Source of the DNA: Clostridium thermosuccinogenes
Lineage (GTDB): Bacteria; Bacillota; Clostridia; Acetivibrionales; DSM-5807
Assembly: GCF_002896855.1 (NCBI RefSeq)
Contig: NZ_CP021850.1
Location: 62,001-126,000 of the forward strand
Length of the DNA stretch: 64,000 nucleotides
Direction of reading: 5' to 3'
Shown: piece after piece, positions 1 through 64,000 of the stretch
Position numbering within the stretch: the stretch's first letter is position 1
Layout: the number at the start of each line of letters is the position of its first letter
Made by a program: the position numbers and the translations under genes
The notes under the pieces: model-generated
What the model saw: only the letters and a program-made list of their open reading frames with translations
The model's database searches: none
What the model was told of the DNA's origin: nothing

Positions 1-176
1 TTTGCTCCCATTTTTTTCAGCTTATCTGTTATGTATGAAACCTTTTTGTCAGAACCGGATACTTTGTATCCCAGATCCAACAGAATTTCTGCCAAACCAC
101 TCATGCTGCTTCCGCCTATACCTATAAAATGTATATGCTCTATATTTTGTGAGTCAAGCAAGGTTAATCGTTTCAA
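1..176 (-). CDS. murC: UDP-N-acetylmuramate--L-alanine ligase MurC, N-terminal fragment
   Basis: Only the first 58 codons are inside the window; the gene runs off the left edge. MurC is the cytoplasmic ATP-dependent ligase that adds L-Ala to UDP-MurNAc in peptidoglycan synthesis. The visible part begins [20 protein letters not shown] and continues through [17 protein letters not shown] and SGSD, the Rossmann-type nucleotide-sugar-binding start typical of MurC ([13 protein letters not shown]). The start is TTG at 176, chosen because AAGGAG lies 8 bases upstream and the conserved motif follows at once. It is divergent from purR, an arrangement I recall from other Clostridia. Confidence 0.93.
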
Positions 177-355
177 AATAAACACTCCTTCAATTGAAAA
201 ATGTGCAGCATATAATAATACTTCTTTTTCTAAATAATACACCTTTTTTGGCTATTTGTAAAAACGCAAAATTCCCAATTATTATTATATGCATAATCTG
301 GCATAATTATTAACAATAATTAGAAATTTTTATTAAATATCAATTATTCTGTTAT

Positions 356-411
356 TTTTCCGAATAATTAAAATAAAAAGTGTTAAAATATTCGTAATTA
401 TATAGTATAAT
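356..411 (+). promoter_or_regulatory. Candidate purR promoter with paired PurBox-like sites
   Basis: Two inverted sites flank the promoter region: TTTTCCGAATAAT (356-368) and its mirror AATATTCGTAATT (387-399), 18 bases apart. They resemble the PurBox consensus AWWWCCGAACWWT, which in Bacillus occurs as inverted pairs about 16-17 bases apart. A TATAAT hexamer is at 406-411 with a weak -35 (TTAAAA, 383-388). This fits autoregulation of purR. The boxes deviate from consensus at a few positions, so this is a candidate only. Confidence 0.4.
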
Positions 412-442
412 ATATCTAATAATTTTCTGAATTGAGGTTGAA

Positions 443-1270
443 ATGATGGATAAACTCCCAAGAAATGAACGCATAGCGACATTAGTAAAATTGCTTTCCG
501 ACTCCCCGGGCAAAATTTTTACCCTAGGAGGCTTTGCTGAAATGTTCGGGTCTGCAAAGTCAACCATCAGCGAGGATATTGATATAGTAGGGAACATATT
601 GTCAAAACTGGATTTGGGTCATGTGGAGACAATATCCGGAGCCTTGGGAGGAGTGAGATTTATTCCTTCAATGAGCAAAGACAGGGCTGTACGTATCCTG
701 GAGGGCCTTTGTGCTGAGCTATGCAGGAAGGAGCGCCTTCTTCCTGGGGGGTTTATTTACATGCTGGATATAATATATAATCCTGAGTGGATCGACGATA
801 TAGGTTATATTTTTGCCGGGCATTTTTTCCCCAAATCCATAGACTACGTAGTAACTGTGGAAACAAAGGGAATACCTCTGGCTCTTGCTACCGCAAAGCA
901 CCTTGGCGTGCCCCTGGTAATAGTCAGACGCAATAGTGAGGCTGCCGAAGGAGCATCCGTAAGCATCAATTATGTATCCGGTTCTTCGAAGAAGCTTCAG
1001 ACAATGGTGCTGTCCCTAAGATCCCTCAAGAGAAACTCCAGGCTGCTTTTTGTGGATGATTTCATGAAGGGCGGAGGTACGGCAAAAGGGATTGCTGAAC
1101 TGGCAAAGGAGTTTGAGTGCGAAGTTGCAGGAATCGGGGTGCTTGTCGAAACCGCGGAACCAAATAAAAAGTTGGTAGAGGAATATTTTTCATTGCTGCT
1201 GCTTCAAAAGGTTGACGAGGAAGCAGGTGTAATCGATATTAAACTAAGCCCCAATTGGAGCCGGATATAA
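443..1270 (+). CDS. purR: Purine operon repressor PurR
   Basis: A 275-residue protein of the Bacillus-type PurR family: an N-terminal winged helix (about residues 1-75) followed by a phosphoribosyltransferase-like domain that binds PRPP as the signal of purine need. The PRPP-binding loop LLFVDDFMKGGGTAKGI (about residues 205-221) matches the family hallmark DDFMKxGGT. The start is ATG 443 behind a GAGG element; a second ATG follows directly. Placement next to spoVG and glmU is the conserved Firmicute order. It acts in the cytoplasm as a DNA-binding repressor of purine synthesis genes. Confidence 0.95.
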   Translation: MMDKLPRNERIATLVKLLSDSPGKIFTLGGFAEMFGSAKSTISEDIDIVGNILSKLDLGHVETISGALGGVRFIPSMSKDRAVRILEGLCAELCRKERLLPGGFIYMLDIIYNPEWIDDIGYIFAGHFFPKSIDYVVTVETKGIPLALATAKHLGVPLVIVRRNSEAAEGASVSINYVSGSSKKLQTMVLSLRSLKRNSRLLFVDDFMKGGGTAKGIAELAKEFECEVAGIGVLVETAEPNKKLVEEYFSLLLLQKVDEEAGVIDIKLSPNWSRI

Positions 1271-1346
1271 TGTTGGTATAATTAAGTTAAAAGTAGACAA
1301 TATATTATTGAATATTAAAAATATATAAAAAATAATTTATAAAAGA

Positions 1347-1371
1347 AGGAAATATGAAATTTATATCGAAT
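1347..1371 (+). promoter_or_regulatory. Sigma-H type promoter of spoVG
   Basis: AGGAAAT (1347-1353), 14 bases, then GAAT (1368-1371). This is the same element order and spacing as the sigma-H promoter of Bacillus subtilis spoVG as I recall it (AGGATTT-N14-GAATT). It lies about 40 bases ahead of the spoVG start codon. Confidence 0.65.
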
Positions 1372-1411
1372 AATTATATATACATTATATTACGGAAGGT
1401 GGTAGCATCTT

Positions 1412-1675
1412 ATGGAGATCACGGACATTCGCATTAGAAAGATCGATGTTGAAGGCAAGATGAAAGCGGTTGTTTCTGTAACATTTGATAACGAGTTTGT
1501 TGTCCATGATATAAAGGTTATAGAAAGTCAGAACGGCCTATTTATTGCAATGCCAAGCAGAAAAACTCCGGACGGTGAATTCAAAGATATCGCACATCCT
1601 ATAAATGCGGCTGCAAGAGAAAAGATACAGAAAGCAATCCTGGAAAAATATGAGACTACTGCATCAGCCGAATAA
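1412..1675 (+). CDS. spoVG: Septation / RNA-binding regulator SpoVG
   Basis: An 87-residue SpoVG protein. The sequence begins [11 protein letters not shown] and contains the family core [15 protein letters not shown] and [21 protein letters not shown]. SpoVG is a small conserved nucleic-acid-binding protein that affects sporulation septation and many other processes in Firmicutes. The start is supported by GGAAGGTGG upstream. It is monocistronic here, with its own sigma-H like promoter and a terminator at 1761-1794. The length matches the family (about 85-100 residues). Confidence 0.96.
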
Positions 1676-1760
1676 TTGGTAAGATAAGATTTCATTTCCA
1701 CGAAATTAAGTTCTTGTTTATTAACAGCTGAATTATATTAACATTGCACATGATGAGGAC

Positions 1761-1794
1761 AAACCTTTCGCTCAACGTGAAGGGTTTTTTTATT
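1761..1794 (+). terminator. Intrinsic terminator after spoVG
   Basis: Inverted repeat AACCTTTCGC / GTGAAGGGTT with a 5-base loop, followed by TTTTTTTATT. Confidence 0.75.
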
Positions 1795-1912
1795 ATTCCG
1801 GGTTTTGGAAACAGCTTTAATTTTAGGGGTTTTAATACGTCACTAAATTTGCTTGTTGAAAAAGGAAAGGAAAAGTGAGAAAATATAACCGGAAAAAAGG
1901 AGGGTAATGGAA

Positions 1913-3295
1913 ATGGAATATATTGCGGCCCTTATCCTGGCAGCAGGAGAAGGAAAAAGGATGAAATCTAACACTTCAAAGGTTTTACATAAAGTTGCGG
2001 GAAAACCTGTTGTAGAATGGGTTTACGAGTCGGTGAAAAAGGCAGGAATAGAAGACAGCATATTGGTTGTGGGGCATAAAGCCGACCAGGTTAAAGAATA
2101 TATGAAGGACAGAGTAAAATATGCTTTTCAGGAGAAGCAGCTGGGTACCGGCCATGCGGTCATGCAGGCAGAGGAGTTCCTTGCCGGTAAAGACGGTTAT
2201 GTGCTGGTGCTTTATGGAGATACACCTCTGATAACATCGCAGACAATTTCAGATACATTAAAATTCCATAAAGAAAATAACAATTCTGCCACGGTTATAA
2301 CGGCAGAATTAAGCGACCCTACAGGCTATGGAAGGATAGTAAGGGATGATAAAGGGAATGTATTGAGGATAGTTGAGCATAAGGATGCCAATGATGAGGA
2401 AAGAAGCATAAAAGAGGTTAATTCCGGAATGTACTGCTTCACTATAAAATACCTCCTCGAGGCTCTTAAGGGATTGAGCAATAATAACAGCCAGGGAGAG
2501 TATTACCTTACCGATACTCTGGAAATACTTATTAACAGAGGCTTAAAGGTAGGCACCATTAAAGTGGCAGACTCCAGCGAGATTCTTGGAATAAACGACA
2601 GGGTTCAGCTGGCAGAAGCTTCTGAAATCATGAGAAGGCGCATACTTACAAAGCTTATGAGGTCCGGAGTTACGATAATTGACCCTGCTTCGACATACAT
2701 AGATGATGGTGTGGAAATCGGTATGGATACCATAATATATCCGGGAACAATACTGGAGAAGGGCACTGTTATCGGAGAAAATTGCATTATTGGGCCAAAT
2801 AGCAGGATAGTAGGCGCCACAATAGGCAATAATGTTGAAGTGAATAATTCTGTAGTGCTGGAAAGCACGGTAGGGGATGACACACATGTCGGTCCTTTTG
2901 CTTACATGAGGCCGGGAAGCACAGTGGGAAGGCATGTAAAGATAGGAGATTTTGTTGAGATAAAGAACTCAAATATAGGGGATGAAACCAAGATATCTCA
3001 TCTTACCTATGTTGGAGATGCAGACGTCGGAAAGAATGTAAACTTAGGCTGCGGCGTTGTATTTGTCAACTATGACGGCAAGAAAAAGAACAGGACGGTT
3101 GTTGGCGATAACGCTTTTATTGGATGCAATGTGAATTTGGTATCTCCGGTGAAGGTCGGGGAGGATGCCTATATAGCTGCCGGATCAACCATAACGGAGG
3201 AGGTTCCGGAGAACTCTCTGGCTATTGCTAGGTGCAGGCAGACAATAAAGGAGAACTGGGTAATCAACAGAGGTATGCAGAGGAAGAAGGATTAA
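1913..3295 (+). CDS. glmU: Bifunctional UDP-GlcNAc pyrophosphorylase / glucosamine-1-phosphate acetyltransferase GlmU
   Basis: A 460-residue GlmU, which makes UDP-GlcNAc for the cell wall by acetylating GlcN-1-P and then uridylylating it. The N-terminal pyrophosphorylase domain starts IAALILAAGEGKRMKS, the nucleotide-binding signature. The C-terminal part is a left-handed beta-helix of hexapeptide repeats (about residues 250-440) with the acetyltransferase motifs around residues 330-390. ATG 1913 is preferred over ATG 1907, because AAGGAGGG ends only 2 bases before 1907 but 8 before 1913. Only about 24 bases originally separated it from prs; an IS element now occupies that gap. Confidence 0.96.
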   Translation: MEYIAALILAAGEGKRMKSNTSKVLHKVAGKPVVEWVYESVKKAGIEDSILVVGHKADQVKEYMKDRVKYAFQEKQLGTGHAVMQAEEFLAGKDGYVLVLYGDTPLITSQTISDTLKFHKENNNSATVITAELSDPTGYGRIVRDDKGNVLRIVEHKDANDEERSIKEVNSGMYCFTIKYLLEALKGLSNNNSQGEYYLTDTLEILINRGLKVGTIKVADSSEILGINDRVQLAEASEIMRRRILTKLMRSGVTIIDPASTYIDDGVEIGMDTIIYPGTILEKGTVIGENCIIGPNSRIVGATIGNNVEVNNSVVLESTVGDDTHVGPFAYMRPGSTVGRHVKIGDFVEIKNSNIGDETKISHLTYVGDADVGKNVNLGCGVVFVNYDGKKKNRTVVGDNAFIGCNVNLVSPVKVGEDAYIAAGSTITEEVPENSLAIARCRQTIKENWVINRGMQRKKD

Positions 3296-3296
3296 T

Positions 3297-3304
3297 TATA
3301 TTTA
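3297..3304. repeat. Left copy of 8-bp target duplication (TATATTTA)
   Basis: TATATTTA directly abuts the left inverted repeat of the IS element; the identical octamer follows the right end at 5238-5245. Confidence 0.9.
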
Positions 3305-3419
3305 GGTAGTGTCAAAAGTTCTATGAAAGAATAAAATTTTGACGCCAGAAATGAGAGTATTTACCAAATATGCACATTGGAAACCAAATAAGCAACAAGA
3401 AAAACCATGGGAATATAAT

Positions 3420-3563
3420 ACCTGTGGATTTGATGGATAACCCGCCCGAGGCATGGATAACAAGTGGATAAAGCATTGGCAACGAAAAGCGTGTTGCCAA
3501 CACTTTATCACACAAGTTACCCACACCCCTCAAATCAGCGGGTTACCCACAAACTCCACAGGT
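3420..3563. repeat. Long imperfect hairpin inside the IS element
   Basis: The 317-base noncoding segment 3' of the transposase holds a 144-bp imperfect palindrome. The outer arms are ACCTGTGGATTTGATGGATA (3420-3439) against the complement of 3544-3563. The inner arms are AGTGGATAAAG.ATTGGCAAC against GTTGCCAA.ACTTTATC, around a loop at about 3485-3490. Several arm units resemble DnaA boxes (AGTGGATAA; TTACCCACA at 3517-3525 and 3543-3551, one mismatch each). Function unknown. Confidence 0.7.
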
Positions 3564-3621
3564 TCGGCGGCGACTGTTTTGCTATGCTATGCTACAAAAA
3601 TAAGAGGATGAATTTCGTTCC

Positions 3622-5052
3622 TTAAGCAGATTGTTGGGCTTTGATGTATTCTTGGGACATTTTAATGAGTGTAACCCACCTGGCAGGCATATTAGGCCGG
3701 TCTTTGAGCTCTTCTAAGACCACCGGCACCCTGCCTTCCAGAGAGGAATGAGGCCTTAGGAAGTTGAAGTAGGCTACAAACAGTGTAAGGAAGGATACTG
3801 AACCTGCATAGTTGTTAAAACCGTTGGTGGGTCTGTAGTTTCCCTTGAAGGTGCGGTTTAACCTTTCGATGATCTGCTTTAAAGGCCTGTATTCTTCGGA
3901 GATAGGGTCGTCGTTGGTAAGACCGATTACCTGCTTTATGTCAAAGTGGATGCCGTACTGGGCGAAATAGTGTTGAGCAAGCATGTAAATAGGGTTCCCG
4001 TCAAAGATCAGGGTAAGATCCTCAGGAAGCTTATCGAACTTGGACAATGCTTCGTCAAGAGCATAAATTGCAGCTTTAACATCACGGTTGGCAGAGACGG
4101 GGTATGAGAGGATAATCTTCTTTACTGCGTCGAATATAAAGAATACGTAATGCCATTTGCCCAGAACCTTTATGTACGTCTCATCCCCGCAGATGGAATC
4201 TGAGAGATCATACTTGTAGTTGTCAATGAAGGGTTTAATGTTTGTGGCAACAGCATCGGCATAATTTGATACCGACTGATGAGAAACACTTACACCATGT
4301 ACTTCACGCATAAGGGCAGCTGTCATCCGGGTAGAAAGGCCAAAATTGACATGGTATGTAAGTATCAGCCCCAGGACGTGAGGAGAGACATAAAGCCTTG
4401 ATATATCTACACTCGGAGGCTGGGAAGGCTTTCTTACCAAAGGCTCAAAGTCAATATCAAACTCCCTGTAGATGTAATGGAGCTTGAAATCATGTGGAGA
4501 AGACTTGTAGCGCTGCTTGTCTTCCTCGGACATGGAATTGAGCCTGTCAAGGTAATAGGGGCACTTGGAGTTGGTGCACTTATGTACGTTGAAGTCCTTA
4601 CGCTCTTTCTTAAGTTCCAGTGTCCTTCCACAGTGGGGGCAGAGGAAGATGAGATTTTTTAGGTAACGGTTTTTCTTGTTGAAAGTGCACTTGCAGACTT
4701 TGCATAAGTACTGGCCTTTACCACCGGTATTGTCGTAAAGGTATTCATGAGGAGCTCCACATCTTGGGCAGGCCATAGTATCAGGGACTGTAGAAGCTTT
4801 TCTCCTTGTAATAGGGGTTATAAGCTTACCGGTTTCCTTGAGATGATTTGAAATAAGCTGCTTATAATCAAGCTTCTCAAGTGTCTCAATAATCGGCATG
4901 GTATCCACCACAAGCTTGCGGTAAGGCTTCCTAACAGGCTCATCGTAGTACTTGCGGACGGATCCTTTACTAAAGAGTGCACACATGAGGTAAATGATAA
5001 TTTTAGCTTGTATTTGAATGTATAGTAGTAAAACTGTTATAATGTTGTTCAA
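3622..5052 (-). CDS. IS6-like DDE transposase with zinc-ribbon N-terminus
   Basis: A 476-residue transposase. Two Cys4-type zinc ribbons are visible in the N-terminal third (ACPRCG...YLCKVCKC and FLCPHCG...KCTNSKCPYY). The catalytic domain follows with the DDE residues in GDETYIKVLGKWHY, LIFDGNP and IIERLNRTFKG, the pattern of the IS6/IS240 group. The ORF starts at TTG 5052 with AAAGGAG about 10 bases upstream; a later ATG (MCALFSKG) is possible. The ends and target duplication make it look functional. The first 22 residues are unusually hydrophobic, so the exact start is uncertain. Confidence 0.88.
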   Translation of the reverse strand: MNNIITVLLLYIQIQAKIIIYLMCALFSKGSVRKYYDEPVRKPYRKLVVDTMPIIETLEKLDYKQLISNHLKETGKLITPITRRKASTVPDTMACPRCGAPHEYLYDNTGGKGQYLCKVCKCTFNKKNRYLKNLIFLCPHCGRTLELKKERKDFNVHKCTNSKCPYYLDRLNSMSEEDKQRYKSSPHDFKLHYIYREFDIDFEPLVRKPSQPPSVDISRLYVSPHVLGLILTYHVNFGLSTRMTAALMREVHGVSVSHQSVSNYADAVATNIKPFIDNYKYDLSDSICGDETYIKVLGKWHYVFFIFDAVKKIILSYPVSANRDVKAAIYALDEALSKFDKLPEDLTLIFDGNPIYMLAQHYFAQYGIHFDIKQVIGLTNDDPISEEYRPLKQIIERLNRTFKGNYRPTNGFNNYAGSVSFLTLFVAYFNFLRPHSSLEGRVPVVLEELKDRPNMPARWVTLIKMSQEYIKAQQSA

Positions 5053-5237
5053 AGGTACTTAACTCCTTTCTTTGGGGGTTGTCCAGCAACAACATTATAC
5101 CAAAAAAAGGGCAAGTACCTTTGCCTTTCTATACATTCTTAATTTCCAGTTAAATGAGGGTAAAACCCTTAATAATATAAAAGCAAGTAAAACCAAGGGT
5201 TAGAGGTCAAAAGCATATCAAAACTTTTGACACTACC

Positions 5238-5245
5238 TATATTTA
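5238..5245. repeat. Right copy of 8-bp target duplication (TATATTTA)
   Basis: Matches 3297-3304 exactly and is followed directly by the prs ribosome binding site GGAGAGGG. Confidence 0.9.
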
Positions 5246-5260
5246 GGAGAGGGTAAATCT

Positions 5261-6220
5261 ATGAATTTGCATGGAAAAGATATTAAAATTTTTTCTGGAA
5301 ATTCCAATAGGGCTTTGGCAGAAGAGATAGCGGAAAGAATCGGGTTGCCTGTAGGTAAAGCGACGGTTGGGAAATTCAGCGATGGAGAGACCAGCATAAA
5401 TATCGGAGAGGTTGTAAGAGGATCGGATGTTTTTATCATCCAGTCAACCTGTGATCCTGTGAATGACAATCTCGTTGAGCTCCTTATAATGATAGATGCC
5501 ATGAAAAGAGCTTCTGCGGGCAGGATAACAGCAGTCATTCCATATTACGGTTATGCAAGGCAGGACAGAAAAGCCAGGGCCAGGGATCCGATTTCAGCTA
5601 AGCTGGTGGCCAACTTAATAACAGTGGCCGGCGCCGACAGGATTCTGACAATGGATCTGCATGCCCCTCAGCTTCAGGGCTTCTTTGATATACCGGTGGA
5701 TCACCTGCACGGAGGCCCCATATTGGCCGAGCATTTTAAAGCTAAGTTCCAAAGTCTTGATGATGTCGTAGTGGTTGCGCCGGATGTAGGCGGAGTTACC
5801 CGTGCCAGGAAGTTCGCCGAGGTTTTGGAAGTACCTCTGGCAATTATCGATAAAAGAAGGCCCAAAGCCAATGTATCTGAAATAATGAACATAATAGGTG
5901 ATGTGGAGAATAAGAGGGTAATCCTCATTGATGATATCATAGATACCGGAGGCACTATAGTAAATGCAGCCAATGCACTTAGGGAAATAGGGGCTAAGGA
6001 AGTATACGCCTGCTGTACCCATGGTGTGCTGTCCGGACCGGCAATTGAGAGAATACAAGCATCCCAACTGGAAAAGCTTGTGATGCTTAATACTATACCC
6101 TTGCCGGAGGAAAAAAGGATAGACAAGATTGTGCAGCTATCTGTGGCAGGAATATTAGCTGAAGCCATCGAAAGGATTTACAGTGATAAATCCATAAGTA
6201 CACTGTTTACGCAGCGCTAA
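5261..6220 (+). CDS. prs: Ribose-phosphate pyrophosphokinase Prs
   Basis: A 319-residue PRPP synthetase: ribose-5-P plus ATP gives PRPP for purines, pyrimidines, His, Trp and NAD. Family features seen: [21 protein letters not shown] at the N-terminus, [26 protein letters not shown], the [21 protein letters not shown] motif, and the PRPP-binding loop [15 protein letters not shown]. The start ATG 5261 has GGAGAGGG 7 bases upstream. The gene normally follows glmU closely; here the IS element separates them by about 2 kb, so transcription from the glmU side is probably reduced. The coding region itself is intact. Confidence 0.96.
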
Positions 6221-6243
6221 AGTTTTTACATGAGGTGTTCGCT

Positions 6244-6813
6244 TTGGAGGATATTTTTATAATCGTGGGTTTGGGAAATCCCGGCCCACGGTATGACAAT
6301 ACAAGGCATAATGTGGGATTTGATACGATAGACCTGCTTTCTGCCAAACATGGAATAAAAGTTAGCAAGTTAAAGCATAAGGCACTAATAGGCGACGGTA
6401 TGATTGAGGGAAAAAAGGTAATCCTCGTCAAACCGCAGACTTTTATGAATCTCAGCGGAGAAAGCGTGAGAGACATTCTGGAATGGTACAAGGTGCCTCT
6501 CAAAAACCTGATTATAATATATGACGATATTGATCTGGCGCCAGGAAAGATCCGCATACGCCCCAAAGGAAGTGCGGGCACACATAACGGCATGAGGTCT
6601 GTCATATATCAGATACAATCGGATGAATTTCCCCGGGTCAGGATAGGAATAGGCAAAGCGCCTGAAGGATGGGATCTGGCTGATTATGTTCTCAGCAAAT
6701 TCAATCCGGATGAAAGGGAAGTTATATCCGAAAGCATATGCAACGCTGCCGATGCTGTTGCCACGATAATAAAATCGGGAACAGAAACAGCAATGAACAG
6801 GTTTAATGGATAG
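6244..6813 (+). CDS. pth: Peptidyl-tRNA hydrolase Pth
   Basis: About 189 residues. Pth releases peptides from prematurely dropped peptidyl-tRNA in the cytoplasm. The signature IIVGLGNPGPRYDNTRHNVGFDTID contains the catalytic His in TRHNVGF; KPQTFMNLSG and IIYDDIDLAPGKIRIRPKGS.GTHNGM follow. TTG 6244 is chosen because GAGGTG ends 6 bases before it; the in-frame GTG at 6235 lies inside that ribosome binding site. It follows prs by 23 bases and is probably co-transcribed with it and with mfd. Confidence 0.95.
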   Translation: MEDIFIIVGLGNPGPRYDNTRHNVGFDTIDLLSAKHGIKVSKLKHKALIGDGMIEGKKVILVKPQTFMNLSGESVRDILEWYKVPLKNLIIIYDDIDLAPGKIRIRPKGSAGTHNGMRSVIYQIQSDEFPRVRIGIGKAPEGWDLADYVLSKFNPDEREVISESICNAADAVATIIKSGTETAMNRFNG

Positions 6814-6851
6814 GGCGGCAAACAGTAAGTAACAACCAACAACTATATTGG

Positions 6852-9800
6852 ATGGTGAATATGAAGTTTTTAACGGACCCGCTCCTTCAAATTCAGGAAT
6901 ATAATGAAGCTTTAAACAGCATCAAAAATTATACAATGCCGGTCGGTATAAACGGACCGGCTGATTCTCAAAAGGTACATATCTCATACTCCATATTAAG
7001 TCACACAGGGTACAGAGGACTTTTCATAACCTTTAACGAAATGCAGGCACGGAAAATGTATGATGATTTTTCCTGCTTCCTTGGCGATGATGTGGTTTTC
7101 TTTCCTTCAAAGGAAGTGATGATGCATGATGTGGAAGCCAAGAGCAATGATGCTGCATTCCAGAGGATAGAAGCCCTGGGAAGGATAATTGAGGGGAACT
7201 GGAAGGTCATAGTTACCTCTGCCGAGGCAGTGGCTCAAAAGCTCGTGCCCTTGGAACAGTTCAAAAGCAACTTTATAAAAATGGGGTTGGGCGACAGAAT
7301 AAATATCGATGAGTTTACTCAAAAGCTTATTTCCATGGGTTATGAAAGGGTGGCCGTAGTTGAGGGGAAAGGGCAGTTTTCCATACGCGGAGGAATTATT
7401 GACGTATTTTCCATAGACAGCGAGCAGGCGGCACGCATAGAGCTTTTCGACGATGAGATAGATTCGATGAGAAGCTTTGATATACGCTCCCAGCGCTCCA
7501 TCGAAAGACTGGACAGCGTAAGGATAATACCTGCTCGGGAGGCCATATATCCTGCGGAAAAAAGAGCGGACATAATGCGGCATATTAAAGAAGACCTTAA
7601 GGAATACACTGAAAAGGCCAGAAAGAGCGGGGCTGAACACCTGAAGCAGATCAAATCAAAAATTGAGGCGGATATCGACAGGATAGAGAGCGATTACTAT
7701 TTTCCCGGAATTGACAGGTATATACCCTATATAATTGACAATCCTTCCTTTATAGCGGATTATGCCCCCGATGCGGTCATCTTCATGGATGAACCGGCTA
7801 GATTTGCAGAGAGGGTGGACAATATCCTGCTGGAGCATCATGAGATCTGCAGGAACCTGATGGAAAAGGGGCAGATACTTCCCAAAAGCTTTGAAATATA
7901 CTATGATGCTGACAGTTTAAAGGGGAAGCTGGAAAAGGGCAGGATGGTATACCTAAATACCATGCCCCTGGAAAATAAAAGGCTTAAAGAATCTAAAAGC
8001 TACAGCATACCTGCAAAATCAGTGACATCCTACCAAGGCCACCTAGAGCTACTGATAGAGGATATAAAAGCATGGAAAGCAAAAAAAAGCAGCATTGTCA
8101 TACTGTCCGGGCCAGGAGGAAGAGGAAAGCGCCTTTCTGAGTCGCTCATGGAAAAGGAGATCGAAGCTCCTTATGTTGAGGAACTGCCTGAGGATATCCA
8201 GCAGGGACAGATACTAATAACTCACGGCAGCTTAAACAAGGGATTTGAATACCCATCTGTGGGTATTGTAGTAATAAGCGACCGGGAAGTATTCGGGCAG
8301 GACAGGAGGAGCAGGAAGGGTTCGTCGAAAAAAAGCGGAGTTAAGCTTAAAACTTTCACCGATCTAAATATTGGTGATTATGTAGTTCATCAGGCCCATG
8401 GCATAGGCCAGTATGTAGGTATGCAAAAGCTGGTTGTAGATAATGTAAAAAGGGACTATTTGAAGATAAAATATCAGGACGGAGGATATCTATACATACC
8501 TACAAACCAGATGGATCTCATACAGAAGTATATAGGTGCGGAGGGAAAAACACCTCGGCTTAATAAGCTTGGAGGGACGGACTGGGCAAAAACAAAGAAA
8601 AAGGTTAAGGAGTCCCTGCAAGAGCTGGCCGGTGAGCTTGTAAAGCTGTATGCCCAGCGGCAGGCGGTGAAAGGTTTTGCTTTTTCTAAAGACACGGTAT
8701 GGCAAAAACAGTTTGAGGAAATGTTCCCCTATGAGGAAACCGAGGACCAACTTAAGTGCATAGAGGAGATAAAAGCGGATATGGAAGCCCCAAGGCCTAT
8801 GGATCGGCTGCTCTGCGGCGATGTGGGCTACGGGAAGACCGAGGTTGCCATAAGAGCAATTTTCAAGGCTGTTATGGATGGGAAACAGGTTGCGTATCTT
8901 GTGCCTACAACTATCCTTGCTCAACAGCATTACAACAATTTCAGGGAAAGGATGAAGGAGTTCCCTGTAACTGTTGAGGTAATCAGCCGCTTCCGTACCC
9001 AAGCCGAACAAAAACGGATAATAAAGGGTTTGAAGGCAGGCAGTATAGATGTGCTGGTGGGTACCCATAAGCTTCTTCAGAAGGATATACAGTTCAAGAA
9101 TCTGGGGCTCCTGGTTGTGGATGAGGAACAGCGCTTTGGAGTAACCCACAAGGAAAAGCTTAAGAGCCTGAAGACCAATGTGGATGTTTTGACTCTTACG
9201 GCGACACCTATACCAAGAACCCTGCACATGTCGCTTATCGGCATCAGAGATATAAGCGTAATTGAAGATCCCCCCGAGGAACGCTATCCTGTTCAGACTT
9301 ACGTAATGGAGTATAATCCTGATGTCATACGGGATGCGATAAACCGTGAATTGGCCCGGGGAGGACAGGTATTTTATCTTTACAACAGGGTCCGTTCTAT
9401 ACAGCTGAAAGCGACCGAAATACAGAACCTCGTACCTGATGCCAGAATCGGAGTTGCTCATGGGCAGATGGACGAAAAGCAGTTGGAGGATACCATGTTC
9501 AGCTTCTTAAACAAGGAGTTTGACATCCTTGTGTGCACTACCATTATTGAGTCGGGGCTGGACATGCCAAATGTCAATACGATAATTGTGGAAGATGCAG
9601 ACAAATTAGGCCTGGCCCAGCTGTACCAGATAAGGGGGAGGGTTGGACGCTCAAACAGGCTCGCTTATGCTTATATAACCTATAAGAAGGATAAGGCTCT
9701 TTCGGAGGTGGCGGAAAAAAGGCTTCAAGCCATAAAGGAATTTACGGAGCTGGGTTCCGGATTTAAGATCGCCATGAGAGACCTTGAGATAAGAGGGGCA

Positions 9801-10367
9801 GGAAACCTTCTTGGTCCCGAACAGCATGGACATATGGAATCTGTCGGCTATGACATGTACTGCAAGCTGCTGGATGAAGCGGTAAGGGAGCTGAAGGGAG
9901 AACCCTTGAGAGAGGAGGATGAAGAATTATCCATAGATATCAATGTCAGCGCCTATATAGATGATGAGTATATAAGCGCGGAGGACCAGAAAATAGACAT
10001 GTATAAGAGGATTGCATCCATCCAGGATGAAGATGATGTGATGGATGTAGAGGATGAGCTTATGGACCGCTATGGAGATATCCCTGAGCCCGTGAGAAAT
10101 CTTATACAGATAGCTTATCTTAAAGCTTTGGCAAAAACCTGCGGATTCATTTCGGTGCAGGAGAAGAATGATGCCGTGATTTTACAGTATAAAGCCGGAG
10201 TGCATGTGGATTTAGGATTATTAAGTGCCCTGATGGACAAATATAAAAGGAGAATACTGTTTACTGCCAGCAGCGCTCCTTATATATTACTTTCAGGATA
10301 TCGGATGTTAAAAGGCAGGATTTGTTGGAAAATATTAAGATTCTGTTACAGGACATTATTAAATTGA
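6852..10367 (+). CDS. mfd: Transcription-repair coupling factor Mfd (C-terminus apparently frameshifted)
   Basis: A 1171-residue protein that removes stalled RNA polymerase and recruits UvrA in transcription-coupled repair. In order: UvrB-like N-terminal modules, an RNA-polymerase-interaction region beginning near residue 500 (LNIGDYVVHQAHGIGQY), then the RecG-like translocase with Walker A LLCGDVGYGKTEVA (about residue 650), DEEQRFGV (about 756) and LTLTATPIPRTLHMSL. The last 24 or so residues (after PYILLS) look unlike the family. One reading frame over, 10292-10381 encodes FRISDVKRQDLLENIKILLQ and a few more residues, a plausible native C-terminal helix. A one-base loss near 10281-10296, or a sequencing error, is inferred. 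Confidence 0.93.
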   Translation: MVNMKFLTDPLLQIQEYNEALNSIKNYTMPVGINGPADSQKVHISYSILSHTGYRGLFITFNEMQARKMYDDFSCFLGDDVVFFPSKEVMMHDVEAKSNDAAFQRIEALGRIIEGNWKVIVTSAEAVAQKLVPLEQFKSNFIKMGLGDRINIDEFTQKLISMGYERVAVVEGKGQFSIRGGIIDVFSIDSEQAARIELFDDEIDSMRSFDIRSQRSIERLDSVRIIPAREAIYPAEKRADIMRHIKEDLKEYTEKARKSGAEHLKQIKSKIEADIDRIESDYYFPGIDRYIPYIIDNPSFIADYAPDAVIFMDEPARFAERVDNILLEHHEICRNLMEKGQILPKSFEIYYDADSLKGKLEKGRMVYLNTMPLENKRLKESKSYSIPAKSVTSYQGHLELLIEDIKAWKAKKSSIVILSGPGGRGKRLSESLMEKEIEAPYVEELPEDIQQGQILITHGSLNKGFEYPSVGIVVISDREVFGQDRRSRKGSSKKSGVKLKTFTDLNIGDYVVHQAHGIGQYVGMQKLVVDNVKRDYLKIKYQDGGYLYIPTNQMDLIQKYIGAEGKTPRLNKLGGTDWAKTKKKVKESLQELAGELVKLYAQRQAVKGFAFSKDTVWQKQFEEMFPYEETEDQLKCIEEIKADMEAPRPMDRLLCGDVGYGKTEVAIRAIFKAVMDGKQVAYLVPTTILAQQHYNNFRERMKEFPVTVEVISRFRTQAEQKRIIKGLKAGSIDVLVGTHKLLQKDIQFKNLGLLVVDEEQRFGVTHKEKLKSLKTNVDVLTLTATPIPRTLHMSLIGIRDISVIEDPPEERYPVQTYVMEYNPDVIRDAINRELARGGQVFYLYNRVRSIQLKATEIQNLVPDARIGVAHGQMDEKQLEDTMFSFLNKEFDILVCTTIIESGLDMPNVNTIIVEDADKLGLAQLYQIRGRVGRSNRLAYAYITYKKDKALSEVAEKRLQAIKEFTELGSGFKIAMRDLEIRGAGNLLGPEQHGHMESVGYDMYCKLLDEAVRELKGEPLREEDEELSIDINVSAYIDDEYISAEDQKIDMYKRIASIQDEDDVMDVEDELMDRYGDIPEPVRNLIQIAYLKALAKTCGFISVQEKNDAVILQYKAGVHVDLGLLSALMDKYKRRILFTASSAPYILLSGYRMLKGRICWKILRFCYRTLLN

Positions 10368-10457
10368 AGTGTAAACAATAATCAATTATAATAAAGAGGG
10401 AGTATCTGACCAAAGGGTTGGTATCGACTTATTTAAATTAGATGAGGAGAGATAAAT

Positions 10458-11474
10458 TTGAAGAAACTATGGATTTATGTCATAGCTGCGATACTTGTAG
10501 TTGCTCTTGCGACTGCCGGAGCTATATACTATTTGAATGACAATAGCTATGTTGCAAAAGTTGGAGATGAAAAGATAACCAATACTGAATACAAGTTTTT
10601 TCTTGGTTTGATCAAGTATCAGCTTATGAATCAGCTGTATATAACAGATTGGAGCAGCAAGGTAGGAAACCAGACTGCTGAAGAGATGGCAAAGGAATAT
10701 GCCTTGGAAATGGCGAGAGAACATAAAATAGAGCTGATGCAGGCGAAAAAGAACAATGTAAAGCTTGATAAGGAGGAGGAAAAATCTCTGAAAGCAAGCT
10801 TTGACAACATAATAGCCCAGACAGGTAGCCGGGTGGAAGCAGAGAATACAATAAAAGAGCAGTTCGGAATAAGCTGGTCCGAATATAAATCCATAATGAG
10901 AGATGTAGAGCTGGCAAACAAGTTCAAAGCAACCGAAGTAGGTAAGTTCAATCCTACGGACGACGAGGCAAAGGCATATTATGATGAGAATAAAGATAAT
11001 TATGACAAGGCAACTGTAAAGCATATATTGATCTCAATCCTGGATGATTCCGGAAACAAGCTGCCGGAAGATGAGCAGAAGAAAGCAGAAGAGAAGGCTA
11101 AGGACATTCTGGAAAAGGTCAAAAAAGGAGAAGATTTTGCAGCTTTGGTAAAAGAGTATTCCGACGATACCGCATCGGTTGACGACGGCGGAGAGTATAC
11201 TTTTACCAAGGGTATGATGGTGAAAGAGTTTGAGGATTGGTCCTTTGATGAAAAACGCAAAGCCGGGGATACGGATATTGTAAAGACGGAATATGGATAT
11301 CACATAATGTTGTTTGTGAAAAGGGAAATGGTACCCTTTGATGACGTTAAAAACAGCATTATAGGAATATTGAAGGAAGAATCCTACTCAGACTTGATGG
11401 AGAGCTGGAAGCAGGATTCGGAATTCAGTATTGTAAAAAATGAAGGGGAATATAATTCAATTAAAATAGATTAA
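10458..11474 (+). CDS. Membrane-anchored PpiC-type peptidyl-prolyl isomerase (PrsA/SurA-like foldase)
   Basis: 338 residues. An N-terminal membrane helix (about residues 4-26) anchors the protein facing outward. A SurA-N-like helical region (about 40-180) is followed by a parvulin domain (about 187-290) with ATVKHILIS, FAALVKEYSDD, DDGGEYTFTKGMMVKEFE and EYGYHIMLFV. It probably assists folding of secreted proteins. No lipobox cysteine follows the helix, so unlike classical PrsA it should not be a lipoprotein. The start is TTG 10458 behind GAGGAGAG. It sits after mfd, as in many Clostridia, and ends in a strong terminator. Confidence 0.88.
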   Translation: MKKLWIYVIAAILVVALATAGAIYYLNDNSYVAKVGDEKITNTEYKFFLGLIKYQLMNQLYITDWSSKVGNQTAEEMAKEYALEMAREHKIELMQAKKNNVKLDKEEEKSLKASFDNIIAQTGSRVEAENTIKEQFGISWSEYKSIMRDVELANKFKATEVGKFNPTDDEAKAYYDENKDNYDKATVKHILISILDDSGNKLPEDEQKKAEEKAKDILEKVKKGEDFAALVKEYSDDTASVDDGGEYTFTKGMMVKEFEDWSFDEKRKAGDTDIVKTEYGYHIMLFVKREMVPFDDVKNSIIGILKEESYSDLMESWKQDSEFSIVKNEGEYNSIKID

Positions 11475-11540
11475 ACTGTTATGCTATTATCTTATGTGAG
11501 TAAGTTTCGAGATTAAGAAGTGTTTGGCTAGCTTCTTTAC

Positions 11541-11587
11541 AAGTGCAGTGGATAGAGAAGACTTTCTATCCACTGCACTTATTTTTT
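11541..11587 (+). terminator. Strong intrinsic terminator after the foldase gene
   Basis: 16-bp perfect stem AAGTGCAGTGGATAGA / TCTATCCACTGCACTT, then ATTTTTTAT. Confidence 0.9.
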
Positions 11588-12150
11588 ATACAATGAGGGA
11601 AAATAAGAAAAACATCAAAACGAGGACCGTGTGCAATACGGAAGACGGGATATGAAGTGATGCGTTGTAAAGCTCATAAAAAGCCGAAAGACGGGGCTTT
11701 ATACCGGTTTATTTTAAAATAGAAGCAGAAAGAAAAAACAAGAAAATGGCTAGGTGACCGGATAAAACAAGCTTATAAAATATATCATTTAAGGCTGAAT
11801 GAAGTATATCCGGCATAACTCCACTGGTATCATGCAAATGGTATCATAAAAAACGACGAGACCGGGTATATGCCGGCCTATTTGTGTAGACAAAATCAAA
11901 CGAACACATGCCGGAAAAGTTGAGATTTTCTCTTAACTTTTCCTAGCATGTTTTTATGGATTTCACAATGTATGCAAATCCGGCTTAAGATACTGGATTT
12001 CTAAATACAACACAATTAACCTATTATGTATAAAATTTCGGTAAAGAATAAATAATATGTGTAAAGAACTTTGCACCTAAAATGTTGTATTTTAACTTTT
12101 ATTATGCAGGTTACTAATCAAACTAATCTTATTTAAGGAGGTAATAGCAT
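11588..12150. other. 563-bp intergenic region with hairpins, no gene seen
   Basis: No ORF with a ribosome binding site is visible. The stretch contains several short inverted repeats (AAGCC..GGCTT near 11682; CCGGATA..TATCCGG, 11758-11813) and a larger hairpin at 11906-11951 (ACATGC.GGAAAAGTT...AACTTTTCC.GCATGT) followed by TTTTTA, which could be a terminator. It may encode a structured leader or small RNA. I did not match it to a known riboswitch class. The spoVT ribosome binding site AAGGAGGT lies at its right end. Confidence 0.4.
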
Positions 12151-12705
12151 TTGAAAGCAACAGGGATTGTTAGAAGGATAGACGACCTGGGAAGAGTTGT
12201 TATTCCCAAAGAAATCAGAAGAACATTAAGAATTAGAGAAGGAGATCCTCTGGAGATATTTACTGATAAAGACGGAGAGGTCATATTGAAAAAATACTCT
12301 CCTATCGGTGAATTGAGCGACTTTGCAACTCAGTATGCCGAATCCCTCCATAAAACAAGCGGACACATTACTTGCATCACAGACCGGGATACAATTATAG
12401 CAGTATCAGGAGCGTCAAAAAGAGAGTTCCTTGAGAAGCCGCTGAGTCCGGACCTTGAAAGAATCATAGAGGAAAAGACAACCTTGGTCGTGAAATCACC
12501 GGATGATAAGGCTATATCCATAACTGCGGATGAAAGCCCCGATAAAAAGTATACTTCACAGGTAGTAACACCTATAATATCAGAAGGAGATCCTATAGGA
12601 GCGGTTATCCTGCTGTCCACTGATCCGGATACCCGTATGGGCGAAGTGGAAGCTAAACTTGCTCAATCCGCCGCAGGATTTTTGGGCAAGCAGATGGAAC
12701 AGTGA
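12151..12705 (+). CDS. spoVT: Stage V sporulation regulator SpoVT
   Basis: 184 residues with an AbrB/MazE-type swapped-hairpin DNA-binding domain at residues 1-50 (MKATGIVRRIDDLGRVVIPK...LEIFTD) and a GAF-like C-terminal domain (about 55-180). This is the architecture and length of SpoVT, a forespore regulator of sigma-G genes. The start is TTG 12151 with AAGGAGGT 8 bases upstream. The gene stands between its own long leader and a bidirectional terminator. Confidence 0.95.
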   Translation: MKATGIVRRIDDLGRVVIPKEIRRTLRIREGDPLEIFTDKDGEVILKKYSPIGELSDFATQYAESLHKTSGHITCITDRDTIIAVSGASKREFLEKPLSPDLERIIEEKTTLVVKSPDDKAISITADESPDKKYTSQVVTPIISEGDPIGAVILLSTDPDTRMGEVEAKLAQSAAGFLGKQMEQ

Positions 12706-12716
12706 GATCAATCGTG

Positions 12717-12758
12717 TAAAAATAACAGGTAATCGGTCTGATTACCTGTTATTTTTAT
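12717..12758. terminator. Bidirectional terminator between spoVT and the ZIP gene
   Basis: 17-bp stem AAAAATAACAGGTAATC / GATTACCTGTTATTTTT serves both convergent genes. Confidence 0.85.
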
Positions 12759-12767
12759 CTTCACTTT

Positions 12768-13583
12768 TCATCCCAAGGCTACATCCAGCAGCATCATTAA
12801 TGCAAAACCGAGCATCACGCCTGCCGTTGCCATGTGGGAATTGCCTGAGGACTGAGATTCAGGTATGAGTTCTTCCACCACGACAAATATCATGGCTCCT
12901 GCTGCAAAGGCGAGGGCATATGGGAGAGCCGACCCCATAGTCAGAACTGCCGAGGCTCCTATGATACCTGCGATAGGTTCAACAACACCGGATGCTTGAC
13001 CATACATAAAGCTCTTTGTACGGGACAGGCCTTCCCTGCGTAAGGGTATGGATACTGCTGCGCCTTCGGGGAAGTTTTGTATTCCCATACCTATAGCCAG
13101 GGCTATAGCTCCGGCTATGGAAGCTGAAGAAGACCCTGATGCAACTGCTCCAAATGCGACTCCAACCGCCAAGCCTTCCGGTATATTATGTAGGGTAATG
13201 GAAAGAACCAAGAGAACGCTTCTCTTCCAGTTTGTTTTGATACCTTCTGCATCTTCCCTGGGCAAACCCAGATGTAAATGGGGCAGGATCATGTCAACAA
13301 ACTGAAGAAAGAATCCTCCCGCAAGAAAACCGGTTATGGCAGGTATCCATCCCGGTATTCCTGAGGCTTCAGCCATCTCTATTGCAGGATTGAGCAAAGA
13401 CCAGAAGCTAGCAGCAATCATGACCCCAGCAGCAAAACCCAGCATGACATCCAGGACCTTCTTATTTATGTTCTTGAAGAAAAAAACCAATCCGGCACCA
13501 AGAGCTGTCATGAACCAAGTAAAGCATGTGGCAATAAGTGCAAGCATCACCGGGTTAATATCTTTCAAAAGGTCTATCAACAT
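12768..13583 (-). CDS. ZIP family divalent metal transporter
   Basis: A 271-residue multi-spanning membrane protein of the ZIP (GufA-like) family, which moves Zn2+ or related metals into the cytoplasm. The metal-site motifs are clear: TLHNIPEGLAVG and GIQNFPEGAAVS in adjacent helices, plus the late VVVEELIPES helix. The start ATG 13583 is chosen over the upstream GTG because AAGGAGAG lies 7 bases before it. It is convergent with spoVT and shares the terminator. Substrate preference cannot be read from sequence. Confidence 0.92.
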   Translation of the reverse strand: MLIDLLKDINPVMLALIATCFTWFMTALGAGLVFFFKNINKKVLDVMLGFAAGVMIAASFWSLLNPAIEMAEASGIPGWIPAITGFLAGGFFLQFVDMILPHLHLGLPREDAEGIKTNWKRSVLLVLSITLHNIPEGLAVGVAFGAVASGSSSASIAGAIALAIGMGIQNFPEGAAVSIPLRREGLSRTKSFMYGQASGVVEPIAGIIGASAVLTMGSALPYALAFAAGAMIFVVVEELIPESQSSGNSHMATAGVMLGFALMMLLDVALG

Positions 13584-13610
13584 ACCACATCTCTCCTTTA
13601 AACCTGTCAC

Positions 13611-14325
13611 TATATAAAAACTGTGCAGTTAATCTAATAACAATATTACACAATACACCAATGTATGTACATATATATTTATACCCCTATAGCTATGATT
13701 AACACAGTGGAGGTGAGAACTATTGCCGGGGAAATACCTTCGGCTTATGTGCTGCCTTATATCAATGTAAATTAATTTGCTTTATTTAATTTGCTTGAAT
13801 AAAGGACTGCTGCTTAGGCTTTTACAACCTTCATGCTGTCGAAATGCCGTATGTTTGATTTATTATAATTAATGGCTAATGAGGATGATAAAAATGTATA
13901 GATTCGAAGGTCGGTCATACGGATCATTTGCCAAGCTGAATCCATTTATCACTTAGTTCTGTTTATGCAGGTATAAGTTGAATTTTGTGCTTTATACCCT
14001 TATAATAAGCATATGATGCGCTGTGGTATATTATGGGATGATAATCCGGCACTGGGATTGCCGGATAAATTAATTCTACTTTATTGTTATGAAATTTAGG
14101 TGGGAAGCAATTGCCGGAAAGCTTGCTTAATCCAAAGGGCAGCAAACAGGCTTAAAACTGAAAGGCCATGTTCCTGCGGTTTTAGCATATTGAATTATGC
14201 GCTGCCATAGGAGGTTGAAGGAGCCTTAAAGCTATTGTTTTCCAGCGTAACAATGTAGTATTAAATTGCTGCTATGGAAAATCTACTAATGTACTTATAG
14301 ATAAAGGTGCTAAGGAGATGGTGCT
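13611..14325. other. Intergenic region (about 715 bp), no supported gene
   Basis: AT-rich sequence between the divergent ZIP gene and mazG. Two very short ORFs have weak start signals: 14-15 codons from TTG near 13723 behind GGAGGTGAG, and 20 codons from ATG near 13893. Neither resembles a known peptide. The octamer ATTGCCGG recurs three times (about 13723, 14058, 14108) without other shared context. I see no RNA gene. Confidence 0.35.
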
Positions 14326-15126
14326 ATGCTGAAGGATAAATATGAATTTTCTGATCTGCTCGATATTATGGCCCGTTTGCGATGCGAGGACGGATGCCCG
14401 TGGGACAGGGAACAGACCCATGACAGCTTGAAAAAGTATTTGATAGAAGAAACTTACGAGGTTCTGGAAGCAATTGACCTAAAGGACAAGGATAAAATTT
14501 GCGAGGAGCTGGGGGATGTTTTGCTCCAGGTGGTTTTTCATGCCCAGATAGGCAAGGAGGAAAATGAATTTAGCATTGATGATGTGATCACGCGAGTGTG
14601 CCGCAAGCTTGTTCAGCGCCATCCCCACGTTTTTGGCGAAGTCAAGGCAGATACTTCGGAGCAGGTGCTGGAAAACTGGGAAGCTATTAAAAAGAAGGAA
14701 AAGGGCATTAAAAGCCATACAGGAGTTCTAAAAGATATTCCGTCAAACCTGCCCGCTCTTATGAGAAGCTATAAGGTTCAGCAAAAGGCAGCCCTTGCAG
14801 GGTTTGACTGGGATAACATAGATGATGTGATAAATAAGGTTTATGAAGAGATATCTGAATTAAAGGATGTATATAAAAGTGAAAATATGGAAAGAATATC
14901 TGATGAAATTGGAGATGTTTTCTTTTCCATAGTAAATTTGTCAAGGTTCCTGAATGTTCAGCCTGAACTGGCTCTCACCGGAACTATAAACAAATTTATT
15001 AAAAGGTTTGAATATATGGAAAAAGAATGCGCCAGGAATGGAAGAAAGCTGGAGGATATGAGCCTTGCGGAAATGGATGATTTGTGGAATAAGGCAAAGG
15101 AGCATTTCTCCGGTGAACAGTCCTGA
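14326..15126 (+). CDS. mazG: Nucleoside triphosphate pyrophosphohydrolase MazG
   Basis: 266 residues with two MazG folds. The first (about 10-115) has RLRCEDGCPWDREQTHDSLKKYLIEETYEVLEAID and EELGDVLLQVVFHAQI, carrying the EExxE/ExxD metal-binding pattern. The second (about 160-240) has EEISELKDV...DEIGDVFFSIVNLSR. It hydrolyses non-canonical NTPs to NMP and PPi. The start ATG 14326 is supported by AAGGAG 8 bases upstream. Position ahead of hup and rqcP is conserved. Confidence 0.95.
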   Translation: MLKDKYEFSDLLDIMARLRCEDGCPWDREQTHDSLKKYLIEETYEVLEAIDLKDKDKICEELGDVLLQVVFHAQIGKEENEFSIDDVITRVCRKLVQRHPHVFGEVKADTSEQVLENWEAIKKKEKGIKSHTGVLKDIPSNLPALMRSYKVQQKAALAGFDWDNIDDVINKVYEEISELKDVYKSENMERISDEIGDVFFSIVNLSRFLNVQPELALTGTINKFIKRFEYMEKECARNGRKLEDMSLAEMDDLWNKAKEHFSGEQS

Positions 15127-15168
15127 CAGCCATAATTTAAGCTTTTATTATAAAAAGGAGGATGACAT

Positions 15169-15444
15169 ATGAACAAATCAGAGCTTATACAGAGCATGGC
15201 TGAAAAAAGTGAATTATCAAAAAAGGATGCAGAAAAGGCATTGAATGCTTTTCTTGAGAGTGTTGAGGAAGCCCTTGCAAAAGGCGACAAGGTTCAGCTG
15301 GTAGGTTTTGGCTCCTTTGAAGTAAGAAGAAGGGCTGAGAGAAAGGGTAAAAATCCTCAGACAAAAGAAGAGATAATTATTCCTGCATCCAACGCACCTG
15401 TATTTAGAGTAGGCAAAGCGTTGAGAGATGCTGTAAACAAATAG
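15169..15444 (+). CDS. hup: HU family DNA-binding protein
   Basis: A 91-residue HU: MNKSELIQSMAEKSELSKKD at the start, GDKVQLVGFGSFEVRRRAER in the middle, and RVGKALRDAVNK at the end. It is a nucleoid-associated dimer that bends DNA. AAAAGGAGG precedes ATG 15169. A weak terminator follows, but the next gene (rqcP) is only about 60 bases away and may also receive readthrough. Confidence 0.97.
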   Translation: MNKSELIQSMAEKSELSKKDAEKALNAFLESVEEALAKGDKVQLVGFGSFEVRRRAERKGKNPQTKEEIIIPASNAPVFRVGKALRDAVNK

Positions 15445-15449
15445 TTTGA

Positions 15450-15482
15450 AAGAAAAGGCTTCTTTTACGAAGTCTTTTTCTT
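15450..15482 (+). terminator. Probable terminator after hup
   Basis: Stem GAAAAGGCTTC / GAAGTCTTTTTC with one G-T pair and a TTTTAC loop, merging into the T tract. Confidence 0.55.
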
Positions 15483-15503
15483 TAGAAGTAATGGGGGTAT
15501 AAG

Positions 15504-15743
15504 ATGAGAATTGATAAGTATTTAAAGGTCTCGAGGCTTATTAAAAGACGCACCCTTGCCAATGAAGCTTGTGAGCAGGGCCGGGTCAAAATTAACGGGA
15601 AAACAGCAAAGCCCAGCTCCGAAGTCAATGTGGGTGACATTATAGAAATACAGTTTGGAAACAGCCTCACAAAGGTTGAAGTTACATCGGTGGCGGAGCA
15701 TGTTACCAAAGCCGGTTCAAAAGAAATGTACATAATTAAGTAG
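15504..15743 (+). CDS. rqcP: S4-domain RNA-binding protein RqcP (YabO)
   Basis: 79 residues made almost wholly of one S4 fold: MRIDKYLKVSRLIKRRTLANE, then GRVKINGKTAKPSSEVNVGDIIEI. In Bacillus this protein binds stalled 60S-type complexes (50S with peptidyl-tRNA) and works with RqcH to add C-terminal alanine tails. The start ATG 15504 follows a purine-rich stretch (AATGGGGGTATAAG). Its position between hup and yabP is conserved. Confidence 0.92.
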   Translation: MRIDKYLKVSRLIKRRTLANEACEQGRVKINGKTAKPSSEVNVGDIIEIQFGNSLTKVEVTSVAEHVTKAGSKEMYIIK

Positions 15744-15757
15744 GCATCAATACCTCT

Positions 15758-15789
15758 AAACCCTTGAGCGAGTCGCCAGGGGTTTTTTT
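15758..15789 (+). terminator. Intrinsic terminator after rqcP
   Basis: Arms AACCCTTG / CAGGGGTT followed by TTTTTTT. Confidence 0.75.
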
Positions 15790-15813
15790 GTACGCATTTT
15801 TTCTTTGGTACAT

Positions 15814-15843
15814 GCATAAATATTGAATATGAGAGCGTAGATT
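15814..15843 (+). promoter_or_regulatory. Candidate sigma-E promoter of yabP
   Basis: GCATAAA (15814-15820), 15-base spacer, CGTAGATT (15836-15843). This matches KMATAWW-N14/15-CATACANT at 6 of 8 positions in the -10. yabP is a mother-cell sigma-E gene in Bacillus. Confidence 0.45.
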
Positions 15844-15881
15844 ATGTATTCAGGAAGGAAAGTGAAGGGGGAGGTCTTGAC

Positions 15882-16172
15882 ATGATAGAGGAGAAAAAGA
15901 TTTCAAAACCAAAGGTGCAAAACCTTATTCTCGAGAATAGAGAAAGACTTAGTGTTACCGGTGTAATTGATGTGGACAGCTTCAATGACGAGTGTGTTGT
16001 CGTTGATACTGAACTGGGATTATTGGTAGTAAGGGGCGAAGATCTGCGGATCAGCAAACTGAATCTCGACAGTTCGGAACTCAATATTGAAGGAGAAATC
16101 ATAAGCTGTGAATATACGGAAAGTGAAGGTTCCAAGAAGGGCGGAGGCTTTTTCAGTAAAATGTTCAGATAG
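15882..16172 (+). CDS. yabP: Sporulation protein YabP
   Basis: A 96-residue YabP/YqfC family protein, a small mother-cell protein needed for normal spore formation. Core seen: NLILENRERLSVTGVIDVDSFNDECVVVDTELGLLVVRGEDLRI. A strong ribosome binding site GGGGGAGG lies 7 bases ahead of ATG 15882. It is followed by yabQ, its usual partner. The C-terminal tail (GSKKGGGFFSKMFR) carries the basic-aromatic ending common in the family. Confidence 0.93.
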   Translation: MIEEKKISKPKVQNLILENRERLSVTGVIDVDSFNDECVVVDTELGLLVVRGEDLRISKLNLDSSELNIEGEIISCEYTESEGSKKGGGFFSKMFR

Positions 16173-16248
16173 TGTTTACGCTTTATAAATCATTAGGATA
16201 GTATGTGCCATGGGACATAAGTAATCCTGCAAAAGGGGTCAGTGTTAT

Positions 16249-16758
16249 TTGGAAGTATCTGTTATCAATCAGGCTAATATTTTTTTGTTTGCAGTTGCAG
16301 GCGGCATGCTGATCGCCTTCATATATGACATCTTCAGGATTAAAAGAAAAACCGTCAAAACCAGGAGTTTCGGAGTTTTTATAGAGGATTTCGTGTTTTG
16401 GGTACTGGTTGCTCTGATAATGTTTGCTGTTGTCTATTTTAGCAATGAAGGCGAAGTAAGAGGATACATTTTTTTAGGGGCCGCCATCGGCATTGTGTTA
16501 TATTCCCTCCTATTGAGCAGGCTTGTTATGAAGCTTTTCCTTGCAGTTATTGGTATATTGAAAAGGATATTTAAAGGTATATGGTTTGTTGTATCCTATC
16601 CCTTCAGAATTATAATAAGAATATTAAAAGTGCCTTGTGGTTTTATGGCAAAAATCAGCAGGAAAGCCGCAAGAAGGGTAAACCGTGTAAGGAAAAGCCA
16701 ATTTGCAAAGCTTTATATATGGAAGAAGATGATCAAGAATAAAATAAAAAAAATATGA
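16249..16758 (+). CDS. yabQ: Spore cortex membrane protein YabQ
   Basis: 169 residues. Two to three membrane helices (about 8-27, 45-67, 73-95) precede a highly basic tail. The region FAVAGGMLIAFIYDIFRIKRK is the recognisable YabQ start. YabQ is required for spore cortex formation in Bacillus and localises to the forespore membrane. The start is TTG 16249; the preceding AAAAGGGG is a modest signal. It probably belongs to the yabP operon (76-base gap). Confidence 0.9.
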   Translation: MEVSVINQANIFLFAVAGGMLIAFIYDIFRIKRKTVKTRSFGVFIEDFVFWVLVALIMFAVVYFSNEGEVRGYIFLGAAIGIVLYSLLLSRLVMKLFLAVIGILKRIFKGIWFVVSYPFRIIIRILKVPCGFMAKISRKAARRVNRVRKSQFAKLYIWKKMIKNKIKKI

Positions 16759-16963
16759 AGCAGGAGGATTTTAAAGGATAGCATAGAATAAATAATATAA
16801 CTAAGTAGAAATATGCCTTACAATCTGAACCACGTGGAAATTTTTTGCAGCAGACAGAAAATATAATGATCGCTGCTTTTATTTTATAGTGTTATTATTC
16901 CAAAGGCCAGGCTGTTTCCGGTTAAGTCTATAGGAAGGCGCCTACAGGAAGGGAGTATTGCGG

Positions 16964-17245
16964 GTGAACAAAAGAAAAAAGAAGTCTGCACTGGGGACTT
17001 TTGCTGTATTAGGCTTTTTAGTGTACTTTGCATATACCATGGTAACCCAGCAGAGCATGATCAATGCCAAAAATAAGGAACTTGCAAGTTTGCAGCAGAA
17101 AATAAACAGTGTGAAAAGTGAAAATGATGAATTGAGAAAGAAAAAGGAAATGCTGGATACCGATGAGTATTATGAAAAGGTGGCCAGGGAGAAGCTTGGT
17201 ATGGTAAAGCCCGGGGAGAAGGTATTTTTCGATATAAACAAATGA
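16964..17245 (+). CDS. divIC: Septum formation initiator DivIC/FtsB-like protein
   Basis: 93 residues: a short basic N-terminus, one membrane helix (about 10-27) and a periplasm-side coiled coil (about 30-70, KNKELASLQQKINSVKSENDELRKKKE), ending REKLGMVKPGEKVFF. This is the DivIC/FtsB pattern; such proteins scaffold FtsL and DivIB at the division septum. GTG 16964 is chosen because GGGAG ends 8 bases before it; the in-frame TTG at 16958 is too close to that site. Confidence 0.9.
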   Translation: MNKRKKKSALGTFAVLGFLVYFAYTMVTQQSMINAKNKELASLQQKINSVKSENDELRKKKEMLDTDEYYEKVAREKLGMVKPGEKVFFDINK

Positions 17246-17320
17246 AATTGTGTGGGGAGCGTTAAAGGAATTTAGAATACCGGAAGTGTTAAAAATTCTT
17301 TTAACCCAGCAACTACATAC

Positions 17321-17350
17321 TTGACTAAGTACGTAGGAATACTATATAAT
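17321..17350 (+). promoter_or_regulatory. Sigma-A promoter of the S1-domain gene
   Basis: TTGACT (17321-17326), 18-base spacer, TATAAT (17345-17350). Confidence 0.8.
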
Positions 17351-17404
17351 CGAATTGTTTTACAATAGAATATTTGTATATTTTTAAGGAGGATTTCTTA
17401 TTCT

Positions 17405-17827
17405 ATGCCAGTTCAGGTTGGTCAGGTAGTCGAAGGCAAAGTATCCGGTATTACAAGTTTTGGTGCCTTTATTCAGCTCCCGGATGGAAAAACAGGGTTG
17501 GTGCACATCTCAGAAGTGGCCGACGAGTATGTAAAGGATATAAATAATCATCTTAAAGGAAATCAGATGGTTAAGGTAAAAGTTCTTTCAATTGATAATA
17601 ATGGTAAGATAAGCTTGTCAATTAAAAAGGCACTGGAGAAGAGACCTGAACTTAGATCAAGCAAGCCCGCGGAAATAGAGTGGAGCAGGCCAAATAACGA
17701 GAATCTATCCTTTGAGGACAGACTCGCAAAATTTATGAGAGATAGCGATGAAAAAATGCATGATCTAAAAAAGAATTTTGAGTCTAAGCGCGGCAGTGGA
17801 GGATATAAGAAATCCGTGCAGTTTTAG
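17405..17827 (+). CDS. S1-domain RNA-binding protein (YabR type)
   Basis: 140 residues. The N-terminal S1 OB fold (about 3-75) reads VGQVVEGKVSGITSFGAFIQLPDGKTGLVHISEVADEYVKDI and KVLSIDNNGKISLSIKKA. The charged C-terminal half is probably disordered. YabR-type proteins resemble polynucleotide phosphorylase S1 domains and are thought to bind RNA; the precise role is unknown. AAGGAGG lies upstream of ATG 17405. It has its own strong promoter and is the last gene of the block before the tRNAs. Confidence 0.9.
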   Translation: MPVQVGQVVEGKVSGITSFGAFIQLPDGKTGLVHISEVADEYVKDINNHLKGNQMVKVKVLSIDNNGKISLSIKKALEKRPELRSSKPAEIEWSRPNNENLSFEDRLAKFMRDSDEKMHDLKKNFESKRGSGGYKKSVQF

Positions 17828-17862
17828 CTCGAAAATAATTCATATTTGGAATCAATTGAATG

Positions 17863-17891
17863 TTGACAGTAAACATATAGTGCTTTATAAT
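17863..17891 (+). promoter_or_regulatory. tRNA-Leu promoter
   Basis: Consensus TTGACA (17863-17868), 17-base spacer, TATAAT (17886-17891), 37 bases ahead of the tRNA. Confidence 0.85.
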
Positions 17892-17927
17892 ATTTAAAGT
17901 CCTCATTATTTGAGGACATATAAATTA

Positions 17928-18016
17928 GCCGCTGTGGCGGAACTGGCAGACGCACAGGACTTAAAATCCTGCGGGCCTAAAAGCTCGTACCGGTTCGATT
18001 CCGGTCAGCGGCACCA
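17928..18016 (+). tRNA. tRNA-Leu (anticodon TAA)
   Basis: 89 bases with a 7-bp acceptor stem GCCGCTG / CAGCGGC, anticodon loop CTTAAAA (anticodon TAA), a class II variable arm and CCA encoded at 18014-18016. Confidence 0.97.
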
Positions 18017-18025
18017 TGTATGTTT

Positions 18026-18066
18026 AAAAGACATCAATTTTGACGGTAGAATTGATGTCTTTTTAA
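18026..18066 (+). terminator. Terminator of tRNA-Leu
   Basis: Stem AAAAGACATCAATT / AATTGATGTCTTTTT directly after the tRNA. Confidence 0.88.
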
Positions 18067-18318
18067 TTAGCATGGAAGGATTAGGCGGAATTTTCCAGAT
18101 GGCTACATGGATTAAAGATGTTGATATGTGGGAAGAGTTTAAAAAATGGAATGATTCTGCAAGTTTCAAAATAGTATTTTGATTTTGCATTACGGCAGGG
18201 TGTGGAAATTTGGCCGCATGCAAGCCAAAATAAAATCAAGGATAATTTCTACTGCGGATTAAGCATTTAATAGCGTGTTTTTATGCATAAAAAATTTTAA
18301 TTTGGTATAAAATTCTAC

Positions 18319-18347
18319 TTGCAATTCTTGAAATGTTGTGCTATACT
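18319..18347 (+). promoter_or_regulatory. Initiator tRNA promoter
   Basis: TTGCAA (18319-18324), 17-base spacer, TATACT (18342-18347). Confidence 0.7.
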
Positions 18348-18383
18348 TTTATGTGTCGCTTGGAAAGGCGATAAATTAAATAT

Positions 18384-18459
<76 letters not shown>

Positions 18460-18462
18460 AAT

Positions 18463-18497
18463 TAAAACCGCTAAGCCTTACGCTTAGCGGTTTTGTT
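18463..18497 (+). terminator. Terminator of initiator tRNA
   Basis: Perfect stem AAAACCGCTAAGC / GCTTAGCGGTTTT with loop CTTAC. Confidence 0.88.
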
Positions 18498-18770
18498 ATA
18501 TGTGTGCAATAGTTAACATAATTCAACTATAACTGATGTTCAGCATTTCCAAGAATACGCTTATGTGATAATAAAATTAATATCAAAAAGAAAAAAGCTT
18601 ATGTGAAAAGATGTGTTTGAAGACGGATAACAGCTTGCTATAGTGGAGATGACAATTTTGGCCCGCTATGGCAAACTGGAAGCGCCGGTGGGTTTAGGTA
18701 TGCATTAAGGAATATGCACGATATCCTTTCGTGATCTGGGAACCTTTTACTTCATAACTGATGAAATGGG
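18498..18770. other. Intergenic left flank of the tailocin locus
   Basis: 273 bases without a convincing gene. A 19-codon ORF from ATG 18649 behind GTGGAG is present but resembles nothing I know. No duplicated tRNA 3' end or other attachment-site-like repeat was found here or to the right of the tail locus. Confidence 0.35.
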
Positions 18771-18801
18771 CAAAATAAAACAACAACTGAAAAAGTTGTT
18801 G
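18771..18801 (-). terminator. Terminator of the xre-immA operon
   Basis: Read on the minus strand: stem CAACAACT / AGTTGTTG followed by TTTTATTTT. Confidence 0.75.
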
Positions 18802-18811
18802 AGACTAAAAA

Positions 18812-19300
18812 TCACTTAATATTTTTGAAAATTCCCGGTGGATCAAAGTAAATGATGTAATTTCCTCGTTTTTTGAACTTGCCGTATATGCTGTTGTAGC
18901 TGGCAAACGCCTTTTCAAGAAAATCCTGGGTGACGCTTAAGTACTCCGCCATTTCATAGAGGTTATTACAGCCGGCTTCATAAGCCTTTATGATATTTTT
19001 AAGAGATACGAGTCTGCTGAATGCCCACCGTTTTGCTTTGGTTTCCTGCTTTTGGATAATGGCTTTGCTGACCGAAGGATCCGTAAGGAGGTTGCCGCAG
19101 GATGTATAATAGTGGCCTAACTCCTCTGCCAAAACGCAGGTTTGCTCCGATTTTGTCTTGAGGCATTCATTTAAAGCGATTAACGGCTGATTGGTTCCGT
19201 CATCATAATACAGTCCGGATATTGATTCCGGAAGTTCGGCTCTTTGAACATTTATTCTGGATTTAAATGCTTCATTCTCGAGTTCTTCCAATTTATTCAT
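18812..19300 (-). CDS. ImmA/IrrE-family metallopeptidase-like protein
   Basis: 162 residues. ImmA-type proteins are zinc proteases that cleave or inactivate a partner Xre repressor to induce mobile elements, as in ICEBs1. The equivalent of the HExxH helix reads LAEELGHYY (about residues 58-66), so the first His is replaced by Glu, while the second His and following tyrosines remain. A downstream Glu-rich helix would supply a further ligand. It is the second gene of a two-gene operon after xre (5-base gap) and ends at a terminator. Whether the altered motif still binds zinc is uncertain. Confidence 0.85.
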   Translation of the reverse strand: MNKLEELENEAFKSRINVQRAELPESISGLYYDDGTNQPLIALNECLKTKSEQTCVLAEELGHYYTSCGNLLTDPSVSKAIIQKQETKAKRWAFSRLVSLKNIIKAYEAGCNNLYEMAEYLSVTQDFLEKAFASYNSIYGKFKKRGNYIIYFDPPGIFKNIK

Positions 19301-19305
19301 CCTTA

Positions 19306-19638
19306 TCAGTCCTTTTTACTTTGTTTGCCTTTTCTGTATGCCTCTAAAAATGCATTTACTGCTATCACTTCATCATCGGTGAGCGGTTTGTCGTAACCGT
19401 CTAACCGATGGGCTGCCAAAGTCTTAATACCGGAGGTGTCCTTTATTTCTGTCCGTCCCAAAAGATAATCCGTTGAGACATTGAAATAATCCGCCACCTT
19501 TTGGATCTTATCAACCGACGGAGAATTTTTATCCCATTTGTAAATAGCGCCCTTTCCGAAACCTAACTCCATTTCGAGTTTTGAAGGATTTATGCCTTTT
19601 TTTGCACACAGATCCTGAATTATTTCCAATATGCTCAT
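19306..19638 (-). CDS. Xre-family HTH repressor (tailocin master regulator)
   Basis: 110 residues from ATG 19638, chosen over ATG 19650 because GAGGT lies 5-6 bases before it. An N-terminal HTH_3 domain (about 5-60) reads IIQDLCAKKGINPSKLEMELGFGKGAIYKWDKNSPSVDKIQKVADYFNVSTDYLLGR. The C-terminal part (about 65-110) is short and charged. It is divergent from the tail operon and faces a ladder of palindromes that are its likely operators. By analogy with ImmR/ImmA pairs it probably represses both directions until removed by its partner. Confidence 0.92.
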   Translation of the reverse strand: MSILEIIQDLCAKKGINPSKLEMELGFGKGAIYKWDKNSPSVDKIQKVADYFNVSTDYLLGRTEIKDTSGIKTLAAHRLDGYDKPLTDDEVIAVNAFLEAYRKGKQSKKD

Positions 19639-19683
19639 ACTATACCTCATTTCTATAATACTGAAATATTTCAGTTTAAAAGA

Positions 19684-19711
19684 TTGACATGCTGAAAATT
19701 ATCAGTATAAT
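19684..19711 (+). promoter_or_regulatory. Rightward promoter overlapped by operator 2
   Basis: TTGACA (19684-19689), 16-base spacer, TATAAT (19706-19711). The spacer is almost wholly the second palindrome, so repressor binding there should exclude polymerase. Confidence 0.75.
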
Positions 19712-19787
19712 AAAATTAAACTGAATATTTTCAGTAATATATATATAGTCACTGAAATATTTCTGCTCAGTTGTGCGCTACAACACC

Positions 19788-19816
19788 ATTTTAGAATATT
19801 TTCAGTGACCGGTCAA
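19788..19816 (-). promoter_or_regulatory. Leftward promoter for xre-immA overlapped by operator 5
   Basis: On the minus strand TTGACC (19816-19811), 17-base spacer, TAAAAT (19793-19788), with operator 5 inside the spacer. The leader to xre would be about 140 bases and crosses operators 1-4. A second, weaker minus-strand -10 (TATTAT) lies next to operator 1. Confidence 0.6.
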
Positions 19817-19912
19817 GGGCTTGCTCTGAAAATTTTCAACAACTACATAAACATAGCAGAGCTTTAGAGATGAACGAATATAATTGCTGATTCAAAGGAG
19901 GATGATGATAAA

Positions 19913-20064
19913 ATGAAGGGCTGACTATAGACGTACTTTTCCACCACGGAAATCCAATGAAGCATGCAATAGCAGCTTTTGCAGGCAGCTTCGTCAGAAG
20001 TATATCATATATGCAGTTCATGCTGCGGTCGATTTCATTATCAAAAAATAATGTAGGTATTTAA
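19913..20064 (+). pseudogene. Small first gene of the tail-regulatory operon, frameshifted
   Basis: AAAGGAGG (19894-19901) precedes ATG 19913, but that frame stops after three codons (MKG). One base over, an open frame of 49 codons runs to TAA 20062-20064 (GLTIDVLFHHGNPMKHAIAA and onward). Adding a single A in the run at 19916-19920 would join start and ORF into a 50-codon gene. It is either a one-base deletion, a sequencing error, or a false ORF. I do not recognise the product. Position right after the rightward promoter is where phages carry cro-like or other small regulators. Confidence 0.4.
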
Positions 20065-20078
20065 TAGGAGGGATTATA

Positions 20079-20615
20079 GTGATAACAAAAGAGGAATTGA
20101 ATGCGATAACACAAAACCTGGATAAACAGGTTAAAAAGGCAGTTGAAAAATTTTTATACACCAATGGTTTGGTAGAGGATTATCAGAGAGATTATTTCAA
20201 AGATACAGAAAAACTGCTGTATGCGTATCCGGATTTAAAGCTGAAGGTTGAGCAGGATATGGAGGATCTTAAAAGTGGCGTCCTGGCAATGAAAGTAAAC
20301 AGGTCGAAGGATATTATAAGGTTGTCTGCAAATTCCGGAAGCTGGAAACCGGAAGAATATGTGCAGGAAGAGATAATTCGCAGCAGAAAAGCAAGCATGG
20401 AGAGGACACGGCTTCAGGTGCAGAGGATTGACAGAGCGTTGGAAACCATAAAAGATGATCAATACTATGATATAATTCCGATGAGGTACTTTGACAGAAT
20501 AAAAATAGAAGAAATAGCCGATAGGCTGGTGTGTGATGAATCCACAGTAAGACGCAACAAAAACAGGCTTGTAAACAAGATTAAGATAGTGCTTTTCGGA
20601 GCCGATGCTCTATAG
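20079..20615 (+). CDS. ArpU/sigma-70 region 4-like phage transcription regulator
   Basis: 178 residues, start GTG 20079 behind AGGAGGG. The C-terminal 45 residues (YYDIIPMRYFDRIKIEEIADRL.CDESTVRRNKNRLVNKIK) form a sigma-region-4-like HTH. The N-terminal part is helical and charged. This size and layout match ArpU/RinA-type late regulators of Gram-positive phages, which switch on the structural genes. Two terminators separate it from the tail genes, which fits a role as activator or antiterminator for them. Partner promoter inferred at about 20668. Confidence 0.75.
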   Translation: MITKEELNAITQNLDKQVKKAVEKFLYTNGLVEDYQRDYFKDTEKLLYAYPDLKLKVEQDMEDLKSGVLAMKVNRSKDIIRLSANSGSWKPEEYVQEEIIRSRKASMERTRLQVQRIDRALETIKDDQYYDIIPMRYFDRIKIEEIADRLVCDESTVRRNKNRLVNKIKIVLFGADAL

Positions 20616-20667
20616 GATGGATGCCTGTTTTGTGCACGAAACATGCCCTTTTAATATGAAGTATGTG

Positions 20668-20676
20668 TGCTATAAT
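20668..20676 (+). promoter_or_regulatory. Candidate late promoter (extended -10)
   Basis: TGCTATAAT, an extended -10 element, with no good -35. The predicted start near 20683 is only about 20 bases before the first of two tandem terminators. Confidence 0.5.
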
Positions 20677-20702
20677 AAAATTACAATAGGTTATTAATGA
20701 TT

Positions 20703-20738
20703 AAGCCGTCCGGTTAGCCGGTACGGTTTATTTTTTTG
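20703..20738 (+). terminator. Tandem terminator 1 ahead of the tail operon
   Basis: Stem AAGCCGT.CCGG / CCGG.ACGGTTT with loop TTAG, then ATTTTTTT. Confidence 0.8.
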
Positions 20739-20739
20739 C

Positions 20740-20766
20740 AAAGACTTGGATTCAAGTCTTTTTTTT
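20740..20766 (+). terminator. Tandem terminator 2 ahead of the tail operon
   Basis: Perfect stem AAAGACTTG / CAAGTCTTT with loop GATT and eight Ts, immediately after terminator 1. Confidence 0.85.
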
Positions 20767-20848
20767 ATGTAAAAATCGTCACTTTGGTATTTCGGACGTT
20801 AACTGCAAAGAGAAGAAGACCGGTCTGAAAATATTTTTGAAAGGGGGG

Positions 20849-20941
20849 ATGCCTCATGCCTGCATTGTGGAAGCCATAAATTCCGGATACAGCATCAAAG
20901 CAGTTAGAATGCTTAAGAAAAGCAAAAGGAGAGGGGGATGA
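20849..20941 (+). CDS. Possible 30-residue small protein
   Basis: ATG 20849 to TGA 20941, product MPHACIVEAINSGYSIKAVR plus ten basic residues. The GGGGGG before the ATG is too close for an ideal ribosome binding site. It fills the gap before the tail terminator gene. I recognise no family; it may not be translated. Confidence 0.25.
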   Translation: MPHACIVEAINSGYSIKAVRMLKKSKRRGG

Positions 20942-20950
20942 GCAGAAAGC

Positions 20951-21361
20951 ATGATATCTATCATAAAGCAGGATATAGCAGATAAGTTGACGGAAATATA
21001 TCCTGATGGGTATACGGTATATGACGAATATATGCCGCAAGATTTTGAAAAACCGTCATTTCTCATTGTCTCCACCGGACAAAGCTACAGCAAAAGGATG
21101 AACAACAAATATAGTGGCAAGGTTTCCTTTGATGTGGCTTATTTTTCGGATAAGGATGCAACAGAGGTTAAAAAGGACTGTCTGGATAAACAGATGAGTC
21201 TATTAAGGGCTTTTTCTTCAATGAATGCTTTCCATGCTCAGAATATGCAGGCAAATATTACAGATAACATTTTGCATGTCACATTCGATGTCAGGTATTG
21301 GGAGATTAAAGAAAAAACAAGCACAATGATGCAAACACAACAAACAAATACGTATCTTTAA
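20951..21361 (+). CDS. Phage tail terminator-family protein
   Basis: 136 residues. The sequence (ISIIKQDIADKLTEIYPDGYTVYDEYMPQDFEKPSFLIVSTGQSYSKRMNNKYSGKVSFDVAYFS with continuing alternation) fits the small alpha/beta tail-completion proteins encoded just before the sheath gene in PBSX-like and clostridial tail loci. Such proteins cap the tube and sheath once the set length is reached, which matters in a particle with no head. The ribosome binding site GAGGGGG is rather distant (about 13 bases) from ATG 20951. Confidence 0.75.
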   Translation: MISIIKQDIADKLTEIYPDGYTVYDEYMPQDFEKPSFLIVSTGQSYSKRMNNKYSGKVSFDVAYFSDKDATEVKKDCLDKQMSLLRAFSSMNAFHAQNMQANITDNILHVTFDVRYWEIKEKTSTMMQTQQTNTYL

Positions 21362-21375
21362 GAAAGGGTGATTAA

Positions 21376-22419
21376 ATGTCAGGAACATGGAATAGTCAAA
21401 ATAAAATACTTCCCGGCGCATACATAAATTTCCTCACCAATGCTCCGTTATCCATTACACCGGGTGACAGGGGCATTGTTGTATTACTGCAGGAAATGGG
21501 AGCAGGTGCGTTCAGGGATATGTATACCGTAACAGCATCGGAGAATGATTATCCGGATGGTATTGCCGATGAGGATAAACTGCTTGCAAACGAGGCATTA
21601 AAAGGTGCCCGGACAGTAATCGTCTACAACCTGGGGACAGCGCATACGGATGATACGATTACTACAGCTTTGTCAGATCTTAAGACGGTTGCATTCAATA
21701 CTTTAGCCTATCCGTATGACGGTGCGGCATATGAAGCAAATAAAGCAGCCATTGCGGCATGGATAAAGTCAATGCGGGAGGATGAAGGTGTCAAGATACA
21801 GGGTGTGCTGGCCAATTACGCAGCCGATAGCGAAGCAATTATAAATGTAACCCATGGGGTGAAATTGTCGGATGGCACAGAGCTATCACCGGCACAGACT
21901 ACAGCATGGGTGGCAGGCATAACTGCCGGGGCAAATATCAATGAGTCGAATACCGGCAGAAAGTATGACGGAGCAATTGATGTCGTGCCCAGGATGACAA
22001 AAACGGAGATGGAGGCTGCCATTACTGCAGGCCAATTCATTTTTAAAGTTGATACAGCCCAGAACGTTACGGCAGTTTATGATATCAACAGCCTCACCAC
22101 ATCTGCACCGGAAAAGGGTGCCCAGTTTAAGAAAAACCGGGCAATCCGCACCATTGACGGTATAAACAATGATATTGTTGAGATATTCGAATCCAATTAC
22201 AAAGGCAAGCTCAACAATAATGCCGATGGCAGATCCTTGCTGAGGGCAAGCCTTATTGAATACTTCAATGAGCTGCAGAGGTTGCAGGCGATCCAGAACT
22301 TTACGCCTGAAGATGTGACCGTAGAAGCCGGATCAGATACTGACGCTGTAGTTATAAACTGCTATATACAGCTTGTTGATTCGGCTGAGAAGTTTTATAT
22401 TACAGTAAACCTGTCATAA
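21376..22419 (+). CDS. Contractile tail sheath protein (XkdK-like)
   Basis: 347 residues, shorter than many phage sheaths but close to the PBSX-like clostridial type. It begins GTWNSQNKILPGAYINFLTNAP, the usual sheath N-terminal strand ahead of the LPGxYxNF motif, and ends in the C-terminal strand-exchange region AVVINCYIQLVDSAEKFYITV. It polymerises around the tube and contracts to drive it through the target envelope. AAAGGGTG precedes ATG 21376. First of a closely spaced run of structural genes. Confidence 0.93.
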   Translation: MSGTWNSQNKILPGAYINFLTNAPLSITPGDRGIVVLLQEMGAGAFRDMYTVTASENDYPDGIADEDKLLANEALKGARTVIVYNLGTAHTDDTITTALSDLKTVAFNTLAYPYDGAAYEANKAAIAAWIKSMREDEGVKIQGVLANYAADSEAIINVTHGVKLSDGTELSPAQTTAWVAGITAGANINESNTGRKYDGAIDVVPRMTKTEMEAAITAGQFIFKVDTAQNVTAVYDINSLTTSAPEKGAQFKKNRAIRTIDGINNDIVEIFESNYKGKLNNNADGRSLLRASLIEYFNELQRLQAIQNFTPEDVTVEAGSDTDAVVINCYIQLVDSAEKFYITVNLS

Positions 22420-22436
22420 GGAAGGAGGAATAAAAC

Positions 22437-22913
22437 GTGGCAGATAATTATATTAGGTTATCCGATACCATTTCTTCTCATGAGGGCAAAGCCTATATTA
22501 CAATAAATGGAGTCAATAGGGAGTTGTTTGAGGTATCCGCCCTGTCCGCGCAGATTGATATGATAGTGCAGGAGAAAAGAATGCTTGGGCATAGGATGAC
22601 ACAGCATAAGGTGGTAGGTGCATCGGGAACCGGAAGCCTGACGATGTACTTTATGAACAGTGAAATGCTCAAGCAGGCAATACAGTACATCAGAACCGGC
22701 AACTACAGGGGATTAAAGCTGCAGGTCAAGAATGAGGACCCGCAGTCTACAGTAGGAAAGCAGGAGGTAGTACTGTTAAATGTAATTTTGAACAGCATAC
22801 CTGCTGCAATCCTTGATGATGGTTCGGATGATCCGATAACCTTCGATACGGATTTCACATTTGATGACATTGAAAGTCTTCATTCTTTTAAATTGCCAGA
22901 GAATTACAGATAA
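22437..22913 (+). CDS. Tail tube protein (XkdM-like)
   Basis: 158 residues, start GTG 22437 with GGAAGGAGG upstream. Contains the tube-fold pattern HEGKAYITINGVNRELFEVSALSAQIDMIVQEKRMLGHRMTQHKVVGASGTGSLTMYFMNSEM, typical of XkdM-family proteins that stack as hexamers inside the sheath. It directly follows the sheath gene and is followed by an attenuator-like hairpin, as expected for the two most abundant components. Confidence 0.93.
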   Translation: MADNYIRLSDTISSHEGKAYITINGVNRELFEVSALSAQIDMIVQEKRMLGHRMTQHKVVGASGTGSLTMYFMNSEMLKQAIQYIRTGNYRGLKLQVKNEDPQSTVGKQEVVLLNVILNSIPAAILDDGSDDPITFDTDFTFDDIESLHSFKLPENYR

Positions 22914-22941
22914 GGGGTAGGTATAAACCTACTCCTTTTCT
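22914..22941 (+). terminator. Partial terminator / attenuator after the tube gene
   Basis: Stem GGGGTAGGT / ACCTACTCC with loop ATAA, then TTTTC. The T tract is short, so some readthrough is expected into the chaperone and tape-measure genes. Confidence 0.6.
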
Positions 22942-22965
22942 AATTTTAAATTATGGAGGGATAGT

Positions 22966-23370
22966 ATGAGTTCGTTAAAAGCATTTTTGAATCCAATTAA
23001 AGTGGAAAACAAGGAAGTGATTGTGTCCAACAGGTTTCAGGAGGATGGAAAGCCCGTCCCCTTTGTGATAAGGCCAATCACTCAAAAAGAAAATGAGGAA
23101 TTGATAAGGAAATACACAAAAAAGGATAAAAAGGGCCAGGAAACGTTTAACCGCACCGAATATATTCATGCATTAACGGCAAGTGCTGTTGTATTTCCGG
23201 ATCTCAAGAACGCAGAGCTCCAAAAAAGCTATGGAGTTTTGGGAGAGGCAGAGCTGCTAAAGACAATGCTCTATGTAGGGGAGTTTGCTGAGCTGGCAAA
23301 GGAGGTCCAGGCGTTGAGCGGCCTCGATGTGGATATTAACGAGGATATTGAAGAAGTAAAAAACGAATAA
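22966..23370 (+). CDS. Tail assembly chaperone, short form (XkdN-like)
   Basis: 134 residues of the XkdN/YqbN type (lambda gpG counterpart): SSLKAFLNPIKVENKEVIVSNRFQEDGKPVPFVIRPITQKENEEL. It lies between tube and tape measure, the universal place for tail assembly chaperones, and ends in the acidic tail DVDINEDIEEVKNE. The stop codon TAA 23368-23370 comes four bases after a slippery heptamer, so this is the normal termination product of a frameshifting gene. It is expected to coat the tape measure protein during tube assembly. Confidence 0.88.
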   Translation: MSSLKAFLNPIKVENKEVIVSNRFQEDGKPVPFVIRPITQKENEELIRKYTKKDKKGQETFNRTEYIHALTASAVVFPDLKNAELQKSYGVLGEAELLKTMLYVGEFAELAKEVQALSGLDVDINEDIEEVKNE

Positions 23371-23564
23371 AGCAAGGTGATGCCGAGTTCAATCTGGCTC
23401 ACTTTGCTTTGCAGAAGCTTCATATCCTGCCGTCTGCCCTGGTGGATATGAGTGAAAAGGAAAGGACCTTTATTTATGCCAGCATACAGTTAAGGATAGA
23501 AGATGAAAAGAGGGAAAAAAGCAAGATTAATAAAGCTAGGGCAAAAGGGGGGAGGAGAAGATAA
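22966..23564 (+). CDS. Tail assembly chaperone, long form by -1 frameshift
   Basis: Slippage at A AAA AAC (23358-23364) would continue in the -1 frame: after Val-Lys-Asn come RIKQGDAEFNLAHFALQKLH and 46 further residues, ending at TAA 23562-23564. The total is about 199 residues. The extension has no start codon or ribosome binding site of its own, fills the otherwise empty 193 bases before the tape measure gene, and its sequence (LAHFALQKLHILPSALVDM) resembles the T domains of other chaperone pairs. Its stop overlaps the tape measure ATG. Confidence 0.82.
23358..23364 (+). promoter_or_regulatory. -1 programmed frameshift site A AAA AAC
   Basis: The zero frame reads GTA AAA AAC GAA TAA, so the heptamer is in the correct X XXY YYZ phase, with the zero-frame stop two codons later. 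Confidence 0.82.
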
Positions 23565-25594
23565 TGGTCACTCTTAAAGCTATGCTCCTTCAAATAGAAG
23601 GTTGGAATGAGGCTATTGAAATTTTTAACAGAAAAATAGAGGTGACAGCACAAAAAATGCTGAAGGCGAGCGGGGAGGCAGATCAGCTTGACGACAAGCT
23701 GAAATCTGCCGGAGCCAGCGCCGGCATAATAAGTAAGGCTTTGGACAGTTTGAAAAATCCCTCTTTTATAATAGACAAAGTGGTTGAGGGGATGAAAATA
23801 ATGGATCAATTCACCAATGCTGCCACCAAGCTGAAGTATATCAATAGCGACCTTAAAACACAGGCAGAGCTTCAGGATAAGGTTTTTGCCGCCGCTAACA
23901 GGTCCCGATCTGCCTACTCTGATATGGTCGATGTTATAGCCAAATTGAAGCCTATAACAGAGAAGCAGTTTTTATCCAATGATGAGTTGATTGCCTTTGC
24001 CGAATTAGTGCAGAAAGGCTTCAGGATAAGTGGCGCAGGCACAGAAGAGCAATCATCCGCCATGTCACAGCTAATCAATTCTATGGCAGCAGGAGGATTG
24101 CAGGGTGGTGAATTTGAGTCCATCATGAAAGACGCCCCTGTGATTGCAGATGCGATAGCAGAGTATACCGGAAAGAGTAAGGATGAACTTAAAAAGCTAT
24201 CGGCAGAAGGTTTGATTACTGCTGATATAATTAAAAATGCAATATTTTATTCGGCAGATGATATCAACTCCAGATTTGATGCCATGAGCTCCGAGGCTGA
24301 ATTAATACCTATGACCTTCGCTGATGTATGGAACAGGGTGAAAAATTCTGCGCTACAGGCGTTTAGCGGTGTAATGGAGAGCATTAGTAAGCTCATAAAC
24401 AATAAAGCCTTTACTTCGTTACTGGGCATGGTTACCGGTGCATTGAATGTTATTGTCTTCCCATTGGATAAAATTTTAAAAGCGATATCCTATATTGGAG
24501 ACGTAATCTCCTATCTATGGCCAATTATTGAACCAATACTTACTGCTGTAGGATCTGCACTGCTATTTTGGACTACCACACAAATTCCTCTGCTTACTTC
24601 CAAGATATCATTGATGGTTATGGAGCTATGGTCGGCGGTTCGGCCAATATTGGCGCAGGCAGCAGCCTGGGCTATGGCTAACATGCCTATTTTATTATTA
24701 GGAGCGATGATCGGTCTACTTATTTATGCGATTTTAAAATACGGGGATTGTGTCATCGAGGTGGTTGGCGTAATCGGCGGGGTAATTGGAGGTATCGTAG
24801 CAGTTTTGCTTAATGTTGGTCGGACTATTGTTAATATTCTTATCAGCCTTGCAGAATTCATAAAAAATGTTTTCAAAAATCCCGTATATAGCATAAACAG
24901 GCTATTTGTTAATTTGGCAATTAGCATACTGGATCTTATTCAGTCTATTGCTAAGGCTATTGATAAAGTTTTCGGAACAAGTTTGGCCGACGGGCTACAA
25001 AGTTTTAAAAACTTTTTGAATAACCAGTTGAGTATACGGGTGGGTCCGAAGCCGGAGGATTACACGGAAGAAGAAAAACACAATATGTTGGATATCGTTG
25101 ATACTGTAAATTTTGGTTACGACATAGGTAAAAAAGCAGGTACGACCAGTGTTCAGGAGTTATCTGGTCAATTAAGAAGCTTGTTTTCTCATGACGGCTC
25201 CATAAGTATACCTCATTATGACACTTTTGATGGATTCGAAACTCCAATGGACCCATTGACAGTTGCAAATTTTGATTACAACATGGACACCATAAGCATG
25301 CCTAATTATGATCCTTTTAAAGGTTTCGGAACTCCGATGGACCCATTGATAGTTGAAGGCGTCGGTCCGGGAGGTAAAGTTGAAGTTGATATGTCGGATG
25401 AGGACATGAAATACCTGAGAGACATTGCTGAAAGAGATTACATTAACAAATTCAGCACGGCCACATTGGCTCCCAGCATTTCCGTGAGTTTTGGAGATGT
25501 GCATGAAACGGCAGATGCCGACAAGCTGGCAGGCAGAATACAAAAGATATTGGCAGAGGAGATTGCTATGGCTGCAGAGGGGGTTTATGCTTAA
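23564..25594 (+). CDS. Tail tape measure protein
   Basis: 676 residues, the largest gene of the locus. The N-terminal half carries a tape-measure domain (about residues 60-260, with AMSQLINSMAAGGLQGGEFESIMKDAPVIADAIAEYTGKS). Several hydrophobic segments (about 285-430) could enter the target membrane. The C-terminus has a 30-residue tandem repeat (ISIPHYDTFDGFETPMDPL / ISMPNYDPFKGFGTPMDPL). At roughly 1.5 angstrom per residue the tail would be about 100 nm. ATG 23564 overlaps the long chaperone stop and has GGGGGAGGAG upstream. Confidence 0.92.
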   Translation: MVTLKAMLLQIEGWNEAIEIFNRKIEVTAQKMLKASGEADQLDDKLKSAGASAGIISKALDSLKNPSFIIDKVVEGMKIMDQFTNAATKLKYINSDLKTQAELQDKVFAAANRSRSAYSDMVDVIAKLKPITEKQFLSNDELIAFAELVQKGFRISGAGTEEQSSAMSQLINSMAAGGLQGGEFESIMKDAPVIADAIAEYTGKSKDELKKLSAEGLITADIIKNAIFYSADDINSRFDAMSSEAELIPMTFADVWNRVKNSALQAFSGVMESISKLINNKAFTSLLGMVTGALNVIVFPLDKILKAISYIGDVISYLWPIIEPILTAVGSALLFWTTTQIPLLTSKISLMVMELWSAVRPILAQAAAWAMANMPILLLGAMIGLLIYAILKYGDCVIEVVGVIGGVIGGIVAVLLNVGRTIVNILISLAEFIKNVFKNPVYSINRLFVNLAISILDLIQSIAKAIDKVFGTSLADGLQSFKNFLNNQLSIRVGPKPEDYTEEEKHNMLDIVDTVNFGYDIGKKAGTTSVQELSGQLRSLFSHDGSISIPHYDTFDGFETPMDPLTVANFDYNMDTISMPNYDPFKGFGTPMDPLIVEGVGPGGKVEVDMSDEDMKYLRDIAERDYINKFSTATLAPSISVSFGDVHETADADKLAGRIQKILAEEIAMAAEGVYA

Positions 25595-26253
25595 TGTATG
25601 CTATATTTTTTGACAAGGACAACATAACATACAGGTTGCCCGTGAATCCTGAGCAGATAGAGATAACTTCCACCCAGGCTATTGAAAGGTATGAGATATT
25701 AAAATCAGGACAGGTGGCAATACCAACACATATGGAGCTGAAAGAATATAGCTTTGAGTGTGAGCTGCCCCATACTGTTACGCATTATACGGAAACCTCC
25801 AGAGGCTTCAAGAATGCGGATTACTACCTTCGGTTGTTTGAACAGTGGAGAAAAAACCTTGAACCGGTAAGGTTTATTGCCTGCAACGGAATGGGTGATG
25901 ATATCAACTCTCTGGTGCTGATAGAAGACCTCAGAATAACTGAAAAAGCTGGGGAAGAAGGCGATAAATATGTAAGCTTTAGCCTGCTGGAATACGTAGA
26001 TTTGGAAAAGCAGATAATCCCAAAGCCAGCCGATCAGTTACTGCCTGGAGTTATAAAGGAAGAGCCCCCAAAGGGGGGCAATCCCAAACATAACGGAACT
26101 TATACGGTTGTAAGAGGTGATAGCCTGTGGGCTATTGCAAAGAAATTTTACGGTGATGGGTCCCTGTACACAAAAATTGTGGAAGCCAACAGGGACAAAA
26201 TAAAAAATCCCTCTTTGATCTATCCCGGACAGAAGCTGGTGATCCCCGAATGA
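25594..26253 (+). CDS. LysM-containing baseplate/tail protein (XkdP-like)
   Basis: 219 residues. The N-terminal 150 residues are of the XkdP type (YAIFFDKDNITYRLPVNPEQIEI), and residues 172-218 are a LysM domain (GTYTVVRGDSLWAIAKKFYGDGSLYTKIVEANRDKIKNPSLIYPGQKLVIP). In contractile tails this protein joins tube end and hub; the LysM may contact peptidoglycan. Its ATG overlaps the tape measure stop (TAATG) and its stop overlaps the next start, showing tight coupling. Confidence 0.92.
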   Translation: MYAIFFDKDNITYRLPVNPEQIEITSTQAIERYEILKSGQVAIPTHMELKEYSFECELPHTVTHYTETSRGFKNADYYLRLFEQWRKNLEPVRFIACNGMGDDINSLVLIEDLRITEKAGEEGDKYVSFSLLEYVDLEKQIIPKPADQLLPGVIKEEPPKGGNPKHNGTYTVVRGDSLWAIAKKFYGDGSLYTKIVEANRDKIKNPSLIYPGQKLVIPE

Positions 26254-27194
26254 GTATGGAGTTCCTCGTTAAAGTAGATAACAATGTATATGAAATAAGC
26301 GGGCTTGTTACATCCATATCATATTCAGACAGGCTGAATGACGGATGCAGCAAGCTCGAATTTTCATATGTTGGTGATATCCTGAAAGTTAAAAATGGGA
26401 GTGTCATAAGTTTTAAATATGATAATGTCGGCATCTTTTATGGATATGTATTCAAGCATGGACAAAATAAGAGAAAGGAGATTACTGTCACTGCGTATGA
26501 CCAGCTGAGATACTGCAAGGCAAAGGATACCATTGTGGTCAGGGGTGATTCGGTGACCAGCCTTGTGAAAAAGATGTGCAATTATTTTGGACTCAAAACA
26601 GGGGCTCTTACCAATACAGGTTATACGCTTGCCACAAGTATTCAAGATGACAAGACCTGGCTTGACATTATATATTCCGGAATAGATGACACTCTTACCA
26701 ATACCGGCAGATGGTATTCATTGAGGGATGAGTTTGGCAGCATAGCGCTGCGGGATCTGGTGGATCTGCAGCTTAACCTTGTGCTGGGAGATGAAAGCCT
26801 TGTTTATGACTATAAGTATGACAAGTCCATTGATGATGAGTTTTATAATCAAATCAAGATAGTGAGCGATAATGAGTCTACGGGGAAAAGGGATGTTTAC
26901 ATTACAAAAGACAGTGGTTCAATAGCCAAATATGGCCTGCTGCAGTATTTTGAGGTGCTTAATAAAAATGCGAATCCCTCCCAGGCGAAGTCAAAGGCGG
27001 ATATGCTTCTAAAGCTGTATAACAGGGAGGTTGAGACAATAAGCCTGGACTGCCTGGGGGATACAAGTGTACGAGCCGGGTCCAGTTTTTATGGTCGGAT
27101 TGGTGATATAGAACTCAACAGAAGATTGATTGTCCGTTCAGTCACGCATAAATTCCTGCCGGTTCATACGATGTCTCTGGAGGTGGCAATATGA
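26250..27194 (+). CDS. Baseplate hub protein (XkdQ/YqbQ-like)
   Basis: 314 residues of the XkdQ family, distant relatives of T4 gp27 / P2 gpD hub proteins. Seen: FLVKVDNNVYEISGLVTSISYSDRLNDGCSKLEFSY at the start and DTIVVRGDSVTSLVKKMCNYFGLKTG and WLDIIYSGIDDTL in the middle. It forms the ring to which the tube attaches. It overlaps both neighbours by four bases (ATGA). Family members are sometimes labelled hydrolase, but I see no catalytic motif. Confidence 0.88.
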   Translation: MSMEFLVKVDNNVYEISGLVTSISYSDRLNDGCSKLEFSYVGDILKVKNGSVISFKYDNVGIFYGYVFKHGQNKRKEITVTAYDQLRYCKAKDTIVVRGDSVTSLVKKMCNYFGLKTGALTNTGYTLATSIQDDKTWLDIIYSGIDDTLTNTGRWYSLRDEFGSIALRDLVDLQLNLVLGDESLVYDYKYDKSIDDEFYNQIKIVSDNESTGKRDVYITKDSGSIAKYGLLQYFEVLNKNANPSQAKSKADMLLKLYNREVETISLDCLGDTSVRAGSSFYGRIGDIELNRRLIVRSVTHKFLPVHTMSLEVAI

Positions 27195-27424
27195 TAAATG
27201 AAATTAAAACTATAGTGCAGAACTACCTGAACAACGCTAAGCTGTGCAGCATTATGCTGGGAACGGTAACCGATGATGGGATTAAGGTCAGCGATAAGCT
27301 GGTCATTCCTAAGGAACTTGTTGTCGGAAATTTAAAAAACTCCGTTCTCGTTGGACAGAAGGTCAGGCTTTTGAGGAATCACGGAGGACAGCAGTTCTAT
27401 ATTTTGGAGGTGGTGGCTGAATGA
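27191..27424 (+). CDS. DUF2577 baseplate protein (XkdR-like)
   Basis: 77 residues matching the DUF2577/XkdR pattern (LCSIMLGTVTDDGIKVSDKLVIPKELVVGNLKNSVLVGQKVRLLRNHGGQQFYILEVV). This is an OB-like small protein at the tail tip, possibly equivalent to part of the spike complex. It overlaps xkdQ-like and xkdS-like genes by 4 bases each. Confidence 0.85.
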   Translation: MINEIKTIVQNYLNNAKLCSIMLGTVTDDGIKVSDKLVIPKELVVGNLKNSVLVGQKVRLLRNHGGQQFYILEVVAE

Positions 27425-27816
27425 TACCTCAGGGTTTTATTGATTTTGACCTGATAGCTGCCAAGACTGCAGGAACTACCAGAACTTATAAACTATCGGG
27501 CAATAGGATACAAGGTTTTGCAGACGGGCTGGAAGCTTTAGAACAAGCTATATATAAGGTGCTCAATACTGAGAAATATGAGTACCCGATATATAGCTTT
27601 TCTTATGGCATTGAGCTGGAAAACCTTATAGGAAAGGACCCTCTGTATGTCCAGGTGGAACTAAAAAGAAGGATCCTAGAGTGCCTTCTTAAGGATGAAC
27701 GAATACAGGGAGTTGACAATTTTAAGTTTGAAACTTCCGGGGACCGCCTGTTTTGTGTTTTTGACGTAATAAGTACCTATGGAAAAATCACAGTGACAAA
27801 GGGGGTGGAAATCTGA
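27421..27816 (+). CDS. DUF2634 baseplate wedge protein (XkdS-like, gp25-related)
   Basis: 131 residues. Core motif LEALEQAIYKVLNTEKYEYPIYSFSYGIELENLIGKDPLYVQVELKRRILECLLKDERI is typical of XkdS, a relative of the T4 gp25 wedge/sheath initiator. Seeds sheath polymerisation at the baseplate. Translationally coupled to both neighbours. Confidence 0.9.
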   Translation: MIPQGFIDFDLIAAKTAGTTRTYKLSGNRIQGFADGLEALEQAIYKVLNTEKYEYPIYSFSYGIELENLIGKDPLYVQVELKRRILECLLKDERIQGVDNFKFETSGDRLFCVFDVISTYGKITVTKGVEI

Positions 27817-28835
27817 TGTTTGAAGACATGACTTATGAAAACATACTGAAAGATATGTTGAGCAGGGTGACATCCGATGTGGACAAAAGAGAAGGCTCGG
27901 TTATTTTTGACGCACTGGCCCCATGTGCCTATAAATTAGCGGAAACTTATTTTAAGCTGAACAATTTTATTGATCTGGTAAGCGCTGATACTGCTGTGGG
28001 TGAATATCTGGACCGTGTTGTGGCGGACTATGGGATAAAAAGAAAGGCTGCCACCTATGCAGTAAGAAAGGTTGAAGCAACAGCGCCAGTTGACATCGGT
28101 ACGCGATGGGGACTGAAGGACACAACATATGTTATCACAGAGAAAATGTCGGATACTGAATACAAAGCGAAGTGCGAGCAGTTGGGTTCCATCGGGAATC
28201 AATATTCCGGCCTTCTGGATAACATTGACAATGTGCCTGATGTGGCTGCAGCCCTGACAGACATAATCATTTCCGGTGAGGATGAGGAAACTGACGATAG
28301 CCTAAGAGCAAGATTCTATAACCAGATCCGCACTCCAAGCACTTCCGGAAATGCAGACCATTACAGAAAGTGGGCTATGGAAGTTGCCGGATGTGGAGAT
28401 GCGAAAGTGCTTCCTCTCTGGAATGGAAACGGGACCGTCAAGGTGTTGGTGGTTGACGAAAATATGGCGGTAGATGAGGCTTTGCCGGCTGCCGTGGCAG
28501 CACATATCGAGACAGTACGTCCGATAGGGGCAGCGGTAACAGTGGAAAGCCCGCAGGAAAAGGTCATATCCATATCGGCAGGTGTTGTTCTCGATGGTTC
28601 CAAGACACTGAATGATGTTTACAACAGCTTTTCTAAAGCATTCTCAGAGTATCTTAAGGATATTGTTTTTAAGAACTATAGCATAAGTTACGCACGCATA
28701 GGGAGCCTTTTGTTATCTACGGACGGTGTGGCAGATTATGTAAATCTGCTTGTGAACGGTGGTGCTGCGAATATAACAATTGGCGAAACTGAGGTGCCCG
28801 TAGCCGGAACAATTGCCTTGACGGAGGTGGTATAG
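27816..28835 (+). CDS. Baseplate J family protein (XkdT-like)
   Basis: 339 residues. Baseplate_J hallmarks: YENILKDMLSRVTSDVDKREGSVIFDALAPCAYKLAETYFKL near the start and EDEETDDSLRARFYNQIRTPSTSGNADHYRKWAMEVAGCGDAKVLPLWNGNGTVKVLVVD in the middle. It forms the wedge that triggers sheath contraction (T4 gp6 counterpart). ATG 27816 overlaps the previous TGA. Confidence 0.94.
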   Translation: MFEDMTYENILKDMLSRVTSDVDKREGSVIFDALAPCAYKLAETYFKLNNFIDLVSADTAVGEYLDRVVADYGIKRKAATYAVRKVEATAPVDIGTRWGLKDTTYVITEKMSDTEYKAKCEQLGSIGNQYSGLLDNIDNVPDVAAALTDIIISGEDEETDDSLRARFYNQIRTPSTSGNADHYRKWAMEVAGCGDAKVLPLWNGNGTVKVLVVDENMAVDEALPAAVAAHIETVRPIGAAVTVESPQEKVISISAGVVLDGSKTLNDVYNSFSKAFSEYLKDIVFKNYSISYARIGSLLLSTDGVADYVNLLVNGGAANITIGETEVPVAGTIALTEVV

Positions 28836-28836
28836 C

Positions 28837-29364
28837 ATGAATCTGATGGATCTGCTGCCTGACTATTATAAAGGCAATCTTACGATGGAAGAGCTGCAGG
28901 ATATTTTAAGCGCAGATATGGACAATCTGGCAACGGCCTTCGATAAGACGATAAACCAGTGCTTTGTGAACACTGCTACTGACCTATTGAGCCGGTATGA
29001 AAAGATTTTCGGGCTTCAAGTTGATGTCAATAAACCCGATGAGTTCCGACGTGAACGCATCCGGGCAAAGATTAGGGGTACCGGAACGGTAACAAAGCAG
29101 ATGATAAAGGATGTGGCGAGCTCTTATTCCAATGGTGAAGTGGAGGTAATAGAAGACCCTTCTAATTACAGCTTTAAAATAAAGTTTATTGGCACAAAGG
29201 GAATTCCTGCGAATATGACCGACCTGACATTGACCATTCAGGAAATCAAACCAGCTCACTTAGCTTTTGAATTTGAATTTACTTATAATACCTGGAAGGA
29301 TGTTGAGGGTATGACCTGGAGTGAGGCAAGTACTTATACATGGAATGAATTAAGAGTGAGGTGA
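28837..29364 (+). CDS. DUF2313 tail protein (XkdU/YmfQ-like, gpI-related)
   Basis: 175 residues of the XkdU family: LMDLLPDYYKGNLTMEELQDILSADMDNLATAFDKTINQCFVNTATDLLSRYEKIFGL, then FRRERIRAKIRGTGTVTKQMIKDV. It is the baseplate component to which tail fibres attach (P2 gpI counterpart). It starts one base after the J-protein stop. Confidence 0.9.
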   Translation: MNLMDLLPDYYKGNLTMEELQDILSADMDNLATAFDKTINQCFVNTATDLLSRYEKIFGLQVDVNKPDEFRRERIRAKIRGTGTVTKQMIKDVASSYSNGEVEVIEDPSNYSFKIKFIGTKGIPANMTDLTLTIQEIKPAHLAFEFEFTYNTWKDVEGMTWSEASTYTWNELRVR

Positions 29365-29368
29365 TTAT

Positions 29369-30802
29369 ATGGCTGAATATACAAATAATTATAATTTGGA
29401 GAAGCAGCAAGCGAATGAATATATCAGCATCGAGGGAATAAATGATAACTTTGATATAATTGATGCTCAAATGAAAAGCAATGAGGAAGCAGCTTCTAAG
29501 GTGCAAACAGACCTCAATGAGCACATGAAAGACAATATGAAGCATATAGTCTACGCTGTAGCAAGCGGTACAAATACTTATACGGCTGCAATCAATGGTA
29601 TTACATCGCTTGTTGAAGGGATGAGCATTAAAATCAAGTTCCCCAATGCAAACACAGGAGCAAGTACCCTTAATATTAACGGTCTGGGAGCAAAAGAAAT
29701 ACGTAAGAGCAATGGAAATGCTTTGTCCAGTGGAAACATAAAGGCAGGACAGATATGCCATCTGGTTTACACTGGTTCGGTTTTTCAGTTATTGGGTGAA
29801 GGGGGTGAGTATGGAACAGCCACATCCGATAAAGTATTAGCTGGTTATACTATAGGGACAGAAAGTGGAGTTATGGAAGGTACGATGCCCAATAATGGAC
29901 CTGCTGCAGCAGATACAATCAACCTTACGAACCAAAACCAGGAGTATACTATTGCACAAGGGTATCATTCCGGATTACGCAAAATAAAGGCTGCAATTAG
30001 TGGATTGGCAGCAAATGTAATAAAAGCTGGCACCACGGTGGGTGGTATAGTAGGTACATTTACATCAGATGCGAATGCAGCAGCAGGTCATATATTGTCT
30101 GGAATGACAGCGTATGTCAATGGTAATAAGATTACAGGCAATATTCCAAGCAAAGGTGCGGCAACATATACACCGGGAACAACCAATCAGACTATTGCAG
30201 CTGGACAGTATTTATCAGGAACTCAAACTATTATAGGCGATGCTAATTTAGTAGCTGCAAATATAAAAAGTGGTATTTCTATATTTGGAGTTACAGGCTC
30301 TTATCAAACTCCTGTAATAAAAAGCATACAAAGAGGTTCATACACCTTTGATGATACAACTTCTTCTGTAAATATAACTATATCTGCAGTAGATTTAAAT
30401 GCAGCCATTGTATTGTTTTCTCATAAGTATATAAGTGGAATAACAACGCCTTATAATGTACTTATTTGGGCAAGACTTACTAGCCCGACTACACTTGAAT
30501 TAGCAAGGGCGCAAGCACAAGGTCAACAACAAGTGGAATGGCAAGTAGTTGAGTTTAATAATGTAAAAAGCGTACAAAGAGGTACTGTAAATATGAATTC
30601 ATCTGCTACGGTTACTATAAATGCAGTTGATTTGAGTAAATCGTTGTGTTTTGCATCTTTTAAAGATTCAGGGTCGGGAGGTGATATGAGTAATGCATTT
30701 GTGGCAATTAAATTTAATAGTACAACTCAATTGTCGTTAAGCGCATACGCCACAATTTCTAATACACGAAGTGTGCATTGGCAAGTAATAGAATTTAAGT
30801 AA
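29369..30802 (+). CDS. Tail fibre / receptor-binding protein
   Basis: 477 residues. The N-terminus (EYTNNYNLEKQQANEYISIEGINDNFDIID) is the usual attachment segment. The middle (about 165-310) has glycine-rich repeats of the type AYVNGNKITGNIPSKGAATYTPGTTNQTIAAGQYLSGTQTI. The C-terminus is a duplicated domain of about 80 residues: IKSIQRGSYTF...VEWQVVEF and VKSVQRGTVNM...VHWQVIEF, each probably a receptor-binding module. Base composition becomes more AT-rich from about 30300, hinting at exchange of the tip. It determines the target range. Confidence 0.88.
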   Translation: MAEYTNNYNLEKQQANEYISIEGINDNFDIIDAQMKSNEEAASKVQTDLNEHMKDNMKHIVYAVASGTNTYTAAINGITSLVEGMSIKIKFPNANTGASTLNINGLGAKEIRKSNGNALSSGNIKAGQICHLVYTGSVFQLLGEGGEYGTATSDKVLAGYTIGTESGVMEGTMPNNGPAAADTINLTNQNQEYTIAQGYHSGLRKIKAAISGLAANVIKAGTTVGGIVGTFTSDANAAAGHILSGMTAYVNGNKITGNIPSKGAATYTPGTTNQTIAAGQYLSGTQTIIGDANLVAANIKSGISIFGVTGSYQTPVIKSIQRGSYTFDDTTSSVNITISAVDLNAAIVLFSHKYISGITTPYNVLIWARLTSPTTLELARAQAQGQQQVEWQVVEFNNVKSVQRGTVNMNSSATVTINAVDLSKSLCFASFKDSGSGGDMSNAFVAIKFNSTTQLSLSAYATISNTRSVHWQVIEFK

Positions 30803-30815
30803 TGGAGGTGTATAT

Positions 30816-31082
30816 ATGTTTTACTATGCTCAGTTAAATGAAAACAATATATGTGTTGGAGTGTCTATGCTTTCAGGTGAAGTTAATGCTTCAAATATGG
30901 TGCAAATTTCTGATTATTCAGAAGATTATATTTATCGAAAGTATGATGCTGAAGCTCAGACATGGGGCACAGAGAAGTATGAGCCAGAAACTAATACTAG
31001 GCTAACAGAGTTTGAAGAAGCTAGACAACGCATATCCGACATTGAAATGGCATTAGCTGCTATTATGGGAGGTGCTGTATGA
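30816..31082 (+). CDS. Small tail-associated protein (XkdW position), possible fibre chaperone
   Basis: 88 residues, GGAGG ahead of ATG 30816. Sequence FYYAQLNENNICVGVSMLSGEVNASNMVQISDYSEDYIYRKYD, then a helical C-terminus FEEARQRISDIEMALAAIMGGAV. Small proteins with this start and layout follow fibre genes in Firmicute phages and may help fibre folding or attach to the fibre; the function is not established. It overlaps the next small ORF by 4 bases. Confidence 0.7.
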   Translation: MFYYAQLNENNICVGVSMLSGEVNASNMVQISDYSEDYIYRKYDAEAQTWGTEKYEPETNTRLTEFEEARQRISDIEMALAAIMGGAV

Positions 31083-31225
31083 TGCCAGAATGGAAAAAGA
31101 ACATATTTGTGAGAGTTATAAGTACAAGAATGACAACCGAAGGCAGGACAGCAGAGGATATTTTGCTTGACTACCCAACACTAACGGAAGCAGAAAAAGC
31201 TGAAATTCTGACAGGGCTTGCTTAA
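31079..31225 (+). CDS. 48-residue small phage protein (XkdX position)
   Basis: ATG 31079 overlaps the previous stop (ATGA), with GGAGG 6 bases upstream. The product MMPEWKKNIFVRVISTRMTT continues GRTAEDILLDYPTLTEAEKAEILTGLA. It occupies the place of XkdX-type mini-proteins between fibre and lysis genes. The RTAEDILLDYPTL part resembles small phage proteins with a G-RT-EDV-P motif. No function is known to me. Confidence 0.65.
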   Translation: MMPEWKKNIFVRVISTRMTTEGRTAEDILLDYPTLTEAEKAEILTGLA

Positions 31226-31250
31226 CGGCAGGCCCTTATTATTTTTTCGA
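31212..31250 (+). terminator. Possible intrinsic terminator before the lysis cassette
   Basis: Arms AGGGCTTGC / GGCAGGCCCT around TTAAC, then TTATTATTTTTT. Some readthrough is expected, since no clear promoter precedes the lysis genes. Confidence 0.5.
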
Positions 31251-31263
31251 AAGAGGGTGTCTT

Positions 31264-31536
31264 ATGGGAGAAGGCGAGCATAAATGTATAATGGAGGAAA
31301 GAGTGAGGGCATTGGAGACAGATCAGGCTGAAACCCGTATTTATGTCAAGGAAATCCGTGAGGATATACAGGAAATTAAAGCAGACATCAAGAAGGCGGC
31401 TCAGCACCCTCAACCTAAAGAAGACAGCAGGATTTGGAGTCAAATTGTGATAGAGCTCATTAAACTGGTAAAGTACTGTGTTGCTGTTCTAGGAGGTGTT
31501 ATAGGCGCCGCCAAGATTATCGGAAAGGGTGGCTAA
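31264..31536 (+). CDS. xhlA: Hemolysin XhlA-family protein
   Basis: 90 residues: an N-terminal coiled coil (EERVRALETDQAETRIYVKEIREDIQEIKADIKKA) and one C-terminal membrane helix (about 65-86, KLVKYCVAVLGGVIGAAKII). This is the XhlA layout. In PBSX, XhlA together with the holin and amidase lyses the producer to release particles. Confidence 0.88.
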   Translation: MGEGEHKCIMEERVRALETDQAETRIYVKEIREDIQEIKADIKKAAQHPQPKEDSRIWSQIVIELIKLVKYCVAVLGGVIGAAKIIGKGG

Positions 31537-31580
31537 TAGTACGCCTATTAGTGTGCCTATTAAAGTGAAGGAGGTAAAAG

Positions 31581-32210
31581 ATGAAGGTATATATTTCGCC
31601 CAGCACGCAGGAAAAGAATATCGGAGTTGGAAATTATGGTACGGAAGAAAAAAGGATGAATGAAATTGCGGACATCGTTTGTCCTCTCCTGGAGTACAAC
31701 GGATTCACAGTCAAAAGGAACAGGCCGGAAATGACATTATCACAGATTATAGCCGATTCCGATGCGTGGAAACCAGATATACATGTGGCAATACACAGCA
31801 ATGCAGTGGGTGGAAGTGGTGCAGGACAGGCTAGAGGTTGTGAGGTTTACGGATATCTGATTGATGGGAGGGTTACCAACAGCCAGAGGCTTTCAGAAGC
31901 AATATATAAGGAAGTGTCTGCTATTACTCCCACGTCCGACAGAGGAGTAAAAAACGGAGTGCCTCTTAATCTTGCTGAGATTGTGACGGTCAAAGCTACC
32001 AGTTGTATTGTTGAGGTTGCCTTCCACGACAATATGGAGGATGCTATCTGGATAATGAACAATATACCTCGGATTGGCGAGGCAATAGTAAAAGGTATCT
32101 GCAATTACTTTGGTGTAAGTTTCAGAAAGCCTTCCGATACTGTGGATTGGAAAGCAAAATATGAGAATCTTGTGGCACAATTGAAAAATCTTGTGAAAGG
32201 GTTAGATTGA
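31581..32210 (+). CDS. N-acetylmuramoyl-L-alanine amidase (Amidase_3 endolysin)
   Basis: 209 residues. The zinc amidase fold spans about 1-175: YISPSTQEKNIGVGNYGTEEKRMNEIADIVCP, the metal His in DIHVAIHSNA, and the catalytic Glu in SCIVEVAFHDN. A short C-terminal tail may target the wall. It cleaves the MurNAc-L-Ala bond. GGAGGT lies upstream of ATG 31581. It overlaps the following membrane protein gene, consistent with a lysis cassette. No signal peptide, so release needs the holin. Confidence 0.92.
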   Translation: MKVYISPSTQEKNIGVGNYGTEEKRMNEIADIVCPLLEYNGFTVKRNRPEMTLSQIIADSDAWKPDIHVAIHSNAVGGSGAGQARGCEVYGYLIDGRVTNSQRLSEAIYKEVSAITPTSDRGVKNGVPLNLAEIVTVKATSCIVEVAFHDNMEDAIWIMNNIPRIGEAIVKGICNYFGVSFRKPSDTVDWKAKYENLVAQLKNLVKGLD

Positions 32211-32530
32211 TGGGTGAAATGAAAAACTTCATGATAAATGACTGGCCGACTATATTGATTATAGCGGCCTTTTTAATTTGGATAGGGTATCTGGTAGTCT
32301 GCAAAAAATGGGATCAGCTAAGGGGCATAGCATACCAGCTAATGCTGCAGGCTGAAAAGGCAATTACCGGAACCAAGAAAGGTCAGGAAAGATTTGAAGC
32401 TGTATTTAAACAGGTTTACAGTCTGATTCCTCCCTGGATGCAATTTTTCTTTCCCGAAACCATAGTGAGAGAAAAGCTGCAGGAGTGGTTTTACGACATC
32501 ATGAATTATCTGAATGATAAAGGTGCATAG
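32210..32530 (+). CDS. Holin-like membrane protein (LLH type)
   Basis: 106 residues from ATG 32210, which overlaps the amidase stop (TGATG); TTG 32207 is an alternative. One N-terminal membrane helix (about 10-28, WPTILIIAAFLIWIGYLVV) precedes a helical domain (ALQAEKAITGTKKGQERFEAVFKQVYSLIPPW). This matches the LLH family of phage holins. Probably forms lesions letting the amidase reach the wall. Last gene of the tail locus. Confidence 0.78.
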   Translation: MGEMKNFMINDWPTILIIAAFLIWIGYLVVCKKWDQLRGIAYQLMLQAEKAITGTKKGQERFEAVFKQVYSLIPPWMQFFFPETIVREKLQEWFYDIMNYLNDKGA

Positions 32531-32721
32531 CAATGTTATTATAAACATGATATCCGGTGTTTTTTCAAAGCTTCACAACAACCAATTCTAGGCTGTTTCA
32601 TCCTTTTTGCTTCCTCAATACAGAAAAAGTTGAAACCTTTGATTTATATACAATAAAGGTGTAGTATAGGTATGTAGGCATAAATATAATTTTTATTTTA
32701 AAAATCAAAGGGGGCTTTTGC

Positions 32722-33591
32722 ATGATATTATCTACACAAACCTTCTATCTGAGCGAGCTTTTTGGTGATGAAACGGCAGTCAGGATGCTTGCTGAAGCAG
32801 GATATGATGCTCTGGACTATTCGATGTTTAGGATTACCGAGGACAGCCATATTTTGAATTCGGAAGGATATAAGGAATATGCGTTGAATCTGAAAAGAAC
32901 GGCAGAGGAAGCCGGGGTACACTTCAACCAGGCTCATGCTCCATTTCCATCAGTTCGTTATGGTAATGATGAGTACAATGCCGACATGTTCAGGAAAATT
33001 GTACGTTCCATGGAGGTAGCATCAATCCTCGGGGCAAAGATAATAATCGTGCACCCTTTTGCCTGCCCTAAGGAAGTTGACCAAAAGGGTGAAAATATAG
33101 CTTTCTACAATCGTCTGATGCCTTATTGCAAGGAGTATGGAATAAAGGTTGCCCTGGAAAACATGTGGGGATATGACGAAAGGAGGGGCTGTATCGTTCC
33201 CAATGTGTGCAGCACCGGAGCGGAACTGGCTGAATACGTCGACGAATTGGACAGTGAGTGGTTTGTAGCATGCCTTGATGTTGGACACAGTGGTCTTATA
33301 GGGGAAGAAGCCTCAACAGCTATAAGGGTATTGGGAAAAGAGAGGCTTAAGGCGTTGCATGTACACGATAATGATTATAAAAGGGACTGTCATGTTATTC
33401 CGTTCGTGGGAAAAATGAACTGGGAGGATATTACGAAAGCCCTGGCGGACATTGGATATGAGGGTGATTTTACTCTTGAGGCGGACTCTTTTCTTTATGG
33501 CTATGATAAAGAATTTATTAGCTCTGCTGTAAAATTTATGCATGATACCGGCAGATATTTAATCAGCAGAATTGAAAATGCGAAAAAGTGA
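32722..33591 (+). CDS. Sugar phosphate isomerase/epimerase (xylose-isomerase-like TIM barrel)
   Basis: 289 residues of the AP_endonuc_2 fold. Metal-site motifs seen: FNQAHAPFPS, IIVHPFACP, LENMWGYDE, ACLDVGHSGL and LHVHDNDYKRDCHVIPFVGKMNWEDI. It interconverts sugar or polyol intermediates; the exact substrate cannot be read. AAAGGGGGC precedes ATG 32722. It stands alone after the tailocin but may belong functionally with the sugar genes downstream. Confidence 0.88.
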   Translation: MILSTQTFYLSELFGDETAVRMLAEAGYDALDYSMFRITEDSHILNSEGYKEYALNLKRTAEEAGVHFNQAHAPFPSVRYGNDEYNADMFRKIVRSMEVASILGAKIIIVHPFACPKEVDQKGENIAFYNRLMPYCKEYGIKVALENMWGYDERRGCIVPNVCSTGAELAEYVDELDSEWFVACLDVGHSGLIGEEASTAIRVLGKERLKALHVHDNDYKRDCHVIPFVGKMNWEDITKALADIGYEGDFTLEADSFLYGYDKEFISSAVKFMHDTGRYLISRIENAKK

Positions 33592-33620
33592 GATAAGCTT
33601 TAGAAAACGCACTGGGAGCG

Positions 33621-33802
33621 CTCAATGGGGAATTTGAAAAGTTGACTCCGGACCGATGGGAGAAAAGCGCACCTACCATTGACTGATTCGCTGATGGCCT
33701 GACGATAGGCCGAAATGGCAGCAAAATGGTAGGGTGCGCTTTATTGTATGAATGAAAGGGAATGGGTTAAGCTTTTGGCGTATTTGCCATTTCCCCATTG
33801 AG
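33621..33802. repeat. Nested inverted repeat (182 bp)
   Basis: The outer arms CTCAATGGGGAA (33621-33632) and TTCCCCATTGAG (33791-33802) are perfectly complementary. The inner arms AAAGCGCACC.TACCATT (33664-33680) and AATGGTAGGGTGCGCTTT (33725-33742) pair with one bulge, and GGCC..GGCC lies within. The right inner arm ends CTTTATT and could terminate the preceding gene. It may instead be a small nonautonomous element; no target duplication was found. Confidence 0.6.
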
Positions 33803-33933
33803 TTATATCCTGCTTTAAAATGATAAAAGTTTACAAAAAAAATGTTTACTTTACAAGGACGATAGCATGAACTATGATAGAATATAAAACATAATCAGCT
33901 AATTTGTACTTTGAAAATTTAGTGGTTAATACT

Positions 33934-34058
33934 TGGGGCAAAGTAGGGGTCAACGCGTTAAGTGCCGGTTGGATGGGAAGTTGCCGCCGGACGAAAAATC
34001 CTTATGGCAAAGGCGCCATAGTAAGTGATTTGCGGTGTTGATTCTGCATTCCGTTGCC
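33934..34058 (+). promoter_or_regulatory. Tetrahydrofolate (THF) riboswitch
   Basis: Conserved elements in order: AGTAG near the 5' end, GCGTTAAGTG, GGATGGGAAGTTGCCGCCGG, ACGAAAAA, GCGGTGTTGA and CTGCATTCCG. Helices TCAAC/GTTGA, CCGG/CCGG and GGCAA/TTGCC can form. These match the THF aptamer (folT type). It precedes a folT gene, as in other Firmicutes. Confidence 0.85.
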
Positions 34059-34087
34059 ACATAAGTGAGTCTTCTCTTTATGTGGCA
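34053..34087 (+). promoter_or_regulatory. Expression-platform hairpin of the THF riboswitch
   Basis: TGCCACATAA / TTATGTGGCA form a 10-bp stem whose 5' arm overlaps the last aptamer helix, so the two are mutually exclusive. No T tract follows directly; control of the nearby GAAGGGGAG ribosome binding site is more likely than termination. Confidence 0.55.
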
Positions 34088-34113
34088 TATACCACTTAGA
34101 AGGGGAGATTTTT

Positions 34114-34659
34114 TTGAAAATATTAATATGGAAGCTCAAATCATCTCTGGATGAATTTGGAAATGCCCGGACTATTGCAATGTCCGGAATGTTGGTCGCT
34201 CTCAATGTAATTCTGACCTTTTTTGATATTTCCTTATCAAATGTGCTGAGGATCAGCTTTTCCTTTCTGCCGCTGGCTATGGGCGGCATGCTTTACGGGC
34301 CTGTTGTCGGAGGTGCAATGGGTGTGGTAGGGGATATCCTTGGATATCTTGCCCGTCCTGACGGTCCGTTTTTTCCGGGATTCACGCTAAATGCCCTGCT
34401 TTCGGGGGCTCTTTATGGACTTTTCCTGTATAAGCGGCCTGTGAAACTGAAAAGCGTTATAGCTGTGTCTTTGCTGATTACTGTGTCAATTAATCTGTTG
34501 TTGAACCCCGTCTGGCTCAGCATGATGTATGGGAATGCGTTCATCGTATTGCTTACAGGACGTATTGTCAAGAATGTGATAATGTTTCCCATTAATACGG
34601 CACTGCTTTTTGCTGCCTTGAAGCTCGTTGAAAGGGTAAAAATCCGGAGCAATTCTTAA
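34114..34659 (+). CDS. folT: Folate ECF transporter substrate-binding subunit FolT
   Basis: 181 residues with five to six membrane helices. It has the ECF S-component pattern: an N-terminal helix with ARTIAMSGMLVALNVILTFF, then ISFSFLPLAMGGMLYGPVVGGAMGVVGDILGYLARPDGPFFPGFTLNALLSGALYGLFLY, as in FolT. It captures folates and works with a shared EcfAA'T module encoded elsewhere. The start is TTG 34114 behind GAAGGGGAG. The THF riboswitch upstream supports the substrate. Confidence 0.9.
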   Translation: MKILIWKLKSSLDEFGNARTIAMSGMLVALNVILTFFDISLSNVLRISFSFLPLAMGGMLYGPVVGGAMGVVGDILGYLARPDGPFFPGFTLNALLSGALYGLFLYKRPVKLKSVIAVSLLITVSINLLLNPVWLSMMYGNAFIVLLTGRIVKNVIMFPINTALLFAALKLVERVKIRSNS

Positions 34660-34718
34660 ATAAAAGAGCCAAGGGACATTTTGCTCCTACAGGAGGTATC
34701 CGGATTTACAAAAGGCGG

Positions 34719-35903
34719 CTATCTCTGATTTCCCTCCGGCACATAATTGTGGTCGACAGTGATTATCGAATGATAAGTTCTGTTAAACTCGTGGATTTTG
34801 TCCGATATCAATTCGGCAAGCTCATCATCGCTTAATTCGAAGTCATAGGGTACCACTACATCAAATATCAGGTTGGAATGGGTTAGGCCAAAAACCACGC
34901 GAAAATCGTGCATGCTTATTTTGGGGGAGATCTTCTGGAGGATGTCTTCTACAATGGCCTTCAGTGCGTTGATTCTTTCATCGTCGGTGACGACAGGATC
35001 GAGATGAATGACCATATGAATGCCTTCATCCTTCAGAAAATCCCTTTCGATATTGTCAATAATATCATGGCTTGCCATAATGTCCTGATCGGCAGATACT
35101 TCACAGTGCACTGAAGCAAAGCATTTGCCCGGCCCATAGCTGTGTACTGTCAGGTCATGCAGGCCGATAATGCCGTCATAGCTAAGGATTTTTTTGTAGA
35201 TCTTATCCACCAGTTCCTTGGTAGGTGCCATTCCCAGCAATGGACTGATGGTCTCCTGAATAAGCTTGACCCCGGAAAACAGTATAAAAAGTGCAACAGC
35301 AGCTCCCATATAGCCATCCAGGTTATATCCGGTGGAGCGGGTTATGATTGCAGCGGCCAGTACTGCTGATGTGGAGAATATATCATTCCGGCTGTCCACA
35401 GATGTCGCCATAAGAGTTGTGGAATCTATCATCCTGCCTATCTTGCGGTAGAACATGGATTGCCAGAGTTTTATGAGGATGGAGACTATCAGAACCATTA
35501 TGGAAATAGCGTTGAAATTAGCCTCCTGAGGATTTATGATTTTTTCAACAGAGCTTTTGAACAACTCAAAACCCAAAAAAAGGACTAAAAATGAGACAAT
35601 AAGACCCGATATATACTCCATGCGGGCATGGCCGTATGGATGTTTTTCATCTGCCGGTTTTCCTGATAGCTTGAAACCTGTGAGGGTTATCAGCGATGAG
35701 CCGGAGTCGGATAGGTTATTTATGGCATCTGCGGTAATGGATATGCTGTTAAAGAGCATGCCCACAGTCATTTTAAAAATAAAAAGAAGTATGTTGGTGG
35801 CAATGCCTGCAATACTGGCAAATTTTCCGTAGCGCTCTCGCACCTTGGAGCTGGATATGTTTTTATAATCTTTTACAAACAGCCTTATTAATAAGTTTGT
35901 CAA
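34719..35903 (-). CDS. Cation diffusion facilitator (CDF) metal exporter
   Basis: 394 residues. Six membrane helices at about 20-225, with metal-site motifs in helix 2 (SISITADAINNLSDSG) and helix 5 (ATSVDSRNDIFSTSAV) and the conserved HPYGHARMEY loop. The C-terminal cytoplasmic domain (about 225-390) has two ferredoxin-like parts, longer than in most CDF proteins. It exports divalent metals in exchange for protons. TTG 35903 is preferred over ATG 35942 because AGAGGTG lies 5 bases before it. Confidence 0.92.
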   Translation of the reverse strand: MTNLLIRLFVKDYKNISSSKVRERYGKFASIAGIATNILLFIFKMTVGMLFNSISITADAINNLSDSGSSLITLTGFKLSGKPADEKHPYGHARMEYISGLIVSFLVLFLGFELFKSSVEKIINPQEANFNAISIMVLIVSILIKLWQSMFYRKIGRMIDSTTLMATSVDSRNDIFSTSAVLAAAIITRSTGYNLDGYMGAAVALFILFSGVKLIQETISPLLGMAPTKELVDKIYKKILSYDGIIGLHDLTVHSYGPGKCFASVHCEVSADQDIMASHDIIDNIERDFLKDEGIHMVIHLDPVVTDDERINALKAIVEDILQKISPKISMHDFRVVFGLTHSNLIFDVVVPYDFELSDDELAELISDKIHEFNRTYHSIITVDHNYVPEGNQR

Positions 35904-36173
35904 TATTACACCTCTATTCTGAAAAATATAAATCTTCGACATATAAGTTAATTATACCCTCGAAAGTATAAAAAAAAGCAACAAATTACCTGGCTTGCAC
36001 CTGTAATTCCCTAAAGGTGATCACAAGCAGCATTTTCTTAATACTATAGGATATTTGGGATTCCCTTGACCGGTGCAACATGTTCAAGCAATTTGTTTCT
36101 TTTTCGCGTGGATTCTTTGCTGCTTCTTCTGAGCAGAGGGTTCTTACCAGCAGTTGCCTGCCATGCCCGGGAT

Positions 36174-36863
36174 CTATTTTTGCCCATAATAGGCGTTGGC
36201 GCCATGCTTTCTTAGAAAATGCCTGTCCAGCAAAGCTTGATGGATGGGATCGGCTTTGGGGTTTAACATAAGAGTATTATAAGCCATCATAGCTACTTCT
36301 TCCAGGACTACTGCATTATGTACTGCTTCATGGGCATCTTTGCCCCATGTGAAGGGACCGTGGTTATTCACCAATACACCGGGAACATGCATGGGGTTTT
36401 TATACCGGAAGGTTTCAATTATGACATTTCCCGTCTCCTTTTCGTATTCGCCATTTATTTCTGCAGGAGTCATTTTTCTGGTGCATGGAATCTCCCCGTA
36501 AAAATAATCCGCATGGGTGGTTCCCAGGACAGGTATGCTTCTGCCCGATTGAGCCCATACGGTAGCCCATCTCGAATGGGTATGGACTATGCCTCCTACC
36601 TCCTTAAAGCTTCTATACAAAGCAAGATGGGTAGGAGTATCGGAAGATGGATTCAGGTCTCCTTCGACAACATTGCCGTCAAGATCCAGAACGACAAGAT
36701 GTTCAGCCTTGAGTTTTTCATAGGGGACACCACTGGGTTTTATAACTATCAGGTTTTTCTCGCGGTCGATCCCGCTCACATTGCCCCAGGTATAAGTAAC
36801 AAGGCCTCTTTTTGGAAGCTCAAGATTGGCTTCCAGCACTGCCTGTTTCAGGTCCTCCAGCAT
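36174..36863 (-). CDS. araD: L-ribulose-5-phosphate 4-epimerase AraD
   Basis: 229 residues from ATG 36863, selected because AAAGGAGGAG lies 8 bases before it. Class II aldolase fold with zinc His residues in [13 protein letters not shown] and [11 protein letters not shown], and [31 protein letters not shown]. Substrate patterns ([33 protein letters not shown]) fit AraD, which converts L-ribulose-5-P to D-xylulose-5-P. It has its own promoter overlapped by an AraR-like operator. No araA or araB is in the window. Confidence 0.92.
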
Positions 36864-36975
36864 ATAAGCAACTCCTCCTTTATGCACTGGCATTTTCCAT
36901 GCTAAACCAAGAAGCTTTATATCTACTATACCAATTTAAATAATTCTAAGGAAAATATGATAAAATTCGGATTCA

Positions 36976-37004
36976 ATTATATCATTTTACAGTTGTACGC
37001 ACAA
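36976..37004 (-). promoter_or_regulatory. araD promoter with overlapping AraR-like operator
   Basis: On the minus strand TTGTGC (37004-36999), 17-base spacer, TATAAT (36981-36976). The -35 lies within TTGTACGCACAA (36993-37004), a near palindrome like the AraR box core TTGTACGTACAA. A half site TTGTAC is at about 37015-37020. Confidence 0.55.
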
Positions 37005-37332
37005 GTGCATGATGTTGTACTTCTATTGGCATGTATGCTGATAAAGTAAATCTTTCAGTGGAGAATTGCTAAAACAGCAGATTCTTTGACATGCACAGTT
37101 TATTAAGCCTTTAGGGCTTAGAGTTTGAAAAGCCGGAGGCTGGGATATATAGCGACAGAAATGATGCCTTGAATTTAGTGAATTCGAAGAACCACCTCTA
37201 GATAGATATTGCGTAATGCCTGGGGTGTTAAATCATTAATGCATTTTGTAGGAAATCCTCGTAGGAAATTTGCGGAATGGAAACAGGTTATCAAAACCAC
37301 ACGGTTGGAACGACGGGTTTGATGCGGTATGT

Positions 37333-37370
37333 CATATATAAAGGCTGCCGTCATATTCATGATAGCAGCC
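37333..37370 (-). terminator. Probable terminator downstream of the oxidoreductase and its repeats
   Basis: On the minus strand stem GGCTGC / GCAGCC with a 16-base loop, then TTTATAT. Modest strength. Confidence 0.5.
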
Positions 37371-37381
37371 TGAAACTGTTA

Positions 37382-37690
37382 ATAGAGAGACAAACTCAAT
37401 CTTTCGGCATCGCCCTTTACAGAAACTGACTATGGGAAGATAAACTTAAGTTTTCTATCATCACCCATCACAGATATTTTCCATAGAGAGGTAATTTCAG
37501 TTTTCAGCATCAATCATTGTGGATGATGTACATAGAGAGATAAAATCGATTTTTCAGCATCACCTAATACAGATACCGACTATAGAGATAAACTCAGTTT
37601 TTCGTCATCATCCAATACAGGTGTTGTACATAAAGAGGTAAATTCAGTTCTTGCATCATCCATTACGAATGCTGTCCATGGAGATGGGTT
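37382..37690 (-). repeat. Degenerate tandem repeat, about 50-bp unit, including the 3' end of the oxidoreductase gene
   Basis: Plus-strand units begin ATAGAGAG or a variant at 37382, 37432, 37483, 37532, 37582, 37630 and 37678, with spacing of 48-51 bases. They share the blocks TAAAYTCAGTTTTTC, CATCAYCCA and ACAG. The last unit is the coding end of the oxidoreductase (its last codons and stop), so the array looks like repeated copies of that gene end, now in the 3' untranslated region. Confidence 0.75.
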
Positions 37691-38942
37691 TTCCGCCAAG
37701 GATTCTTGACTGTTCTGCCGCAAGAGCAATAAAATGGCTTTCCACGGATTTGTCAATGCTGGTTAACAGGTTATCGCTCCTACCTGAAATCAGGGAATCA
37801 ATGAAATCCTCCACCATGCGTACATCTCCTCCCCCGTGGCCGGACAGGTTTTCAGCGATCTCTGTGATGTCTATCCTTTCATGCCGGCCTCCAAAGGGAT
37901 AAACATCTATTATGTTTGTGCCCATATCAGCATTGATTTCGCCCAGGGTGCCCATGACTTTAGTATGGCGGTAGATTTTGTCGGTGAAGGCGCACATTGT
38001 AAAGCTGATGGTGGATCCATCCTCCATCCTCATATTAACCACCTGGTGGTCGACCACATTGTTATCGCAGTGGTATACGCAGCGGCCGTAAGGTCCGGTT
38101 TTCAAGGCATGACGTATGCTTTCCACGGTGGGATGCAGTGCCAGAACATCCAGAGGCCAGCCGGTGTTTCCGCTCAATATCCCTGTTGCTTTATTGGTTA
38201 TATAGATTTTTTCCGCATCATAGGGGCAGTTTTCCTTGGCTTTGCAGCCATCGGTACAGCGCAGGGCAGCACCTGCAGGAGCTTTTTCCGCCTTGAAAAG
38301 GTAGGTATCGCCGAAGGAGGTCACCGTATTGCAGGTCTTACCGGTCAACCAGAGGAGTATATCCATATCATGGCAGCACTTTTGCAGGATCATAGGGCTG
38401 CTTAAGTCGGAATTACGCCAGTTTCCCCGCACGAAACTGTGAGCCTGATGCCAGTAGCCTACGTTTTCAATGGCCTGCACGGATACGATTTCTCCTATAA
38501 TACCAGAATCTATAATTTCCTTTAACTTTGAATAGAACGGCGTATAGCGGAGCACATGGCACACGATGACCTGCCTTTTAGTTTCGTGGGCAACCTTGAC
38601 AATTTCACGGCACTCATTAAGATCAGGAGAAATGGGCTTTTCCAGCAGTAGATGATATCCTTTTTTTAGTGCGGGTATGGCATGCCCGAAATGCTGCCTG
38701 TCCTGAGTACAGATGAACATCATGTCAGCCAGTTTATCCTGGGCGAGCATTTCCTCAGCACTGTTAAAACAGCGATCTTCCGGTATGTTATAGGTTTTTG
38801 CCACTTCCTCCAACTTTTCACGATCGATATCAGCGATGGCGACAATCTCCATTTTATCGGGAATGATCCTGGCAACCGGGGCATAGGTATCTTTACCGCG
38901 GCTGCCCAACCCTGCGATGGCGACAGTTACTTTTTTGCTCAT
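37656..38942 (-). CDS. Gfo/Idh/MocA family oxidoreductase
   Basis: 428 residues. The N-terminal Rossmann domain starts VTVAIAGLGSRGKDTYAPVA and contains the family EKP motif (LLLEKPISPDLNEC). The C-terminal alpha/beta domain includes CCHDMDILLWLTG, near the usual catalytic Lys/Asp/His set. A CTDGCKAKENCPYDAEK insert (about 240-256) has four cysteines and could bind a metal, as in some sugar dehydrogenases of this family. NAD(P)-dependent oxidation of a sugar or inositol is likely. It is divergent from the AraC-type regulator, and its 3' end belongs to a tandem repeat. Confidence 0.9.
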   Translation of the reverse strand: MSKKVTVAIAGLGSRGKDTYAPVARIIPDKMEIVAIADIDREKLEEVAKTYNIPEDRCFNSAEEMLAQDKLADMMFICTQDRQHFGHAIPALKKGYHLLLEKPISPDLNECREIVKVAHETKRQVIVCHVLRYTPFYSKLKEIIDSGIIGEIVSVQAIENVGYWHQAHSFVRGNWRNSDLSSPMILQKCCHDMDILLWLTGKTCNTVTSFGDTYLFKAEKAPAGAALRCTDGCKAKENCPYDAEKIYITNKATGILSGNTGWPLDVLALHPTVESIRHALKTGPYGRCVYHCDNNVVDHQVVNMRMEDGSTISFTMCAFTDKIYRHTKVMGTLGEINADMGTNIIDVYPFGGRHERIDITEIAENLSGHGGGDVRMVEDFIDSLISGRSDNLLTSIDKSVESHFIALAAEQSRILGGKPISMDSIRNG

Positions 38943-39203
38943 TTCACAGCACTCCTTTTTTGTATTCTGGTTGTTCTTGTAGAATTCCGACTATCCACAA
39001 ACTTGCCTCGATGTCCCTATAATAGTAAATTTATTGGTTGATGCAAAGGCTTGATTGTTGCAGATATTTGCATATATGTTGCCACGTCTTTTAATTTTGG
39101 TGTACAATGACAGAAGGAGCTTGCAGGGATAATCAGATGTTGGAATGCGGGAACAAGGGGATGACTGCAGGACGATTGCAAGCTTGCTGAGAGGGGAATG
39201 TGT

Positions 39204-40052
39204 ATGAATTACATATCCGAATACTATGACGCCGAAACCAAGCCCAGCACCAGCCTATCGGTATATCAATGCGGCTGGCAGGATTGCGGCCCGGGACACT
39301 CCTATGGACCTGCCATCCGGGACCATTATGTAATTCACTATATTATCCGCGGCAGAGGCGAATACCATGCTGACGGCAAAGTCTATCAGCTTGCCAGGGG
39401 GGACGGATTTTTGATCGTTCCCAACCAGTCCACCTTTTACCGTTCCGATCTGGAGGACCCTTGGGAGTATTTTTGGGTTGGATTTCACGGATCAGAAGCT
39501 AAAAATCTATTGGAACAGGCCAATTTGAACAGGGAGTCCCTGATCTTTCGTTATGATAGGGATGATATGTTGAGGCACCATCTGGCCAGCATCCATGATG
39601 TCACCAAGCGTAAGAACTGCCTGGGACAGCAGGCGATGGAATATGCCATGATAGGATATCTTTACCTGTTCATTTCCTGCCTCATAAAAGAAAACAGCTC
39701 CAACAGCGGAGCCAGCCAGAAACAGGACTATTTTGCCCGGGCACTGCGCTTTATCGAGGAAAACTTTTCTTATGATATATCTGTCGAAGATATCGCAAGC
39801 TTCGTGGGAGTGGACCGCACTTACCTTTACCGTATTTTCATTGAGCAGCTCTCCATATCTCCCAGCCGTTATCTGATGGATTACAGGCTTAACCGGGCGG
39901 CACGCATGCTGGCGGCCACAGATCTTTCACTGAAAGAGGCGGCTTATTCTGTAGGATTTCGAGATGTTGCCCATTTCTCCAGGTCCTTTCATAAAAAATA
40001 TGGTATGTCTCCCCTTAAGTATCGCAAAATGAGGGGTGAAAAATCCATTTAA
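39204..40052 (+). CDS. AraC family transcriptional regulator
   Basis: About 282 residues from ATG 39204 (GAGGGGA lies 6 bases before it; ATG 39198 overlaps that site). An N-terminal cupin sensor domain (about 20-150; IIRGRGEYHADGKVYQLARGDGFLIVP) and two C-terminal HTH motifs (about 185-280; DISVEDIASFVGVDRTYLYRIFIEQLSISPSRYLMDYRLNRAARML and LKEAAYSVGFRDVAHFSRSFHKKYGMSP). Probably a sugar-responsive activator of the adjacent oxidoreductase and of the sialidase-like, SDR and fucosidase genes. Confidence 0.93.
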   Translation: MNYISEYYDAETKPSTSLSVYQCGWQDCGPGHSYGPAIRDHYVIHYIIRGRGEYHADGKVYQLARGDGFLIVPNQSTFYRSDLEDPWEYFWVGFHGSEAKNLLEQANLNRESLIFRYDRDDMLRHHLASIHDVTKRKNCLGQQAMEYAMIGYLYLFISCLIKENSSNSGASQKQDYFARALRFIEENFSYDISVEDIASFVGVDRTYLYRIFIEQLSISPSRYLMDYRLNRAARMLAATDLSLKEAAYSVGFRDVAHFSRSFHKKYGMSPLKYRKMRGEKSI

Positions 40053-40129
40053 TTTTCACATTTGTGAAAGCCACCTTGCAGCAACTCAGCAATCCCGATT
40101 TATAAAGTTATAAAAGGAGTGGAGTCAAG

Positions 40130-41137
40130 ATGTATAAAATACTTATCAAGGAAAAGGTATTAAAAGACAGGAAATATTTTAAAAGCTGCCATGCATCCAC
40201 ACTTACGGTGCTTCCGAATGGAAATATACTATCCGCATGGTTCGGAGGAACGCAAGAGGGAGCCGATGATGTTGCCATATGGGGAGCAGTGCGGGAAAAC
40301 GATTCATGGTCGGAGCCTTTCAAAATTGCGGATGAGGAAGGACTGCCCCACTGGAATCCTGTGCTCTTCACAAGAGGCGGCAGGGTATTCCTCTTCTACA
40401 AGGTAGGGCATGAGATCAGTGATTGGTACACAAGGTATACGGTTTCGGAGGATAACGGTAAAACATGGTCTGAGCCTGTTGAACTGGTAAAGGGTGACAG
40501 GGGAGGAAGAGGACCTGTGAAAAACAAAATGCTGGTTCTTTCCAACGGAGCATGGATTGCGCCTGCTTCAACGGAAAAAGGCATGTGGAAAGCCTTTGCG
40601 GATATATCCTATGATGATGGGCGGACATGGTTAAGAAGCGAGGATATCTGTATCGATTTCCTGAAGCATAGCCCGGCTGATACTGATAATGCAACGGTTT
40701 CTGAGCAATCCTTTCTGAGGAGGGGAGTGATACAGCCAACCCTTTGGGAATCGGAGCCAGGCAAAGTCCATATGCTTCTTAGGAGCACGGAAGGGTTCAT
40801 ATATAGAAGCGATTCGGAAGACTACGGAAAAAGTTGGTCGGAAGCATATCCAACAGCGCTTCCTAACAACAACAGCGGCATAGATCTGGTAAGGCTGGGT
40901 AATGGCGTGCTGTACCTCGCATACAACCCTATAGGGGAGAACTGGGGACCGAGAACACCCATAGTGCTGGCTGCTTCCTCAGACAATGGCATCTCATGGA
41001 AGGAGCAGCTGGTGTTGGACGATGGCCCCGGAGAATTTTCCTATCCGGCGGTTATTTCCGACGGGGAGGATATTTTAATTACATACACGTGGAAGAGGGA
41101 AAATATCGCTTTCTGGAGGATATCCACCCAGGTGTGA
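40130..41137 (+). CDS. Sialidase-like BNR repeat protein (cytoplasmic)
   Basis: 335 residues forming a six-bladed beta-propeller with four Asp boxes (SEDNGKTW, SYDDGRTW, SEDYGKSW, SSDNGISW). The N-terminal motif WFGGTQEGADDVAIWGA is typical of the BNR_2 sialidase-like group. No signal peptide, so it would act on imported oligosaccharides. Members of this group include exo-sialidases and other glycan-active enzymes; the true substrate is not certain. GGAG lies upstream of ATG 40130. Confidence 0.82.
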   Translation: MYKILIKEKVLKDRKYFKSCHASTLTVLPNGNILSAWFGGTQEGADDVAIWGAVRENDSWSEPFKIADEEGLPHWNPVLFTRGGRVFLFYKVGHEISDWYTRYTVSEDNGKTWSEPVELVKGDRGGRGPVKNKMLVLSNGAWIAPASTEKGMWKAFADISYDDGRTWLRSEDICIDFLKHSPADTDNATVSEQSFLRRGVIQPTLWESEPGKVHMLLRSTEGFIYRSDSEDYGKSWSEAYPTALPNNNSGIDLVRLGNGVLYLAYNPIGENWGPRTPIVLAASSDNGISWKEQLVLDDGPGEFSYPAVISDGEDILITYTWKRENIAFWRISTQV

Positions 41138-41267
41138 TTTAAAAGCATGGAGCAAGGAAGAATGGCGGGAATTTGCTTTTTCGATGGTGCCGTGAGGTGG
41201 ATTTGCATGGGATAAGACAATAAGCCTGTTTCAGAATGTCCGGCTTTAAAAGAAAAGGAGGATGGGT

Positions 41268-42059
41268 ATGAATTTCAGAGACAAAGTATGTGTTGTGACA
41301 GGTGGAGCGCTCGGCATCGGCCGATGCCTTACAAGAGAATTTGCAAAAGCTGGGTCAAAGGTGGCTTTTATCGATATGAATAAGGAGGCTGGAGAGGAGA
41401 ATCTCGAGTTTATAAAACAAAAGGGAGGAGAAGCTCTTTTCTATTGTGGAGATGTTGCACGGGAAGAAGATTTGATTAATTTTAAAGATGAAGTAATCAA
41501 CCGTTTCGGGAGGGTTGATTATCTCATTAACAATGCCGGGTTGAGCCGGAGGGGCATTCTGTCATCCTGCAGCTATGACGACTTCAACTATGTATTGAAG
41601 GTGGGAATCACTGCTCCCTACTACCTCACAAAGCTATTTCTTCCACATTTCAGCCGGGGAGGCTCCGTCGTGAATATTTCCTCCACCCGGGCCATGATGT
41701 CCCAGGCTGATACCGAAAGCTACACTGCGGCAAAGGGAGGAGTTTCGGCCTTGACTCATGCCCTGGCAGTAAGCCTTGCCGGGAGAGTCAGGGTTAATTC
41801 GGTTTCTCCCGGGTGGATTGATACCGGAGCTTATCATGATGAAAACTATCACCCTGCCTATACGGAGGCTGATACCGCCCAGCATCCGTCGGGCAGAGTG
41901 GGAGAGCCGATGGATATAGCCCGGGTAGTTATGTTCCTATGTGATGAGGAAAACAGCTTCATCACAGGGGAAAACATCACGGTGGATGGAGGTATGACCA
42001 AATTGATGATTTACAGCGGGGATGAAGGTTGGGAATACAAGGTGACTAAACGCACATAA
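41268..42059 (+). CDS. Short-chain dehydrogenase/reductase
   Basis: 263 residues from ATG 41268 (AAAAGGAGG 6 bases before it). SDR features: VCVVTGGALGIGRCLTREFAKAG, NNAGLSRRG, catalytic SS(T)...YTAAKGG and NSVSPGWIDT, ending GENITVDGGMTKLMIYSGDEGWEYK. NAD(P)-dependent; the setting beside a fucosidase suggests a sugar substrate such as fucose or its lactone pathway intermediate, but this is inference. Confidence 0.9.
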   Translation: MNFRDKVCVVTGGALGIGRCLTREFAKAGSKVAFIDMNKEAGEENLEFIKQKGGEALFYCGDVAREEDLINFKDEVINRFGRVDYLINNAGLSRRGILSSCSYDDFNYVLKVGITAPYYLTKLFLPHFSRGGSVVNISSTRAMMSQADTESYTAAKGGVSALTHALAVSLAGRVRVNSVSPGWIDTGAYHDENYHPAYTEADTAQHPSGRVGEPMDIARVVMFLCDEENSFITGENITVDGGMTKLMIYSGDEGWEYKVTKRT

Positions 42060-42200
42060 GGATCTGCCTTTAGTTGATTTTGCTCTGTTTGAATCAAATA
42101 TTATTTTAGTTTATTACTATATTGCCAAAAGGGGCTTAATGTGGAAGAATTATATGTATATTAAAATAGTACATTATTTCTATATTCGGAGGGTCTTTCA

Positions 42201-43463
42201 ATGATTGCAAAGCTAAAACCTACCCCCCGTCAGCTGGAATATCAGGACTGGGAATTTGGACTTTTTGTGCATTTTGGCATCAGGACTTTTTATGAGGGCC
42301 ACAGGGACTGGGACGGCAAGGAGATGGATGCGGCCGCATTCAATCCTACCCAGTTGGATTGTGAACAGTGGATAAGTACGGCCAAGGAAGCGGGGATGAA
42401 ATATGCCGTTCTTGTGGCAAAACATCATGATGGTTTCGCCAACTGGCCTTCAAAATACACGGATTTTTCCGTGGCAGCGTCTCCCTGGAAGGAAGGAAAA
42501 GGGGATGTCGTAAGGGAATTTGTCGACGCATGCCGCAAATATGATATGAAGGTTGGCCTATACTACTCTCCTGCCGACGCATCCACCAACAAAATCAAGA
42601 GAACGGATAAAGAATATGACGATTACTTTATTTCCCAGATAAGCGAATTGCTTACGGGATATGGGGAAATAGACATACTGTGGTTTGACGGCTGCGGTTC
42701 CGAAAACCATCAGTATGACTGGAAACGCATAATAGGGGAAATAAGAAGAATGCAGCCGAACATCCTCATATTCAACATGGGAGATCCGGATTTCCGCTGG
42801 GTAGGAAATGAAGCTGGAATTGCGCCATACCCCTGCTGGAACGTGGTGGATTCGGTGCCCTTCTCCATTCAGACAGACAGGCTGGACCGCTTTGACGATA
42901 GAGGTTATATGTGGCTCCCTGCCGAATGCGACTGCATGATGAGGGAGCACAACTGGTTTTACAGCGATAGCGATGAGCAGGACGTAAAAAGTCTTGATCG
43001 TTTGATGGGGATGTACTACTATTCAGTGGGAAGAGGGGCAAATCTGCTGCTCAACATCGGGCCGGACCGGAGAGGACTTCTTCCTGACAAGGACAGGCAG
43101 AGGCTTATAGAATTCGGAAACGAGATTAGAAGGCGTTTTTCCAACCCGCTGGCTTCCACATCCGATTTTGCAAAAGACGGTCTGAAATGGTCATATAACT
43201 GTACCAAGCCTGTATTATTTGATCATATGGTTATAAAAGAGGATCTGAGAGAAGGGGAAAATGTCCGGAGATTTCGAATTGTTGTTGTACCCTATCCCTA
43301 TGGGCAGGAGATTACAATTTATGAAGGTATGAACATAGGACATAAGGCCATATGCAGTTTCCCTCCAATAAAAGCCGGAAAGGTTATGCTGGAAATAACC
43401 GAAGCGGACGAGGAACCAACCATATCAAGCATTGAGCTGTACTATGCCGGTGGAAAATGCTAA
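42201..43463 (+). CDS. GH29 alpha-L-fucosidase (cytoplasmic)
   Basis: 420 residues. GH29 signatures: FGLFVHFGIRTFYEG, AKHHDGFANWPSKYTDFS (about 74-91) and the nucleophile region DILWFDGCG with Asp at about 163; later YYYSVGRGANLLLNIGPDRRGLLPD. It releases L-fucose from glycans. It lacks a signal peptide, so it should act inside the cell on imported oligosaccharides. A short beta-sandwich-like tail follows the catalytic barrel. GGAGG precedes ATG 42201. Confidence 0.92.
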   Translation: MIAKLKPTPRQLEYQDWEFGLFVHFGIRTFYEGHRDWDGKEMDAAAFNPTQLDCEQWISTAKEAGMKYAVLVAKHHDGFANWPSKYTDFSVAASPWKEGKGDVVREFVDACRKYDMKVGLYYSPADASTNKIKRTDKEYDDYFISQISELLTGYGEIDILWFDGCGSENHQYDWKRIIGEIRRMQPNILIFNMGDPDFRWVGNEAGIAPYPCWNVVDSVPFSIQTDRLDRFDDRGYMWLPAECDCMMREHNWFYSDSDEQDVKSLDRLMGMYYYSVGRGANLLLNIGPDRRGLLPDKDRQRLIEFGNEIRRRFSNPLASTSDFAKDGLKWSYNCTKPVLFDHMVIKEDLREGENVRRFRIVVVPYPYGQEITIYEGMNIGHKAICSFPPIKAGKVMLEITEADEEPTISSIELYYAGGKC

Positions 43464-43661
43464 ATTTCAGAGATGCCATCATCACAGTTTTTCTTTAATA
43501 TAAGGCCTACCGGAGTGCTTTCGGAGAGCAAAAAGAAGTAAGAGCAGGAGGCCTTGGAAGGTTAGGCCAACACAGCAAGGATAAAAAGCGTAAGGAGGTT
43601 GGCCGGCTTGAGAGAAAATGAGATAGCGTTTTCAAAAGAGGCTTTTGCTATCCTTTGACAT

Positions 43662-43706
43662 GAAAAAGACATGCCCTACCTTGAGTGAGGTGCATGTCTT
43701 TTTTTG
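43662..43706. terminator. Terminator between fucosidase and glnN
   Basis: Stem AAAAAGACATGC / GCATGTCTTTTT with T tract on the plus strand; the plus-strand A run lets it serve glnN on the other strand as well. Confidence 0.75.
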
Positions 43707-43799
43707 ATATTAAGGCTGCTTTGGATTTGGAAAGAGGTTCTTTTGTAAAGAGCGAGTAAAATTTGCAGCCGAAGCGCTAAAAGTTTCCATATTGCAGTT

Positions 43800-45902
43800 T
43801 TATACGTTAAACAGGAGCTCCGAGTAAGTCGGGAATGGCCACAAGTCTTTCGGAACGATGGCTTCCAGCAGGTCGGCGTCCGCACGCAGAGCTTCCATCG
43901 CAGGGATTACAAGGTTTTTGTATGCCACCGCTTCCTTATAGGCGTCATGTTCTGCGCAAGCTTCTTCCACAGCTTTTTCCAGAGCAGAAATGTTGCTGCT
44001 GAAAGAGTTGATAACTCCGGATATTTCGGTGAGGGCTGACACCTGAGCAGAAACATCAACCGGACATCCTGTTGCTTTTATAGAGTTTACAGTGTCGGAC
44101 AAATCCTTGCAGTACCGGAAGGCTGCAGGCAGTATTTCGGTTTTTGCCATGGACAACATGGTTAAAGCTTCTATGTTGATAGTTTTGATGTAGTTTTCCA
44201 GCATTATCGCATATCTGGATTCAATTTCGGTTTTCGACAATACTCCATGTCTTGTAAAGAGCTCCACATTCTTTTCCTTTATAAACATCGGGATGCAATC
44301 GACAGTGGATTTCAAGTTGTAAAGGCCCCTCTTTTCAGCTTCGGCAACCCATTCCTCAGAATAGTTGTTGCCATTGAAAATAATGCGTTTATGTGTTTTT
44401 ACCACTTCCGACAGGAGGGCTTTTAATTCTGCATGGAAATCTTCAGCCTTTTCCAGGCGGTCGGCAAATCTCATGAGCACGTCGGCAACAATTGTGTTAA
44501 GAACATAGTTGGGGTCGGCAATGGAAGCTGAGGAACCCACCATGCGGAATTCGAACTTGTTTCCTGTAAAGGCAAAGGGTGAGGTTCTGTTTCTGTCGGT
44601 GGCATCCTTGGGGAGCTTAGGCAGGCTGGTTACACCTATTTCCAAGGTCTCGTAAACTTCTTTCCCTTCAGCCTTGCCGTTTTCAAGCTGTAACAATATA
44701 TCTGTAAGCTGGTCGCCCAGGAATATGGAAACTATTGCCGGAGGCGCTTCGTTGGCACCCAAGCGGTGGTCATTTCCGGCGCTGGCAACGGAAAGACGCA
44801 GAAGATCTGCATACTCATCCACAGCTTTTATAACAGCGCATAGGAATACCAGGAACTGTGCGTTTTCACAGGGTGTGCTGCCCGGGTCCAGAAGGTTCTG
44901 CCCGTCATCCGTAGACATGGACCAGTTGTTGTGTTTGCCTGAACCGTTTACCCCGGCAAAGGGTTTTTCATGCAGAAGGCAGGCGAGGTTGTGCCGAAGG
45001 GCTACTTTTTTCATAAGCTCCATGGTGAGCTGGTTATGGTCTGTAGCTATGTTTGAAGTGCTGAAAATGGGAGCCAGCTCATGCTGCGCAGGTGCAACCT
45101 CATTATGCTTGGTTTTTGCTGATATGCCCAGTTTCCACAGTTCTCTGTCCAATTCCTTCATATATTCGGAAATCCGTTCCTTTAAGCTTCCAAAATAGTG
45201 GTCTTCCAGCTCCTGACCTTTGGGAGGCTTTGCTCCAAACAGGGTCCTTCCGGTCATGATCAAGTCCTTGCGCTTGGTATATAAATCTTTATCCACCAGG
45301 AAATATTCCTGCTCTGGGCCGACGGTGGTGGTTACCTTTGTGGCCGTCGTGTTTCCAAACAGACGGAGCACTCTTATTGCCTGCTTGGACAGGGCTTCCA
45401 TGGAGCGGAGAAGGGGTGTTTTCTTGTCCAGAACTTCTCCCGTATAAGAACAGAAGGCTGTAGGAATGTACAATGTCCCGTCCTTTATGAATGCCGGGGA
45501 AGTACAGTCCCAAGCAGTATATCCCCGGGCTTCAAATGTGGCCCGCAATCCGCCGGAAGGAAAGCTTGAGGCATCAGGCTCGCCTTTGATGAGATCCTTG
45601 CCGCTGAATTCCATTATGACTTTGCCGTCATGGGTGGGAGATATGAAACTGTCATGCTTTTCCGCGGTAATTCCAGTAAGAGGCTGGAACCAGTGGGTGA
45701 AGTGGGTGGCGCCTTTTTCAATTGCCCAGTCCTTCATAGCGTTTGCCACAACTTCCGCAATGTTTTCGTCCAGGGGCAGCCCATTATCTATCGTCTTTTT
45801 AAGGGATTTGTAGGCTGCCTTGGGGAGTCTTTCGCGCATAACCGCATCATTGAATACCGATATTCCGAAAATGTCGATGACTTTCGTTTCATTGTTTGCC
45901 AT
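43800..45902 (-). CDS. glnN: Type III glutamine synthetase GlnN
   Basis: 700 residues from ATG 45902, chosen because TTAGGAGGTT lies just upstream; the upstream in-frame extension lacks such a site. GSIII features: [93 protein letters not shown] and [15 protein letters not shown]. It ligates ammonia to glutamate. It stands alone with a terminator hairpin in its leader, suggesting RNA-level control by nitrogen status. Confidence 0.96.
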
Positions 45903-45934
45903 AATATAACCTCCTAAAATACATTTTTTAAAAT

Positions 45935-45979
45935 ATAAAAAAGGCGTTTCCAATCAACAGATGTTGATTTCGAAACGCC
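45935..45979 (-). terminator. Leader attenuator of glnN
   Basis: On the minus strand GGCGTTTC (45979-45972) pairs with GAAACGCC, with an inner ATCAACA / TGTTGAT stem, followed by TTTTTTATATTTT, all before the glnN ribosome binding site. A terminator here must be bypassed for expression. Confidence 0.8.
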
Positions 45980-46204
45980 ATTGTTTCAAAACATAATATT
46001 GTACTAAAGTTTCTATTAAATTTTCACTTAAGTTTATAAGCAATTAAAAATATTAATCTGCTCAAAAACCGGTGGTAAATAACCATCGTTTTTTAATATT
46101 ATAGGCTTATTTCAAAGCTCCGGGATGATGTTCGGGAAAAGCAAACATCTCTACGCCTGAAGGTTTTGGTCAAAAGCATTGGAACGCTGTTTTCCCATCC
46201 CTTC

Positions 46205-47512
46205 TTATGGGTCCAGATGGGTCAAATCCCTGGGGAACAGGCTTGCCTGTCGGATATTCTGGAGATCCAGAAGCTTCATCACCAGGCGTTCAAGACCGAT
46301 ACCCAAGCCTCCGTGGGGAGGCATGCCATACTTGAATATATCAAGGTATGTCCTGAAATCATCAGGATTCAACCCCATTTTCTGCATTTTTGCTACCTGC
46401 TCCTTATAATTATGGATGCGCTGGCCTCCGGTGGTGATTTCAAGCCCTCGGAACAACAGGTCGAAGCTTAGGGCCAGCTTGTCGTTTTCGGGATCATTCA
46501 TTGCGTAAAATGGCCGTTTTGCTGCCGGAAAGTGGGTGATGAATATGAACTCGCTGCCAAACTTTTCTTTTGCATAATTGCACAGCTTCACTTCATCCTC
46601 CGGCTCCAGATCGTATTTTCTGGGGCTGCCTATGGCTTCTAAAGCCTCAAAAAAGGTTAATACCGGTATTGAATCTATCTCCGGAAGCACAGCACCTGTT
46701 ATTTCCAGCTCATTTTTATAATGCTCCCTTAAATGCTGGAGAATGTGCTTGAGCATAGCTGTTTCCATGTTCATAACATCCGTCATGTCATCTATGAAGC
46801 CCATTTCAAAGTCCAGGCCGATATATTCATTCAAATGCCTCGTGGTATTATGCCTTTCCGCCCTATAAACCGGTCCTATTTCAAACACTCTGTCAAAAAA
46901 GGCAACGCAGGTTTGCTTATAAAATTGAGGACTTTGAGCCAAAAAGGCATTTTTGTCGAAGTACTTCAAGGTAAAAATGTTCGCCCCGCCTTCAGCTCCT
47001 GCTGCCACGATCTTGGGGGAGTGAATTTCTGTAAACCCTTCTTTAAGCATAAATTCACGGAAGCCTGACACAACTCCTTCCGAAATTTTGAATGCCGCTC
47101 TTTCATAAGGGTTTCTCAAGGCTACGCTTCTGTATTCGAGGTTGGTCTCAATGGAGCAGCCGAGATGTTTATTAGATACGTGAAGAGGGTAATCGGCTTC
47201 AGGAAGCGATAATATATCAAAGCTTTCCAGGATGATTTCCAGTTGGTAATTTGCTCTTTTATCCTCTTTCACCTGGCCGGTAATATTTATATAACATCCC
47301 TCTTTAAGCGCGGAAATATCACTGGTGCAGATCTTTTCATCATGAACCGACTGAATGAGGTATCTGCCGGTTCGGAGGATCACAAAGGCAAAACCGCTCA
47401 TGTATCTGATTTTATGAACGCAGGCGGAAAATGCAACCCTTTGTCCCACTGAAGCTTTCAACTCATCAATGGTTATGCATTTTTTTAATTTGAGACCATC
47501 CAGAGTCAACAT
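46205..47512 (-). CDS. Archaeal-type aspartyl-tRNA synthetase (probably non-discriminating, AspS2)
   Basis: 435 residues: an OB-fold anticodon-binding domain (about 25-110), then a class II core with ERAAFKISEGVVSGFREFMLKEGFTEIHSPKIVAAGAEGGANIF (motif 1 region), FLAQSPQFYKQ, RAERHNTTRHLNEYIGLDFEMG (motif 2) and GGLGIGLERLVMKLL (motif 3). The shortness and GGANIF/QSPQFYKQ features are those of the archaeal type. It follows gatB by 3 bases. With GatCAB it probably charges tRNA-Asn with Asp for amidation. Confidence 0.9.
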   Translation of the reverse strand: MLTLDGLKLKKCITIDELKASVGQRVAFSACVHKIRYMSGFAFVILRTGRYLIQSVHDEKICTSDISALKEGCYINITGQVKEDKRANYQLEIILESFDILSLPEADYPLHVSNKHLGCSIETNLEYRSVALRNPYERAAFKISEGVVSGFREFMLKEGFTEIHSPKIVAAGAEGGANIFTLKYFDKNAFLAQSPQFYKQTCVAFFDRVFEIGPVYRAERHNTTRHLNEYIGLDFEMGFIDDMTDVMNMETAMLKHILQHLREHYKNELEITGAVLPEIDSIPVLTFFEALEAIGSPRKYDLEPEDEVKLCNYAKEKFGSEFIFITHFPAAKRPFYAMNDPENDKLALSFDLLFRGLEITTGGQRIHNYKEQVAKMQKMGLNPDDFRTYLDIFKYGMPPHGGLGIGLERLVMKLLDLQNIRQASLFPRDLTHLDP

Positions 47513-47515
47513 CCG

Positions 47516-48937
47516 TTACCCTCCTTTCAATGCTTTAGTGAGTTCTTCCCTGATTATTTTGGGGTTGGAGCCTTTGCCCAACTTTCTTGTAACCTGTCCC
47601 ATAAGGAAGCCAAACACTTTTTCACTGCCGGCTTTGTATTCGTCCACGGCTTTTTGATTCTGATCCATAACTTCTTTTATAGCAGCTATTACGGCATCGA
47701 CATTCGTATCCATCAAAAAGCCGTTCTCTTTTGCGATAACTTCAGGCTTGCCGCCTTTTTCAAACATTATGCGCAGAATGTCCTTCGCTGCATTTTTGCT
47801 GATCTTGCTTTCATCGGAAAGCCTGACCAACTGGGCTATTTCCGAAGGAGAAAACGCAAGAGAATCTATAGATGCTTCGTTTTTATTCAACTGGTGCAAA
47901 AGCTCCACCAGTATAAAATTAGCTATGCCCTTGTAGTTCGGGTATTCCGCCACTGCATTGTCATAAAAATCCGACAGCGCTTTATCACTTATTATAAGCC
48001 TTGCATCGTCTTCCGAAAGACCAAAATCCTTTGTGTACTCCTCAAATCTTTTTTGCGGCATCTTTGGCAGAGAGGCCTTTATATTTTTTATGTCTTCTTC
48101 CGTGAAGATGACGGCTGGTATGTCAGGCTCGGGGAAGTAGCGGTAATCATGGGCTTCTTCCTTGGAACGCAGGGCATTGGTGGTGCCACGGTTGTCATTG
48201 AAGCGCCTCGTTTCCTGTACGACCTTTCCCCCGCTGTCCAAAATCTCGCTCTGACGGCTTATTTCGTATTCTATCGCCCTAACTATGGATTTCAGTGAGT
48301 TCAGGTTTTTAATTTCTGCCCTCGTGCCTAACTGGGCAGAGCCTTCCGGCATAATTGAGATATTGACATCCACCCTCAGAGACCCTTCTTCCATCTTGCA
48401 GTCGCACACGCCTGCATATCTGAGCCTCAAAGAAACAGCTTCCACAAAGGCTCTGGCTTCTTCGGCGGAAGAAATATCCGGCTCCGTAACAATTTCTATC
48501 AGAGGAACCCCGCAGCGATTAAAATCGGCCAGGGATATGCCTTCAAAATCGTCGTGAATGAGTTTTCCTGCATCCTCTTCCAGGTGGATGCGGTTAATGC
48601 GTATTATCTTTCCACCGATATCAACGCCTCCGTTGATGCATACCGGCTTGTCAAACTGAGTTATCTGGTAAGCCTTCGGTAAATCGGGGTAAAAATAGTT
48701 TTTGCGGTCGAAGCTGTTGTACATGTTTATAGCGCAATCCAGGGACAGCCCTGCTTTTACTGCATATTCCACAGCCTTTTTATTTAAAACCGGCAGCGTC
48801 CCCGGGAGTCCCGCACATCGTGGACAGCAGCGGGTGTTTTGCTCACCTCCGAACTGGGCGGAGCATGTGCAGAAAACCTTTGAGGAGGTAGACAATTCGG
48901 CATGGATTTCCAGACCTATAACTGGAATATATCTCAT
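47516..48937 (-). CDS. gatB: Asp/Glu-tRNA amidotransferase subunit B
   Basis: 473 residues. GatB start IPVIGLEIHAELSTSSKVFCTCSAQFGGEQNTRCCPRCAGLPGTLPVLNKKAVEYA with zinc-binding cysteines, LPKAYQITQFDKPVC, then the YqeY-like tail domain ending GFLMGQVTRKLGKGSNPKIIREELTKALKG. It phosphorylates the misacylated tRNA and transfers ammonia from GatA. It overlaps gatA by four bases. Confidence 0.96.
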   Translation of the reverse strand: MRYIPVIGLEIHAELSTSSKVFCTCSAQFGGEQNTRCCPRCAGLPGTLPVLNKKAVEYAVKAGLSLDCAINMYNSFDRKNYFYPDLPKAYQITQFDKPVCINGGVDIGGKIIRINRIHLEEDAGKLIHDDFEGISLADFNRCGVPLIEIVTEPDISSAEEARAFVEAVSLRLRYAGVCDCKMEEGSLRVDVNISIMPEGSAQLGTRAEIKNLNSLKSIVRAIEYEISRQSEILDSGGKVVQETRRFNDNRGTTNALRSKEEAHDYRYFPEPDIPAVIFTEEDIKNIKASLPKMPQKRFEEYTKDFGLSEDDARLIISDKALSDFYDNAVAEYPNYKGIANFILVELLHQLNKNEASIDSLAFSPSEIAQLVRLSDESKISKNAAKDILRIMFEKGGKPEVIAKENGFLMDTNVDAVIAAIKEVMDQNQKAVDEYKAGSEKVFGFLMGQVTRKLGKGSNPKIIREELTKALKGG

Positions 48938-50385
48938 ATTGACACCTCCTGCCTTTCAAAATTTCTCTCAAAAGCATCGGCGACGCCTATTATAGTTGAT
49001 TCATCAAAGGGACGCCCTACTATGGACATACCTATCGGCATGCCTTTTCCATCATACCCGCAGGTGGTCGATATAGCCGGAAGACCTGCGATATTTACGG
49101 TAACAGTGCATATATCCGCAAGATACATCTTAACCGGGTTGCTTTCCTGCTCACCGATCATATATGCCGTGGTTGGTGCGGTAGGAGTGATTATCACGTC
49201 GCAGGTATTAAATATCCTGTTGTAATCCTCCTTAATTTTCTGCCGAACATAGGCAGCTTTTTTATAATAATCGTCATAATATCCGCTGGAGAGGGCATAG
49301 GTACCCAGGAGTATCCTGCGTTTAACCTCATCTCCGAAGCCTTCCGCCCGGGTGTTTTTTATAAGTTCCTCATAGGATTCGCCGTTTTTGCTCCTGTAAC
49401 CGAATTTTATTCCATCATACCTGGACAGGTTGGAGGATGCCTCTGCCGATGAAATCAAGTAGTAGGCGGCAATGGCATATTTAAGGCTTGGAAAGGACAC
49501 CTCCAACACCTGGCAGCCCATTTTTTCGTATTCTTTGACAGCTGCAAAAACCGCTGCTTTTACCTCTTCGTTTATTCCATCTCCGAAAAATTCCTTTGGA
49601 ATTCCTATTTTTAAATTGTTAAGCGGCATCCCGATTTTGCTGCAGCTGCCTGGTGCACCCCGATGTGCTGTTGTAGGATCGTCGGAATCATATCCGGCAA
49701 TGCTGTCCAGTATTATTCCACAATCCTCTGCACTTTTTGCAATCGGTCCGATCTGGTCCAAGGATGATGCAAAGGCTATGAGACCATAACGGGAAACAGT
49801 CCCGTATGTCGGTTTGAGTCCGGTCACACCGCAAAAGGAAGCCGGCTGCCTTATGGAACCACCGGTATCCGAACCCAGGGAGACAGGTGCCAGTCCTGCA
49901 GCCACCGATACAGCTGCACCTCCGGAAGAGCCTCCCGGAACACGGCTTAAATCATAAGGATTTTTCACGCCTCCGAAATACGAAGTCTGGGAGGAACCTC
50001 CCATAGCGAACTCATCCATATTGGTTTTTCCCAACAACACAGCCCCACAGGCTTTGAGTTTTTTTACCACGGTTGCGTCATAGGGCGGATAAAAATCCTC
50101 AAGCATTTTTGAGGCACAGGTGGTCTTTATATCCTTTGTGCAGATATTGTCTTTCAGGCTCACGGGAATTCCCGTAAGGCTACCGGAAGAACCGGAATCT
50201 ATAAGCTTCTGGGCTTCTTTTGCCTGCAAAAGAGCCTCCTCTTCACAGATAGTGATATAGCTGTTGGTTTTGTGATCCACTTCTTTTATTCTCTTTATAT
50301 AAAGCTCAACAAGCTCAACGGCAGATATTTCCCTCTTGTCAAGCATACTCCTTAAGGAACGCAGATTATGTTTATGTATTTCCAT
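48934..50385 (-). CDS. gatA: Asp/Glu-tRNA amidotransferase subunit A
   Basis: 483 residues of the amidase signature family: catalytic Lys in IPVSLKDNICTKDI and the Ser pair in VPGGSSGGAAVSVAAGLAPVSLGSDTGGSIRQPASFCGVTGLKPTYG. It is the glutaminase that feeds ammonia to GatB. It starts next to the gatC stop. Confidence 0.97.
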   Translation of the reverse strand: MEIHKHNLRSLRSMLDKREISAVELVELYIKRIKEVDHKTNSYITICEEEALLQAKEAQKLIDSGSSGSLTGIPVSLKDNICTKDIKTTCASKMLEDFYPPYDATVVKKLKACGAVLLGKTNMDEFAMGGSSQTSYFGGVKNPYDLSRVPGGSSGGAAVSVAAGLAPVSLGSDTGGSIRQPASFCGVTGLKPTYGTVSRYGLIAFASSLDQIGPIAKSAEDCGIILDSIAGYDSDDPTTAHRGAPGSCSKIGMPLNNLKIGIPKEFFGDGINEEVKAAVFAAVKEYEKMGCQVLEVSFPSLKYAIAAYYLISSAEASSNLSRYDGIKFGYRSKNGESYEELIKNTRAEGFGDEVKRRILLGTYALSSGYYDDYYKKAAYVRQKIKEDYNRIFNTCDVIITPTAPTTAYMIGEQESNPVKMYLADICTVTVNIAGLPAISTTCGYDGKGMPIGMSIVGRPFDESTIIGVADAFERNFERQEVSI

Positions 50386-50670
50386 CTATTCCACCACCTT
50401 TGGTACAGAAAAGCAGCCTTCCCTGACACCTTTTGAATTTTTTAACATTTCATCCCGATCAAAGGACTTTTCAATGATATCTTCCCTAAGATTTTCGTAA
50501 TAGGTGCCATTATTCGAATTTAAATTATTATTATCTATATTGACTTCCCTGATACTGTCCATTAGATTAATGATGCTGTTCATTTCTTCAGCTTTGATTT
50601 CCAGCTCTCTTTCCGTCATATTGATTTTACAAAGCTCTGCCAGATGGCTTATAAGCCGAACATCAGCCAT
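50386..50670 (-). CDS. gatC: Asp/Glu-tRNA amidotransferase subunit C
   Basis: 94 residues: LISHLAELCKINMTERELEIKAEEMNSIINLMDSIREVNID then the C-terminal belt LREDIIEKSFDRDEMLKNSKGVREGCFSVPKVVE. It stabilises the GatA-GatB complex. AAAGGAGGTT precedes ATG 50670. First gene of gatC-gatA-gatB-aspS2. Confidence 0.95.
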   Translation of the reverse strand: MADVRLISHLAELCKINMTERELEIKAEEMNSIINLMDSIREVNIDNNNLNSNNGTYYENLREDIIEKSFDRDEMLKNSKGVREGCFSVPKVVE

Positions 50671-50821
50671 TAATATTCAACCTCCTTTGGTTTATGTTGA
50701 GGCAAAAAGATTTTCTTCTCCATGTTCTGAGGACCAATTATGTGCTTCAGGTCTTGAACCTGTCTTTCGCCTCTTTGGAAACAGCACGCTGCGATGGTGT
50801 GCCAACGCGCCTCCGTTGTAT

Positions 50822-50868
50822 AAAAAAAGGCACTATAAAAAATGCTTATGCATTTTTATTATAGCGCC
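50822..50868 (-). terminator. Early terminator in the gat operon leader
   Basis: On the minus strand a stem of about 18 bp, GGCGCTATAATAAAAATGC / GCATTTTTTATAGTGCC, with loop ATAA and seven Ts. It begins about 22 bases after the predicted transcription start and 150 bases before gatC. Confidence 0.8.
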
Positions 50869-50896
50869 ATTGCTATACTTATAAATTATTTTAGTA

Positions 50897-50925
50897 ATTA
50901 TAGCACATATCTATACGTTATGCAA
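50897..50925 (-). promoter_or_regulatory. gat operon promoter
   Basis: On the minus strand TTGCAT (50925-50920), 17-base spacer, TATAAT (50902-50897). Confidence 0.7.
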
Positions 50926-50961
50926 TATTCAATATAATTTTTACTGAAGTTTTGAAGCTTG

Positions 50962-51083
50962 GTTTAATTGAAAAAGTTATTTCCACCCCACCGGTAGCCC
51001 AAATAAAGCTTACTTTTTCAAACTTATGAATGAATGATAAACGTAGAAGTTACTTTCGCAAAGTGGATTTTAGTTCTCAACTA
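50962..51083. mobile_element. MITE-like relic of the IS30-family element
   Basis: Bases 50962-50990 are identical, over 29 bases, to the inverted right end of the IS30-family element at 58386-58414. The other side (about 51044-51083, GTAGAAGTTACTTTCGCAAAG onward) resembles that element's left end (ACTTTGCAAAAGTAAATTCC) in complement. Only about 50 bases lie between, so the transposase gene is missing. Confidence 0.65.
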
Positions 51084-51270
51084 GCCTTAATTTTTATAAT
51101 GTATCATTAAGTATATTTAATTAACAATATATCCTGTAAATGCAATATAAAAGGCTAATGAAACCAAGCATGATTATTTTTCTACCAGGTCATGGGATTT
51201 GCTCCCGGGCTATGATTAAAATTTCCGTATATTAACAGCAAAATAATATTAAATTTAAAGAAAAATGCTA

Positions 51271-51299
51271 TTGACTTTATGTAATATTACTGCTAAAAT
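51271..51299 (+). promoter_or_regulatory. Promoter of the tRNA-Met/Glu/Val operon
   Basis: TTGACT (51271-51276), 17-base spacer, TAAAAT (51294-51299). Confidence 0.75.
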
Positions 51300-51307
51300 A
51301 AGAAAGC

Positions 51308-51327
51308 GTGTTAACGATAGTTAACAC
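51308..51327. repeat. Perfect palindrome downstream of the tRNA promoter
   Basis: GTGTTAAC / GTTAACAC with a 4-base spacer GATA, placed at about +2 to +21 of the tRNA transcript. Confidence 0.6.
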
Positions 51328-51343
51328 TAGGAAGCAGGAATAT

Positions 51344-51420
51344 GGCGGCGTAGCTCAGTTGGCCAGAGCATGCGGTTCATACCCGCAGTGTCGTTGGTTC
51401 AAATCCGACCGCCGCTACCA
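51344..51420 (+). tRNA. tRNA-Met (elongator, CAT)
   Basis: 77 bases; acceptor GGCGGCG / CGCCGCT region with a full 7-bp stem, anticodon loop TTCATAC, CCA encoded. The sequence matches elongator Met rather than initiator tRNA; an Ile2 identity is unlikely. Confidence 0.93.
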
Positions 51421-51423
51421 TAC

Positions 51424-51499
51424 GGCCCGTTGGTCAAGTGGTCTAAGACACCGCCCTTTCACGGCGGTAACAGGGGTTCGAATCCCCTACGGGTCACCA
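51424..51499 (+). tRNA. tRNA-Glu (TTC)
   Basis: 76 bases; anticodon loop CTTTCAC, CCA encoded, 3 bases after tRNA-Met. Confidence 0.95.
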
Positions 51500-51503
51500 T
51501 CTT

Positions 51504-51579
51504 GGGCGCTTAGCTCAGCTGGGAGAGCACCTGCCTTACAAGCAGGGGGTCATAGGTTCGAGCCCTATAGTGCCCACCA
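51504..51579 (+). tRNA. tRNA-Val (TAC)
   Basis: 76 bases; acceptor GGGCGCT / AGTGCCC (one G-T pair), anticodon loop CTTACAA, CCA encoded. Confidence 0.95.
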
Positions 51580-51581
51580 TC

Positions 51582-51610
51582 AAAAGGATTCGGTTTCGAA
51601 TCCTTTTTTT
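51582..51610 (+). terminator. Terminator of the tRNA operon
   Basis: Stem AAAAGGATTCG / CGAATCCTTTT with loop GTTT and T tract. Confidence 0.88.
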
Positions 51611-51729
51611 GCATTTATACTGCATATACGCCGCTGAACGGTGAAAATCCAACGTGCTCAGATATATTGTCTACCTTTTCCTCCTATCGTTGTTAATTAG
51701 CCTTTAGTGATATTGTCGCTTAAAACTTG

Positions 51730-51759
51730 TTGTTAATATAGGGCATACTGTAGTATAAT
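51730..51759 (+). promoter_or_regulatory. Candidate nagA promoter
   Basis: TTGTTA (51730-51735), 18-base spacer, TATAAT (51754-51759), about 200 bases ahead of the start codon. Confidence 0.45.
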
Positions 51760-51966
51760 AAAGTGTAGCAAAGGATATGTGACAATATCAAAGAGTGAAA
51801 TTTCGGCCCAATATTCCATAATGCAAGCAGATTTTTAAATTTTCCTAAATTTTTAGGCTGCTGGATTTAATAATTATTATTGAAATGCTATATCCATGAC
51901 CGCTTCAAATTGGCTGTAGTTGTGAAATTCGTTACCGAATATATAAAATTAAGGGGGATATTAAGT

Positions 51967-53115
51967 ATGATTATTAAAGGTGGATCAGTCTGCAGTTTCG
52001 GTAATGGTTTTGAAAAAAAGGATATAATGGTAGAGGGATCAACTATAAAAAAGATTGATGGAGAAATAGATGTCCACGGAGAAGAAGTCATCGATGCGTC
52101 GAACTATTATGTATTGCCTGGTTTTATAGATATACATACCCACGGTGGAAATGGCAATGATACCATGGATGCGACTTACGAAGCACTGGACAATATGTCG
52201 AAATTTTATGCATCCAAGGGTGTTACCGCTTGCCTGCCGACGACCATGACAGCACCGATAAAAGATATAGTAAAGGCGCTGGAAAACATAAGGGATACTG
52301 TCAAACGTGGCACTTCGGGAGCAACGATACTGGGGGTCAACCTCGAAGGCCCTTTCATCAGCAAAAAGTATAAAGGCTCACATCCGGAAGAGTATATTGT
52401 AAATCCTTCTATTGAACTTATAGAAGGCTTCATTGAGAAATCAGGGGATAATATACGTGTGATGACAATTGCGCCTGAGCTTGACGGTGTAGATGAAATA
52501 ATTGAGCATTTCAAAGGCCGTAACATAGTATTCTCAGCCGGTCATACTGCCGTAAATTATAAAGAAGGAATGAAAGCCTTTGAAAAAGGATTTAACCATG
52601 TTACCCATCTATTCAACGCCATGATGGGAATACATCACCGGGAGCCTGGTTTTACAGGGGCTGCACTGGATAACGATCAAGTTACCGTAGAGCTCATATG
52701 TGACGGTATTCATATAAACCCCGCAGTAATCAGAATGGTGGTAAAGTGCAAAACCTGTGGAAGAGTTGCTTTAATAACTGATTCTACAATGGCTGCCGGA
52801 CTTGAAGACGGAGAATACACCCTTGGTTTTGAAAAAATATTTGTTAAAAACGGAGAGGCCAGGCTGGAGAACGGTGTACTGGCAGGAAGCACCCTTACAT
52901 TAATTGATGCGGTAAAGAATATGGTAAATAAGTTTGGTATATCCCTTGAAGAAACCATACAAATGGCTACCTTGGTTCCTGCAAAAGCCATTCATGTCGA
53001 TGACCGGAAGGGAAGCATTGACGTAGGTAAGGATGCGGATTTGGTTATTCTTGATAAAGACTTGAATGTAGTGAAGACGATAGTTATGGGAAGAGTAGTC
53101 TTCTCCGCAAAATAA
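51967..53115 (+). CDS. nagA: N-acetylglucosamine-6-phosphate deacetylase NagA
   Basis: 382 residues from ATG 51967 (AAGGGGGAT upstream); the upstream in-frame extension lacks such a site. Amidohydrolase barrel with LPGFIDIHTHGGNGNDTMDA, the metal Glu in LGVNLEGPFISKKYKGSHPEEYI, FSAGHTAVNYKEG, HLFNAMMGIHHREPGFTGAAL and LITDSTMAAG. It deacetylates GlcNAc-6-P, feeding amino-sugar catabolism or wall recycling. No nagB is adjacent. It ends in a strong terminator. Confidence 0.96.
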   Translation: MIIKGGSVCSFGNGFEKKDIMVEGSTIKKIDGEIDVHGEEVIDASNYYVLPGFIDIHTHGGNGNDTMDATYEALDNMSKFYASKGVTACLPTTMTAPIKDIVKALENIRDTVKRGTSGATILGVNLEGPFISKKYKGSHPEEYIVNPSIELIEGFIEKSGDNIRVMTIAPELDGVDEIIEHFKGRNIVFSAGHTAVNYKEGMKAFEKGFNHVTHLFNAMMGIHHREPGFTGAALDNDQVTVELICDGIHINPAVIRMVVKCKTCGRVALITDSTMAAGLEDGEYTLGFEKIFVKNGEARLENGVLAGSTLTLIDAVKNMVNKFGISLEETIQMATLVPAKAIHVDDRKGSIDVGKDADLVILDKDLNVVKTIVMGRVVFSAK

Positions 53116-53145
53116 GTCTGATTTATTTAAAATTCTAGTATAGCG

Positions 53146-53192
53146 GATATAGGATAGATGATTTTATATAATTATCTATCCTATATTTTTCT
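53146..53192 (+). terminator. Terminator of nagA
   Basis: Stem ATAGGATAGAT / ATCTATCCTAT then ATTTTTCT. Confidence 0.8.
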
Positions 53193-53372
53193 GTTTTTTG
53201 GAACTGCCTAAAGAAAGCAGTGACACAATTAAGAAAACAAATATAAATCAATTATGCTTAAATCAATAAAAACATATAATTATATGACAAATACTGGTAT
53301 AATAAAATCATATGTTACAACATGTAAGCAGAATTATGGAACAAAACTATCTTTATATTAGGAGTGAATTTT

Positions 53373-53603
53373 ATGCAATGCCCATACTGTGGTAAAGAGA
53401 TGAGATATGGAGTAATTCAGAGTCCACATGAAATCAGTTGGAAACCTGAAAAAGGAAAGATTTTTGCATCTTCTCAATTTAGCAAAGGAGCGATTATTCT
53501 TTCTGAGTTTTCTTTTCTGAAAGGCTCATGTGTTGAAGCATACTGTTGCGATGATTGTATGAAAATCATTATAGATTATGGCGACAGAAAAATTTCAGAA
53601 TAA
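53373..53603 (+). CDS. Small zinc-ribbon protein (DUF6487-like)
   Basis: 76 residues. ATG 53373 follows TAGGAG by 8 bases. Begins MQCPYCGKEMRYGVIQSPHE, with a second Cys pair near the C-terminus (AYCCDDCMKIIIDYG), so a split zinc ribbon is likely. Such small proteins are common in Clostridia and of unknown function. It stands alone with AT-rich flanks. Confidence 0.75.
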   Translation: MQCPYCGKEMRYGVIQSPHEISWKPEKGKIFASSQFSKGAIILSEFSFLKGSCVEAYCCDDCMKIIIDYGDRKISE

Positions 53604-53944
53604 TATCATTTAATTTTTTGTTCGCCTTCTTTATAAAGTCATTTTGTTGTAACTTTTGACCTTATTCAGAATAAATTAATTATTTTCCAGAGTTAGTACT
53701 TGGTTTTAGTGCATTGTAATAATGAATGACAGAGGAACGTCTCCTTTTAAACATGGAAGTTTTATATAATTAATATATTATATGAATCAAGGATTACAAG
53801 CCAATCGACTAGTAAGCTTTAAGGAGTGTTAATTTAAGTAATACTAAAAGAAAGGATATACTATGCATATAATATATCCTTTCTATATTAGTAATTCTAA
53901 ATATTTCTTTTTATTAGGACTTGGTAAATTCATAAGGCTTTATT
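53604..53944. terminator. Intergenic region with a bidirectional terminator (53853-53883)
   Basis: AT-rich, no gene seen. Stem AAAGGATATA / TATATCCTTT around CTATGCATATAA can end the GGDEF gene (minus strand) and the zinc-ribbon gene. Confidence 0.55.
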
Positions 53945-55216
53945 TTATATGACTTTACTTTTTGCAGAGTCCTGTATAGCAGTTAAACCCTTCTCGTATA
54001 TCATGGTGCAGTTTTTATTTGAGTGCTTTGCTTTGTACAGAGCTATATCGGCGGTTTTCAAAAGCTCCTGCTTGCTGCCGCAAAGGGTCGGATAGGTGGA
54101 TATTCCAAAACTGCAGGTTGCAAATAGTACATTGTTGCCGTCAAGGCTTCGTATCATAGATTTTTCCAGATTGATGCGCATCCTCTCACTTACGGCAAAA
54201 GCTGTTTTGGTATCTGTGGAAGGGAGGATCACAACGAATTCATCGCCCCCATATCTTACAACAACATCAGTTTTGCGGATACATTTCATAAATATTTCTG
54301 AAACATGGATCAGCAAATAATCCCCTGATGCGTGGCCATAAGTATCATTTATGGCTTTGAAACAGTCTACGTCTATCATAATAATGCTGAGCGGCTGCTT
54401 TGACAGGTTGGAAACTTCTATCTGGTTTTGCAGGTACGTATCAAGGAAATCCCTGTTATAAAGCTTGGTAAGATAATCCGTGGTAGCCTTCCTGTTCAGT
54501 GCATTGAACTCATTTTTTATTGAAATAATCGGTCTTGCTATTTCTACGTATGATTTTATGGCTGCTATTGTTGCCTGGCTAAAAGATCCGTCTTTATTCT
54601 TATAGAGCTGTAATATGGATTTATAATGTTCTTCATCCACTATAGGTACGCAAAGATAGCTTCCTTTTCTAAACTTTTTTGTGTCCAGAGGACACCCACT
54701 GTCACTGTTCGGAGTTCCGCATATGTAATCCCTGCTCTTATTGAGCAGCGGGCAAAACTCGTAATGCATATCACATGCTGCGGCGTCCTCTGCCGAGATA
54801 TCTTTCCAGGAAAAGCCGTTATCCTCATCCCTTGCCTTATAGACTATAGAAATCTTATCGGCTACGCGGAGCATTGAAATAAAATCCCTGAGGGTATCGT
54901 AAGCTTCAATGTCCGTTGATGAATGATGCAGTGCATCTATAAAGGTTTTAATCTTTTTTAGCTCCACCATCCGTATTTGCCGGCTTTTAAGCTTGCTTAA
55001 AGCTATAAAAGTCAGGATTATTAAAGCCGGCATCAGTATAGAGATGACAGAGGCAATAACGTTAAGAAACCTGGATACTGCCGGTGGCCGCTGGGATAAA
55101 ATTAATGCAAAAAGTGCAAAAATCAGCACCCCTAGAAGTACATTCGTACCCACAGATATAGCAATAACTAAATAAGGTTTTGGCTCACCTTCCTGGAGTA
55201 ACCTGTGCCTTAACAT
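53945..55216 (-). CDS. Membrane GAF-GGDEF diguanylate cyclase
   Basis: 423 residues: two membrane helices (about 16-40 and 50-73), a short coil, a GAF-like sensor (about 90-235) and a GGDEF domain (about 245-410). The active site reads RYGGDEF (321-327) and a product-inhibition site RxxD is present at 314-317, so it should make c-di-GMP. The sensor contains four cysteines at 148, 155, 166 and 175 (ACDMHYEFCPL, YICGTPNSDSGCPLD) that could bind a metal cofactor or form a redox switch. AAAGGGGTG precedes ATG 55216. Confidence 0.92.
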   Translation of the reverse strand: MLRHRLLQEGEPKPYLVIAISVGTNVLLGVLIFALFALILSQRPPAVSRFLNVIASVISILMPALIILTFIALSKLKSRQIRMVELKKIKTFIDALHHSSTDIEAYDTLRDFISMLRVADKISIVYKARDEDNGFSWKDISAEDAAACDMHYEFCPLLNKSRDYICGTPNSDSGCPLDTKKFRKGSYLCVPIVDEEHYKSILQLYKNKDGSFSQATIAAIKSYVEIARPIISIKNEFNALNRKATTDYLTKLYNRDFLDTYLQNQIEVSNLSKQPLSIIMIDVDCFKAINDTYGHASGDYLLIHVSEIFMKCIRKTDVVVRYGGDEFVVILPSTDTKTAFAVSERMRINLEKSMIRSLDGNNVLFATCSFGISTYPTLCGSKQELLKTADIALYKAKHSNKNCTMIYEKGLTAIQDSAKSKVI

Positions 55217-55355
55217 GGCTTGTCACCCCTTTCCATAGGTAGTATACATAATTTGGACTATAGCGTAAATAACACGTCAAATACATATAGTCACATTGAT
55301 AACCATATATTAACATATATTAGGTCAAACCTTCAATTACATAAATAAGAAATTT

Positions 55356-56417
55356 TTATTTCAAACCGCTCACTTTGTCAAATATCTCCTCTTCACTGAA
55401 GCCGGCTTCCTTTAAAGGCTGCAGCACATCCTTTTCAAGGTTGGGAACGTAGGATTTCAGAGCTTTGAAATTTCCTACCATCTTGTAATTGCCCATTGAA
55501 GCAGGAATAAGAATGGATTCACCCTTTACGGCCTCTACTTTGCTTCCCTCCGATTCTATTACGCAGTGACCTTCTGTGAAAACGTAGACATGGAACTTCT
55601 GTCCCTTGGGATTTTCTTCTATAGCTCCATCTACATTGTATAACTCAACTGAGAAATACTTGTTGGCGACATAGAAGGTTTTATAGGAGTTGTCAGCGAG
55701 TTTGACGGTCAGACCTTCAGCCTTCTCCTTTCTGTTTTTGGCATTAAAATCAATCACATCCAGCGCTTTTTCTATATGCAGAGGTCTTTTATTTCCGTTG
55801 CTGTCCGTTCTGTCATAGTCGTAAACTCTATAGGTAGTGTCGGAATTCTGCTGAATTTCCGCCAGCATTATCCCTTCCCCTATAGCATGGACTAAGCCTG
55901 CAGGTATATTTATTACATCTCCGGGGAAAACCTCCACCTCTTTCAGACAGCTGGCGATATTGTTATTTTTTACGGCTTCGGCAAAAGTTTCTTTTGTAGT
56001 ACCGGGAATAACGTCATATATGAGTTTCGCTCCAGGCTTGGCCGACATTATGTACCACATCTCGTTTTTACCGTACTCGCCGTTCTCATGGGTAAAGGCA
56101 TAGTCATCGTCCGGATGGACCTGGACCGATAGTTTGTTGGATGCGTCTATCAGCTTCACCAGCAGCGGGAATTTCTTAAGATCTTTATCCGGCAGAGCAT
56201 CACCTAAAACTTTCCTGCCATATTGGTCTATTAGCTCCTTAAGAGTCATGCCTGCAAACTCTCCGTTGGAAATCACGCTCAACCCGTTAGGGTGACAGGA
56301 TATTTCCCAGCTCTCTGCTACGATTCCATCGGGCAGGACTCTTCCTAATTTTTCAAAGTTTCTTCCGCCCCATACGTAATCTTTATATATAGGCTTAAAC
56401 TTTAATGGATACATCAT
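55356..56417 (-). CDS. manA: Mannose-6-phosphate isomerase, class I
   Basis: 353 residues of the type I phosphomannose isomerase fold: PLKFKPIYKDYVWGGRNFEKLGR, zinc ligands in LSVQVHPDDDYAFTHENGEYGKNEMWYIM (QVHPDD..E) and PAGLVHAIGEGIMLAEIQQNSDTTYRVYDYDR. It interconverts Man-6-P and Fru-6-P. GGAGG precedes ATG 56417. It stands alone, 0.2 kb from the IS element. Confidence 0.95.
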   Translation of the reverse strand: MMYPLKFKPIYKDYVWGGRNFEKLGRVLPDGIVAESWEISCHPNGLSVISNGEFAGMTLKELIDQYGRKVLGDALPDKDLKKFPLLVKLIDASNKLSVQVHPDDDYAFTHENGEYGKNEMWYIMSAKPGAKLIYDVIPGTTKETFAEAVKNNNIASCLKEVEVFPGDVINIPAGLVHAIGEGIMLAEIQQNSDTTYRVYDYDRTDSNGNKRPLHIEKALDVIDFNAKNRKEKAEGLTVKLADNSYKTFYVANKYFSVELYNVDGAIEENPKGQKFHVYVFTEGHCVIESEGSKVEAVKGESILIPASMGNYKMVGNFKALKSYVPNLEKDVLQPLKEAGFSEEEIFDKVSGLK

Positions 56418-56620
56418 AATCTCTTTCCTCCGATTTTTAGTTCTTGTTTATATGATCTTTTGTACCGGTTCCGTGCAAAAAGACATGCCTCTTTAGTCCG
56501 TATCAGATTACCGGCATCAGGCCAACCCTTTGCATCGGGATGCCGGTCTGCTGCTCCGATAAACCACAAAGCTGTATGAACAGCACATTATAAATAGTTT
56601 ACTATAACTTTATATTATTT

Positions 56621-56634
56621 ACAATATTAATATG
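56621..56634. repeat. Left 14-bp direct repeat flanking the IS30-family element
   Basis: ACAATATTAATATG, repeated exactly at 58416-58429 on the other side of the element. Confidence 0.8.
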
Positions 56635-58415
56635 GTCAATTGAAAAGGTAATTTCCACTTTGCAAAAGTAAATTCCATGGATGCTGTTATCATTGAGAAA
56701 AATAGTAATTCAGCGGGTTTTGGATTAGTTTATTTAGGCAAATTTTTAATGCTTTTCAGTCAATAATAGGTTAAAATATGAAGTAGAGGAACAAAGCCAG
56801 CCCTTTTTTGGGTATATCAAACTAGAGGTGTGAAGATTAACTAACTTTTTGCAAGAGTAATTTCCACCCTGTTTGTAAATGCTTATAGAGTTGTGGCTGG
56901 TGGTGCCTCTGGTTATTTAATATTTATTTCTTAAGAAGGGATGAATGCAGGGTGACATTATCTGTCGGGATGAGTTCTACATTCATCCTTCTTAATATTT
57001 CTTCCCCGTAGAGCAATCCAAAAGCCCAATAAGGGGTTTTATCCCCGAGATTCAGTCGACTGTACGAGTTGATATGGTTCATCATAAGAGTTATGTCCCG
57101 CTGAGTAAACTCATCAAGAGAAGTACCCTTTGGGATAATGCGTCTAATCAAAGCATGGTTGTTTTCTGCTGCGCCTTTCTGGTAAGGAGCCAGCGGATTA
57201 CAGTAGAATACACAGGTTCTGCGTTGCCCATGTGAATCGAATTCAATAGCGGACGGATTCGAGAACTCACTGCCGTTGTCACAAAGTAATACCGGGAACA
57301 ATTTGCGGAAGGTATCCGGGCCTAGTTCCAGGTAAAGCTGATCAAAGATATCAATGACAGATTGGGAGGTATTAGCATCTCTAATGAATGCGAGCATGAG
57401 CTGTGGGACAGTAAAATGCAGTGTCAGCAGGACTTTGCCGCCTATTCTTCCTATTACCGTGTCCATTTCCACTACGGGAAGGTCCGGATGCTCTTGCATA
57501 AATTTAAGAAAGTCTTGATAAGTTCGGCCTATTCGGCATTTTTTATCCACTTTGAACTGGTCTTTTCCCTTTTTACGTCTGCCCATACGTACAACTCTTG
57601 GCATATCGATATTTTTTGCTGTAAAGATACCCTTGTCCACATAGTTGTAGAGTGTGCGTTCATCGAGCATGATTTCATCAGCATGGTTAATGCATATATG
57701 GTGGAGTGACTGGCCTTTAATTAGCAGCGGGCTAATAATGGAATCCAATCTTATCGCTTCTTCTTCAGTGATTTGTAAACCCTGACGGCACTCAGAGCGT
57801 ACTGTCTCGTATTCTCTTTGTGCATGTGTTGCAGAATAAATCCTCTTCTCTAATGTACAAGACTGTTTGTCTTCACAACCATTACAAACATAGGGCGGCT
57901 TCGAAAGCTTGGGACAAATTTCCTGTTGATACTCATGACATAGTGATGAACACATGCGAGACTTGCAAGCGCGACAATAACGGCTACAACGCAAACTGCC
58001 GCAAAGATGCTTAACAGGGCAACCAATACGATGTTTACAATCATTGAACACTCTTCCATAACAGCCGGTTTTCCTAAATTGGATATGGTTCTTCACTTCC
58101 TTGGATATCGTGGTTGGGTCCTTTCCAAGCTCGCGTGCTATGCTTTTGAATGATTTCCTGCTGATTAACCTTTGTTCAATTATATTTCTTTCTTCCTGAC
58201 TCAAATGTTTAAAGCCACGCATATATGTACCCCCTTCAGAGGCACCACCATATATATCATAGCTTTTTGAGAGACAATATTCCAGCTTTCACAAGAAAAT
58301 AGGAACAGTGTGATCTTTGCAAAAGTAACTTCCACCTTTCTCATTTCTAGCGATTTGCAAAACTAAATTCCACTGTCTATGAATTTGGGGTGGAAATAAC
58401 TTTTTCAATTAAACT
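56635..58415 (-). mobile_element. IS30-family insertion sequence (about 1.78 kb)
   Basis: Ends with imperfect inverted repeats: left GTCAATTGAAAAGGTAATTT and right (complement) GTTTAATTGAAAAAGTTATT, both continuing to TCCAC. Flanked by a 14-bp direct repeat. Four subterminal copies of TTTGCAAAAGTAA.TTCCAC, all in one orientation, lie near 56664, 56849, 58316 and 58353, probably transposase-binding sites. The element lies between manA and the rpsF promoter. Confidence 0.85.
56924..58222 (-). CDS. IS30-family transposase
   Basis: 432 residues. N-terminal HTH (FKHLSQEERNIIEQRLISRKSFKSIARELGKDPTTISKEVKNH), a long Cys-rich zinc region (about 50-140; CPVKHLCGSLRCSRYCRACKSRMCSSLCHEY) and the DDE core with EMDTVIG, LLCDNGSEFSNP and PYQKGAAENNHALIRRIIPKGT, diagnostic of IS30. 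AAGGGGGT precedes ATG 58222. It appears intact. Confidence 0.95.
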   Translation of the reverse strand: MRGFKHLSQEERNIIEQRLISRKSFKSIARELGKDPTTISKEVKNHIQFRKTGCYGRVFNDCKHRIGCPVKHLCGSLRCSRYCRACKSRMCSSLCHEYQQEICPKLSKPPYVCNGCEDKQSCTLEKRIYSATHAQREYETVRSECRQGLQITEEEAIRLDSIISPLLIKGQSLHHICINHADEIMLDERTLYNYVDKGIFTAKNIDMPRVVRMGRRKKGKDQFKVDKKCRIGRTYQDFLKFMQEHPDLPVVEMDTVIGRIGGKVLLTLHFTVPQLMLAFIRDANTSQSVIDIFDQLYLELGPDTFRKLFPVLLCDNGSEFSNPSAIEFDSHGQRRTCVFYCNPLAPYQKGAAENNHALIRRIIPKGTSLDEFTQRDITLMMNHINSYSRLNLGDKTPYWAFGLLYGEEILRRMNVELIPTDNVTLHSSLLKK

Positions 58416-58429
58416 ACAATATTAATATG
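58416..58429. repeat. Right 14-bp direct repeat flanking the IS30-family element
   Basis: ACAATATTAATATG, identical to 56621-56634. Confidence 0.8.
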
Positions 58430-58450
58430 TTTACTATAAAAAAATCCTAC

Positions 58451-58479
58451 TTGTATAATTTTTTTTATTATGATAGAAT
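58451..58479 (+). promoter_or_regulatory. rpsF operon promoter
   Basis: TTGTAT (58451-58456), 17-base spacer, TAGAAT (58474-58479). It lies 36 bases beyond the IS end, so it survived the insertion. Confidence 0.6.
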
Positions 58480-58498
58480 ACTTATTTGTAATATCCTT

Positions 58499-58535
58499 GC
58501 TCTGCACTCGCGATGCAGGGCCTTAGTCCGGGAGG
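58499..58535 (+). promoter_or_regulatory. Possible S6:S18 autoregulatory leader
   Basis: Hairpin GCTCTGCA / TGCAGGGC with loop CTCGCGA, then CTTAGTCCGG just before the ribosome binding site. Placement and the CCG element fit the S6:S18-binding leader of rpsF operons; no alignment was made. Confidence 0.4.
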
Positions 58536-58547
58536 AGGTGAAGTCGA

Positions 58548-58835
58548 ATGGTAAACAAATATGAATCTATCTTTATCATCAATACTGAAATCGGAGAAGA
58601 CAACATTAAAGCTCTTGTAGAAAAGTTCAAGAACTTTTTGGAAACTTCGGCTCAATTGGAGAGTATTGATGAGTGGGGCAAGAGAAGATTAGCCTATGAG
58701 ATAAAAGGTGTAAACGAAGGCTATTATGTACTTGTTAATTTCAGCGCAGATTCCAGTTTCCCCTCTGAACTTGAGAGATTATACAAGATAACCGACGGTA
58801 TATTGAAATACTTGATTATTAAGAAGGATAAGTAA
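58548..58835 (+). CDS. rpsF: Ribosomal protein S6
   Basis: 95 residues: MVNKYESIFIINTEIGEDNIKALVEKFKNFLE, IDEWGKRRLAYEIKGVNEGYYVLVNF and ELERLYKITDGILKYLIIK. It binds 16S rRNA together with S18. GGGAGGAGGTG lies upstream of ATG 58548. Leads the rpsF-ssb-rpsR operon. Confidence 0.97.
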   Translation: MVNKYESIFIINTEIGEDNIKALVEKFKNFLETSAQLESIDEWGKRRLAYEIKGVNEGYYVLVNFSADSSFPSELERLYKITDGILKYLIIKKDK

Positions 58836-58846
58836 GGTGTGGTTGT

Positions 58847-59269
58847 ATGAATAAGGTTATTTTAATGGGAAGGCTTACGAAAGACCCTGAGTTAAGGTAT
58901 ACCAGTGTTAATAATACGGCTGTATGCAGCTTTACTCTCGCTGTCGACAGAAGGTTCTCAAGGCAGGGTGAGGAGAGGCAGACTGACTTTATACCGATTG
59001 TGGTTTGGAGTAAGCTGGCAGAGTTTTGCAGCAAGTATTTTCAAAAAGGCCGTCAGGTTGCCGTAGTCGGAAGAATTCAGACCAGGACATGGGATGATAA
59101 CGAAGGTAAGAAGCATTATGTAACTGAAGTTGTGGCAGAAGAAGCGTATTTTGCCGACAGCAAGAAAGCTGATGATGTTCCTTCAAGCAGTAAGATATTC
59201 GGAACGCCGGATGCCGGACAGACCGATGGATTTTATCCGATGGAGGACGACGACGAACTGCCCTTCTAG
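58847..59269 (+). CDS. ssb: Single-stranded DNA-binding protein
   Basis: 140 residues: OB fold MNKVILMGRLTKDPELRYTSVNNTAVCSFTLAVDRRF...DFIPIVVWSKLAEFCSKYFQKGRQVAVVGRIQTRTWDDNEGKKHYVTEVVAEE, then a flexible linker and acidic tip MEDDDELPF, which docks repair and replication partners. Between rpsF and rpsR as in most Firmicutes. Confidence 0.97.
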   Translation: MNKVILMGRLTKDPELRYTSVNNTAVCSFTLAVDRRFSRQGEERQTDFIPIVVWSKLAEFCSKYFQKGRQVAVVGRIQTRTWDDNEGKKHYVTEVVAEEAYFADSKKADDVPSSSKIFGTPDAGQTDGFYPMEDDDELPF

Positions 59270-59398
59270 CAAAGGGCGCTCGGACGCTATATAGCTTTGG
59301 TATGTGCGCTTTTAAGCTGTCGCTAAACTGATGGATTTTATAAATTAATGAGCGGATTGGCGATTTAATTGCCAGTTGAAGTGGAAGGAGGTTTTGAA

Positions 59399-59689
59399 AT
59401 GCCTGGACAGAAAAAAGACAAGAACAACAGCAGAGATGGCTATGATAAGAGCGAAGGCAGAGGCGGCATGAGGGTTAGACGTGCAAAAAGAAAAGTGTGC
59501 GCCTTCTGTGTCGATAAAGTTGCTGATATAGATTACAAAGAAGTTGCCAAGTTGAGGAAGTATGTTTCCGAAAGGGGCAAGATTCTTCCCAGGAGAATAT
59601 CAGGAAATTGTGCAAAGCATCAGCGCCAATTGACAGTAGCTATCAAGAGAGCAAGGCATATTGCTTTACTGCCATATACGGCTGAATAA
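59399..59689 (+). CDS. rpsR: Ribosomal protein S18
   Basis: 96 residues from ATG 59399 (AAGGAGGTTTTGAA upstream); the in-frame ORF is open upstream but lacks a site there. Contains [63 protein letters not shown]. The CxxC...CxxH set marks the zinc-binding form of S18. Confidence 0.97.
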
Positions 59690-59691
59690 TT

Positions 59692-59729
59692 AAAACTCCC
59701 TGCAGTGCCGACTGTCAGGGAGTTTTTTT
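59692..59729 (+). terminator. Terminator of the rpsF-ssb-rpsR operon
   Basis: Stem AAACTCCCTGCAG / CTGTCAGGGAGTTT (one mismatch) followed by TTTTTTC. Confidence 0.88.
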
Positions 59730-59893
59730 CTCTGCTTTTCCCGTGGATTGCTGTTTTATACAAAAAATGCTATTATATTAATGTCACTTGAAATATACAC
59801 GGCAAAGCATTATCTTTTCTGCACCAATAAAAAAGTCTTACAGCCATGTGGTAAATATATATGGGAATAATGCAACATATTGATGGGGTGTTT

Positions 59894-60745
59894 ATGCTTA
59901 AACTGGGTTTTTTAGGGCCTAAAGGCACCTTTTCGCAGGAGGCAATGCTGCAATATGCCGGGGGCTTAAAAGATTATAAGGCAGTGGAATATGGCACGAT
60001 AAACGATTTACTGCTTTCCGTACAGGATAATATCATAGACGAAGCGGTAGTACCAATTGAAAATTCACTGGAAGGTGCGGTGAATGCTACTTTGGATATG
60101 CTCGCTTCGGAAGTGGATGTAAAAATAAAGGCCGAACTGGCGGTTACCATACGCCAAAACCTGTTGGTTGCAAAGGATACGGATATGAAGGATATCAGAT
60201 GTATTTTATCGCATCCGCAAGCTATAGGACAGTGCAGAAAATACATAGATAGCAAATTTCCGGGCGTGCAAATAAAATATGTATACAGCACGGCGGCAGC
60301 AGCGGAGGAAGTGGCCGGAGGTGACGGAAGTTTAGCAGCAATAGGCTCGATGGCAGCAGCTGATGTTTACGGACTTAAAGTGCTTGCCAAGGATATTCAG
60401 GATGGGGATACAAACATTACAAGATTTGTGGTGGTCTCCAAGGAAGACGGGGTAAGGACAGGCAGGGACAAATCCTCCATCGTGTTTTCCACTGAGGATA
60501 AGCCGGGAAGCCTTTACAGGATTCTGGACATATTCAACCTGTGGGATATCAATATGACCAGGATCGAATCAAGGCCTGCAAAAAATCAGCTGGGAAGGTA
60601 CATTTTTTTTATAGATGTGCTGGGACACAGAGAGGATGACGATCTGGCCGATGCTCTGAAAATGGTAAGAAGGAAGGTGTCCTTCTACAAGTTTCTGGGT
60701 TCTTATCCATGTCTCAAAGAAGGGTATTCCGCTATAGAACGATGA
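59894..60745 (+). CDS. pheA: Prephenate dehydratase
   Basis: 283 residues from ATG 59894 (GGGGTG just upstream), which gives the usual start MLKLGFLGPKGTFSQEAMLQYAGG. The catalytic domain has VVPIENSLEGAVNATLDML and DGDTNITRFVVVSKED; a C-terminal ACT domain (about 195-275) has SSIVFSTEDKPGSLYRILDIFNLWDINMTRIESRP for phenylalanine feedback. It converts prephenate to phenylpyruvate. Single gene. Confidence 0.95.
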   Translation: MLKLGFLGPKGTFSQEAMLQYAGGLKDYKAVEYGTINDLLLSVQDNIIDEAVVPIENSLEGAVNATLDMLASEVDVKIKAELAVTIRQNLLVAKDTDMKDIRCILSHPQAIGQCRKYIDSKFPGVQIKYVYSTAAAAEEVAGGDGSLAAIGSMAAADVYGLKVLAKDIQDGDTNITRFVVVSKEDGVRTGRDKSSIVFSTEDKPGSLYRILDIFNLWDINMTRIESRPAKNQLGRYIFFIDVLGHREDDDLADALKMVRRKVSFYKFLGSYPCLKEGYSAIER

Positions 60746-60848
60746 AGCCCTAAACAGTGTGTTTTGTGGGAAATAGACAAAACAGCATGGTTTAGTGATA
60801 TAATATTCTAGCGGATCATTACCCTGAATATGAACTTGGAGTGGTTAT

Positions 60849-61199
60849 ATGGCTTTGCATGACAAGGATATAGACATCACAAGGAATATTAAAATCATAG
60901 AGTGGTTGAAAAGCGAGCTGCTGACCGATATAGCGAACCTTTTTAAAGTTCTGGCCAACGGAATAAAGGAAGAGGTCCACGAGACGGTTACAGACACACT
61001 GTCCAATATAATATTGATATCCTACCTTTTGGGAAGGCGTTTGGGAATAAGTTATAATGCAATTGAACTCAAAATTGAGAATAAAGTTAAGTTAGGCTTA
61101 ATAGAGAATCATGATGTGGAAAAATATTATGGGGATTTATCTGAACTGGCTAAACACCTTAACTCATCACGAATCAGAGATAATCGACGGAAACCCTGA
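60849..61199 (+). CDS. MazG-like family protein
   Basis: 116 residues: LHDKDIDITRNIKIIEWLKSELLTDIANLFKVLANGIKEEVHETVTDTLSNIILISYLLGRRLGISYNAIELKIENKVKLGLIE. This is the clostridial MazG-like group found upstream of gdpP and rplI. It is all-alpha like the MazG fold but the metal-binding Glu set is incomplete; activity unknown. GGAGTGG precedes ATG 60849. Confidence 0.82.
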   Translation: MALHDKDIDITRNIKIIEWLKSELLTDIANLFKVLANGIKEEVHETVTDTLSNIILISYLLGRRLGISYNAIELKIENKVKLGLIENHDVEKYYGDLSELAKHLNSSRIRDNRRKP

Positions 61200-61247
61200 T
61201 GAGTAATGGGTAATACGGTGTGATGCGGATTTTCTTTCAGGGAGATA

Positions 61248-63260
61248 ATGATGGATAATAAAAAATTTTCAACCGTTTTTATACCGCGGGCAAGTTTTTA
61301 TCTATGGGTCATTCTGGTTCTGGTGGCGGTAATAGGCGTGCTGAACTGGCTAATCGCCATACCGGGGCTGGTTCTCCTGATCGCCCTGGTATATTATCAT
61401 TTCAGATCCAACTATAGGAGAAAGCATGAGATAACCAGATATATAGAAAATCTCATGTTCAATATTGATACCGCCACAAAGGATACACTGCTGAATTTTC
61501 CCATGCCGCTGGTAGTTATACAGCTCGATGGCACTATCATATGGTACAATTCATCCTTCAGGAAGATCTTCGAAGGCAAGGATCTGCTGGAGAAGACTAT
61601 AGGTTCCTTTGCGGAAGGACTTCAGTCCGATTACCTGCTGAATGGTGAACCTAATATTTCTAAAAACATCACTATCAACAACAAAAGCTATAATGTCCTG
61701 GGAAATATCGTCAAGACCGACCATAAAAATGAAAATGATGAATACATACTTTTGCTGTATTTCATAGAAAATACGGAACTGGTGGAACTTAAAAAGAGGT
61801 ATGAGGATGAAAAAACCTCGGTATGTATAATAATTATCGATAACTATGACGACCTTATGCAGAGCATGGAAGGTGCCATGCAGCCACAGGTACTGGCGGA
61901 AATAGACAGAAAGCTTGTGGAGTGGGTAGGCTCCACCGGAGGTATTCTTAAAAAATATGAACGGGATAAATACCTATTTGTATTCGAGAAAGCGCATTTA
62001 AAGGGATTCATAGATAAAAAGTTCGATATTTTAGACAGTGTAAAAGAAATAAATACCGGAAATAAAATACCTGTCACTTTAAGCATGGGCTTTGGCATAA
62101 ACGGGAGTTCCTTCCTGGAGAGCTTTAATTTTGCCGCGGCCTCCATAGATATAGCATTGGGGAGGGGCGGAGACCAGGTAGTCATCAAGGATGGAGAAAA
62201 ATTCAGCTTCTACGGCGGAAAAACCAGAGAGCTGGAGAAGCGCACAAGGGTCAAGGCCAGGGTTATTGCTTATGCCTTGAGAGAATTCATCGACCAGTCC
62301 CCTCTGGTTTTGATAATGGGTCATGAAAAGGCCGATGTGGATTCTCTCGGCGCTTCCCTTGGCCTGTATAGGATTGTCAAAGAAAGAGGAAAAAATGCCC
62401 ATATCGTGCTTAATGAAGTGAATTCTTCCATTAAAAATATAATGTCAAAGATAGAGCAGGACCAGGCTTATGATGGGGTATTTATAAGCGGGGATACAGC
62501 TATGGAAATCGTAGATAACAATACGCTGCTTATCGTTGTTGACACCCATCGGCCAGGCTTTACGGAATGCCCTGAACTGCTGAAGCAAACCAGCCAGGTG
62601 GTTGTTATAGACCATCATAGAAAAGGTGCGGATTTTATCCAGGATGCGGTGCTCACATACCAGGAAATATACGCTTCTTCCACCTGTGAGCTGGTCACTG
62701 AAATACTGCAATACGTGGGGGATAAAATCAAACTGAGGCCAATTGAGGCTGAAGCCCTTTATTCCGGTATTGTAGTTGATACTAAGAACTTCACCTTCAA
62801 AACAGGAGTCAGGACTTTTGACGCTGCTTCCTTCCTGAAAAGGCAGGGTGTGGATACTATATCTGTAAAGCAGCTGTTCCAGAATGACCTGGAAACATAT
62901 ATTAATATATCCAATGTGGTGATGGCGGCGGATATCATAGATGACAGGATAGCCATATCGGTATGCCCGCCGGATATGAAGGATGCCCAGTTGATAGCCG
63001 CCAAATCTGCGGACCAGCTTCTGACCCTCACAGGAATTGCCGCTGCTTTTGTGCTCTGCCATGCCAACGGTGAGGTGGCTATAAGCGGAAGATCTTTGGG
63101 AGATATCAATGTGCAGATGATCCTTGAAAAATTAGGAGGCGGAGGACATCTCTCGGTTGCGGGTGCGCAGCTTCAGGGAATTTCAATGGAAGATGCGGTC
63201 GAAAAGCTAAAATATGCTATAATAGAATATATAAATGAAAGCAATAATGAAAAGCAATAA
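61248..63260 (+). CDS. gdpP: Cyclic-di-AMP phosphodiesterase GdpP
   Basis: 670 residues. Two membrane helices (about 15-55), a PAS-like region (about 75-170), a degenerate GGDEF domain (about 185-315) and a DHH-DHHA1 phosphodiesterase (about 335-660) with MGHEKADVDSLGASLGLYRI, VVDTHRP, VVIDHHRKG (about 453) and GGGGHLSVAG. It degrades c-di-AMP and so affects cell wall and potassium balance. GGGAG lies upstream; ATG 61248 or the next codon ATG 61251 may be used. Followed by rplI as in other Firmicutes. Confidence 0.95.
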   Translation: MMDNKKFSTVFIPRASFYLWVILVLVAVIGVLNWLIAIPGLVLLIALVYYHFRSNYRRKHEITRYIENLMFNIDTATKDTLLNFPMPLVVIQLDGTIIWYNSSFRKIFEGKDLLEKTIGSFAEGLQSDYLLNGEPNISKNITINNKSYNVLGNIVKTDHKNENDEYILLLYFIENTELVELKKRYEDEKTSVCIIIIDNYDDLMQSMEGAMQPQVLAEIDRKLVEWVGSTGGILKKYERDKYLFVFEKAHLKGFIDKKFDILDSVKEINTGNKIPVTLSMGFGINGSSFLESFNFAAASIDIALGRGGDQVVIKDGEKFSFYGGKTRELEKRTRVKARVIAYALREFIDQSPLVLIMGHEKADVDSLGASLGLYRIVKERGKNAHIVLNEVNSSIKNIMSKIEQDQAYDGVFISGDTAMEIVDNNTLLIVVDTHRPGFTECPELLKQTSQVVVIDHHRKGADFIQDAVLTYQEIYASSTCELVTEILQYVGDKIKLRPIEAEALYSGIVVDTKNFTFKTGVRTFDAASFLKRQGVDTISVKQLFQNDLETYINISNVVMAADIIDDRIAISVCPPDMKDAQLIAAKSADQLLTLTGIAAAFVLCHANGEVAISGRSLGDINVQMILEKLGGGGHLSVAGAQLQGISMEDAVEKLKYAIIEYINESNNEKQ

Positions 63261-63404
63261 CAACAGCGAATTGTCGGTGATGATTAAAAAAGTTCCATAC
63301 GATAGACATTCGATAAATATTGATGCCGGCTCAGGAAAAAGGCAGCCGGCTGGCTGCGTTTCATCAGTGGCTGAAAATTAATGAACCAAAGAGGAGGTTA
63401 TGTT

Positions 63405-63851
63405 ATGAAAGTCATATTGAAACAGGACGTTAAAGGCCTTGGTAAAAGTGGAGAAATGCATGAGGTCAGCGACGGATATGCAAGGAATTTTCTTTTGCCA
63501 AGGGGATTGGCAGTGGAAGCCAATGCAACTAATATAAATGAAATGAATGTAAAAAAAGAAGCCGAAAAGATGCGCAAAGACAAGGAACTGGCTAAAGCCA
63601 AGGAGCTGGCTGAAAGGTTAAAGGACATAACAGTGGTTATAAAGGCAAAAGCCGGTGAGAACGGCAAGCTGTTTGGCTCCATCACCAGCAAGGAAATAGC
63701 GGATAGGCTGAAGAGCGACTTTAAGATAGATATAGATAAAAGGAAAATACATCTTCCCGATGCGCTGAAATCCCTTGGTACGACAGAACTGGATGTGAAG
63801 CTGTATCCTGAGGTTAGCGCAAAGCTTAAGGTAAGGATTGAGCAGGAATAA
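63405..63851 (+). CDS. rplI: Ribosomal protein L9
   Basis: 148 residues from ATG 63405 (GAGGAGG 7 bases before it; ATG 63381 is upstream of that site). [39 protein letters not shown] is the L9 N-terminal signature; a long connecting helix and the C-terminal domain ([17 protein letters not shown]...[31 protein letters not shown]) follow. Confidence 0.97.
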
Positions 63852-63892
63852 ATGCTGAAAGCGTGATATCAAACATTATTCTTGGATATAAT

Positions 63893-63928
63893 CTGGCGGT
63901 TGTGCCGGTGTTTTACCGGGACAACCGC
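63893..63928. repeat. Strong hairpin after rplI
   Basis: GCGGTTGT.CCGGT / ACCGG.ACAACCGC with loop GTTTT; no T tract follows, so it may be a transcript-end stabiliser or processing site rather than a terminator. Confidence 0.5.
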
Positions 63929-64000
63929 TCATGCATGCGTATATGACCAAAAAGCTTTGGTTGTATTTTTATATTAAGAGTAAGCTTAATTATTAAAATT

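Follow-up and report, generated by a model that had tools for sequence, protein, structure and literature searches.

A putative promoter-loaded antitermination switch ahead of a tailocin-like tail operon, and its recurrent layout beside RinA/ArpU/Ltr-type regulators

Downstream of a regulator gene of recognizable family and fold, an apparently tailocin-like element of Clostridium thermosuccinogenes carries a set of direct repeats, an extended -10 element and two tandem intrinsic terminators ahead of its tail operon, and these components are conserved as one unit in related loci. The presence of this promoter-terminator layout in many related Gram-positive phages suggests that their late activator also enables polymerase to pass stop signals, in a manner reminiscent of the lambda Q protein, which lets RNA polymerase pass such signals. 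In Staphylococcus, Lactococcus, Listeria and Clostridia the late genes of many temperate phages are under the control of RinA, Ltr and ArpU proteins, and should a terminator overcome by the regulator be an integral part of their promoters, the accepted activation model would be incomplete. An earlier note on this DNA had interpreted the locus as a possible case of late-gene antitermination by the adjacent ArpU-like protein or an RNA signal; the comparative evidence favours antitermination controlled by the protein, whose binding, activation of initiation and effect on readthrough are the parts that we infer. Among openly licensed papers none was found that links RinA, ArpU or Ltr to antitermination or reports measured readthrough, and since the search covered papers of this kind an earlier proposal may exist elsewhere.

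The element, its regulator and the proposed late promoter

The window, i.e. the entire stretch of DNA that was analysed, spans 64,000 nucleotides (bases 62001-126000) of a single-contig chromosome of 4.73 Mb, and its relevant features are collected in Table 1. No terminase, portal or capsid/head genes were found among the genes scanned in the tail operon, and the element looks tailocin-like or like a defective, head-less prophage of the PBSX type. The closest relative of its tail module, with a sheath 73% identical to that of the window, is found in a prophage (G045; L505 2867-8426) in which the head genes lie immediately 5' of the tail genes and there is no leader. On account of this arrangement it is uninformative regarding the switch; the comparison suggests that the operon of the window arose through loss of a head block. 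A THF riboswitch is present 3' of the tail/lysis region (33937-34058, plus strand).

Table 1. Positions in the window of the regulator gene, the proposed late promoter and the tail operon
Feature	Position	Strand	Description
Sigma-70 promoter	19684..19711	+	TTGACA-16-TATAAT, 12/12 consensus; before regulator gene
Late regulator gene	20079..20615	+	178 aa, sigma-region-4-like C-terminal domain; distant RinA/ArpU superfamily
Three direct repeats	20622..20647	+	TGCC-N7-TGCA-N7-TGCC, 11-bp period; from sequence, period and place as in relatives
Extended -10 of proposed late promoter	20668..20676	+	TGCTATAAT; from sequence, relatives share TG(T/C)TATAAT
Second -10-like hexamer	20682..20687	+	TACAAT, 5 nt past the -10; kept in relatives
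Intrinsic terminator 1	20702..20730	+	stem AAGCCGTCCGG/CCGGTACGGTTT, tail ATTTTTTT
Intrinsic terminator 2	20740..20769	+	9-bp stem AAAGACTTG/CAAGTCTTT, T tail
Late tail operon	20951..32210	+	tail terminator, sheath, tube, XkdN-like chaperone, tape measure, baseplate, XhlA-like, amidase endolysin
Terminator-like hairpin after tail tube gene	22909..22940	+	dG -16.8; inside tail operon
Terminator-like hairpin before XhlA-like gene	31213..31236	+	dG -16.4; inside tail operon

The sigma-70 site at 19684 is probably the early promoter of the regulator gene, because it matches the consensus in full and precedes that gene. On the minus strand, opposite to this promoter, genes for an HTH repressor and an ImmA/IrrE-like metalloprotease were observed (18812-19650), a pair likely to constitute the damage-responsive switch of the element.

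Profile searches with the regulator recovered phrog_36 with an E-value of 3.6e-15 (7.7e-39 for RinA itself) and weak matches to sigma-70 region 4, DUF1492 and TIGR01636. The match to the latter NCBIfam model (E 0.0019, 18.4 bits) falls under its cut-off of 31.9, and TIGR01637 was not among the matches listed; as these curated cut-offs are not reached, the regulator is classed as a distant relative rather than as RinA or ArpU proper. At the level of profile comparison with hhalign, the family of the regulator gave 97.3% against ArpU and 85-90% against RinA, and its predicted placement is thus that of a distant member of the RinA/ArpU/Ltr superfamily. An AF2 model of the protein (pLDDT 83.9) was compared using Foldseek, and its C-terminal domain fits region 4 of E. 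coli sigmaE on -35 DNA (2h27) with an rmsd of 1.3 A over 58-59 columns, at a probability of 1.00 but with an E-value of about 0.5. A sequence search of the PDB returned weak sigma-factor-like matches only, and a single-protein scan of genome contigs gave no match.

The extended -10 that the earlier note had placed after the ArpU-like gene is indeed present, 53 nt past the stop codon of the regulator, and the two intrinsic terminators that it had described were located behind it. The first hairpin has a dG of -15.8 and 7 T within an 8-base tail, and the second (20740-20761) a dG of about -9 and a T8 tail. The 86-nt leader as a whole folds at -26.2 kcal/mol, compared with a mean of -13.1 for shuffled sequences (z = -4.71; 0 of 200 shuffles equally stable). 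A good -35 for this -10 is absent, there being 2-3 matches out of 6 at spacers of 16-17. The further claim that no other clear promoter precedes the tail operon also stands, in that no sigma-70-like promoter matching at least 9 of 12 positions occurs on the plus strand between 20677 and 22474.

The direct repeats, which the earlier note had overlooked, lie upstream of the -10, roughly between -61 and -36 relative to the predicted start, and form the putative binding or loading site of the regulator. The bare repeat pattern is not significant by itself, as it occurs twice in the window against 0.56 times expected by chance and at least two copies turn up in 13 of 100 shuffles. In combination with a -10 it is found at two sites in the 4.7 Mb genome, one of them that of the window and the other an AT-rich one which looks accidental. 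The weight of the pattern as a predicted site derives from the relatives described below.

Conservation of the layout beside related regulators

Homologous regulators were gathered from related genomes and viral contigs, and regulators of other families were collected starting from phi13 Ltr, TP901-1 Alt, 80alpha RinA and A118 gp66. The DNA 3' of these regulators displays a recurrent order of direct repeats, -10, short leader, hairpin with T tract and late gene, with a repeat period of 11 bp (9 bp in the phi13 group). When the region from -60 to +400 nt around the stop codon was scanned, a sense terminator was recovered for 48 of 56 non-redundant regulators (several families, below 80% identity), compared with 27 on the opposite strand; the rate was 35% for shuffled sequences and 31% for control stretches of upstream coding DNA. 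This count is weak alone because operon ends carry terminators anyway.

Within the regulator's own family, 18 of the 22 distinct sense repeat arrays found beside homologous regulators are followed by a terminator (dG <= -9) no more than 110 nt after the -10, where 1.68 would be expected from shuffles; arrays and flanks were deduplicated at 85% identity, and kinship of the loci still inflates these counts. Of the 18 arrays with a terminator, 16 have a hairpin that starts 17-38 nt past the -10, and the -10 itself is placed 13 + 11n nt past the last repeat core, a phase kept to within one base in 18 of the 22. On inspection of the four misses, the leader proved to be interrupted at L014, the loop oversized at L023 and the tail weak at L029, and at L041 a small frame precedes the hairpin. 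At L014 (genome G011) an apparent inserted element starts inside the leader hairpin, and the counterpart at L015 is intact. The hairpin sequences diverge among the loci and the layout persists; by this comparison the predicted promoter module of the relatives includes the terminator as a conserved component.

A second -10-like hexamer (TACAAT or TATAAT) is present 2-5 nt past the -10 in 20 of the 22 arrays against 0.82 expected, a contrast to be read with the fact that the -10 and the hexamer were chosen from the same data and the hexamer pattern picked post hoc. It is often followed by GG (e.g. L020, L022 and L031), and the TACAAT of the window might represent a start-site region or signal, a second -10 or a sigma-dependent pause element. 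In several relatives a -35-like hexamer (4-5 of 6 positions) overlaps the repeats, and basal initiation is therefore possible in them.

Comparable arrangements are encountered in phages whose late regulators have been described. Terminators lie before terS in 80alpha (RinA; dG -13.2) and TP901-1 (Alt; dG -12.0), and phage 55-2 (LtrC) has two in tandem before terS (dG -14.6 and -12.4). In phi13 the mapped promoter sits upstream of a terminator (dG -12.1; L096 4092-4116), which is ahead of the next gene at 4143. This promoter, P23, is Ltr-dependent and has been mapped and mutated; it is undetectable without induction and has its repeats at -107 to -42, and the paper on it does not mention termination (PMC13123087). 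The repeats of TP901-1 Alt are at -76 to -32 according to the citation given there (PMC13123087). These RinA/ArpU/Ltr systems share with the window a regulator gene directly 5' of the late operon, direct repeats 5' of the -10 and a terminator before the first late gene, and the window differs from them in its tail-only operon.

Proposed mechanism and rival explanations

We consider it moderately probable that the module is an antitermination switch loaded at the promoter in the manner of Q or AlpA, combined with activation of initiation, at the late promoter of this tailocin-like element. The regulator would be expressed from the early promoter and bind the 11-bp repeats 5' of the extended -10, where it would aid initiation by RNA polymerase despite the poor -35. 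It would then stay on the polymerase and allow it to pass both terminators, which lie 20-80 nt further on, and possibly also the two hairpins inside the tail operon. In the absence of the regulator, polymerases that start sporadically and those that arrive from the early operon would alike stop at the terminators, which would thereby keep the lethal lysis and tail genes silent, although the terminators, whose efficiency is predicted, could be partly leaky in vivo. If true, this would explain the silencing of such genes in lysogens and tailocin carriers.

Activation of initiation besides antitermination goes beyond the earlier note and is probable from analogy with phi13. The published phi13 fusion ends at about TSS+50 (the start being set about 5 nt past the TATA box, following PMC13123087), approximately where the T tract begins, and probably is without most of that tract; yet the reporter is still Ltr-dependent (PMC13123087). 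The fusion thus demonstrates activation of initiation by Ltr and leaves termination aside. The regulator is therefore likely to activate initiation too, and in the window initiation probably needs help because the -35 is poor. For the same reason, and because the phi13 promoter is undetectable in uninduced cells, the constitutive RNA of 55-85 nt that the earlier note had expected without induction is doubtful.

Since Ltr dependence persists in the shortened reporter, activation of initiation alone accounts for the published phi13 data, and this defines the main rival explanation, namely that the regulator activates initiation only and the terminators are leaky attenuators that damp basal expression, strong initiation giving enough readthrough. 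It accords with the description of the regulators of phi13 (PMC13123087), 80alpha, 55-2 and TP901-1 as late-gene activators of initiation, and with the poor -35 of the window. However, the terminators are predicted to be strong (dG -12 to -17, T-rich tails), their position is fixed across divergent sequences and they occur in tandem in both the window and phage 55-2; moreover, it is difficult to see why selection would maintain a constant brake on genes that are expressed more strongly than any others. We accordingly regard this explanation as unlikely. If antitermination does operate, reporter fusions ending short of the terminator, as in phi13, would have missed half of the control, and a terminator overcome by the regulator is directly testable with existing reporters. 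We tentatively entertain the wider proposal that throughout the RinA/ArpU/Ltr superfamily a sigma-region-4-like protein, loaded at repeat-bearing -10 promoters, might render polymerase terminator-resistant, as a Gram-positive counterpart of Q whose action would so far have been taken for activation alone.

Alternatively, the terminators might serve to close off the early transcript of the regulator gene and to shield the late genes, with the real late promoter further downstream. They do come after the gene that immediately precedes the tail operon, and such endings of early operons are ordinary; however, the interval 20770-20950 was found by sequence scan to be without a consensus promoter or second repeat array, and the promoter of phi13 that was mapped and mutationally tested lies upstream of its terminator. 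Eight loci with genes inserted between regulator and promoter (160-2300 nt; L003, L021, L023, L024, L028, L029, L030 and L032) bear directly on this point, as the hairpin is behind the promoter and not behind the regulator gene in all eight, six of which pass the terminator criteria (the loop of L023 is too large and the tail of L029 weak). The terminator thus stays with the promoter, which argues against a mere end of the early operon; the plain form of this explanation was rejected, and we hold it to be improbable.

It is very improbable that the promoter and terminators serve to produce a separate small RNA, some 50-80 nt long, that is functional in its own right. The layout would fit a short non-coding RNA gene, and as no Rfam family reached the cut-off in a search with the leader a new family is possible; however, the transcribed part varies among the loci except for the start region, only the layout of hairpin plus T tract being kept, and antitermination control would in any case yield a truncated leader RNA as a by-product. 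Control of readthrough by RNA (an alternative leader fold, a leader peptide or the ribosome) instead of a promoter-bound protein has its precedent in the many such attenuators of Gram-positive bacteria, but it was rejected as scarcely credible, there being about 20 nt before the first hairpin (a spacer of 17-38 nt after the -10 in relatives) and hence no room for an alternative fold, none of which was seen besides the two terminator hairpins on folding the leader; of the two agents that the earlier note had named, a protein or an RNA signal, the evidence thus favours a protein acting at the repeat array.

Comparison with Q, AlpA and P2 late control

Phage 21, annotated as a true Q system, presents a Q gene, repeats, a -10 and then a terminator, and its Q21-QBE-pR' region resembles the window in combining a direct-repeat element, a -10, a terminator at most about 50 nt from the start and late genes. 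Its QBE is between the -35 and the -10, whereas the repeats of the window are upstream, and its -35 is the consensus, which the window lacks. In lambdoid phages generally the Q site is at or adjoining the spacer between -10 and -35 and the repeats of the window are further upstream, and the -10-like hexamer of the window, 5 nt past the -10, is nearer to the latter than the annotated pause element of phage 21. A scan found a terminator 3' of the Q gene in P22 and HK639, and in lambda only a weaker one.

At the protein level, hhalign comparison of the regulator with Q82 and Q21 gave weak values of 10-73% over about 45 residues of the helix-turn-helix. Set against the known Q families (PF06530, PF03589), the profile comparison is suggestive for Q82, with 47-73% over about 45 aa, and gives nothing for Q21, with less than 2%. 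The Q82 antiterminator family, phrog_79, matched the window protein with an E-value of 0.0023 and, along most of the protein, the wider-family homolog at L013 (1255-1791) with 8e-5, which may point to a distant connection of Q82 with the RinA/ArpU proteins.

AlpA of P. aeruginosa was first thought to be an activator and then shown to bypass intrinsic terminators just past its promoters; it controls lysis and a second operon, and one of its targets has two predicted terminators (PMC7969949). It differs from the system of the window in that its element is between the -35 and the -10, its -35 is functional and it belongs to an unrelated protein family. The late promoters of P2, which depend on a plain activator, are like the window in having the activator site 5' of the start and unlike it in being without a terminator, none being present within 150 nt past any of the four late starts.

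A tRNA-like sequence was observed in TP901-1 between the late promoter and terS (L095 1640-1710), and phage 21, for comparison, has tRNA genes past its late terminator (L488 1224-1379).
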